A stretch of DNA of 35,421 nucleotides. Origin: Catenulispora sp. GTDB lineage: Bacteria; Actinomycetota; Actinomycetes; Streptomycetales; Catenulisporaceae. Shown one piece after another: positions 1 through 35,421 of the stretch. Position 1 is the first letter of the stretch. Each line of letters opens with the position of its first letter. The position numbers and the translations under genes were made by a program. The notes under the pieces were generated by a model, which worked only from the letters and a program-made list of their open reading frames with translations, was not told the DNA's origin and did not search any database. The stretch covers positions 1-35,421 of the forward strand of contig JABFWL010000658.1 in NCBI GenBank assembly GCA_013362315.1, given 5' to 3'.

Positions 1-1
1 G

Positions 2-313
2 GCCCGGTTCGGCGGGGACGAGTTCGTGATCGTGCTGGAGGTCGGCACCACGGTCGGCGGCGCGCTGGTGGTCGCCGAGCGGATCCGCGGCCGATTGTGT
101 GCGGAGTACCGCATCGAGGGGCTGGCCCACCGGCTGGGCGCGTCCATCGGCGTGGCGTTCTCCGAGCCCGGGGGCACCGCCTCCAACCTGCTGCGCCGCG
201 CCGACGCCGCGATGTACCGGGCCAAGACCGCCGGCCGCAATCGGGTGGTCGCCGAGCCGCTCGCCGAGACCTGGGCGGTATCGCATGGCGAGACCGCTCC
301 GATCAATGCTTGA
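2..313 (+). CDS. GGDEF-domain diguanylate cyclase, C-terminal part
   Basis: This is the 3' end of a gene cut by the left edge. The readable frame begins ARFGGDEFVIVLE, so the catalytic GGDEF motif that makes cyclic di-GMP from two GTP is intact. It is followed by the usual C-terminal half of the domain: a GASIGVA strand and an ADAAMYRAKTAGRNRV helix, the latter being the classic end of GGDEF domains. About fourteen residues follow before the TGA stop. Sensor or membrane domains must lie upstream and cannot be seen. No RxxD inhibitory site can be judged because that part is missing. It runs in the same direction as ilvB, but the leader at 347-452 separates the two units. Confidence 0.9.
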   Translation, partial: ARFGGDEFVIVLEVGTTVGGALVVAERIRGRLCAEYRIEGLAHRLGASIGVAFSEPGGTASNLLRRADAAMYRAKTAGRNRVVAEPLAETWAVSHGETAPINA

Positions 314-346
314 CACAGGCGGCGGGGCGGGAGGAGGGTTACCACC

Positions 347-394
347 ATGACGACACGAAAGTCGATTCTCGTACTTGCCCGGCGCGCAGGCTGA
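347..394 (+). CDS. ilv operon leader peptide
   Basis: A 15-codon frame encodes MTTRKSILVLARRAG and stops with TGA. It is preceded by a strong ribosome site, GGAGGAGGG at 330-338, eight bases before the ATG. The run Ile-Leu-Val-Leu contains all three branched-chain amino acids made by the operon it precedes. A long hairpin (381-416) overlaps its end and a terminator hairpin with six T follows at 419-452, before ilvB. This is the layout of ribosome-mediated transcription attenuation, known for actinobacterial ilvB. Inference: stalling at scarce branched-chain tRNAs lets polymerase read into ilvBNC. Confidence 0.85.
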   Translation: MTTRKSILVLARRAG

Positions 395-416
395 TCTCCA
401 GATCAAGCCGCGCGCC
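381..416 (+). promoter_or_regulatory. Pause/anti-antiterminator hairpin of the ilv leader
   Basis: GGCGCGC (381-387) pairs with GCGCGCC (410-416). Inside it GGC (389-391) pairs with GCC (407-409), and TGATCT (392-397) with AGATCA (400-405). Only single unpaired A residues interrupt the stem. The hairpin covers the end and stop codon of the leader peptide, so a ribosome there would disrupt it. The competing antiterminator pairing could not be resolved by eye. Confidence 0.65.
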
Positions 417-418
417 CG

Positions 419-452
419 CCCTCGTTGAGCCTCTTGGCTCCGGGGGTTTTTT
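419..452 (+). terminator. Attenuator terminator upstream of ilvB
   Basis: The outer stem is 419-424 with 441-446 (one T.G pair). The inner stem GAGCC (427-431)/GGCTC (436-440) has a TCTT loop. Six T residues follow immediately (447-452). It lies between the leader peptide and ilvB, as expected of an attenuator rather than an end-of-operon terminator. Confidence 0.85.
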
Positions 453-490
453 GTTGGCCGAGTACTGAGTCTGGAAGAAGAGAGAAAGTC

Positions 491-2251
491 ATGACAGACC
501 GCAGTGATCAGCAGGCGATCTCGGGCGCCGCCTCGTTGATCCGCGCGCTGGAGGAGAGCGGGGTCGACACCGTCTTCGGGATCCCCGGCGGCGCCATCCT
601 TCCGGCCTACGACCCGCTCCTGGACTCCACCCGGCTGCGCCACATCCTGGTCCGCCACGAGCAGGGCGCGGGGCACGCGGCCACCGGGTACGCGCAGGCC
701 ACCGGCAGGGTGGGGGTCTGCATGGCGACCTCCGGGCCCGGCGCCACCAACCTGGTCACGCCGATCGCCGACGCGCACATGGACTCCGTCCCGCTGGTCG
801 CGATCACCGGCCAGGTGGCCAGCACGCACATCGGCACCGACGCCTTCCAGGAGGCTGACATCGTCGGCATCACGCTGCCGATCACCAAGCACAGCTTCCT
901 GGTCTCCCGGGCTGACGAGATCGCCCGCACCGTCGCCGAGGCCTTCCACATCGCCTCCACCGGCCGCCCCGGCCCGGTGCTGATCGACGTCACCAAGGAC
1001 GCGATGCAGTCCCTCACCGACTTCTCCTGGCCGGTGGAGCTGAACCTGCCCGGCTACCGGCCGGTCTCCAAGCCGCACGCCAAGCAGGTCCGCGAGGCCG
1101 CCCGGATGCTCACCGAGGCCAAGCGCCCGGTGCTCTACATCGGCGGCGGCGTGCTGAAGGCCCGGGCCACCACCGAGTTCCGGGTGCTGGCCGAGCTGAC
1201 CGAGGCCCCGGTGGTGACCACCCTGATGGCCCGCGGCGCCTTCCCGGACAGCCACCCGCTGCACCTGGGCATGCCCGGCATGCACGGCACGGTGGCGGCG
1301 GTCACGGCGCTGCAGAAGGCCGACCTGATCGTGGCCCTGGGCACCCGCTTCGACGACCGGGTCACCGGCAAGCTGTCCAGCTTCGCCCCGAACGCCAAGG
1401 TGGTGCACGCCGACATCGACCCGGCCGAGATCTCCAAGAACCGGACCGCCGACGTGCCGATCGTCGGCGACTGCCGGGAGGTGATCGCCGACCTGGTGGT
1501 CGCGGTGCAGGCCGAGCACGCGGCCGGCCGCCGCGGCGACTACGCCGGCTGGTGGCAGCAGCTGAACGCCTGGCGCCGCACCTACCCGCTCGGCTACGAG
1601 CTGCCCAAGGACGGCTCGCTGGCCCCGCAGCAGGTGATCGAGCGGCTGGGCGAGATCGCCGGACCCGAGACGATCTTCGCCGCCGGCGTCGGCCAGCACC
1701 AGATGTGGGCCTCGCAGTTCATCTCGTATGAGAACCCCTACACCTGGCTGAACTCCGGCGGTGCCGGCACCATGGGCTACGCGGTCCCCGCGGCCATGGG
1801 CGCCAAGGTCGGCATGCCGGACCGCACGGTCTGGGCGATCGACGGCGACGGCTGCTTCCAGATGACCAACCAGGAGCTGGCCACCTGCGCCATCAACGAC
1901 ATCCCGATCAAGGTGGCCGTGATCAACAACGGCACCCTCGGCATGGTCCGGCAGTGGCAGACGCTGTTCTACGGCAAGCGGTACTCCAACACGGACCTGC
2001 ACTCGCGGCGCATCCCCGATTTCGTGAAGCTCGCCGAGGCCTACGGCTGCGTCGGTCTGCGGTGTGAGTCGCCGGACGACCTGGACAAGACCATCGAGCA
2101 GGCGATGGCGGTCGACGACGCGCCGGTGGTCGTCGACTTCGTGGTGCACCAGGACGCGATGGTGTGGCCGATGGTCCCCTCCGGGGTGTCCAACGATGAG
2201 ATCCTGGCCGCACAGGATGTGCGGCCCGACTTCGGAGATGGCGAAGAATGA
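491..2251 (+). CDS. ilvB: Acetolactate synthase, large catalytic subunit
   Basis: The product is a 586-residue thiamine-diphosphate enzyme, the normal length for IlvB. It condenses two pyruvates to 2-acetolactate, or pyruvate and 2-ketobutyrate to acetohydroxybutyrate, the first common step of valine, leucine and isoleucine synthesis. The N-terminal domain has [13 protein letters not shown] and the catalytic glutamate in [14 protein letters not shown] (Glu57). A central FAD/Rossmann-like domain has [11 protein letters not shown]. The C-terminal ThDP/Mg domain carries the GDG...NN motif ([13 protein letters not shown] through VAVINNG, about 450-485). The ATG at 491 is chosen because residues before it fall in the attenuator. 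ilvN and ilvC follow. The attenuator at 347-452 is the visible control. Confidence 0.97.
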
Positions 2252-2309
2252 GCCGGCGAGAAGTCTTTGGTTTCAGTCAACACAGCGGTGATGGAGAGGA
2301 GTAGGAACC

Positions 2310-3948
<1,639 letters not shown>

Positions 3949-3978
3949 TCCGCCGGCTGATCGACACTGATTGACACT

Positions 3979-4022
3979 GACGAAGGCCGGTGCCGCACGG
4001 ATGTGCGGCACCGGCCTTCGTC
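3979..4022 (+). terminator. Terminator of the ilvBNC operon
   Basis: A perfect 20-bp inverted repeat (3979-3998 with 4003-4022) has a GGAT loop and lies 30 bp after the ilvC stop. There is no long T run, which is common for hairpin terminators in high-GC actinobacteria. Being symmetrical it could act on both strands. Confidence 0.85.
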
Positions 4023-4108
4023 GTCTGTCGTCCACCTTCCTCAATATGCTTCTGCCTCTCTTGTCACTCTTTCGCCATGCCCGACCTGTTGGTCGTGATT
4101 GTCGGGAA

Positions 4109-4145
4109 TAGAGTGGCGAACGCGCTCCCAGCAGCGCGTTCGCCA
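4109..4145 (+). promoter_or_regulatory. Candidate -10 and 13-bp dyad before the peptide transporter
   Basis: TAGAGT (4109-4114) fits the actinobacterial -10 pattern TAGRRT, though no good -35 sits 17 bp upstream. It runs directly into a perfect inverted repeat, 4114-4126 with 4133-4145 (6-nt loop), 25 bp before the start of the binding-protein gene. It could be an operator or an RNA hairpin in the 5' leader. The dyad is seen; its role is inferred. Confidence 0.45.
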
Positions 4146-4170
4146 TGGTGTGTCCGACAGGAGGAGAGAG

Positions 4171-5967
4171 ATGGGCGTCAGCAGGAGGACACTCGCGCTG
4201 CAGACCGGTGCGATCGCGGCGGCGGTCGCGCTGGCGGGCAGCGCGTGCAGCAGCGGCGGGAGCAGCGGCAAGAGTTCCGGCAGCTCCGGCTCCGTCCAGG
4301 GCTCGAGCACCGCCGGGCGGAACACGGTCAACTCGGCGACCGTGAAGCAGGGCGGCAAGATCACCTGGACCATCGAGAAGACGGTCCAGGCCTGGAACCC
4401 GCTGACGTCCGCCGGTAACACCTTCGACTACGCGCAGGTCACCAACGGCATCTACCCGGATGTCTACGTCCCGCAGCCGGACTACTCGCTCGTGCTGAAC
4501 ACCGACCTCGTCAACGGCGACCCGGTGGTGACCAACGCCACCGCGAGCACCCCGCAGAAGATCGTCTACACGATCCAGCCGAACGCGAAGTGGTCCGACG
4601 GCACCCCGGTCTCGGCCGACGACTTCATCTACCTGTGGCAGGCGCAGAACGGCAGCAATCCGAACGTGGACGCGGCCAGCACCACCGGCTACAGCGCGAT
4701 CGCCTCAGTCGTGGGCAGCAACAACGGCAAGACGGTGACCGTGACCTTCAAGCAGGACCAGCCGTTCTCGGACTGGAAGAGTCTGTTCACCTCACTCCTG
4801 CCCTCGCACATCGCCAAGCAGCACGGCGACGTCGCCGCCTCCTTCACCTGGCTGGACGCCAACCCGCCGACGGTCTCGGCCGGCCCGTTCGTGATCGCCC
4901 CCGGCGGCGTCTCGGCCGACAAGAGCCTGATCAAGACGATCCGCAACGCGCAGTACTACGGCAAGGCGGCCGCCCTGGACGAGGTGGACTTCCGGGCGAT
5001 CACCGACTCCGCGCAGGAGCCGACCGCGCTGGCCAACGGCGAGGTGGACGGCATCTACCCGCAGCCGCAGCTGGACCTGGTGAACCGGGTCAAGAGCATC
5101 AACGGGGTCGACTACCACATCAACCAGGGCCTGGTCTGGGAGCACATCGACCTGAACCTGCGCAACAGCGCCTTCGGCGGCCCGAAGGACCCCGACCAGA
5201 CCGCGCCGGCGAAGGTGGCGCTGCGCCAGGCGATGTTCACCGCCTTCGACCGGCTGGGCCTGCTCAACCGGACCGTCAAGCAGTTCGACAGCCAGGCGGC
5301 CGTGCTGAACAACCGCATGGTGGTGCCCGGTCAGCCCGGCTACCAGGACAACGTGACGCAGTACTACCCGCCGTCCGGGGACCTCAACAAGGCCAAGCAG
5401 CTCCTCACCTCGGCCGGTTACACCGGGGTCGGCACCGCGCTGGTCGACCCGACCGGCAAGCCGGTCCCGCCGTTCGTCATGCGCTACACCGTCGGCAACG
5501 CGATCCGCCAGGACACCTGCAACCTGTTCGCGCAGACGATGAAGCAGCTCGGGATCACCGTCAACGTCGCCTCCACGGACAACCTGGGCAAGACCCTGAC
5601 CCAGGCCGACGCCCAGCACGCGTACGACATCGTCGTCTTCGCCTGGGTGGACACGCCGTTCCCGAACTCGGCGAACCAGCCCATCTACACCACCGCGGTG
5701 CAGGGCACCCCGATGAGCAACTACGGGTACTACAGCAACGCCAACGTGGACAAGTGGCTGGCCGACGCCACCGTCAACTCCGACGAGAAGGCCCGCGAGA
5801 ACGACCTGAACCAGGCTGACGCGCAGGTCACCAAGGACGCGTACACACTGCCGCTGTACCAGAAGCCGACGATGATCGCCTACAAGAACAACCTGGGCAA
5901 CGTGCGGGACAACCCCACCCAGATCGGCCCGACCTACAACATCCAGCAGTGGGGCATCAAGTCCTAG
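4171..5967 (+). CDS. Peptide ABC transporter substrate-binding lipoprotein (SBP family 5)
   Basis: The 598-residue extracytoplasmic protein would capture di- or oligopeptides for the importer encoded downstream. The N-terminus has a twin-arginine-like SRRTLAL stretch, a hydrophobic core and a candidate lipobox GSAC with the lipidated Cys at 26. A Ser/Gly linker follows. The mature part matches family 5 binding proteins: ITWTIEKTVQAWNPLTS near the start, WSDGTPVSADDFIYLWQA, KVALRQAMFTAFDR and a C-terminal LPLYQKPTMIAYKNNLGNV. ATG 4171 is chosen over an upstream in-frame start at 4099 because of GGAGGAGAGAG just before it and because it begins the signal peptide. The ligand cannot be told from sequence. 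It is the first gene of a five-gene transporter. Confidence 0.93.
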   Translation: MGVSRRTLALQTGAIAAAVALAGSACSSGGSSGKSSGSSGSVQGSSTAGRNTVNSATVKQGGKITWTIEKTVQAWNPLTSAGNTFDYAQVTNGIYPDVYVPQPDYSLVLNTDLVNGDPVVTNATASTPQKIVYTIQPNAKWSDGTPVSADDFIYLWQAQNGSNPNVDAASTTGYSAIASVVGSNNGKTVTVTFKQDQPFSDWKSLFTSLLPSHIAKQHGDVAASFTWLDANPPTVSAGPFVIAPGGVSADKSLIKTIRNAQYYGKAAALDEVDFRAITDSAQEPTALANGEVDGIYPQPQLDLVNRVKSINGVDYHINQGLVWEHIDLNLRNSAFGGPKDPDQTAPAKVALRQAMFTAFDRLGLLNRTVKQFDSQAAVLNNRMVVPGQPGYQDNVTQYYPPSGDLNKAKQLLTSAGYTGVGTALVDPTGKPVPPFVMRYTVGNAIRQDTCNLFAQTMKQLGITVNVASTDNLGKTLTQADAQHAYDIVVFAWVDTPFPNSANQPIYTTAVQGTPMSNYGYYSNANVDKWLADATVNSDEKARENDLNQADAQVTKDAYTLPLYQKPTMIAYKNNLGNVRDNPTQIGPTYNIQQWGIKS

Positions 5968-6027
5968 CCCGGCAGGGCGCCTGCGCGCCGACCGGTCTCG
6001 TCCGTCCTCAACGAAGCAGGCCCGTAG

Positions 6028-6996
6028 ATGCTCGCCTTCACGATCCGCCGCATCCTGGTGTCGATCCCCATCCTGATCCTGTCGACCTTCCTGGTCTTCC
6101 TGCTGGTCGCCTGGGGCGCCGACCCGCTGTCCGACTTCAAGTCCAAGAACCCCCCGCCGTCCCCGGCCGAGGTCGCCGCCCGCGAGCACGCGCTCGGCCT
6201 GGACCAGGGCCTGCTGGCCCAGTACTGGAACTGGATCAGGAACCTGCTGGTGCACGGGGACTTCGGCCCGTCGGTGCAGGGCGCGGCCTTCGACATCAAC
6301 GCCGAGCTGGGCCGCCGGACCTGGGTCACCTTCCGGCTGGTGATCTGTTCGATCATCATCGCGCTCTTCCTGGCCGTGGTCGTGGGCGTGATCACGGCCG
6401 TGAAGCAGTACAGCGTCACCGACTACGCCGCGACCCTGGTCGGCTTCTTCTTCCTGTCGCTGCCGGTGTTCTGGTTCGCGATCCTGCTCAAGATCTGGGC
6501 CACCGACCTCAACAACTCCCTGGGCACCAACATCAAGACGCTGGGGCCGCCGGGAGGCCAGTGGGGCGGGATCGGGAACTGGGCCGGCTACCTGGTGCTG
6601 CCGACCATCACCCTGGCGCTGAGCTCCTACGCCACCTGGGCCCGGTTCCAGCGGGCCTCGATGCTGGACGTGCTGAACAGCGACTACATGCGGCTGGCCC
6701 GGGCCAAGGGCCTGTCGCCGCGCCGGGTCATGGTCCGGCACGGACTGCGCACCGCGCTCATCCCGATGACCACGCAGGTGACCCTGGACGTCGCGGCGAT
6801 CATGGGCGGCACGGTGATCACCGAGCAGATCTTCCAGTGGCAGGGACTGGGGACGATGTTCCTCAACGGCATCCGGACCCAGGACACCAACGCGGTACTG
6901 GCCTGGCTGCTCATCTCGGCGACTCTGGTGATCGTCTTCAACCTGGTCGCGGACCTGCTCTACGCGGTCCTCGACCCGCGGATCCGGCTGTCCTAG
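6028..6996 (+). CDS. Dipeptide/oligopeptide ABC permease, DppB/OppB type
   Basis: The product is a 322-residue inner-membrane permease. It starts with the family hallmark MLAFTIRRILVSIPILILSTF, the first membrane helix. The cytoplasmic coupling helix (EAA loop) is visible as YMRLARAKGLSPRRVMVRHGLRTALIP. It ends with LLYAVLDPRIRLS, the typical terminus. Five further hydrophobic segments can be seen between about residues 98 and 310. It would pair with the DppC-like permease to form the channel and dock the two ATPases. It lies 60 bp after the binding-protein gene and 12 bp before the next permease, so all five genes probably form one operon. Confidence 0.93.
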   Translation: MLAFTIRRILVSIPILILSTFLVFLLVAWGADPLSDFKSKNPPPSPAEVAAREHALGLDQGLLAQYWNWIRNLLVHGDFGPSVQGAAFDINAELGRRTWVTFRLVICSIIIALFLAVVVGVITAVKQYSVTDYAATLVGFFFLSLPVFWFAILLKIWATDLNNSLGTNIKTLGPPGGQWGGIGNWAGYLVLPTITLALSSYATWARFQRASMLDVLNSDYMRLARAKGLSPRRVMVRHGLRTALIPMTTQVTLDVAAIMGGTVITEQIFQWQGLGTMFLNGIRTQDTNAVLAWLLISATLVIVFNLVADLLYAVLDPRIRLS

Positions 6997-7008
6997 GAGG
7001 GAAGACGC

Positions 7009-8058
7009 ATGTCCGAGAACCCCGGGCCCCGGGACGTCAACGACGAGGCGGGCCGGCCCGATCTCGGCCCGACCCCGGGCGGCCGCAACGCCGAGTTCCT
7101 CGGGGAGCAGGGCCAGCAGCCCGGGCTGATGATAGACGCCGTCACGCCCGGCGGCGAGGACGTCCTGGGATCGCGGGAGCCGGCCGACCGGGAGTTCGGG
7201 GTAGAGGCCCGCAGCCAGTGGCAACTGGTGCTGCGCCGGTTCCTGCAGCACAAGCTGGCGGTGGCCTCGGTGGTCGTGCTGCTGCTGGTGGTCTTGTTCG
7301 CCTTCGTCGGCGCGGCGGTGTGGCACTACTCGCCGACGCAGTTCACCGACGACTTCTCGGCGGCCCCCTCGCTCAAGCACCCGTTCGGCACGGACAGCAA
7401 CGGCGCCGACCACATGGCCCAGGTGATGGCCGGGACGCAGCTGTCGCTGAAGATCGCCTTCTCGGTGTCCATCACGGCCACCGTGTTCGGCTCGATCTAC
7501 GGGGCGGTCTCCGGCTACTACCGCGGCCTGGCCGACACGCTGATGATGCGGCTGGTCGACCTGGTGCTGACCATCCCGGCGCTGGCCGTCGGCGCGCTGC
7601 TGGGCAAGAAGTTCGGCAACAACTGGGTGCTGCTGGCCATGGTGCTGGCCGGCCTGTTGTGGACCGGTTCGGCCCGCGTGGTGCGCGGGCAGGTGCTCTC
7701 GGTCCGGGAGAAGGAGTTCGTGGAGGCGGCGCGGGCGCTGGGCGCCAGCGACAAGCGGATCATCTTCCGGCACATCATCCCGAACGTGGCCGGGCCGATC
7801 ATCGTGCTGTTCACGCTGCTGGTGGCCACGGCGGTGCTGACCGAGACGGCGTTGAGCTTCCTGGGCTTCGGCGTGCAGTTCCCGGACATCTCGCTGGGCT
7901 CGCTGATCACCGCCGGGGAGACCGCGGCCACCGGCGGGCGGGGCTGGCTGTTCTACTTCCCGGGCTTGTTCATCATCTTGATCGCGCTGACCGTGAACTT
8001 CATCGGCGACGGTCTGCGCGACGCCCTCGACCCGACGCAGACGAAGGCCCGCGCATGA
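7009..8058 (+). CDS. Dipeptide/oligopeptide ABC permease, DppC/OppC type
   Basis: This 349-residue permease has an unusually long, charged and proline/glycine-rich N-terminal region of about 70 residues before the typical start of the fold (QLVLRRFLQHKLAVASVVVLLLVVLFAF). After the first helix comes HPFGTDSNGADHMAQVMAGTQLSLKIAF, a signature of this family. The EAA coupling loop is EFVEAARALGASDKRIIFRHIIPNV. It ends GDGLRDALDPTQTKARA, the usual terminus. The GGAGGG ribosome site before the ATG (6996-7001) supports the extended start. Its stop overlaps the next ATPase gene by 4 bp (ATGA). Confidence 0.93.
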   Translation: MSENPGPRDVNDEAGRPDLGPTPGGRNAEFLGEQGQQPGLMIDAVTPGGEDVLGSREPADREFGVEARSQWQLVLRRFLQHKLAVASVVVLLLVVLFAFVGAAVWHYSPTQFTDDFSAAPSLKHPFGTDSNGADHMAQVMAGTQLSLKIAFSVSITATVFGSIYGAVSGYYRGLADTLMMRLVDLVLTIPALAVGALLGKKFGNNWVLLAMVLAGLLWTGSARVVRGQVLSVREKEFVEAARALGASDKRIIFRHIIPNVAGPIIVLFTLLVATAVLTETALSFLGFGVQFPDISLGSLITAGETAATGGRGWLFYFPGLFIILIALTVNFIGDGLRDALDPTQTKARA

Positions 8059-9428
8059 GCACCGAGTACTCGGCCGGCGGGCCCGCCGGCGCCCCGGCCC
8101 CCGGCGACGTCGTGCTGGCGGTGCGCGACCTGACCGTCACCTTCCCCAGCGACGCAGGTCCCGTGCAGGCCGTCCGCGGCGTTTCCTACGACCTGCACGC
8201 CGGCGAGGTGCTGGGGATCGTCGGCGAGTCCGGCTCCGGCAAGTCGGTGACCTCGATGGCGGTGATGGGGCTGCTGCCCAAGACCGCGCGGATCACCGGC
8301 TCGGTGGAGTTCCGCGGCCGGGAGCTGCTCGGCCTGTCGGAGAAGGAGATGACCGAGGTCCGGGGCAAGAAGATCGCGATGATCTTCCAGGACCCGATGA
8401 CCTCGCTGAACCCGGTCTACAAGATCGGCTGGCAGCTGGCGGAGGCGGTGCTGGCGCACCACGACGTCTCCAAGGCGGCGGCCCGCGAGCGGGCGCTGGA
8501 GCTGCTGGAGATCGTCGGCATCCCGTCCCCGGACAAGCGGATCGACCAGTACCCGCACGAGTTCTCCGGCGGCATGCGGCAGCGGGTGGTGATCGCCATC
8601 GCGATGGCCAACGACCCGGACGTGATCATCGCCGACGAGCCGACCACGGCGCTGGACGTGACGGTGCAGGCGCAGGTGCTGGAGGCGCTGCGGGCGGCGC
8701 AGCAGGAGACCGGCGCGGCGATGGTGCTGATCACCCACGACCTGGGCGTGGTGGCCGGGCAGGCGGACCGGGTGCTGGTGATGTACGCGGGCAAGCCGGT
8801 GGAGATCGGCCCCATCGACGGCATCTACTACCAGCCGCGGATGCCGTACACGGTCGGCTTGCTCGGCTCGCTGCCGCGGCTGGACCAGCGGACGCAGGAC
8901 AAGCTGACCCCGATCCCCGGGACGCCGCCCTCGATCGTGAGCCTGCCGCCGGGCTGCCCGTTCACGCCGCGCTGCCCGCTGCACACCGAGATCTGCCGGG
9001 AGCGGGAGCCGGCGCTGCTGCCGGCGCTGGGCGCGGACCACCTGGCGGCGTGCCATCACAGCGACCAGCTGGTGAACCACGACCGGGCGATGGAGATCTT
9101 CAGCACCGATCCCAACGCGGCGCCCGGGCAGGGGCCGCGGGACGGGGAGCAGGGGACCGAGCCGGACGCCGGGCCGGACCGCGGTGAGGGACTCGACCGG
9201 AGCCTGGATCAGAGCATTGAGCGGGACCTCGCACAGGAAGCGGACAGTGGCCCCGCGCAGGATTCCGGTGTCACTCCGGGCCGGGACGCCCGTCTCGGCC
9301 CGGACCGGGGCTCGGGCCATCCGACCGAGGAACCGGGCGCAAGCCCGACGCAGCACCCGGATCAGGACCCGGGCCAGAACCCGGATCAGGACCCCGGCCA
9401 GGACCGGCAGAGCGGAGCCGCGCAGTGA
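8055..9428 (+). CDS. Peptide ABC transporter ATPase, DppD/OppD type, with repetitive C-terminal tail
   Basis: This is an ATP-hydrolysing subunit of the importer. The Walker A motif is GESGSGKS (57-64), the signature is FSGGMRQRVVIAIAM and Walker B is VIIADEPTTALD. A C-terminal oligopeptide-transporter domain has the Cys cluster GCPFTPRCPLHTEIC, expected in this family. At 457 residues it is about 110 longer than normal. The excess is a tail rich in Asp, Gly, Pro and Gln from about residue 345 onward, including two 8-residue repeats PDQDPGQN/PDQDPGQD. The tail has no recognised domain. GTGA overlap joins it to the next ATPase gene. Confidence 0.93.
   Translation: MSTEYSAGGPAGAPAPGDVVLAVRDLTVTFPSDAGPVQAVRGVSYDLHAGEVLGIVGESGSGKSVTSMAVMGLLPKTARITGSVEFRGRELLGLSEKEMTEVRGKKIAMIFQDPMTSLNPVYKIGWQLAEAVLAHHDVSKAAARERALELLEIVGIPSPDKRIDQYPHEFSGGMRQRVVIAIAMANDPDVIIADEPTTALDVTVQAQVLEALRAAQQETGAAMVLITHDLGVVAGQADRVLVMYAGKPVEIGPIDGIYYQPRMPYTVGLLGSLPRLDQRTQDKLTPIPGTPPSIVSLPPGCPFTPRCPLHTEICREREPALLPALGADHLAACHHSDQLVNHDRAMEIFSTDPNAAPGQGPRDGEQGTEPDAGPDRGEGLDRSLDQSIERDLAQEADSGPAQDSGVTPGRDARLGPDRGSGHPTEEPGASPTQHPDQDPGQNPDQDPGQDRQSGAAQ
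9356..9403 (+). repeat. Tandem 24-bp repeat within the DppD-like gene
   Basis: Two adjacent 24-bp units (9356-9379 and 9380-9403) differ at only a few bases and encode PDQDPGQN and PDQDPGQD. The length is a multiple of three, so the number of copies can change without breaking the frame. Confidence 0.85.
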
Positions 9429-10516
9429 GCACCCTGTACCCGAACTCGGCGCCGAACGGGCCGGCGGCCGCCGGCGCCGCCCCGCTGCTGTCGGTCCGGA
9501 ACCTGGTCAAGGAGTTCCCGATCCGTTCCTCCGGCCTGATCCGCAAGCAGGTCGGCGTGGTGCAGGCGGTCTCGGACATCTCCTTCGACATCTCGGCCGG
9601 CGAGACCCTGGGCCTGGTCGGCGAGTCCGGATGCGGCAAGTCCACGACCTCGCGCGCGGTGCTGCACCTGCAGCCGGCCACCTCCGGCCGGGTGGTGTTC
9701 GACGGTGTGGACCTGGCCACGGTCGGCAAGGGCGGCCTGCGCCGCCTGCGCCGCGACATGCAGCTGGTGTTCCAGGACCCGTTCGCCAGCCTGGACCCGC
9801 GCATCACCGTGAACGAGATCATCGCCGAACCGCTGCGCATCCACGGCTTGTACGGCGACAAGAGCGGCGGGCAGAAGAAGGTGTCGGACCTGATGGCCAC
9901 CGTGGGCCTCAAGCCCGAGCACGGCAACCGCTACCCGCACGAGTTCTCCGGCGGCCAGCGCCAGCGCATCGGCATCGCCCGCGCCCTGGCGCTGCGGCCG
10001 AAGCTGCTGGTGCTGGACGAGCCGGTGTCCGCCCTCGACGTGTCGATCCAGGCCGGCGTGATCAACCTGCTGGAGGAACTCCAGGACGAGCTGGGCCTGG
10101 CCTACCTGTTCGTCGCCCACGACCTGTCGGTGGTCCGGCACATCGCCGACCGCGTCGCCGTGATGTACCTGGGCAAGATCGTCGAGATCGGGCCCCGCGA
10201 CGAGCTGTTCGACCGGCCCGAGCACCCGTACACCCAGGCGCTGATCTCGGCGATCCCGATCCCGGACCCCCGGCGCGAGCGCAGCCGCGAGCGGATCCTG
10301 CTGCAGGGCGACGTGCCGTCCCCGGCGAACCCGCCGTCCGGCTGCCGCTTCCGCACCCGCTGCCCGAAGTTCCTGACTCTGACCGCGGCCGAGCAGCAGA
10401 AGTGCATCCACGAGGAGCCGGCGCTCGTCGGGCGCGGGCCGGGCGGGATGCCGACCACCCAGGACGCGGTGCACAAGGCGGCGTGCCACTACGCGGAGAC
10501 CTTGCAGGTGCTGTAG
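9425..10516 (+). CDS. Peptide ABC transporter ATPase, DppF/OppF type
   Basis: The second ATPase of the importer has 363 residues, slightly longer than usual because of a short N-terminal extension. The Walker A motif is GESGCGKS (66-73), the signature is FSGGQRQRIGIARAL and Walker B is LLVLDEPVSALD. The C-terminal oligopeptide domain has the Cys pattern GCRFRTRCPKF. It begins with GTG sharing the GTGA overlap with the stop of the DppD-like gene. It closes the operon, which ends against a convergent gene across the repeats at 10516-10571. Confidence 0.94.
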   Translation: MSTLYPNSAPNGPAAAGAAPLLSVRNLVKEFPIRSSGLIRKQVGVVQAVSDISFDISAGETLGLVGESGCGKSTTSRAVLHLQPATSGRVVFDGVDLATVGKGGLRRLRRDMQLVFQDPFASLDPRITVNEIIAEPLRIHGLYGDKSGGQKKVSDLMATVGLKPEHGNRYPHEFSGGQRQRIGIARALALRPKLLVLDEPVSALDVSIQAGVINLLEELQDELGLAYLFVAHDLSVVRHIADRVAVMYLGKIVEIGPRDELFDRPEHPYTQALISAIPIPDPRRERSRERILLQGDVPSPANPPSGCRFRTRCPKFLTLTAAEQQKCIHEEPALVGRGPGGMPTTQDAVHKAACHYAETLQVL

Positions 10517-10571
10517 GCGTCAGTGCGCCGGCATCAGTGCGCCGGCGTCAGTGCGTCAGCATCAGCGCGTC
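10516..10571. repeat. Four tandem 14-bp repeats at a convergent gene junction
   Basis: Four imperfect 14-bp units start at 10516, 10530, 10544 and 10558, with consensus GGCGTCAGTGCGCC. A partial related unit (ATGCGTCAGCAC) follows near 10588. They fill the gap between the transporter operon and the convergent PPOX gene, and the first base belongs to the stop codon of the ATPase gene. No strong hairpin terminator is otherwise visible here. Confidence 0.8.
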
Positions 10572-10583
10572 AGCACCTTGATA

Positions 10584-10973
10584 TCAATGCGTCAGCACCT
10601 TGGTCGGCCGCACGGCGATCTTCACCCGATCCTTCGCATCCGGCGGCGTGACCGGCGTGCCGTCGTACCACTCCGACAGCAGCTGGTACATCGTCGCCTC
10701 CGGGTCGTCCTCGATCTTCTCGACCACGCCGCGGACCTCGACGTAGTCGTAGCGGTTCTCGGGGTCGATGATGGAGATCGCGACGCGGGGGTCGTGGGCG
10801 ATGTTCTTGAACTTCTGGCGGTAGTTGGTGTGGGTGAACCACAGGAACTCGCCGTCGAACTTGAACCACATGGGGTTCACCTGCGGGGACCCGTCGGGGC
10901 GGATGGTGGCGAGGTCGCACAGCACCGGCCGCTCCAACACCGCGCGGGCCTTGTCGGAAATCTCAAGCGTCAT
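10584..10973 (-). CDS. PPOX-class flavin/F420-dependent enzyme
   Basis: This 129-residue protein belongs to the pyridoxamine-phosphate-oxidase-like split-barrel group (FDOR/PPOX class), where actinobacterial members bind FMN or F420. Typical features are LCDLATIRPDGSPQVNPMWFKFDGEFLWFTHTNYRQKFKNIAHDPRVAISIID, followed by YVEVRGVVEKIEDDPE and a terminal KIAVRPTKVLTH. The ATG at 10973 is chosen because the fold begins there and AAAGG precedes it. Cofactor and substrate cannot be assigned. It is about 45 bp downstream of the deaminase gene on the same strand and may be cotranscribed. Confidence 0.87.
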   Translation of the reverse strand: MTLEISDKARAVLERPVLCDLATIRPDGSPQVNPMWFKFDGEFLWFTHTNYRQKFKNIAHDPRVAISIIDPENRYDYVEVRGVVEKIEDDPEATMYQLLSEWYDGTPVTPPDAKDRVKIAVRPTKVLTH

Positions 10974-11019
10974 ACGTGGTCCCAACCTTTCAAGCCGATG
11001 CTCCCATTCCCGGGCACGA

Positions 11020-12033
11020 TCATCGCGCCTGCGCGGTGTACGTGTCGATCTCGTCGGCCAGCGCGCGCTTGGCGTCGGCGTCGAGGTAGGAGGCGTGGAC
11101 CGCGTTCTTCGCCAGCTCCGCGACACCCCGCTCGTCCAGGCCCAGCAGCTTGGCGGCGACCTCGTACTCGGTGCTCAGGTCGGTGCCGAACATCGGCGGG
11201 TCGTCGCTGTTCACCGTGATCAGCAGCCCGGCCTCGGCCATCCGGCGGATCGGGTGCTGGTCCAGGTCCTTCACCACGCCGGTGGCGAGGTTGGAGGTGG
11301 GGCAGACCTCGATCGGGATGCGGTGCTCGCCGAGGTGGGCGACCAGCTCGGGGTCCTGGACCAGGGAGGTGCCGTGGCCGATGCGCTCGGCCTTCAGGTG
11401 CCGCAGGGCGTCCCACACGGTCTGCGGGCCGGTCGACTCGCCGGCGTGCGGCACGCTGTGCAGCCCGAGGGCCAGCGCGCGCTCGAAGTACGGGGCGAAC
11501 TGCGGCCGGGGTACCCCGATCTCCGGACCGCCCAGACCGAACCCGACCAGCGCCTCCGGCTGACCGGCCTCGATCAGCGCCACGGTCTCGGCCGCCGCTT
11601 CGATGCCGGACTCGCCGGGGATGTCGAAGATCCACTTCAGGGTGAGCCCGAAGTCCCGGTACGCCGCCTGCCGCGCGTCCTCGATGGCCTCCAGATACGC
11701 CATCCCGTCGATGCCCCGCCGGGTGTGGGAGCGCGGCGTGCAGGTGAGCTCGGCGTAGCGGATGTTCTGCGCGGCCATGTCCCGCGCCACGCCGTAGGTC
11801 AGATCCCTGACGTCCTCGGCGGTGCGGATCAGGTCGACCACGCTCAGGTACAGCTCGATGAAGTGCCGGAAGTCCGTGAAGGTGAAGTACTCGGCCAGCC
11901 GCTCCGGATCGGCCGGAACGTCGGTGGCCCCCTCGTACCGGGCCGCGAGCCCGGCGACGACGTGGGGCGACGCCGACCCGACGTGGTGCACGTGGAGCTC
12001 GGCCTTGGGCAGGCCTTGGATGAAGTCGCGCAT
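11020..12033 (-). CDS. Adenosine/aminodeoxyfutalosine deaminase family hydrolase
   Basis: The 337-residue TIM-barrel amidohydrolase has all the zinc and catalytic motifs of adenosine deaminases: HVH (His14, His16), HAGE (His196 to Glu199), IGHGTS and the NSDDPP aspartates (Asp277, Asp278). The start KAELHVHHVGSASPHVVAGLA and the FGLGGPEIGVPRPQF loop resemble the actinobacterial subgroup linked to aminodeoxyfutalosine deamination in the futalosine route to menaquinone rather than classical adenosine deaminase. That substrate assignment rests on my recollection of the subgroup. No other menaquinone genes are nearby. An ordinary purine-salvage role is the alternative. Confidence 0.88.
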   Translation of the reverse strand: MRDFIQGLPKAELHVHHVGSASPHVVAGLAARYEGATDVPADPERLAEYFTFTDFRHFIELYLSVVDLIRTAEDVRDLTYGVARDMAAQNIRYAELTCTPRSHTRRGIDGMAYLEAIEDARQAAYRDFGLTLKWIFDIPGESGIEAAAETVALIEAGQPEALVGFGLGGPEIGVPRPQFAPYFERALALGLHSVPHAGESTGPQTVWDALRHLKAERIGHGTSLVQDPELVAHLGEHRIPIEVCPTSNLATGVVKDLDQHPIRRMAEAGLLITVNSDDPPMFGTDLSTEYEVAAKLLGLDERGVAELAKNAVHASYLDADAKRALADEIDTYTAQAR

Positions 12034-12048
12034 GCGCGCGATTCTGCC

Positions 12049-13152
12049 TTACCGGTGCCCGGCTGAAGCCCGGCTGCCCTCCGACCGGTGCCCGACCGGT
12101 GCCCGACCGATGCCCGGCTCGTGCTCGCTCATCCGCAGCACGATGCTGTCCCGGCCGGCCCCGAGCACGGACAGCACCAGCCCGATCGCCGCGTAGGCGG
12201 CGAACACCCAGATCGCCGTCCCCAGGCCCTGGGAGTGGAAGTACGCCACGCCGCGCACAGCATTGGTGCCCTGGAAGTTCGGCAGCCACGGGCCGATGGT
12301 CCGCCAGAACGCCGGGAGCATGTTCCGCGGCCAGGGCCCGGCGCCGGAGGGGTTGCCGAGGATCACGAACAGCCCGATGACGATCCCGGTCCCGATCAGC
12401 CCGAGGAACGTCTGCAGCCCGTTGGCGAAGACCGACACCGAGAAGACGACCAGCGTCCCGATCAGCGCCTGGAGCCACCAGTTGCCGCCCAGGAAGCCCA
12501 TGATGGTGTGCACGATCAGCGTGCCGCCGATGCCGCCCAGCACGCTGTATCCGGCCAGCATCCCGATCCGCTCCAGCGCCCGGCGCGGGGTGCGGCTCTG
12601 CATCCCGCCCATCAGCCCGACCAGCGTCGATGCCAGGTACCCGCCCACCGTCCAGGCGATGACCAGGTAGAACGGCACCAGCCCCTCCTGGTCTCCCTTG
12701 TGCGGCGGGATGACGTCGCGCACCCGCAGCGTGCGCTGCTGCGCCTGCGCGACCTGCCCGAACGCCGCCGCCAGGGCCTGCGGCGCGGCCGGCCCGATGG
12801 CCGTGGTGACGAGCAGTTCGTCGGCCGGTCCGGCCGGCGCCGGGAGATAGGCGCCCAGCACCTCCCGGTGCCTGATGGCATGCTCAGCCGCGGCGGCGCT
12901 CGCCTCCGGCTTGAGCGTGAACAGCGGCCCGGCCTGGTCCGCGGTCCTCTGGAGCTGTTGCACCGCCGGCGGCGGCGCCACGACGCCGACCGGCATCCGG
13001 TGCGGCACCTGCGGACCGTGCATGGCGCCGGTATAGGAGACGACGAACGCCAGCTGCATGAGGAGCGCCATGAACACGAAGAAGCCGATCCGCAGCCTGC
13101 GGCCCGGCTCGTCACGGTTCGCGTTGGCGGCTCGGAGGGCGGCACGGTTCAT
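12049..13152 (-). CDS. Six-helix membrane protein, possibly YhgE/Pip or DUF3533-like
   Basis: The 367-residue protein has one N-terminal helix (about 21-41), an extracytoplasmic domain of about 120 residues and five further helices. This is the layout of ABC-2-like permeases and YhgE/Pip-type membrane proteins. The extracytoplasmic part has MPVGVVAPPPAVQQLQ, which resembles the 'lpVavvn' opening of that group. I do not see an ATPase partner nearby. The last 20 or so residues are encoded partly by an 11-bp tandem repeat, so the tail may vary between strains. It is probably in the same leftward set as the deaminase. Function is unknown. Confidence 0.75.
   Translation of the reverse strand: MNRAALRAANANRDEPGRRLRIGFFVFMALLMQLAFVVSYTGAMHGPQVPHRMPVGVVAPPPAVQQLQRTADQAGPLFTLKPEASAAAAEHAIRHREVLGAYLPAPAGPADELLVTTAIGPAAPQALAAAFGQVAQAQQRTLRVRDVIPPHKGDQEGLVPFYLVIAWTVGGYLASTLVGLMGGMQSRTPRRALERIGMLAGYSVLGGIGGTLIVHTIMGFLGGNWWLQALIGTLVVFSVSVFANGLQTFLGLIGTGIVIGLFVILGNPSGAGPWPRNMLPAFWRTIGPWLPNFQGTNAVRGVAYFHSQGLGTAIWVFAAYAAIGLVLSVLGAGRDSIVLRMSEHEPGIGRAPVGHRSEGSRASAGHR
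12081..12113. repeat. Three tandem 11-bp repeats in the membrane-protein tail
   Basis: CCGACCGGTGC occurs at 12081-12091 and 12092-12102, and with one change at 12103-12113. It lies inside the C-terminal codons of the membrane-protein gene. Because 11 is not a multiple of three, gain or loss of a unit would alter the end of the protein. Confidence 0.8.
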
Positions 13153-13210
13153 GCCGGGCGGATACCCGAGCCGTCCAGCAGAATGCCGGGAATATGCCGA
13201 TTGGGTGGTT

Positions 13211-13240
13211 CTGATCCGTTTCGCCTGCTGCTGATCCGTT
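13211..13240. repeat. Direct repeat CTGATCCGTT upstream of the membrane-protein gene
   Basis: The 10-mer occurs at 13211-13220 and 13231-13240, exactly 20 bp apart (two helical turns). It lies between the start of the membrane-protein gene (13152) and the end of the next leftward gene (13239). The spacing suits a regulator binding one face of the helix, but this is only a suggestion. Confidence 0.4.
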
Positions 13241-13853
13241 ATTTACGCTTCTTCGTGCGACCCTTCGGCACTCCACCGATCATCTTCGGCATCCGGCCCA
13301 GCGTGGTCGCCGGCGTCGGGGCCGGCCGCGCCGCCTCCGAGCCGCCTTCCGGCCGCACCGCACCGCCCAGCGGGCGCATCCGCAGAATCGCCGACTCCCG
13401 GGCCCAGCGGCGCTGGTAGTCGTCGCCCTCAGGGAGGTTCAGGCGCTCGGCGTGCAGGGCCGCGGCCGCCGCGCCCCAGGCCGGGGTGCCGGGCACGACC
13501 AGCTCCACCTGGCTCAGCCAGCTGATCAGCCGGCCGCCGGCGTCCTTGCTGCGCATGCCGACCTCGACCACCCGGCCGGGCACCGCCCACATCGGCAGCG
13601 GCTGCTCGGCGCCGCCGGCCACGATGGTCACCGCGCCGTCGTGCCACACGTGCCACACCGCCTGCGGCCCGCTGCGGTCCGGTCCCTTCGCGGGCTCGGC
13701 CAGCCCGGCCGGACTCAGCCAGACCAGGCTCGACTTCTTGGCGGCCTCTTCGATCAGGGCCGCGTCGAAGTCGGGTTCCGGAACCCAGGGCGTTTCGGCG
13801 GGGGCAGCGGAGGAACTGGCGGTGCTGGAGGCGGCGGAGGACGGCTCGGGCAT
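13239..13853 (-). CDS. Conserved hypothetical protein
   Basis: This 204-residue soluble protein has no signal peptide or membrane segment. The N-terminal 20 residues are Ser/Ala-rich. The core contains SSLVWLSPAG, AVWHVWHDGAVTIVAGG and RVVEVGMRSKDAGGRLISWL, which reads as a small beta-barrel, perhaps PPOX-like. The C-terminus is basic (PKGRTKKRK). It looks like an actinobacterial conserved protein that I cannot name. Its start is 38 bp after the stop of the small ferredoxin gene on the same strand, so the two are probably cotranscribed. No strong ribosome site precedes the ATG; an in-frame TGA just upstream rules out a longer start. Confidence 0.7.
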   Translation of the reverse strand: MPEPSSAASSTASSSAAPAETPWVPEPDFDAALIEEAAKKSSLVWLSPAGLAEPAKGPDRSGPQAVWHVWHDGAVTIVAGGAEQPLPMWAVPGRVVEVGMRSKDAGGRLISWLSQVELVVPGTPAWGAAAAALHAERLNLPEGDDYQRRWARESAILRMRPLGGAVRPEGGSEAARPAPTPATTLGRMPKMIGGVPKGRTKKRK

Positions 13854-13891
13854 GGCCGTAGCGTCTCACATCTTCGGCTCCTGCCTTTCGC

Positions 13892-14029
13892 TCATATCTT
13901 CCGCAGAGTGACGGCCTTCTCCGGGCAGGCCTTCTCGCACAGGCCGCAGGTTCCACAGACGGCGGGGCGGGCGACGGCTGTGACGATCCTGGCTCCGGAC
14001 GGCACCGCCGCGCGCTGAGCCGCCCGCAT
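13892..14029 (-). CDS. Small single-cluster [4Fe-4S] ferredoxin-like protein
   Basis: A 45-codon frame ends with CGTCGLCEKACPEKAVTLRKI. This is a complete Cx2Cx2Cx3CP motif, which binds one [4Fe-4S] cluster, followed by the usual beta-strand. The N-terminal 24 residues are basic and alanine-rich and have no second Cys motif. The ATG at 14029 is in frame but has no clear ribosome site; GTG at 14005 is a possible alternative. It lies upstream of the conserved hypothetical gene on the same strand and divergent from the EamA gene. A single-cluster protein this short could be an electron carrier or a domain-sized partner of an oxidoreductase. The motif is certain; the role is unknown. Confidence 0.7.
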   Translation of the reverse strand: MRAAQRAAVPSGARIVTAVARPAVCGTCGLCEKACPEKAVTLRKI

Positions 14030-14130
14030 CGTGGGCGGCGCCGGGACCCCCTCGCGGACGCGATTACGCTGTGGGTCGCCGACATGAGTGCGTACGAGGT
14101 GAGGGGCTTACACGTGACCGGAAATCACAG

Positions 14131-15084
14131 GTGACCGCGGACAGCGTCGCGGCCGTCGCGTCCCCCGCGGCGGCCGTCGCGCCGCCGGCTCCGGTCCGTG
14201 TCTCGGCCGTGCACCGGCCGCCGAAGGCCGACATGGCGGTGCTGGGCGTCGCGGTCACCGCGGTCGGGACCTCCGGGCCGCTGATCGCGGCCGCCGCCGC
14301 GCCGGCCATGGCGATCGCCTTCTGGCGCAACGCGATAGCCACGGTGGTCTTCGCCCCGTACGTCCTCGCCCGGCGGGGGCTGCGCGCCGAACTGCGCGCG
14401 CTGGACGCCCGGACCACGCTGCTGGCGCTGGTGTCCGGCCTGATCCTGGGGGCGCACTTCGCGACCTGGACGCCGTCGGCGAAGCTGTCGTCGGTGGCGT
14501 CGGCGACGGCGTTCGCCGCGACCCAGCCGATCTTCGCCGCGATGGTGGCGCGGACGCTGGGGCACCACGTGCCGCGCCGGGCCTGGAGCGGCATCGTCGT
14601 GGCCTTCGTCGGGGTGATCGTGCTCTCCGGCGTCGACTTCCATGCCTCGCTGCGGGCGTTCGAGGGCGATCTGCTGGCGCTGACCGCGGCGGCGTTCGCC
14701 GCCGTCTACATGACGATCGGCGGAGAAGTGCGCAAGACCGCGTCGCTCCCGACCTACGCGCTGCTGTGCTACGGCGCGGCATCGGTGTTCCTCATCGGCG
14801 CGGCGCTGGTGACCGGCTCGTCGCTGGTCGGCTTCAGCGGGAACGCGTGGGCGAAGATCGGCGCGCTGACCGTGCTGGCGCAGTTCCTCGGCCACACCCT
14901 GTTCAACCGCGTCGTGAAGACGACGAGCCCGACCGTCATCTCCACGGCGATCCTGCTCGAAGTGCCGATGGCGGCGGTGATCGCCGCGCTGTTCCTGGGG
15001 CAGATCCCCTCGCTGTGGGCGATCCCGGGGGCGGTGCTGATCCTCGGCGGGCTGCTGCTCGTGGTCACCGGGAATCGCACATAA
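14131..15084 (+). CDS. EamA-family (DMT) membrane transporter
   Basis: The 317-residue protein has ten hydrophobic segments arranged as two EamA repeats, the drug/metabolite transporter layout. Signature stretches include AMAIAFWRNAIATVVFAPYVLARR, SSVASATAFAATQPIFAAMVARTLG and, in the second half, GHTLFNRVVKTTSPTVISTAILLEVPMAAVIAALFLGQIPS. The GTG at 14131 is chosen; an in-frame GTG at 14071 adds a hydrophilic stretch without family similarity. Members export amino acids, metabolites or drugs; the substrate is not evident. It is divergent from the small ferredoxin gene. Confidence 0.85.
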   Translation: MTADSVAAVASPAAAVAPPAPVRVSAVHRPPKADMAVLGVAVTAVGTSGPLIAAAAAPAMAIAFWRNAIATVVFAPYVLARRGLRAELRALDARTTLLALVSGLILGAHFATWTPSAKLSSVASATAFAATQPIFAAMVARTLGHHVPRRAWSGIVVAFVGVIVLSGVDFHASLRAFEGDLLALTAAAFAAVYMTIGGEVRKTASLPTYALLCYGAASVFLIGAALVTGSSLVGFSGNAWAKIGALTVLAQFLGHTLFNRVVKTTSPTVISTAILLEVPMAAVIAALFLGQIPSLWAIPGAVLILGGLLLVVTGNRT

Positions 15085-15105
15085 TCTCCGTCCCGGAAGT
15101 GGCGC

Positions 15106-15120
15106 GCGTCATGATGACGC
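15106..15120. promoter_or_regulatory. Dyad operator candidate before the CoA-ester lyase gene
   Basis: GCGTCAT-G-ATGACGC forms two 7-bp arms around one base, 70 bp upstream of the lyase start and 21 bp after the EamA gene stop. Such compact dyads are typical binding sites of dimeric regulators. No regulator gene is adjacent, so the assignment is tentative. Confidence 0.45.
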
Positions 15121-15190
15121 CCTAGGTGACCCGCCAGTAACGTGACCGCTATCAAGCGGTCCGTACCCACTCCCGGGAGGGAACCCACCC

Positions 15191-16156
15191 ATGTCCGAGT
15201 CCGCACGCCCGCAGCGGCCGCGCCGCTCCTGTCTGGCCGTCCCCGGTTCCAACCCGCGCTTCCTGGAGAAGGCGCAGGGCCTGCCGGCGGACCAGGTGTT
15301 CCTGGACCTGGAGGACGCCTGCGCCCCGCTGGCCAAGCCCGAGGCGCGGCACACGATCGTGAAGTTCCTCAACGAGGGGGACTGGACCGGCAAGGCGCGG
15401 GTGGTGCGGGTCAACGACTGGACCACCGAGTGGACCTACCGCGACGTGGTGACGGTGGTCGAGGGCGCGGGGCCGAACCTGGACTGCGTCATGCTGCCCA
15501 AGGTGCAGAACGCGGCCCAGGTGCAGGCGCTGGACCTGCTGCTGACCCAGATCGAGAAGACCATGGGCTTCGAGGTCGGCCGGATCGGCATCGAGGCGCA
15601 GATCGAGAACGCGGCCGGGCTGGTGAACGTCGACGAGATCGCGGCGGCCAGCCCGCGGCTGGAGACCATCATCTTCGGCCCGGCCGACTTCATGGCCTCG
15701 ATCAACATGAAGTCGCTGGTGGTGGGCGCGCTGATCCCCGGCTACCCGGCGGACCCCTACCACTACATCCTCATGCGCATCCTGATGGCCGCGCGCATGC
15801 ACAACCTGCAGGCGATCGACGGGCCGTTCCTGCAGATCCGTGACGTGGACGCGTTCCGCGAGGTCGCCGGGCGGTCGGCGGCGCTCGGTTTCGACGGCAA
15901 GTGGGTGCTGCACCCCGGCCAGGTCGAGGCGGCGAACGAGATCTACTCGCCGTCGCAGGAGGACTACGACCACGCCGAGCTGATCCTGGACGCCTACGAC
16001 TACTACACGTCCGAGGCCGGTGGGAAGAAGGGCTCGGCGATGCTGGGCGACGAGATGATCGACGAGGCCTCCCGCAAGATGGCGCTGGTCATCGCGGGCA
16101 AGGGTCGCGCCGCCGGGCTGGCGCGGACCAGCTCCTTCGAGGCTCCGGAGGCCTGA
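15191..16156 (+). CDS. HpcH/HpaI aldolase / citrate-lyase-beta-like CoA-ester lyase
   Basis: This 321-residue TIM-barrel enzyme belongs to the CitE/malyl-CoA lyase family. Family marks are RRSCLAVPGSNPRFLEKA, DQVFLDLEDACAP (metal-binding Glu/Asp), VMLPKVQN, IGIEAQIENAAGLVNVDEIA, FGPADFMASI and GKWVLHPGQVEAANEIYSP. These enzymes cleave or form malyl-CoA, beta-methylmalyl-CoA or citramalyl-CoA with Mg2+. GGGAGGG precedes the ATG. Its stop lies 2 bp before the start of an acyl-CoA dehydrogenase gene. In Streptomyces a similar lyase and dehydrogenase occur with ethylmalonyl-CoA pathway genes, so that role is possible here, but ccr and mesaconyl-CoA hydratase are not in the window. Confidence 0.9.
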   Translation: MSESARPQRPRRSCLAVPGSNPRFLEKAQGLPADQVFLDLEDACAPLAKPEARHTIVKFLNEGDWTGKARVVRVNDWTTEWTYRDVVTVVEGAGPNLDCVMLPKVQNAAQVQALDLLLTQIEKTMGFEVGRIGIEAQIENAAGLVNVDEIAAASPRLETIIFGPADFMASINMKSLVVGALIPGYPADPYHYILMRILMAARMHNLQAIDGPFLQIRDVDAFREVAGRSAALGFDGKWVLHPGQVEAANEIYSPSQEDYDHAELILDAYDYYTSEAGGKKGSAMLGDEMIDEASRKMALVIAGKGRAAGLARTSSFEAPEA

Positions 16157-16158
16157 TC

Positions 16159-17352
16159 ATGGGACGCCTGGCGCAGACCGACGGCCTGACGGACATCCAG
16201 GAGGAGATCCTGGCCACGGTGCGGACGTTCGTGGACAAGGAGATCATCCCGGTCGCGAACGAGCTGGAGCATGCCGACGAGTACCCGACGCAGATCGTCG
16301 CGGGCATGAAGGAGATGGGCCTGTTCGGGCTCATGATCCCCGAGGAGTACGGCGGCCTCGGCGAGTCGCTGCTCACCTACGCGTTGGTGGTCGAGGAGAT
16401 CGCGCGCGGCTGGATGTCGGTGTCCGGGATCCTGAACACCCACTTCATCGTGGCCTACATGATCAAGCAGCACGGCACCGAGGAGCAGAAGGCGCACTTC
16501 CTCCCCGCGATGGCCGAGGGCGAGGTGCGCGCCGCCTTCTCGATGTCGGAGCCGGCGCTCGGCTCGGACGTCGCGGCGATCACCACCAAGGGCGTGCCCG
16601 ACGGTGACGACTACCTGATCAACGGCCAGAAGATGTGGCTGACGAACGGCGGCTCGTCCACCCTGGTGGCCCTGCTGGCCCGCACCGACCTGGGCGAGGC
16701 CGCTCCGCACAAGAATCTGACGACCTTCCTGGTCGAGAAGCCCGCCGGCTTCGGCGAGGTGGCGCCCGGCCTGACCGTCCCGGGCAAGATCCAGAAGATG
16801 GGCTACAAGGGCGTCGACACCACCGAGCTGGTGTTGTCGGACTACCGGATCCCGGCGGACCGGATCCTGGGCGGCGCGCCCGGCAAGGGCTTCGCGCACA
16901 TGATGGACGGCGTCGAGGTGGGGCGCGTGAACGTCGCGGCCCGGGCCTGCGGCATCGCGATCCGGGCCTTCGAACTCGGCGCCGCCTACGCGCAGCAGCG
17001 GGCCACCTTCGGCAAGCCGATCGCCCAGCACCAGGCGATCCAGTTCAAGCTGGCCGAGATGGGCGTCAAGGTCGAGGCCGCGCACGCGATGATGGTCCGC
17101 GCGGCGAAGGTCAAGGACCAGGGCCGGCGCAACGACCTGGAAGCCGGGATGGCGAAGTACCTCGCCGCCGAGTACTGCAAGGAGGTCGTCGAGGACTCCT
17201 TCCGGATCCACGGCGGCTACGGCTACTCGAAGGAGTACGAGATCGAGCGGCTGTACCGGGAGGCGCCGATGCTGCTGATCGGGGAGGGGACAGCGGAGAT
17301 CCAGAAGATGATCATTGGACGTCGCCTCCTCGAAGACTACAAGGCCAAGTAA
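16159..17352 (+). CDS. Acyl-CoA dehydrogenase
   Basis: The 397-residue FAD flavoenzyme has the normal length of the family. It introduces a 2,3 double bond into an acyl-CoA and passes electrons to ETF. Visible motifs are IPEEYGGLG, AFSMSEPALGSDVAAI (FAD/substrate contact), GQKMWLTNGG, RATFGKPIAQHQAIQFKLAEM, QVVEDS-type helix FRIHGGYGYSKEYEIERLYREA and the catalytic-glutamate region LIGEGTAEIQKMIIGRRLL. GGAGG lies 8 bp before the ATG. It is coupled to the CoA-ester lyase gene, which suggests a short-branched CoA thioester such as methylsuccinyl-CoA, though the usual methylsuccinyl-CoA dehydrogenase is longer. Substrate is therefore open. Confidence 0.93.
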   Translation: MGRLAQTDGLTDIQEEILATVRTFVDKEIIPVANELEHADEYPTQIVAGMKEMGLFGLMIPEEYGGLGESLLTYALVVEEIARGWMSVSGILNTHFIVAYMIKQHGTEEQKAHFLPAMAEGEVRAAFSMSEPALGSDVAAITTKGVPDGDDYLINGQKMWLTNGGSSTLVALLARTDLGEAAPHKNLTTFLVEKPAGFGEVAPGLTVPGKIQKMGYKGVDTTELVLSDYRIPADRILGGAPGKGFAHMMDGVEVGRVNVAARACGIAIRAFELGAAYAQQRATFGKPIAQHQAIQFKLAEMGVKVEAAHAMMVRAAKVKDQGRRNDLEAGMAKYLAAEYCKEVVEDSFRIHGGYGYSKEYEIERLYREAPMLLIGEGTAEIQKMIIGRRLLEDYKAK

Positions 17353-17380
17353 ACCTCCAGGTCAGGGCTGACAACGCGAA

Positions 17381-17424
17381 CGCCCGCCGATCTTCGGGTG
17401 TTGATTCCCGGGGATCGGCGGGCG
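17381..17424 (+). terminator. Terminator after the acyl-CoA dehydrogenase gene
   Basis: A perfect 12-bp stem (17381-17392 with 17413-17424) encloses a 20-nt loop, 29 bp after the stop codon. It marks the end of the host transcription unit just before the integrated element. Confidence 0.75.
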
Positions 17425-17440
17425 GTGTCGTGTTTTGGTC

Positions 17441-17460
17441 TGCTCCGTGACTGCTCCGTG
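17441..17460. repeat. Direct repeat TGCTCCGTG near the integrase end (att/arm-site candidate)
   Basis: TGCTCCGTG occurs at 17441-17449 and 17452-17460, 11 bp apart, between the host terminator and the integrase stop. Short direct repeats next to an integrase gene are often arm-binding sites of the recombinase or part of the attachment site. The function here is inferred. Confidence 0.4.
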
Positions 17461-17473
17461 GGAGCAGATTTTT
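17451..17473 (+). terminator. Rho-independent terminator at the element's left edge
   Basis: CTGCTCC (17451-17457) pairs with GGAGCAG (17461-17467) around a GTG loop, and is followed by A and five T (17469-17473). It would stop rightward transcripts from the host before they enter the integrase gene antisense. It overlaps the direct repeat at 17441-17460. Confidence 0.65.
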
Positions 17474-17506
17474 ATCTTGGAGGGCTTCCGGTGGGCCTTG
17501 GGCGGC

Positions 17507-18793
17507 TCAGGGGGCCAGCGTGAACCGGCCGAGCATCGCGCTGGCGGCGGCCACCGCACGGCGGTAGGCGTTCGGCATCAGGTGCGCGTACATGTCGAGT
17601 GTAACCTTCGGCGTGCTGTGGCCGAGGTAGTCGGCCAGCTCGTTGATGGCCACGCCCTCGGCCAGCATGGCGCTGGCGTAGTAGTGCCGCAGCGCGTGCA
17701 TCCCGTCCCGGGGGTTGTTCGAGTACTTCCGCCGGCCGCGGTCGTCGATCACCGGCGGCGGGGCGAGCTTGGCGTGTGACAGGGCGGGCCGCCACACCAA
17801 CTCGTTGTACAGCCGCGCCCGCATGTGGGTCAGCCCGTACCGGGGCCCGGTCCACACGAAGATCAGATTATGTGTGACCGGGTCGCCGTCGGTCTTCTCC
17901 CACGGCAGGGTGATGGGGTGTGCCCCGTGCTTGTCGATATGCTCACGCAGCATCCGGTAGGTCTCCGGGGGCATCGGGGCCTGGCGCGACTTGTCGTTCT
18001 TGGGCAGCGCGAACACGAAATCGCCCGAGTCGAACTTCTTGATCTGCCGCCTGATGTACAGGAACTCCTCGTCGAAGTCGCCCTCGGCCAGCGCGAAGAT
18101 CTCGCCCTGCCGCGCCCCACACGACACGCCGATGACGGGGACCGGCAGGAACACCCCGTCGCGGTAAGTGCGGTGGAAGTCCAGAACTCCCTGGAGCTGC
18201 TCGTCCTGCCAGATGGTGATCTCGGTGGCGGCCCGCTTGGGCATCTTCACGCTCTTCGCCCGCGCCGGGTTCTTCTTGATCGCCCCGTCGTCGACGGCGA
18301 TGTCCAGGGAGTTGCGCAGCAGGTGCAGGCCGCGGCCCACGGTGGTGGCGCCATGGGTGCCGGAAAACTCCTCCATCCAGTTGAGCACGTCGGTGACGGT
18401 GATGTTCTTCACCGGCCACTTCTCGAAGGTCGGGTTCAGGTGCAGCCGGATGGTCTGCTCGTAGATCTCGTAGGAGGCGGGATCCTTGTCCTTGGTCGTG
18501 GCCAGGTGCAGCTTCAGGTAGGGACCCAGTGGTTTGTCGCCTGCCTTGGGGTCCATGTAGTCCCCGCGGGCGGCGTCGGTGTCCATGGCCTTGGCGTGGG
18601 TCTCAGCGTCGACCTTGATAGCGAACGCGCGGGTGCGTTCCTTGCCGTTGGGGGCGATCCAGCCGGCCAGCCAGCGCTTGCCCTTGCCCCAGCGCTCGTT
18701 CTTCTCCCGGACCGGCTGGCCCTTTTTGTTGCGGACGATCTCGCCGTCGTCGTCGCGGACGACGTCGGTCCACATGTCTTTGACGAATGCCAA
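17507..18793 (-). CDS. Tyrosine site-specific integrase
   Basis: The 428-residue tyrosine recombinase would integrate and, with the excisionase, excise the element. The N-terminal arm-binding region (about 1-95) is followed by a core-binding SAM-like domain (LGPYLKLHLATT... about 96-175) and the catalytic domain. Catalytic residues are Arg228 (GARQGEI), His366-x-x-Arg369 (HALRH), His392 (LGHST) and the nucleophile Tyr402 (LDMYAHL). The set is complete, so the enzyme looks active. The start is TTG at 18793 (MAFVKDMW); an in-frame ATG lies six codons later. It sits 57 bp downstream of the excisionase gene. A serine integrase is excluded. Confidence 0.94.
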   Translation of the reverse strand: MAFVKDMWTDVVRDDDGEIVRNKKGQPVREKNERWGKGKRWLAGWIAPNGKERTRAFAIKVDAETHAKAMDTDAARGDYMDPKAGDKPLGPYLKLHLATTKDKDPASYEIYEQTIRLHLNPTFEKWPVKNITVTDVLNWMEEFSGTHGATTVGRGLHLLRNSLDIAVDDGAIKKNPARAKSVKMPKRAATEITIWQDEQLQGVLDFHRTYRDGVFLPVPVIGVSCGARQGEIFALAEGDFDEEFLYIRRQIKKFDSGDFVFALPKNDKSRQAPMPPETYRMLREHIDKHGAHPITLPWEKTDGDPVTHNLIFVWTGPRYGLTHMRARLYNELVWRPALSHAKLAPPPVIDDRGRRKYSNNPRDGMHALRHYYASAMLAEGVAINELADYLGHSTPKVTLDMYAHLMPNAYRRAVAAASAMLGRFTLAP

Positions 18794-18850
18794 ACCAGGG
18801 CTCTCATTCTGTTTTCGTGGCAGGCGGCATCGCGCGCCCGGGAAGGCGCG

Positions 18851-19075
18851 TCAGGATGCGAGGGTTTGTAGCCATGCCTTGACGTCGGCCGGGTCGTAGC
18901 GGCGCCAACGGCCGACCTTGAACGACCTGGGGCCTGTGCCCTTGTGGTTGAGGTAGTACAGGCTCTGCGGGGACAGCCTCAGGTAGGCGGCCGTCTCCTC
19001 GTGGGTCCACAGGGCACCGGTGGCGTCGGTGCCGGGTATCGACGGTTCCAAAGCCGGGACGTCAGTGCGGGGCAT
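18851..19075 (-). CDS. Excisionase-like helix-turn-helix protein (AlpA/MerR type)
   Basis: The 74-residue protein holds a single winged helix-turn-helix of the excisionase/AlpA class: LWTHEETAAYLRLSPQSLYYLNHKGTGPRSFKVGRWRRYDPADVKAWLQTLAS. This 'helix-turn-helix, then GR.RRY...DV.AWL' pattern is typical of proteins encoded next to actinobacterial tyrosine integrases. It would bend DNA at the attachment site and direct the integrase toward excision, or act as a repressor. AGAGGA lies about 9 bp before the ATG. It is transcribed toward the integrase with a 57-bp gap. Confidence 0.9.
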   Translation of the reverse strand: MPRTDVPALEPSIPGTDATGALWTHEETAAYLRLSPQSLYYLNHKGTGPRSFKVGRWRRYDPADVKAWLQTLAS

Positions 19076-19084
19076 GGCAGTGTT

Positions 19085-19143
19085 CCTCTCGGGCGGCGTG
19101 ACGGCGGCCCGAGAGGGGGCCGCGCGGCCCGACGGGCCGCGCG
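19085..19143 (-). terminator. Double hairpin between the excisionase and ParB-like genes
   Basis: Two perfect hairpins lie side by side. The first pairs 19085-19094 with 19107-19116 (10 bp). The second pairs 19121-19130 with 19134-19143 (10 bp, GAC loop). They lie 85 bp after the stop of the ParB-like gene and just upstream of the excisionase start, so they probably end the leftward transcript before xis-int. A T run is absent. Confidence 0.65.
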
Positions 19144-19227
19144 AAGCGGATGGCGAGTCCAGCCCGGCCGCGTGACAGGCGGCGGGCCCGGACTGTGATC
19201 AATGGGTTCCGGTGGCGAGTCTGGGGA

Positions 19228-20088
19228 TCACCGGGGAATGGGGAACGTCTCGGCGCTCAATCCGCCCTTGGGCAGCTGCACCTTCTGGAGGGTGCGGCGG
19301 GACCGGTAGGCGTTCCAGGCGGTGATCACCAGCGCCAGGGCTATCTCCGTCTTGAGCTGGCCGGCGCTGTCGTCGCGCTCGCGGCGGATCCGCTCGCGGA
19401 GGGCCAGGACGGGGTGGCCAGAGCGCAGGTCGACGCCGTCGCACAGCCGGTCCAGGAACCAGGTGCCGTCCTCGAAGTCCACGCGGGTCAGCAGCCAGTG
19501 GACGAACCCGAGCTGGGAGGCGACCAGGCCGGCAGCGCGGGCGTGGGTGGTGCCGTAGGCTGCGGACTCCCGCATGAACGGGAACTCGGCCAGCGTGTTC
19601 TCCAGCTCGGGGCGGGTCGGCTTGTAGCTGCCGGAGTGGCCGCGGTATCCGGCCTCCCACAAGGTGGCGCGGCGCACGATCGAGGACAGGATCGGGGCGT
19701 TGGCCTCGCCGTCCATGGTGAGCTGGTCGGCGAACTTCCGGCTGGCGCCGACATCGATGGTCTTCTGCGCGCTCATCGGCAGGCCGCGCACGATCAGCAG
19801 CAGCGCCGGTTCCTTGGCCCGGACGATCGCCATCAGCCGGTGCTGTCCGTCCAGCAGAGTGCCGTCGGCGGCGAACTTCACTGTCTCGCCGTTGAAGTCC
19901 CAGGTGTCGGCTTCCAGGTCGCGGGCGTAGGAGTTGACCAGCTGTTCGCGCTTGTTGCGGTTGTGGGTGTTGCCCTCCAGCCAGCGGCTGGCCATCTCGG
20001 GGGTGACGACGATCAGTTCGTGCGTGATCCCGGCGGCCATCTTGGCCAGGTCGCGGCGGGACGCGGTCGGGGTCTTAGTGGTGCGCAA
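19228..20088 (-). CDS. ParB-like protein with DGQHR motif
   Basis: The 286-residue soluble protein has the core DGTLLDGQHRLMAIVRA (DGQHRL at 80-85), a motif of ParB/sulfiredoxin-fold nucleotidases and DGQHR proteins. It is preceded by LVNSYARDLEADTWDFNGETVKFA, which aligns with the start of ParB N-terminal domains (act on residues chosen, 'write down' type). A later all-alpha part lacks a clear helix-turn-helix. Such proteins are common in actinobacterial phages and integrative elements; their role, whether partition, nuclease or regulation, is not settled. The start is TTG at 20088 with AAAGG seven bases upstream. The gene is followed by two hairpins. Confidence 0.75.
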   Translation of the reverse strand: MRTTKTPTASRRDLAKMAAGITHELIVVTPEMASRWLEGNTHNRNKREQLVNSYARDLEADTWDFNGETVKFAADGTLLDGQHRLMAIVRAKEPALLLIVRGLPMSAQKTIDVGASRKFADQLTMDGEANAPILSSIVRRATLWEAGYRGHSGSYKPTRPELENTLAEFPFMRESAAYGTTHARAAGLVASQLGFVHWLLTRVDFEDGTWFLDRLCDGVDLRSGHPVLALRERIRRERDDSAGQLKTEIALALVITAWNAYRSRRTLQKVQLPKGGLSAETFPIPR

Positions 20089-20113
20089 GGCGGTGCCTTT
20101 CGGAGAAGGGAAA

Positions 20114-20143
20114 GGCCCGCCCCGCCCGCTGGCGATGCGGGCC
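20114..20143 (-). terminator. Hairpin between MarR and ParB-like genes
   Basis: GGCCCGC (20114-20120) pairs with GCGGGCC (20137-20143) around a 16-nt loop, with AAA on the left side giving TTT on the minus strand. It lies downstream of the MarR-type gene. Weak but correctly placed. Confidence 0.4.
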
Positions 20144-20232
20144 GGTAAGGGTGGTGCTTAGGGATCAGAGCGCGTCAGGCGCGCTTCGGGTCAGGTCGTT
20201 CGTGTCAGGCGACGGCAAGAAGATGGCGTCGT

Positions 20233-20709
20233 TCACGCTGCCGCGGGCTGCGTCACGGCTGTGCCCGCGCGGACGCGGGTCAGCCTCTCGTTGGGGAAGG
20301 CAGACACGGCGACGCCAAGGAGCCGGTCCAGTTCCCTCAGCTCCTCGCGCCGGTATCCGGCGGTAAACGCGGCGTCGACCCGGCTGACCGCGGCGCGGGC
20401 CGCCTCCAGGGTCGTGCGCCCGGCGGTGGTGAGCCGCAGTGCGGCCGAGCGGTCCGGCGGGGTTGCCGGGTGCCTGCTTATAAGGCCCGCCTCTGCCAGG
20501 CGCAGCAGCACGGTGGTTGTGCTCTGCTTGCTGACGTTCATCCGTGCCGCCGCCCACGGCACGGTGATCCCCGGGTCGCGGGACAGGATGTCGAGAAGCT
20601 CGAACCCGGCGACGGTCAGCCCGAGTGGATGAAGGGCTTTGCGTTCGGCGGCGTCGATCGCGCGCCGCAGCGTCTGGATGTTGGTGGTCCTGTTGCCTAT
20701 GCCGGACAT
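20233..20709 (-). CDS. MarR-family transcriptional regulator
   Basis: The 158-residue protein has the MarR layout: helices LRRAIDAAERKALHPLGLTVAGFELLDILSRDPGITVPWAAARMNVSKQSTTTVLLRLAEAGLISRHPATPPDRSAALRLTTAGRTTLEAAR. The winged helix-turn-helix lies at about 48-75 and the 'PDRSAALRLTTAG' wing is the family signature. It should bind DNA as a dimer and respond to a small molecule. Inside an integrated element it may control the neighbouring genes. AAAGG lies eight bases before the ATG. The target site and ligand are unknown. Confidence 0.88.
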   Translation of the reverse strand: MSGIGNRTTNIQTLRRAIDAAERKALHPLGLTVAGFELLDILSRDPGITVPWAAARMNVSKQSTTTVLLRLAEAGLISRHPATPPDRSAALRLTTAGRTTLEAARAAVSRVDAAFTAGYRREELRELDRLLGVAVSAFPNERLTRVRAGTAVTQPAAA

Positions 20710-20733
20710 TCCGGTGCCTTTCCTTGAGTTCGT

Positions 20734-21219
20734 CTACTGAGTGGGTGGCGCCGTCAGCGCAGTGGCGGTGACGTGCAGGGCCATCTGCCGGGCGGGCCGG
20801 GTTGGGCCGAGCATGAAGGTAACGGCGAGCAGGTGCCGGTGGTCGTCGTCGGGCAGCACGTGCGCGTCTATCAGGCCGTCAATCGCGGCCTTTGCCGACG
20901 GGCCCCAGTTGTGCGGGTCCAGCCGCCTGCGGTTGTGCGGGTAGAGCACGACGGTGATCCACGCCTGATACAGGGGCGGGACCTTCCCCGCGCGAGCCAG
21001 CGCGGCCGCGGCGACGCGTATCGCGCCGGTGATGGCACGCTGCCGGGTCCAGTGCGGGCGCTCGTTGGCGTTGAGCAGCACCAGCCCGGCCGGCAGCTCC
21101 ACGGTGTAGCAGGCATGCCCGACCGCGCGGCACGGCGGGTCGGGCGTCGTGCCGACCATGCCCGGCGGGACCGGGCAGCCCCCGGGGATTGCTCCGCTCA
21201 CCGGTTCCCCGGTCGTCAC
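20734..21219 (-). CDS. RusA-like Holliday junction resolvase
   Basis: The 161-residue product resembles RusA-type endodeoxyribonucleases, which cut Holliday junctions during phage recombination. The core reads [17 protein letters not shown], then [39 protein letters not shown]. The acidic residues expected to bind Mg2+ are present (Asp101, Asp114, Asp118, Asp124-126). The open frame extends much further upstream, but that part overlaps the antirepressor gene. The GTG at 21219 shares a GTGA overlap with the antirepressor stop and is preferred; GTG 21201 or ATG 21159 are possible. Together with SSB and the Sak4-like ATPase it suggests a complete recombination set. Confidence 0.8.
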
Positions 21220-22067
21220 CGGGTTCCGGAGGGGTTCCCGGCACCAGCAAGCGGGGTCAGCTGGCGGGCCAAGCGGCGCCGGACCAGCTCGATGCCGGAG
21301 GGCAGCACGAACAGCGTGAAGTGCGAGCAGTCCCGCCCCTGGTGCGTGATGACGGTCTCGGCCGGCTTGAAGTGGTGGGCGACAGCGGCGTACGCGTCGT
21401 ACTGGGTCACCCCGCACGGCGCGTGCCGGACGTAGATGAGGTGCTCGGCGATGAGGAAGCCCCGCAGCCAGTGCTCCTTGTGGCCCAGCAGATGCGCCAC
21501 CTCCCGGATCAGGCGCTCGCCGTTGCCGGCGGCCAGGTAGGCGTCGTGGGCTTCGGCTTTCGGTGCTAGCTCGGCGACGGCGGCCTCGGCTAGGGCCGCG
21601 CGCTGGTCGGCGGCGATCCGGTCGAGCTCGGCCTCCCGTGCCAGGTCGATCAGCTCCAGCCGCGTGAGCTCGCGGCGGGGCTGGGCGGTCTCGGCCTCGT
21701 GGGTACGGACCGCGAAGTAGGTCTGTGCGGCAGCGACTTCCGGTTTGCGCGGGTCGCCGTTCATCGCGATGAGGTAGCAGGCGTATCGGGTCAGGGTGTA
21801 GTCGATGCGCGCAGCACGGCCAGGTGTCCAGTTCGTCCCGACTTCGCGGCGCCGGGAAGCGTGCTGGCCTGCATCGACGCCGGAGTTGCCGATCGCGGCG
21901 ATGGCACGTTCGATGGCTTCGGCGAAGCGTTCCCAGCGCTGGTATCCCAGCAGCGGCATCAGCTCGCGGGCCGACCAGCATTCGGTGCCGTCATCGTGGT
22001 GGCGGCGTATCGCGTCGAAGGGCGAGCTGGTACTCGCGGCCGGTATGTGATCAGGCAGGTTGGTCAT
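21216..22067 (-). CDS. KilAC-domain phage antirepressor-like protein
   Basis: The 283-residue protein has two parts. The N-terminal 110 or so residues ([41 protein letters not shown]) match the DinD/Bro-type domain seen in phage antirepressors. A helical linker (about 125-165) leads to a C-terminal KilAC-like domain ([29 protein letters not shown]... [14 protein letters not shown]). Proteins of this kind counteract lysogenic repressors or regulate early genes. The start has AGGA eight bases upstream. Its end overlaps the RusA-like gene by 4 bp, so the two are translationally coupled. Which repressor it opposes is unknown. Confidence 0.82.
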
Positions 22068-22076
22068 CGCAAAGTC

Positions 22077-22784
22077 CTAAGCGGTGGCGGGCAAGCCAGT
22101 GGGCTGATCGATTGGGACGGTGTGGGCGGTCACGCGGAAGTGCAGCGCGGTCTCCTCGGCGATGTCCGCCACCGTGGCGGCCGCATCGTCGAAGATCGCC
22201 AGCACTCGGTCCGGGCATCCGGCGGCTGCGCACAGCAGCCACAGGTCGCCGTCGTTGGCGACCAGCAGCGGGCCCTGGTTACCGATGCCTGCCATGACGT
22301 GCAGCAGGGTGCTGGTGACCGAGGCGGCCGGTCCGCGGTGTTCGACGGTGTCGGTGATCCGGCCGTCGGTGAAGGTGCGGCGCACGCGCAGCGTGAACGT
22401 CCCGGTGATGGTGGGCAGCTGGTCGTGCTGGCGGTGCGCGCCGGAGGCCATCTGGCGCATCAGGCAGTTCCGGTCACCGAAGCATTCGGCGGGGTGTTCG
22501 AGGTGGTAGACCCAGTACTCGGGGTCGAACGGGATCCGGTCCGGCCTCACGGTGTGCCAGGCGCTGACCTGCTCGCGGCAGGTGTGGGTCTTCTTCTGTT
22601 CCTCGACGTAGGCGCGGATGCCGCCGGCGACGTCCCAGCCGCACAGCGTGCACGTCGTGGAGTAGCGGGCCCGTCCCGGGCACTGTTCGCCGTCCTCGGG
22701 TGCTCCGCTCGACCGTTGGCGGTGGGTGCAGGCGGTGTCGTCGGCGTGCAGGGCCACGATCGGGCTGGTCGTGGTGCGATTCAT
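22077..22784 (-). CDS. Hypothetical Cys/His-rich protein of the element
   Basis: I do not recognise this 235-residue protein. Its N-terminal third carries several Cys and His residues: CTHRQRS, EQCPGRARYSTTCTLCGWDV and KKTHTCREQVSAWH, consistent with a zinc-binding module. The rest is a soluble domain with TITGTFTLRVRRTFTDGRITDTVEHRGPA and LLLVANDGD-like strands. The ATG at 22784 has GGAAG five bases upstream, and is preferred over ATG 22796. It lies directly upstream of the antirepressor gene, with 9 bp between them. A nucleic-acid-binding role is a guess from the Cys pattern. Confidence 0.65.
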   Translation of the reverse strand: MNRTTTSPIVALHADDTACTHRQRSSGAPEDGEQCPGRARYSTTCTLCGWDVAGGIRAYVEEQKKTHTCREQVSAWHTVRPDRIPFDPEYWVYHLEHPAECFGDRNCLMRQMASGAHRQHDQLPTITGTFTLRVRRTFTDGRITDTVEHRGPAASVTSTLLHVMAGIGNQGPLLVANDGDLWLLCAAAGCPDRVLAIFDDAAATVADIAEETALHFRVTAHTVPIDQPTGLPATA

Positions 22785-22803
22785 GCGGTCTTCCATCGTT
22801 CGA

Positions 22804-23112
22804 TCAGGGATGGGCGGTGCCCGCTATGGGAAGGCGCCGCAGGTACAGGCCGGTGCCGGCGTGGCCGAGGATGAACGTCAGGCCGGTGACCACCTCCTCG
22901 GCGGTCATGGCGGTGCGCATAGCGGAGGCGTCGCTGTACAGGTTGAGCAGGACCGCGCCGAGCTCTGCCGGATCTCCGCGGAACAGGGCGAGCTGGTCGG
23001 TGACGAATGCCTCCGAGACACGGGCGAAGTGGCCGCGGACCCGGGGGTCGGCGCGCCACAGGGCGTCCTCGAAGGCTGCGGCTATTCGGTCCAGGCGGGG
23101 ATCGGCGGCCAT
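22804..23112 (-). CDS. Hypothetical small helical protein
   Basis: An unrecognised 102-residue soluble protein. It looks mostly helical (DPRLDRIAAAFEDALWRADPRVRGHFARVSEAFVTDQLALFRGDPAELGAVLLNLYSDASAMRTAMTAEEVVTGLTFILGHAG). No cysteines or membrane segments are visible. The ATG at 23112 has AAAGG eight bases upstream; an in-frame GTG nine bases further up has the ribosome site too close. It lies 31 bp after the next upstream gene on the same strand, within the run of coupled genes between SSB and RusA. Confidence 0.65.
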   Translation of the reverse strand: MAADPRLDRIAAAFEDALWRADPRVRGHFARVSEAFVTDQLALFRGDPAELGAVLLNLYSDASAMRTAMTAEEVVTGLTFILGHAGTGLYLRRLPIAGTAHP

Positions 23113-23143
23113 CGCAGGCACCTTTCTTCGAAGAGGGAGCGGG

Positions 23144-23737
23144 TCAGCGCTTGGCGGACTTCTTGGTGGCGTCCAGGACTGCGTGGCGGAAGGTGCTGGC
23201 GGCGTCGTCGACGGCCGCGGCTAGGCGGGTGGCGAACTGCTCGGCGATGTCGGTGCGGATCGCGGCGTCGACGCGGGTGCGGATGCCGCTGGCGTGCTGC
23301 TGCATCTGCGCGGCCACGGTGTCCTCGACCTCCTGGCGCAGCGGACTGGCCCAAGCGGGGCGGTAGCTGCTGTGGTCGCGCTTGTCGAACAGTTCGACCT
23401 GGCGGCTGATGACGTCGGTGACCTGATCGGCGAAGCTGCGCTCGGCTCCGACGCCTACGCCGCGCGGGGTGTGTAGGGCCGCGTGCACGACCGGCTCCAA
23501 CTTGGCCCGGATCAACTCGTCCCGGACCTTCGCCATGTCGAAGCGGCTGAAGTGCTTGGCCACCAGGCGCTCGGCGATGCGGTCGGCAATGACGTCAGCC
23601 AGCGTGAGCGGCCGACCCTCCAGCGCCTCGCCGTCCTCGTCGTAGCCGGCGTATTCGTGGTTGATGACCGCGTTCAGGTCCAGGTCGGCGACGTCGATGA
23701 CGATGGGGTAGGCGCCGGCAGGTGCGTGGTCGCTCAT
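23144..23737 (-). CDS. Hypothetical protein, likely coiled/helical
   Basis: The 197-residue protein is unrecognised. It starts MSDHAPAGAYPIVIDVADLDLNAVINHEY and is followed by long amphipathic helices (TLADVIADRIAERLVAKHFSRFDMAKVRDELIRAKLEPVVHAALHTP and DAAIRTDIAEQFATRLAAAVDDAASTFRHAVLDATKKSAKR). The C-terminus is basic. This composition resembles element proteins that form oligomers or bind nucleic acid, but nothing specific can be said. The ATG at 23737 has GAGGAG just upstream and overlaps the previous stop by 4 bp (ATGA). Confidence 0.7.
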   Translation of the reverse strand: MSDHAPAGAYPIVIDVADLDLNAVINHEYAGYDEDGEALEGRPLTLADVIADRIAERLVAKHFSRFDMAKVRDELIRAKLEPVVHAALHTPRGVGVGAERSFADQVTDVISRQVELFDKRDHSSYRPAWASPLRQEVEDTVAAQMQQHASGIRTRVDAAIRTDIAEQFATRLAAAVDDAASTFRHAVLDATKKSAKR

Positions 23738-23973
23738 TCGGACTCCTCGGCGATCTCGGCAGGGTCGCGGCGGCCTGCAAGGTGGGTGTTGATCGATGCC
23801 AGCAGCGCGGCCTGTGCGATTTGGGCGTGCGCGGCGGCGATGGCCGCGCAGGCGGCTCCCTTGCCAGCGGTGTTCGGGTGCTGCGAGAGCACCTCGGCCT
23901 TCTCGGCCCAGTACTTGGCGCGCGCCAGGTGGGTCGGGTTGCCGGGTATGCGCTGGCCTGTGTGGACGGTCAT
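23734..23973 (-). CDS. Hypothetical small protein
   Basis: A 79-residue unrecognised protein with a central helix-rich part (HLARAKYWAEKAEVLSQHPNTAGKGAACAAIAAAHAQIAQAALLASINTHLAGRRDPAEIAEESE). GAGGGA lies six bases before the ATG. Its TGA overlaps the start of the next gene by 4 bp. The SSB gene is upstream but separated by a strong terminator, so this gene must have its own promoter or depend on read-through. Confidence 0.65.
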   Translation of the reverse strand: MTVHTGQRIPGNPTHLARAKYWAEKAEVLSQHPNTAGKGAACAAIAAAHAQIAQAALLASINTHLAGRRDPAEIAEESE

Positions 23974-24007
23974 CGTGGTCCCTCGTGTCGGCCCTCTTCA
24001 GGGCATG

Positions 24008-24033
24008 AAAAAGGCCCCGGAGTCCGGGGCCTT
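24008..24033 (-). terminator. Rho-independent terminator after ssb
   Basis: A perfect 10-bp stem (24011-24020 with 24024-24033, loop AGT) is followed on the minus strand by five T residues (24012-24008). It lies 34 bp after the ssb stop codon. Confidence 0.9.
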
Positions 24034-24066
24034 GCTGTGTGTGAAGTTGTGCGGGCGGGACTGCGG

Positions 24067-24588
24067 TTAGAACGGGGCCTGCTCGCTGCTGCCCCAGCCG
24101 GTGGCCGAAGCCGCCCAGGGGTCGCCCTGCTGCCCGCTCCGGGCCTGCTGGTACGCCTGCTGTCCGGACTGGGTCGGGCCGCCTCCGTTGCCCCAGCCGC
24201 CGCCGTTGGCGCCTGCCTTCTCGCGGTCGGCTTTGACGACCTTGGCGGTGGCGTACTTCAGCGACGGGCCGATCTCCTCGACCTCCAGCTCCACGACCGT
24301 GCGCTTCTCGCCTTCCTTCGTCTCGTACGACCGCTGGCGCAGCCGTCCGGAGACGATCACCCGCATGCCGCGGGTCAGTGACTCGGCGACGTTCTCGGCG
24401 GCCTGACGCCAGATCGAGCAGCGAAGGAATAGCGCGTCGCCGTCCTTCCACTCGTTGGTCTTCGCATCCATCACCCGCGGGGTGGAGGCGACGGTGAAGT
24501 TCGCCACCGCCGCGCCACTGGGGGTGAAGCGCAGCTCGGGGTCGTCGGTGAGGTTGCCGACGACGGTGATGACGGTCTCGCCCGCCAT
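24067..24588 (-). CDS. ssb: Single-stranded DNA-binding protein
   Basis: The 173-residue SSB protects single-stranded DNA during element replication or recombination. The OB-fold is complete: [93 protein letters not shown] Gly/Gln-rich linker leads to an acidic-poor tip GSSEQAPF; the canonical DDEPPF tip that recruits partners is replaced, keeping only the terminal PF. AAGGAG lies nine bases before ATG 24588, which decides this start over the in-frame ATG at 24597. It is an element copy, not the chromosomal gene, judging from its neighbours. Confidence 0.92.
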
Positions 24589-24668
24589 GTCATTCATCTC
24601 CTTGCTGCCGGGCTCATGCCCGGCCTTGAGGTGGGTGCGGGCAGGGCCGGGAATGCGTTTGCCGGCTG

Positions 24669-25460
24669 CTAGGGCATGACGCCGAGGTCGCGGCGGATGC
24701 TGGACACGGTCAGCAGGTGGGCCAGGTTCCACCGGTTCTTCCGGGCGCCGGGAGGGCCGACGGTGTCGATGACCGGTATGAAGGCCCCGGCGGCCTCCGC
24801 GCGCCGGATTCGGGCGCGCGCGGCCAGCTCGGAGATGCCGAGCAGCAGACCCAATTGCTGGGCGGTGACCAGCCGGTTGCTGGTCGCCGCCTCGCGGATG
24901 AATTTGCCGGAGTCAGAGCCGGCACGCGCGAGGGCGCAGACTGGGTGCTGGCACTTCCATCCAGCACCGCCGTCGAAGACGTGGGCGGGAATGAGGGTCC
25001 TGGCCGGGATCCGGTCCCACGGGGCTTCCTGGGTGTGCCCTTCGGGGCAGCGCTGCGGCTCGTACCCTTCCAGCCGCGCGAACAGCAGCCCCAGTAGGGC
25101 ACGGTGCCGCAGGAAGGTGACGGTCGTGTGGTCGGCGACCTCGGCGGGTATCTGCGTGACCGTCTTCTCCAGGAACGCCGCCCCGGATTTTCGATTCGGG
25201 AAGTCAGCGCGCTGCGGTACACCGTCCGTCGTTCCCAACGCCCGCTTGTGGATCGCAAGCTCCTGCTGCAAGTCGCGATCGAACTCGTCCAAGGCCGAGA
25301 TCAGCGGGATGGAGATCGGCTCGCTGCTGCCCAGCTTCCCGCCGGAGCTCCCGCCTTCGTCGCCTCCGCGCTGCTTCGCCCGGCCCAGGGCCACTCGGGG
25401 GGCAAGCTCGTCCGCGATCCTCGCGGCCTGCCCGATGAAGCGGTACTCCTCGCCCGCCAT
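24669..25460 (-). CDS. Hypothetical protein with C-terminal helix-turn-helix
   Basis: An unrecognised 263-residue protein. The middle contains [20 protein letters not shown], with Cys and His residues that may bind a metal. The C-terminal part ([60 protein letters not shown]) reads as a winged helix-turn-helix, so DNA binding is plausible. A segment near residue 25-45 is charged and low in complexity. ATG 25460 is chosen because GGGGAGGGG precedes it; the frame extends to 25553 without support. It is followed by ssb on the same strand, 80 bp away. Confidence 0.65.
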
Positions 25461-25868
25461 GGCCCCTCCCCGATGGTGCGTCCGCCACCGGTCAAACCGA
25501 GCTGGCGGAAGTTGAACTTTTTGAGCGCGTTCGGCTAACAAATCACAAGCCACTGACAGTCAAACGGCTGGTGGGAGCGGAAAGACCGATCTACCCCGCT
25601 GGTCTAAACCTGCCCGGCATGGTACGGCACGGAAGAGTTTGGCCGGACACAGATATCCGACTATCGGACGCCTCAGGGGGCCGGCGCAGCACGCAGTCGG
25701 CGCCGCTCTTTCGAACATTTGACCGAGTGCATAGAGCCATCCTTCGCCACAACGATCAGCGGTGTCAACCAGTGAGCCCGCTAGATCTAGTTAGAACTCT
25801 TATAAGGTCACGATCTTAGCCCTGGCCTGGCGTTTTGCGGCGGGAAATTAGGCCGCCGGTTGAACGCA
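25461..25868. other. Non-coding, less GC-rich gap in the element
   Basis: About 400 bp without a convincing gene, visibly poorer in G and C than its surroundings. The frames that cross it have unselected third codon positions. It contains the candidate promoter at 25739-25768 and ends at the hairpin at 25869-25908. It could hold a replication origin, operators or a small RNA; nothing more specific is visible. Confidence 0.6.
25739..25768 (-). promoter_or_regulatory. Candidate promoter for the leftward HTH-ssb genes
   Basis: On the minus strand TTGACA (25768-25763) is followed by an 18-bp spacer and AAGGAT (25744-25739). The -35 is perfect and the -10 has five of six matches to TAGRRT-like sequences. 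It would start transcription about 270 bp before the HTH protein gene. Confidence 0.45.
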
Positions 25869-25908
25869 GAAGACCCGGGCAGCGGCGGCGCCGCGGGCCC
25901 GGGTCTTC
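25869..25908 (-). terminator. Hairpin after the 126-residue hypothetical gene
   Basis: A perfect 12-bp stem (25869-25880 with 25897-25908) with a 16-nt GC-rich loop lies 16 bp after the stop of the gene at 25924. There is no T run, but placement and strength fit a terminator. Confidence 0.75.
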
Positions 25909-25923
25909 GGGTGGGTGTTCGAC

Positions 25924-26304
25924 TCAGCCGTTGCGCAACAGCACCGCGCTGGCATCGAACAAGTAGTTGCGGGCCTCCTCGCTGATCGCGCCGTGCGCGA
26001 CAGCGTTGTCGACCATCGACATGTGGACGCTCAAGGCGGCGTCCCAGCCCCGGTTGAACGCCGGCTCGCTGCCAGCGACCGCCTCGATCATCTCCACTAG
26101 CGCCTCAGCGTGGGCACGTTGGTCGTCCCCGTGCAGGCCGGTGGCGGCGTAGGCGAGCACGGCGGCCATCGCCCCAAGGAACCCGGCGTGCTCGGCTTCC
26201 TGGGTCAGGTCGGCGCCAGCAGCTGAGGCGTTGCGTCGGAGCATTTCGGCGATTCGCTCCCGGTTCTGCTCCGGCGTCACGTCGCCGGCGGTGCTCTCGG
26301 TCAT
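25924..26304 (-). CDS. Hypothetical helical protein
   Basis: A 126-residue unrecognised soluble protein, mostly helical (NRERIAEMLRRNASAAGADLTQEAEHAGFLGAMAAVLAYAATGLHGDDQRAHAEALVEMIEAVAGSEPAFNRGWDAALSVHMSMVDNAVAHGAISEEARNYLFDASAVLLRNG). No cysteines or membrane spans. GGGAG lies a few bases before the ATG, supporting the start. It stands alone between two non-coding gaps, so it is likely a separate small transcription unit with a terminator after it. Confidence 0.7.
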   Translation of the reverse strand: MTESTAGDVTPEQNRERIAEMLRRNASAAGADLTQEAEHAGFLGAMAAVLAYAATGLHGDDQRAHAEALVEMIEAVAGSEPAFNRGWDAALSVHMSMVDNAVAHGAISEEARNYLFDASAVLLRNG

Positions 26305-26549
26305 CGTCGCTCCCTCAAAGCTGTTCCCCCGCGTGATGCAAGGCGCGTTCTACTCGGCGGGTGGCCGCCGATCCCCACGCGCCACATTATTCGTCGGGTC
26401 AGACAATAGCTTGTCGCTGAACGAGTCCGTGCAGGCCAGATGCATGTTTGCCAAGGCTTTAAGCAGCAGTCTGTTGTCAACATTGTCACGACTGCTGGCG
26501 ATAGTAGCGCGCTTGACGCATCCGCCGACAGGTACCTTTGGCGGTGATA
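26305..26549. other. Intergenic gap, less GC-rich
   Basis: About 245 bp between two leftward genes. It contains a minus-strand TTGACA near 26476-26481 and a short dyad GACAA...TTGTC near 26402, but no well-spaced -10. The frames crossing it lack the GC-rich third positions of the true genes. It probably holds the promoter of the 126-residue gene. Confidence 0.4.
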
Positions 26550-27275
26550 CTACGCGTCGTTGCTGTGCGTTTCGCGCGCTGCGACCGGTTCGAACTTGGC
26601 GGTCGTCTTGGTGCGGATCTTAGGGGTGCGCACCGCCCGCTGGAACAGGCCGGCACCGCGAAGGTCCCCGGCAACGGCCAGGCGGCGCGCGAGCGGCGCG
26701 AGTTTCCTGACCGACCAGATGCCGCTGCCGACCCCGATGGCGGCCCTGGCAGTGGTCGCGCCGTCGCGAACCCCGGCCTCGTAGGCGTCACCGTAGCCGG
26801 CGGCCAGGAACCCCGGGGTTCCCTCCGGCGTCCGATACTCCGAGCGCAGGGCCGCAGCGATCAAGGCGATCACCGCGTCGTCGTCGAACACCTTGGTGAC
26901 GGTGTGCCCCCGGGAAAGCTTGTAGCGGGTGCCGTCGGCGCCGTCGACGTACACGGCCTTGCCCTCAACCAGTCCGGTGGTGGCATCGGCGCCGAGGGCA
27001 TCCAGTTCGGCGTCCAGCTCCTCCCGGGCGGCGTTGGCAGCGTCGGTAAGCGCCTTGGCACCGTGATTCAGCATCTCGGCGGCGGCGATCATACGCGGTG
27101 TCACCGCCGCCGGGTCCTGCTCGCGCAGCGCGTTGGCGTGCTCGGTGACGGCGAAGGCCAGAGCGTCCTCGGTCCGGGCGTCCGGATCGTTCGACGCGGC
27201 CAACAGCCGGTGCAGCAGAGCGGTGACGGCTGTCCGGGGGTCGACCGGGACGGCATGGGTCAGGTCATCAGGCAT
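26550..27275 (-). CDS. Hypothetical protein
   Basis: An unrecognised 241-residue soluble protein. The N-terminal half is helical (TAVTALLHRLLAASNDPDARTEDALAFAVTEHANALREQDPAAVTPRMIAAAEMLNHGAKALTDAANAAREELDAELDALGADA). A middle part has strands (GKAVYVDGADGTRYKLSRGHTVTKVFDDDAVIALIAAALRSEYRT) and a Gly/Ala-rich segment follows. The tail is basic. The ATG at 27275 lies inside the end of the upstream gene; the 16-bp overlap suggests coupled translation. It is the last gene of a three-gene cluster (27882 to 26550). Confidence 0.7.
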   Translation of the reverse strand: MPDDLTHAVPVDPRTAVTALLHRLLAASNDPDARTEDALAFAVTEHANALREQDPAAVTPRMIAAAEMLNHGAKALTDAANAAREELDAELDALGADATTGLVEGKAVYVDGADGTRYKLSRGHTVTKVFDDDAVIALIAAALRSEYRTPEGTPGFLAAGYGDAYEAGVRDGATTARAAIGVGSGIWSVRKLAPLARRLAVAGDLRGAGLFQRAVRTPKIRTKTTAKFEPVAARETHSNDA

Positions 27276-27697
27276 ACCGCCTCCGACGCGTTCGGCACCA
27301 CCGGCTCGACGGGCTGGGCTGCGGGGTCCAGATGCGCCAGCCACGCCGTCGCGAGCAGCGCGTTGCGCCGTGCAGCAATGGCCGTGGCGGGGATGACCTG
27401 ATCGAAGCTCCAGGCGCAGCCGGTGCAGGCCAGGTCGTGGGACAGGATCAGCACCGTGCCGACGAGCTCGACCTTGACCCCACCGGGCATCAAAGGGCTG
27501 TGCGCGCCCAGATGCTCGGCGTGGTCCGGGCACAGGTCGATGTCGATCCCCGGACCCTCCGAGCCTGCCGAAGGCTGGCCGCCGGCCACCGTCAGGCGCC
27601 GCCAGGCGGCCGGGATGTCGTCGGGGACGACGAACGTCTGCACGCCGCACCTGGTGACATCGCAGCTGAACCGCAGCGCGGCCGTGGCGACGCTCAC
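27260..27697 (-). CDS. Hypothetical Cys-rich protein
   Basis: The 145-residue protein is not recognised. It contains Cys/His groups FSCDVTRCGVQTF, DLCPDHAEHLG and LACTGCAWSFDQVIPATAIAARRNALLATAWLAHLD. The last is a CxxCxW knuckle followed by a helix, suggesting a zinc-binding unit, as in several phage-like proteins. The start is GTG at 27697 with GGGAGGGAT upstream; it shares the GTGA overlap with the stop of the 62-residue gene. It overlaps the next gene by 16 bp. Confidence 0.7.
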   Translation of the reverse strand: MSVATAALRFSCDVTRCGVQTFVVPDDIPAAWRRLTVAGGQPSAGSEGPGIDIDLCPDHAEHLGAHSPLMPGGVKVELVGTVLILSHDLACTGCAWSFDQVIPATAIAARRNALLATAWLAHLDPAAQPVEPVVPNASEAVCLMT

Positions 27698-27882
27698 CGG
27701 GATCCCTCCCACGTCACGGCCGTGGCGAACAGCGTCAGGAACGGCGAGCCCTCTGCATCGGCCAGCCCGAACAAAACTCCGCCGGGTCTGCGATGCCGGC
27801 CGATGTAGCCGTTGGGCGCCTCGGCCACGACCGGCGGGACGGAGCGCCGGGACTGGTAGGGAACCACCGCAATCTGGGGCAT
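27694..27882 (-). CDS. Hypothetical 62-residue protein
   Basis: A short protein beginning MPQIAVVPYQSRRSVPPVVAEAPNGYIGRHRRPGGVLFGLADAEGSPFLTLFATAVTWEGSR. It has no recognised domain. Support for it is positional: its stop overlaps the GTG start of the next gene by 4 bp, and it begins right after the leader of the cluster. The start has only a weak GA-rich ribosome site. It is the first of three coupled genes. Confidence 0.55.
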   Translation of the reverse strand: MPQIAVVPYQSRRSVPPVVAEAPNGYIGRHRRPGGVLFGLADAEGSPFLTLFATAVTWEGSR

Positions 27883-27925
27883 GGGGGTCTCGATTCAAAT
27901 TGGACAGTTGAACAGGGGAACGGCG

Positions 27926-27960
27926 CGACGCCCGGACCACGTGGTGTGATCCGGGCGTCG
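27926..27960 (-). terminator. Hairpin after the Sak4-like ATPase gene
   Basis: A perfect 11-bp stem (27926-27936 with 27950-27960) lies 16 bp downstream of the ATPase stop and before the 62-residue gene. It has no T run. Confidence 0.75.
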
Positions 27961-27975
27961 CGGCCAGGGAAGTTC

Positions 27976-29583
27976 TCAGGCGGCCTGCGGTTCGGACGCC
28001 TCGGTGCGGGTGGCGACGGCCTGGTACACGGCCTTGCACTGCTCCAGCAGCTCGGTCGCCTCGGCCTGCGGCAGCTTGCCGGAGGCGGCGTGCTGGTGGA
28101 TCAGGGCATGGATCCGGCCGACGTCCTGAAGGCTGTTCCGCTTGGATGCGGCGCGGGAGAGTATCGCCGTCAGCGCGCCGGCCGCCGGGTTCACCGGCGG
28201 CGGAGCACCCAGCTCGGCGCGGCGCTCGGCCACAGCGATGGCCAGGTCGACGAACAGGGCGTTGTTGATCGCGGTGGCGTGGAAGTCCCGGATGAACCGG
28301 GCCTCGACACGGTCCACGGCCTCCAGGTGTTTCGCGTCGGCCAGCGACTTGCCGAAGTCTTCCACCCCAGGCCGGGAACGCGGCGGCTCCACCGCGACCT
28401 GTTCCAGCGCCGGGATCACCAGCAACGCCGATGGTTCCGGCCCGTTCTCTACCTGCTCGGCGCCCTCGGTCGGCTCGCTGGCCTCATCGGCCTGCTCCAG
28501 TGGCTCGGCCTCGCCGGATCCCGGCGCTCGCAGGGCGTTGATGACGGTCTGGGCCTGCTGCGGGTCCAGGTCACGAGGTCCGGAGACGGCGGTACCCAGG
28601 ATTCCCGACACCAGCTGAAGGCGTGAGGGCCCATCGGCCGGGCCGACACGGTCCAGCAGGTCCAGAATCTCGCGTACCTGCTCGGCGCTGGCGCGCGGGC
28701 CGCTGGGTTCGGTCGGGCCGTGGCCGCCCTGGCTGGTGCTCTCGGCTGCGGTCAGAGCGAAGGCGTCCGCCGGGTCCGGTCTCGGCGCGACGTAGATGCG
28801 GGGCTCGGTGGCGCCGGCGGCGTCCAGGCCGAGGCGCTGCATCAGATCGTGGGTGGTGAAGTCGGGGATCAGCCGCTTCTCCCCGCGTGGGATCTGAAGG
28901 CGCAGCGAGCGCACCCCGGAGACCTCGAAGGTGCGGTAGTCCGGCATGGTGATCACGACGTCCACCTCGAACGGCAAGTTTTTCTCCGTCCGGATCTTCC
29001 AGTCCTTGTCCTTGGTGGGGTTGCCGTTGGCGTCCACGATGGTCGTGTGCTCCATGCGGGCGATCAGGAGTACCGGGCCGTCGTGCTGGCGTAGCACGTC
29101 GATGAAGTCGCCCCAGCGCTTCTTGGCCACGTTCCACAGGTCCATGGTGATCGTGGCTTCGCTGTCGGGATCCTTGCGGCGCCGGTTGGCGATGGCCTGG
29201 ATCTCGGCGGTGAGCATCTCCCACAGCTGGGTGACGTTGTCCACAACGATGGCGTTCGGCCGGTCGTCGTACCGCAGCTGCTTGGTCGCCGCCCAAGCGG
29301 CGTACATGATGCCCTTGTAGCTGCCGTCGTGGTCGACGATCTCGTAGTGCGCGCCGGGCACCTCGCCGTAGTGGTTGGCGTCGCCCTCGCCGATCTCGAT
29401 CCAGAACGTGCGGCCGACCATGTCCGAGCCGGAGAACTCGGCGGCGGTGTAGGACTTGCCGCACTTGTGGACGCCGGCCAGCAGCACCAGCGGCCACGGC
29501 GGTTTGCCGGTGGGAAGACGGGTCTTCAGGAACGGGATCGCGGGGTTGTTCGCCGGCGGACCCGGCGGTGCGGCAACGGACAT
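27976..29583 (-). CDS. Sak4-like P-loop ATPase (AAA_24 type) with long C-terminal extension
   Basis: The 535-residue protein has an N-terminal RecA-like P-loop domain. The Walker A motif is GVHKCGKS (37-44) and Walker B is AIVVD (111-115), with ARMEHTTIVDANGNPTKDKDWKIRTEKNLPFEVDVVITM resembling the AAA_24/Sak4 group of phage recombination ATPases. These assist single-strand annealing and work with SSB. Typical members are about 230-300 residues. Here residues from about 250 to 535 form an extension: a helical unit, a Glu/Pro-rich linker and a second helical unit (HTLEAVDRVEARFIRDFH). The extension is unrecognised. AGGAAGG precedes ATG 29583. A consensus promoter and hairpin leader lie upstream. 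The alternative is a RecA/RadA-like protein. Confidence 0.75.
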   Translation of the reverse strand: MSVAAPPGPPANNPAIPFLKTRLPTGKPPWPLVLLAGVHKCGKSYTAAEFSGSDMVGRTFWIEIGEGDANHYGEVPGAHYEIVDHDGSYKGIMYAAWAATKQLRYDDRPNAIVVDNVTQLWEMLTAEIQAIANRRRKDPDSEATITMDLWNVAKKRWGDFIDVLRQHDGPVLLIARMEHTTIVDANGNPTKDKDWKIRTEKNLPFEVDVVITMPDYRTFEVSGVRSLRLQIPRGEKRLIPDFTTHDLMQRLGLDAAGATEPRIYVAPRPDPADAFALTAAESTSQGGHGPTEPSGPRASAEQVREILDLLDRVGPADGPSRLQLVSGILGTAVSGPRDLDPQQAQTVINALRAPGSGEAEPLEQADEASEPTEGAEQVENGPEPSALLVIPALEQVAVEPPRSRPGVEDFGKSLADAKHLEAVDRVEARFIRDFHATAINNALFVDLAIAVAERRAELGAPPPVNPAAGALTAILSRAASKRNSLQDVGRIHALIHQHAASGKLPQAEATELLEQCKAVYQAVATRTEASEPQAA

Positions 29584-29655
29584 GGGGTCCTTCCTGAAGG
29601 GGAACGCGAACGGCCCGCGCGCCGGAGGCGCCAACAGGCCGCAGGAGGCAGCATG

Positions 29656-29688
29656 AAGCCCCCGGATCCTCAGGGAATCCGGGGGCTT
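29656..29688 (-). promoter_or_regulatory. Leader hairpin B before the Sak4-like gene
   Basis: A perfect 12-bp stem pairs 29656-29667 with 29677-29688. On the minus strand it begins AAGCCCCCGGAT and ends ATCCGGGGGCTT. It lies in the 5' leader of the Sak4-like gene, about 70 bp before the start. No T run follows, so termination is uncertain. It is related to hairpin A (29729-29766). Confidence 0.65.
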
Positions 29689-29728
29689 AGAAGGTGAACA
29701 GACGGGTGCGCGGGCTCCGAACGCACCA

Positions 29729-29766
29729 GAGCCCCCCGGGGATCCTGGCGGACACCTCGGGGGCTC
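29729..29766 (-). promoter_or_regulatory. Leader hairpin A before the Sak4-like gene
   Basis: GAGCCCCC (29729-29736) pairs with GGGGGCTC (29759-29766). The 22-nt loop contains CGGGGATCC. On the minus strand it comes first after the predicted transcription start. It shares the AGCCCCC...GGATCC...GGGGGCT layout with hairpin B, so the two look like a duplicated RNA element. Confidence 0.6.
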
Positions 29767-29829
29767 GATGGAGGAAGAAGAAGCGGGTCAGGCGGCCAGC
29801 GGCTACACCTCTACCAACTAACGAAAGAG

Positions 29830-29858
29830 ACCCTACGATCATCAGAGCTGAAGGTCAA
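29830..29858 (-). promoter_or_regulatory. Promoter of the Sak4-like operon
   Basis: On the minus strand TTGACC (29858-29853) is followed by exactly 17 bp and TAGGGT (29835-29830), an exact TAGRRT match. It is the best vegetative-type promoter in the element. Transcription should begin near 29823, giving a leader of about 240 nt that contains hairpins A and B before the start at 29583. Confidence 0.75.
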
Positions 29859-29892
29859 CGCTTTGGCGGAAATTTCGCCGCTGTGACCGTGA

Positions 29893-30912
29893 TCACGCTA
29901 CGCCGGGCAGTGGCTCAAGATCTGCTTGCGCTGTGCCAGCGTTCTCGGCATCGATCGCTGCCGCTTCGGCCACCAGTGCCGGAGCCAGCTGATTCAACAG
30001 GCGAGTTGCCCGGCCGGTGCCGATCCCGAAGGTCCGCACCAACCAGTTCGCTGAGAACGGCCCCTCCGGCCGCAGCCTCTGAGCCTCCAGCATGATCTCC
30101 TGATCCGAGGGCCGGTCGGTCTCCTCGCTCGGTGACCCCACCGGCGACGCCGTGAGCTCACCGGCGTCCTCACCGTCTCTGCCTGGTGAGGCCGGCGGTG
30201 ATATTGGGAGCGGCGCCGTGGCCTCACCGGTGAGTTGCCCAGGATCCGCATTCACCGCGGCGCCGGCCGAGACCTCACCGATCGGGTCGGCCACCGCGAC
30301 TTCGTCAGGAGGCAGCTCACCGCTCGGGTCACCGGCGGGGGCCTGAAGCTCACCGCCAGGACTTGCCGGTGAGGCCGGGCTCACCGGCTCGGCTGCCCTC
30401 CCATTCGCCGGTGAGGCTTGGCCAGGAACGTCGAGCTGTTCTTGGCGGAGCCGGTGGGCACGCGATTGCAGGGCTGCGGTGCACATCAGGGTCGCGCCAT
30501 CGATGGCCAACGGCCCGAACCACACAGTGAGCCTGTCATCGGGGAAGAAGTGCCGGTACAGCCCGGACAGGTGATGGTAGGAGGCGTTCGCGACCGGGGC
30601 GGCGACCAGGACCATCGATACGCACCGCACCGCGGTCCACAGCGGGCCTTGTGACCAGCCTTTCCAGAACATCACCTCGGTGGTGATGAACAGCAGGATC
30701 GGCCAGGCTGCCGACAGCAGCAACGCCCCGATGGGTGGGCTGTAGTGCCCCGGATCCCAGGGCTTGCTGACCGGCCAGGATGGCGGGGCGTTGCGCGGTG
30801 GGATGAAGGCGTAGGCCAGGTTCGCGTACAGGGAATACCCGGCGCCGACGAGCAGACCGGCGTAGACCCAGAACAGCGTGTGTGAGGACGGCGGGTCGTC
30901 GAGGGACGACAT
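29893..30912 (-). CDS. DUF2637-like membrane protein with repeat-encoded tail (Spd-like)
   Basis: The 339-residue protein has four N-terminal membrane helices (about 12-36, 60-82, 92-112, 128-148). The last pair carries NASYHHLSGLYRHFFPDDRLTVWFGPLAIDGATLMCTAAL, similar to the DUF2637 proteins of Streptomyces conjugative elements, where some are called Spd (spread) proteins. A long low-complexity region (about 160-260) rich in Pro, Ala, Gly and the pairs Gly-Glu and Ser-Pro follows, then a short helical domain at the C-terminus (DQEIMLEAQRLRPEGPFSANWLVRTFGIGTGRATRLLNQLAPAL), possibly a winged helix that binds DNA. The low-complexity region coincides with GGTGAG/CTCACC copies. AGAGGAGGA lies about 13 bp before the ATG. 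Confidence 0.72.
   Translation of the reverse strand: MSSLDDPPSSHTLFWVYAGLLVGAGYSLYANLAYAFIPPRNAPPSWPVSKPWDPGHYSPPIGALLLSAAWPILLFITTEVMFWKGWSQGPLWTAVRCVSMVLVAAPVANASYHHLSGLYRHFFPDDRLTVWFGPLAIDGATLMCTAALQSRAHRLRQEQLDVPGQASPANGRAAEPVSPASPASPGGELQAPAGDPSGELPPDEVAVADPIGEVSAGAAVNADPGQLTGEATAPLPISPPASPGRDGEDAGELTASPVGSPSEETDRPSDQEIMLEAQRLRPEGPFSANWLVRTFGIGTGRATRLLNQLAPALVAEAAAIDAENAGTAQADLEPLPGVA
30157..30415. repeat. GGTGAG/CTCACC copies inside the DUF2637-like gene
   Basis: Eleven hexamers fall in 260 bp of coding sequence. CTCACC starts at 30157, 30169, 30223, 30274, 30316, 30349 and 30380. GGTGAG starts at 30185, 30229, 30368 and 30410. The pair at 30223-30234 forms the palindrome CTCACCGGTGAG. 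On the coding strand the copies encode Gly-Glu or Ala-Ser-Pro, which creates the low-complexity protein tail. Confidence 0.85.
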
Positions 30913-30956
30913 GGGCAGCCGGATCCTCCTCTCGGGACGAAGGAACAGGAGAAGGC

Positions 30957-31162
30957 GGTGAGGTCACCGGTGAGCCACATCGGCATCCCGGACCTGACTG
31001 GTGAGCCCTTCAACGAGGCTTCCTGGTGAGATGGAGCGCGTCGGCGGCCTCACCGGTGAGCGGCCCGCGGCGGCACGGTCCCGCAGGCGGCTGGCGGTGG
31101 GACAACGCAGGAGTCCAGCCCTTACCGGTGAGCTCTGCATACGGCGCCGTGTCACCGGTGAG
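30957..31162. repeat. Iteron-like array of GGTGAG in non-coding DNA
   Basis: Seven GGTGAG copies, all in the same direction, start at 30957, 30969, 31000, 31025, 31055, 31127 and 31157. Spacings are 12, 31, 25, 30, 72 and 30 bp. Four are preceded by ACC, giving ACCGGTGAG, and the one at 31049-31060 is the full palindrome CTCACCGGTGAG. The array fills the gap between the DUF2637-like gene and the tandem-HTH gene. Array-like direct repeats of this kind mark plasmid origins (iterons), partition sites or TraB recognition sites. Which one applies is not known. Confidence 0.75.
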
Positions 31163-31192
31163 GCTGGGCGGGGCGATGACGCCGAGGGATCC

Positions 31193-31870
31193 CTACGGCA
31201 GAGGGCTGGCTTCCATTGACTCGACGGATGCGGTGAGCACCCGAAGGCCCAGGCTGGCGAGCGCCGCGTTGAGGATCTCCGGATTCTCTAGAAGCATCTG
31301 CGCGTTCCGCTTCGCGGCGTCGGTGCTCGCAGAGGTCACCGCCGAATCCAAACGGAGCATCGTCACGACCCGGTTGACTGTGGGGGCGTGGTCACCACCG
31401 TTTCGTTGACGCCATCGTGCCTCGGCAGCCGTATCCACCGGGTACCCACGGGTGCCCGCGTCTGCTACGAGTTCTGCGATGTCCCATGCGCGCTTTGACC
31501 CGACCCTGAAGCACGGGAGGGGTGCGTTGCCATGCGTGGCTCGTCCTTGAAACTGCTTCTCGTCGATGGCCAGAATCTCGGCCGCTTCGGCGACACCGAC
31601 AGGAATGGTCCCGCTTGGAACGGATCGGGCTTTCCTGAGCGCCGCCACCTTGGGCTGCAAGATCGTATATCCGGCTGCTTCAAGGCGAGGGATGATCGAG
31701 TCGAGCCTCCAGATTGCACGACCGTTGAGCAGCGCATCGCCCTCGGTCAGCAATGCGCCTGGCATGCCGATCTGGTCTGAGAGTTGGGAAAACCGAGCCC
31801 TGGTCTTCCCCGTGATGTCCGCGAGGTCCACGGGGCCGACGAACACGACGCTGTTGGTGTCGGTGTCCAC
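31193..31870 (-). CDS. Putative DNA-binding protein with two AlpA/MerR-like HTH units
   Basis: The 225-residue protein has two stretches that both resemble AlpA/MerR-type DNA-binding units. The first (about residues 10-68) reads VGPVDLADITGKTRARFSQLSDQIGMP...GRAIWRLDSIIPRLEAAGY. The second (about 88-140) reads IPVGVAEAAEILAIDEKQFQGRATHGNAPLPCFRVGSKRAWDIAELVADAG. A helical C-terminal part follows and probably dimerises. The start is GTG at 31870 because AGGAGG lies six bases upstream; an in-frame ATG at 31936 has none. The gene lies next to the iteron-like array, so it may bind those repeats, as Rep, ParB-type or repressor proteins do. The two-unit reading is my interpretation and was not tested against profiles. 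Confidence 0.6.
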   Translation of the reverse strand: MDTDTNSVVFVGPVDLADITGKTRARFSQLSDQIGMPGALLTEGDALLNGRAIWRLDSIIPRLEAAGYTILQPKVAALRKARSVPSGTIPVGVAEAAEILAIDEKQFQGRATHGNAPLPCFRVGSKRAWDIAELVADAGTRGYPVDTAAEARWRQRNGGDHAPTVNRVVTMLRLDSAVTSASTDAAKRNAQMLLENPEILNAALASLGLRVLTASVESMEASPLP

Positions 31871-31972
31871 GTTCGGCCTCCTGGTCCGGGTGACGCCGAC
31901 GGTTGGGTGTGCGGCGTGTTGGAACCATGTTGCCACGCCCGGACCAGCCCGCCGATCCTGCTCCCGTCCCTG

Positions 31973-33193
31973 CTACGCCGCGACGTTTCGCCAGTTCGTG
32001 CCGAAGACCTGTCCGGTGACTTTCTCCCAGACGGCTACGGTGTCGGCGCGCTGGTCGTCGGTGTCCGCGCTGTTGCGCAGGACGTCGACAGCGTAGGTCC
32101 AGGCGTTGGTCTCGGCGCGCGCCAGGCTCTCCTCGAATCCGACCGCGCAGGCATCCGTTGCTGCTGCGGCGTGGTGTTCACCGTGGGTGTCGGCGGTTTC
32201 GGCCAGGTCGGTGAGCAGCAGCGCGATGGTGGCGGCCTGGACGGCGGCGGCGTTGATGCCGGCGATGCGTCGCCGTGCCAGCTCGGCCTGTTCGTCGTCG
32301 GGCATGGTGGTGGCGCGGGTGTGAATGAACTGCTGGGCGTGGCGGACCGAGGCCAGGGTCTGCTCGCATTGCGCGCGCCGCTTGCCGCAGGCCAGGGCCA
32401 CCGGGCTGGGCGGTTCCGTGTCCTGCTGGCACGCGTTGTCGGTGGTGGTGATGGCGGTGATGACCGCTCGGGTCAGGGCGGCGGCGGCGAACAGGTCCAG
32501 GTGAATACGGGCCGGGCCGATGAGGTCGGCGATCTCGTCCTCGGCCTGTTCGGCCCGGTCCAGCGCATCCTGCGCTTCCCGGGGCAGGGCTTCCGGGCCG
32601 GCGGTCTGGGCCGGGCTGGGGGCATGGTCGTTCCATTGGGCGAGTGCCCGGCCGAGGTGCCAGACCGGCCCGTCGGGGTCGGACGCGGCGTTCTGGGCGA
32701 TGGCGCGCGCGGTGACCATGGCGCCGTCGGTCAGGGCTGGTCCGGTCAGGGCCAGCAGCGGGAGCCGGCCACGCCGGGGTCTGGCCACGGCGGTGAGCGG
32801 GCTGCGTCCCGGTACCGGCCGGGTTCCCAGCAGCACGGCGGTGGCCATCAGGCGCCGCACCCGTACCAGCGTGTCGGCGACTCGTTCGGCGCTGGTGAGG
32901 TCGGGGTTGATGAGCTCGGTGACGGGGGCGGGCCCGGCGCGCAGCAGCTGGCTGTCGCGGTCGAACTCGACGCAGATCCACACCGTGCGGTCGGCGTGCC
33001 TCAGCGTCGTGGTCTCGATGCTGGGGCGGTCGGCCAGGTCGGCGAAGGCGCCGTTCAGGGCGGCGTCGTCGATGAGGGTCTCGATGGCGGTGGCCAGTGC
33101 GGGACCGCGGGTCATGACGGTGCCGGCGGTGTCCGGCAGTCCAGCCTTGACGGCGAGCCGGACGGCGAGAGCGGTGAGGTCGTCGTGATTCAC
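31973..33193 (-). CDS. Hypothetical large helical protein
   Basis: An unrecognised 406-residue protein rich in Ala, Asp and Glu, largely helical. The N-terminal part is VNHDDLTALAVRLAVKAGLPDTAGTVMTRGPALATAIETLIDDAALNGAFADLADRP. Later helices include REAQDALDRAEQAEDEIADLIGPARIHLDLFAAAALTRAVITAITTTDNACQQD. Cysteines in LACGKRRAQCEQTLASVRH may pair or bind metal. No membrane spans or nucleotide-binding loops are visible. The start is GTG at 33193, overlapping the upstream stop by 4 bp. It belongs to the coupled run 35421 to 31973. Confidence 0.65.
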   Translation of the reverse strand: MNHDDLTALAVRLAVKAGLPDTAGTVMTRGPALATAIETLIDDAALNGAFADLADRPSIETTTLRHADRTVWICVEFDRDSQLLRAGPAPVTELINPDLTSAERVADTLVRVRRLMATAVLLGTRPVPGRSPLTAVARPRRGRLPLLALTGPALTDGAMVTARAIAQNAASDPDGPVWHLGRALAQWNDHAPSPAQTAGPEALPREAQDALDRAEQAEDEIADLIGPARIHLDLFAAAALTRAVITAITTTDNACQQDTEPPSPVALACGKRRAQCEQTLASVRHAQQFIHTRATTMPDDEQAELARRRIAGINAAAVQAATIALLLTDLAETADTHGEHHAAAATDACAVGFEESLARAETNAWTYAVDVLRNSADTDDQRADTVAVWEKVTGQVFGTNWRNVAA

Positions 33194-33942
33194 GGGCGTC
33201 CCCCGTCCCGGTGTGCGGTGTACGCGATGTCGGTGAAGGCGGTATCGGTGTTCTTGACCTGTCCGGGGTCGATGCCGTGCAGCCCGAAGTATTCGGCCAG
33301 CACCCCGGGGGTGACCGGGGTGCCCGGGTCCCACAGGCCGGAGTCGTCCAGCATGGCCAGAGCCAGCGCGCCGCGGCCGGTGGAAGTCTCAGTGAAGTCG
33401 TAGCTGACGGCGCGATCGAACGAACTCGGGGCCTGCGGCAGCCCGGCCCGGTATTCGGCGGCCTGGGTTTCGGTGGCGGGCGTCGCGGCGTGAATCCAGG
33501 GGTCCTCGACGATCTGGGTGTCCACAGTGGTGGCGCGTCCGGTCGCGGTGACGGTCTGGATCCAGTGGTTCATGCTGCGCTCGTGGACGTTGCCTCGTAC
33601 CCGCCAGTGCACATCGGCCGACGACGTGAACGGGTCGACCTCGCCCCCGGTGCCGGCCTGGAGGGCCCGGTGCAGTTCGGCGGCGGTGGCCAACACCTGG
33701 CAGCGGCGCTGAACGGCGGCCGTCCACTCCACCACGAACACCGCCTCGGGATCCGGGGCGAGCGGGGGGATCGCGGCGTGGATGCGGGCGATGGTCGCCG
33801 CTCCTTCGGGCAGCTGCGGGTCGGCCCAGCCGTCCGTGTGGGTGCGCAGGTATTCGGCCGGGTCGTCGTGGTCGTCGGGGACCTCGACGATGAGTTCCCG
33901 GATGCGGGGGACGTTCTCTTCGATGCGGATCTCGTACTTCAA
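33190..33942 (-). CDS. Hypothetical protein
   Basis: A 250-residue unrecognised soluble protein beginning (TTG) MKYEIRIEENVPRIRELIVEVPDDHDDPAEYLRTHTDGWADPQ. A beta-rich start is followed by AVFVVEWTAAVQRRCQVLATAAELHRALQAGTGGEV and a C-terminal EYRAGLPQAPSSFDRAVSYDFTETSTGRGALALAMLDDSGLWDPGTPVTPGVLAEYFGLHGIDPGQVKNTDTAFTDIAY. The TTG start at 33942 has AAGGA four bases upstream. It is coupled to the next gene by a GTGA overlap and lies 39 bp after the upstream gene. Confidence 0.65.
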   Translation of the reverse strand: MKYEIRIEENVPRIRELIVEVPDDHDDPAEYLRTHTDGWADPQLPEGAATIARIHAAIPPLAPDPEAVFVVEWTAAVQRRCQVLATAAELHRALQAGTGGEVDPFTSSADVHWRVRGNVHERSMNHWIQTVTATGRATTVDTQIVEDPWIHAATPATETQAAEYRAGLPQAPSSFDRAVSYDFTETSTGRGALALAMLDDSGLWDPGTPVTPGVLAEYFGLHGIDPGQVKNTDTAFTDIAYTAHRDGGRP

Positions 33943-33981
33943 CGCGTCCTTCGTCTTCTCTATGCGACGGCACCGGCGCGG

Positions 33982-34692
33982 TCAGGCCGCGACGCTGTCT
34001 GGGGCGATGGCCGAAGCAGTGTGGTCGGGGCTGAGCAGATCTCGGCCCGATGAGGCCAGCGGAGCGATACCTCGGGCTGAGGCTTCGGCGGTGTCTGGGG
34101 CCAGGGCGTCCAGGATTTTCCTGGCGTGGCGTGCATCGATGGCAGCACTTCGCAGCTTGGCCAGAGCCTGGTCGCGTTCGTGCTCGGCGCGGGCGGCGAT
34201 GACGGCTGCGGTCTGGATCCGCCAGGTGTGTTGAAGCGCCTGAAGCCAGTTCGAGGCGAGGGCGTGGCGGGCCAGCGCGCGCCGGATGTCGGAGGAGCGC
34301 CGGTCGGCGGCGGTGATTACCCAGCTCAGATCTGGGATCGGGGCACCGGCCAGGGACTTCAGTCCGGTGGGGCGGTCGCCGAGCTGGAACCTAGACGCCT
34401 CGGCTCGGTAGCAGGTGAGCATGTTGATCCGCTGCGGGTCGTTGTGCCGGTCCAGGGTGCCGGTGGCGTCGCCGGAGTACAGGCGGCAGCGGTAAGCGTC
34501 GGGGTCTTCGGTGTGGTGGATCTCGTAGGGGTCTTCGCGGGTCAGCCACACAACGCCGGTGATGTGCGGGCCGCGCAAGACCCATCGCACGGTGCCGCGG
34601 GTGAGGTCGACGGTCTCGGTGAGGATCCGCAACATGCCGCCGAGCTCCAGCGGCAGCACGGCGACCGGTGTCGGTGTCAGGGCGGGGGTCAT
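33982..34692 (-). CDS. Hypothetical protein
   Basis: A 236-residue protein with no recognised domain. The N-terminal half looks beta-rich (VAVLPLELGGMLRILTETVDLTRGTVRWVLRGPHITGVVWLTREDPYEIHHTEDPDAYRCRLYSGDATG). The second half is helical (RRSSDIRRALARHALASNWLQALQHTWRIQTAAVIAARAEHERDQALAKLRSAAIDARHARKILDALAP), possibly a coiled coil. AAGGAG lies about 11 bp before the ATG at 34692, and the start overlaps the upstream stop by 4 bp (ATGA). Confidence 0.65.
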   Translation of the reverse strand: MTPALTPTPVAVLPLELGGMLRILTETVDLTRGTVRWVLRGPHITGVVWLTREDPYEIHHTEDPDAYRCRLYSGDATGTLDRHNDPQRINMLTCYRAEASRFQLGDRPTGLKSLAGAPIPDLSWVITAADRRSSDIRRALARHALASNWLQALQHTWRIQTAAVIAARAEHERDQALAKLRSAAIDARHARKILDALAPDTAEASARGIAPLASSGRDLLSPDHTASAIAPDSVAA

Positions 34693-35390
34693 CGGGGGTG
34701 GGTTCTCCTTCTCGCGCGTGCGCGGGCACGCCATCGCCTGGTCCGGCCATGTCGGCGCGCCGGTGGCCGTGGCGGCCGGCGAGGAGTGGCGGTCTCGGGG
34801 GTGCGCAGGCGCGCGGCGGCGCGGGCGAGGATCAGCAGTTCGGCGCGCGTCAGATTGTTGATGGTCAGGGTGCTGCGGCAGTCGTGCCGGTGGGCGTCCA
34901 AGCGGAACTCCACGCTGATATTGCCCCCGCTGCCCCACGATGCGGCTTCCTCCCGGCGGCTGCTTCCCGGGTCGCGCCAGTGCAGGTTCGTGAACAGGTC
35001 CTTGACGGCGGCGAACACGGCGTCGTCGACGGCGGTGGCGGCGGCGATCCGGGCGGCTTCGGCGTCCAGGATCCGGTTGTTCTCCGCCACGGTCGGAAGC
35101 AGTCGGCGGCGGATCTCGTCGGCCATCCGGGCCGGGCTCTTGTTGGTGGAGAACCCGATGAGCGCGTGCCGGTACCCGGCCACGTTCCATGCCCGGGTGC
35201 GGCCTAGGTCCTGCTTGTGGAGGCCGAGGGCCTCGATACGGTGCTCGCCGATGCGCAACTGGATGATGTCGCCGGCCGGGCCCGCCAGCTCGAACCAGCT
35301 GTGATCGCCCACTCCCCAGGGCCGCGTCTCCCAGCCGTCGAGTTCGTAGGCGATCGCTACGGCGACCTGCGCCGCGAGCTGCCCGGTCAT
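34689..35390 (-). CDS. Hypothetical protein
   Basis: A 233-residue unrecognised protein. It begins MTGQLAAQVAVAIAYELDGWETRPWGVGDHSWFELAGPAGDIIQLRIGEHRIEALGLHKQDLG and contains HWRDPGSSRREEAASWGSGGNISVEFRLDAHRHDCRSTLTINNLTRAELLILARAAARL. The last 40 residues are extremely rich in Arg and Pro and overlap the ribosome site of the next gene, so they may not matter for function. Its ATG overlaps the stop of a gene cut by the window edge. Confidence 0.6.
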   Translation of the reverse strand: MTGQLAAQVAVAIAYELDGWETRPWGVGDHSWFELAGPAGDIIQLRIGEHRIEALGLHKQDLGRTRAWNVAGYRHALIGFSTNKSPARMADEIRRRLLPTVAENNRILDAEAARIAAATAVDDAVFAAVKDLFTNLHWRDPGSSRREEAASWGSGGNISVEFRLDAHRHDCRSTLTINNLTRAELLILARAAARLRTPETATPRRPPRPPARRHGRTRRWRARARARRRTHPR

Positions 35391-35421
35391 GGGCGCACCG
35401 CCATAGCCTGCGCGCTGCGTC
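35387..35421 (-). CDS. C-terminal end of a gene cut by the right edge
   Basis: A frame open to the window edge ends in RSAQAMAVRP and a TGA that overlaps the next ATG by 4 bp. It has the same coupling pattern as its neighbours, which suggests it is the end of another gene of the same run. Too short to identify. Confidence 0.4.
   Translation of the reverse strand, partial: RSAQAMAVRP

Follow-up and report, generated by a model that had tools for sequence, protein, structure and literature searches.

The gamma domain of FtsK/SpoIIIE reads the 8-bp KOPS motif. On the Streptomyces plasmid pIJ101, palindromic 12-bp sites (sps) lie inside the gene of their own DNA-binding protein, SpdA2, and loss is reported to have affected segregational stability and not transfer (PMC4170104). 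The O protein of phage lambda has four iterons, which are near-perfect inverted repeats of 19 bp and precede an A+T-rich region of 40 bp (PMC5043065). In prophage CGP3 of C. glutamicum, AlpA and its 24 alpS repeats link the phage DNA to a cell structure and to the membrane and aid replication (PMC4446434). Finally, p16.7 of phi29 is a phage membrane protein that recruits phage DNA to the membrane (PMC4974454). Below we compare these systems with a repeat array in a Catenulispora element, located in a stretch of 35,421 nucleotides (contig JABFWL010000658.1, analysed as a whole and called the window). The features of the window that are referred to in the text are:

17507-18793, minus strand: tyrosine integrase, at the left edge of the prophage and beside chromosome-like genes
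21216-22067, minus strand: prophage antirepressor with Bro-N and KilAC domains
24067-24732, minus strand: prophage single-strand binding protein, SSB
27976-29634, minus strand: AAA_24/Sak4-like ATPase, the syntenic gene downstream of the membrane-protein gene, with a C-terminal part common to the family
29893-30912, minus strand: gene of a predicted 339-aa membrane protein with N-terminal membrane domain, linker and C-terminal HTH; family homologs match DUF2637 weakly
29923-30126, minus strand: predicted C-terminal three-helix HTH domain, weakly FtsK-gamma-like (prediction, profile and Foldseek matches)
30118-30462, minus strand: low-complexity linker between membrane domain and HTH, which holds the coding array (sequence composition)
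30157-30415, both strands: array copies within the linker-coding segment, 11 of GGTGAG/CTCACC in more than one frame (word count and synonymous shuffles)
30466-30876, minus strand: predicted membrane domain, most hydrophobic in the segments of residues 64-82, 90-108 and 130-148
30957-31162, unstranded: array sites in the non-coding gap that lies upstream of the membrane-protein gene, namely six palindromic sites like CTCACCGGTGAG with 0-3 mismatches and a half-site at 30957
31193-31870, minus strand: upstream gene of a protein with two tandem MerR/BldC/excisionase-like winged HTH domains (fold matches), the rival candidate binder
31232-31237, plus strand: 20th GGTGAG copy, set apart from the others in the 3'-terminal part of the upstream gene

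The array and its unit

The words GGTGAG and CTCACC occur 41 times in the window (shuffles: mean 27.8, maximum 40). Nineteen of these copies lie within 30157-31162 and 22 in the other 34 kb, where the words are sparse at about one per 1.6 kb. The initial annotation had estimated around 18 copies in this 1 kb, with seven same-strand copies in the 280-bp gap, three of their six spacings near 30 bp, and eleven copies in the gene. The counts bear this out: the gap contains seven copies on the plus strand, spaced by 12, 31, 25, 30, 72 and 30 bp, together with one on the minus strand that is half of a palindrome, and the eleven copies in the gene encode Gly-Glu and Ser-Pro. The gap lies upstream of the membrane-protein gene, which runs on the minus strand. 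With the outlying copy included, 12 of the 20 array copies are on the plus strand and 8 on the minus strand, and a polar, KOPS-like orientation could be rejected for the window on this basis.

GGTGAG had originally been taken as the repeat unit. The hexamer is indeed enriched, but the palindrome CTCACCGGTGAG together with its half-sites describes the unit better, and the strongest single unit is CCGGTGAG. Near-complete palindromes are mostly found in the gap (centred at 30968.5, 30999.5, 31024.5, 31054.5, 31126.5 and 31156.5) and half-sites mostly in the coding part. There are 11 copies of CCGGTGAG in around 1.1 kb versus 2 in the remaining window, which is around 80-fold above the rate in the host genome (0.13 expected, based on 978 copies in a 7.97-Mb draft of 770 contigs). 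In the 8-Mb genome the full CTCACCGGTGAG palindrome occurs just five times, and the array accounts for two of these; a host-wide dispersed repeat was therefore rejected. Close pairs of the palindrome were recovered in 11 of 392 related genomes, and a dense array in none of these.

The array is a DNA-level signal that has been selected as DNA, because its numbers exceed those in synonymous shuffles, it uses both strands and several frames, and it also fills the non-coding gap. Within the gene CGGTGAG/CTCACCG was observed 10 times versus 2.2 expected, and none of 5000 synonymous-codon shuffles, in which codons are permuted within the gene and protein and codon usage are preserved, reached 10; the enrichment thus survives the shuffled-codon count that had been proposed as a check. 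In the gap the eight copies compare with 0.32 in dinucleotide shuffles, of which 0 of 2000 reached eight. Since both strands are used, one and the same word encodes Gly-Glu at some positions and Ser-Pro at others. The linker is low-complexity and GC-rich, which would fit an array produced by peptide composition and codon bias, devoid of a function in the DNA. This explanation is hardly credible considering the shuffles, the non-coding copies, the use of both strands and several reading frames and the fact that the spacing of the sites is phased across frames, and a peptide-level origin was rejected.

The phasing was evaluated on the pooled distances d between adjacent sites, for which the mean of cos(2 pi d/10.5) was 0.70 (n=44) versus 0.01 in the null (sd 0.11; 0 of 20000 as high), probabilities that are optimistic because the relatives are not entirely independent samples. 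The top period in a scan of 6-25 bp was 10.5 bp, equal to one turn of the DNA. Phasing persisted in the distances that are not multiples of 3 (0.63, P=6e-4), and since these are free of codon or heptad rhythm, neither of the two explains it. Within the window alone the phasing was weak (0.45, 151 of 20000; gap only, P=0.07). Helical phasing implies that bound proteins would align on one face of the DNA.

The array-bearing gene, its element and its relatives

According to the initial annotation the repeats dictate the tail of the encoded protein. They correspond to an internal linker instead, and the HTH domain comes after it. Insertion of the protein in the membrane is predicted on basis of its hydropathy and a distant similarity to DUF2637. 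The earlier label 'DUF2637-like' holds in part: 3 of the 4 members of family set A1 match the domain weakly (best E=0.0064), and the window protein itself misses the Pfam model (PF10935), having no match at E<=1 and no score that reaches the gathering score. The C-terminal HTH weakly resembles the FtsK gamma domain (PF09397), a likeness that is weak in all three methods used and below every formal cut-off. More explicitly, the profile match of the window protein scored 13.5 bits (E=0.059; gathering score 30.6 bits), that of a Streptomyces homolog, L023, which also matches DUF2637, scored 17.4 bits (E=0.0036), and a PDB profile search gave E=0.096. A Foldseek search with the HTH returned 2ve8/2ve9 among its matches with a probability of up to 0.85 but E>1, and VIA-align found no fold match above background, with the gamma fold at Z 4.1 tied with unrelated HTH folds.

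The left 17 kb of the window has chromosome-like codon statistics, and from the integrase (17507-18793) rightwards follow the KilAC antirepressor, the SSB and the Sak4-like ATPase. Longer relatives of the element contain a terminase large subunit, a portal and a DNA polymerase sliding clamp; in the relative in genome G008 the terminase large subunit is located around 26 kb from the array. Given that terminase, portal, sliding clamp, SSB, KilAC antirepressor and integrase all occur in the family, the Catenulispora element is a prophage and, as far as the scanned genes show, not a conjugative element. The combination of integrase, terminase and portal expected of a temperate tailed phage is present in the family as a whole, with the integrase in the window and terminase and portal in the syntenic relatives; the latter two were not seen in the window, whose contig cuts this prophage copy off at 35421. 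A clt-type site at which a TraB/FtsK pump would act in conjugal transfer, as had been proposed for the array, is not supported for this element. The phage structural genes in the element family speak against it, and a scan of part of the genes of the window, whose contig is cut, and of the more complete G008 and G002 relatives revealed no gene of the FtsK/TraB type. A comparable CCTCACC array does adjoin an FtsK/TraB-type gene in IMGVR_UViG_2932604667_000002, and yet we consider a transfer site most improbable.

Two further observations concern the region downstream of the membrane-protein gene. A perfect 12-bp inverted repeat (AAGCCCCCGGAT ... ATCCGGGGGCTT) is present at 29656-29688, which we do not call a terminator because a T run is lacking. 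The recombination genes (window 27976-29634; L012 11682-13073; L014 8069-9610) have a common C-terminal part and differing N-terminal parts, AAA_24/Sak4-like in the window and, judged by eye, Rad52- and RecT-like in the relatives, which looks like module swapping.

The gene order of 25924-33334 recurs in one IMG/VR contig and in three elements found in C. pinistramenti and C. pinisilvae. Relatives of the proteins were found neither in PLSDB plasmids, nor in INPHARED phages, nor in most IMG/VR contigs, with one IMG/VR relative as the exception. In four relatives (L012, L013, L014 and L027) the gene order is kept and an array is present in matching places, composed of a different palindrome, CCACCGGTGG and not CTCACCGGTGAG. 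These sites occur in the linker-coding segment of all four and, except in L027, also at the gene start, and they occupy more than one reading frame. L012 contains 5 copies of CACCGGTG versus 0.4 in synonymous shuffles, L013 9 copies of CCACCGGTGG versus 0.7 and L027 10 versus 0.4; in each case 0 of 5000 shuffles reached the observed count. The array of L014 is sparse. The initial annotation had named loss of the repeats in close relatives as an outcome that would speak against a site. The exact hexamer is indeed lost in them, but the array is kept with another palindrome, and the suspected cis-acting site spanning coding and non-coding DNA thus corresponds to a real array whose position is conserved in relatives.

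Candidate binders and roles of the array

The best reading of the array, in our opinion, is membrane anchoring by the product of the gene that carries it, and we rank this above an iteron origin and above a partition site. As a whole, the reading that the array comprises phased sites for that membrane-tethered protein, with a role in membrane anchoring or positioning and perhaps in autoregulation, is plausible though still tentative. We infer both the identity of the binder and the anchoring function. The N-terminal helices would seat the protein in the membrane, and the flexible linker would extend to the C-terminal HTH, which may recognise half-sites of CCGGTGAG that are combined into CTCACCGGTGAG palindromes. 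With numerous copies attached to a single face of the DNA, the phage genome, once excised or during its replication, could then be held at the membrane by this segment, which would act in positioning, in partition or as the anchor of a replication factory. Occupation of the gap upstream of the gene might regulate the gene's own expression as well. Anchoring, partition, organisation of replication and autoregulation are not separable on the present evidence.

The main competing candidate for the binder, and a serious one, is the neighbouring protein encoded at 31193-31870, which could bind the sites in the role of repressor or of partition adaptor and leave the membrane protein as a mere neighbour or partner. 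It has two tandem winged HTH domains that are closest to BldC, excisionases and MerR proteins, it is encoded immediately upstream of the array in 5 of the 5 elements, and it would be analogous to AlpA of prophage CGP3, which binds 24 repeats of the alpAC promoter (PMC4446434). The comparison between motif and protein points the other way. The neighbour comes in two diverged types (33-36% identical) that go with one common motif, and the window's version, 44% identical to type A, goes with the other motif. The HTH domains of the membrane proteins, on the other hand, are 55-81% identical among the CCACCGGTGG elements and 22-32% identical to that of the window. The change of motif therefore appears to track the membrane HTH protein better than its neighbour, which is suggestive, in a comparison of five elements of which one has the window's motif. 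Furthermore, the winged-helix protein was not seen encoded beside the comparable arrays of other elements (L146, L168 and the pSV2-type plasmids; see below), where the shared neighbour is a membrane protein of the Spd/DUF2637 type. Considering these points, we regard binding by the winged-helix protein as doubtful.

Anchoring by the membrane protein also has to be weighed against a lambda-type replication origin with iterons in or near the gene of their own initiator. Iterons inside an initiator gene are known for lambda O (PMC5043065), phased palindromic repeats would be compatible with iterons, and the array is situated among genes for replication and recombination (SSB, Sak4-like ATPase, sliding clamp). 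The gap, however, has no AT-rich segment (62-84% GC in 50-bp steps), the membrane protein is unlike known initiators, and a helicase loader or primase was not identified, which makes an origin distinctly unlikely. A packaging (pac/cos) site for a small terminase-like protein is highly unlikely: the fold matches of the neighbour do include, at low significance, viral packaging-motor proteins, among them lambda gpNu1 with its DNA-binding domain, but BldC and excisionase structures score higher, the array overlaps the membrane-protein gene and, as described above, the terminase large subunit of the G008 relative is far away.

Comparable arrays and comparison with known systems

Of the 392 genomes of the order that were searched, 389 encode membrane proteins of the DUF2637/Spd kind, and different genes of this type bear arrays with different words. 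In IMGVR_UViG_2932604667_000002 the gene after a TraB/FtsK-type gene encodes a membrane protein whose linker is rich in proline. Around 30 CTCACC/GGTGAG words, mostly on one strand, were observed there (L146, 10300-11207) in the linker-coding DNA and behind the membrane-protein gene beside the TraB/FtsK-type gene. Homology of the membrane protein of L146/IMGVR_UViG_2932604667_000002 to the window family was not detected and L146 is therefore counted as an analogue only. A weaker array of CGGTGC/GCACCG is present in an Spd-like gene of Streptomyces (L168, 1244-1710; 19 versus 8.6 in shuffles, a modest excess), the HTH of which (LGIGTGRATRVMDAA) resembles that of the window. The spacings in L146 and L168 phase weakly (0.25 and 0.28).

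On linear plasmids of Streptomyces such as pSV2, DUF2637 genes have an array of CCGAAACG in the upstream gap and inside the gene, which was phased in both plasmids tested; 187 records match by DNA and the array was checked in seven loci. In L042 (1115-1432), L192 (6031-6349) and L193 (6031-6348), which come from such plasmids and relatives, the CCGAAACG arrays cover the upstream gap and the N-terminal coding region with spacings of 95-96, 31, 21-22 and 21, and inversely oriented copies occur in the 3' coiled-coil part. The DUF2637 gene L029 (Catenulispora G003) is enriched in CGACAA (13 versus 3.7) and GACAAC (10 versus 2.3), which could be either Asn-Asp peptide repeats or another array. No convincing array was found in the Streptomyces HTH homologs L023 and L024 (CCCTGCCG, 4-5 copies), whose top hexamers have shuffle z values of 2.7 (a rough value, as the frame of L023 was shifted by a partial codon) and 4.4, respectively, the median for 53 other DUF2637 loci being 3.1, and most of the other DUF2637 loci surveyed contained nothing comparable to the array.

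The arrays could belong to a general system of actinobacterial phages and plasmids, in which membrane-anchored HTH proteins of the Spd/DUF2637 type have a phased array of binding sites in their own linker-coding DNA and promoter gap, a possibility that we put forward with considerable reserve. If so, the system would amount to a centromere or anchor tethered to the membrane, with a protein and a site that co-evolve and a motif specific for each element (CTCACCGGTGAG, CCACCGGTGG, CCTCACC, CGGTGC, CCGAAACG). DUF2637 proteins are widespread and yet scarcely named in the literature searched, and the phased, DNA-selected array within the gene leads to the hypothesis that DUF2637/Spd proteins are sequence-specific membrane tethers for mobile DNA. 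The rule that a binding site may lie inside the gene of its own binder, as for lambda O and SpdA2, would then extend to membrane-tethered proteins. The switch of motif between close relatives provides natural material for swap tests.

Among the described systems SpdA2/sps has in common with the window that palindromic repeats are located within the gene of a protein with a (predicted) HTH, on an actinobacterial mobile element, the window's binder being the one we infer. In the available part of the account (PMC4170104), sps comprises one to three sites of CGTCACGTGACG, unlike the around 20 sites of the window, whose palindrome is CTCACCGGTGAG and not CGTCACGTGACG; SpdA2 is small and plasmid-borne with an N-terminal DNA-binding region, whereas the window protein begins with a hydrophobic domain; and an analysis of helical phase is absent from that part, whereas the window family is phased. 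The proteins of Streptomyces plasmids that are of the DUF2637/Spd type likewise combine a membrane domain with a C-terminal HTH, but they reside on plasmids or conjugative elements with an unrelated motif, and the window protein misses the DUF2637 model. FtsK/SpoIIIE gamma with KOPS resembles the locus, by weak matches, in having a small HTH fold on a membrane protein; KOPS are dispersed polar 8-mers, whereas the array in the window is palindromic and phased and the membrane protein has no ATPase motor.

The phage systems show a similar mixture. Like the window, ori-lambda has phage repeats inside a coding region, which in lambda are bound by the gene's own product (PMC5043065), but O is not a membrane protein and the gap in the window is devoid of an AT-rich stretch. 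AlpA/alpS shares the prophage setting and the many short repeats beside the gene of a DNA-binding protein; the alpS repeats, unlike those of the window, are in the promoter region, have the motif TTAAnnG, and are bound by an adaptor that attaches to an actin-like filament and not to the membrane directly (PMC4446434). The p16.7 protein of phi29 recruits displaced single strands and terminal protein, and an embedded array of sequence-specific sites is not described in the accessible portion of the source (PMC4974454). The array in the window is not explained by any described system that we found and may represent a variant of the systems in which binding sites are embedded in the gene of their own binder.
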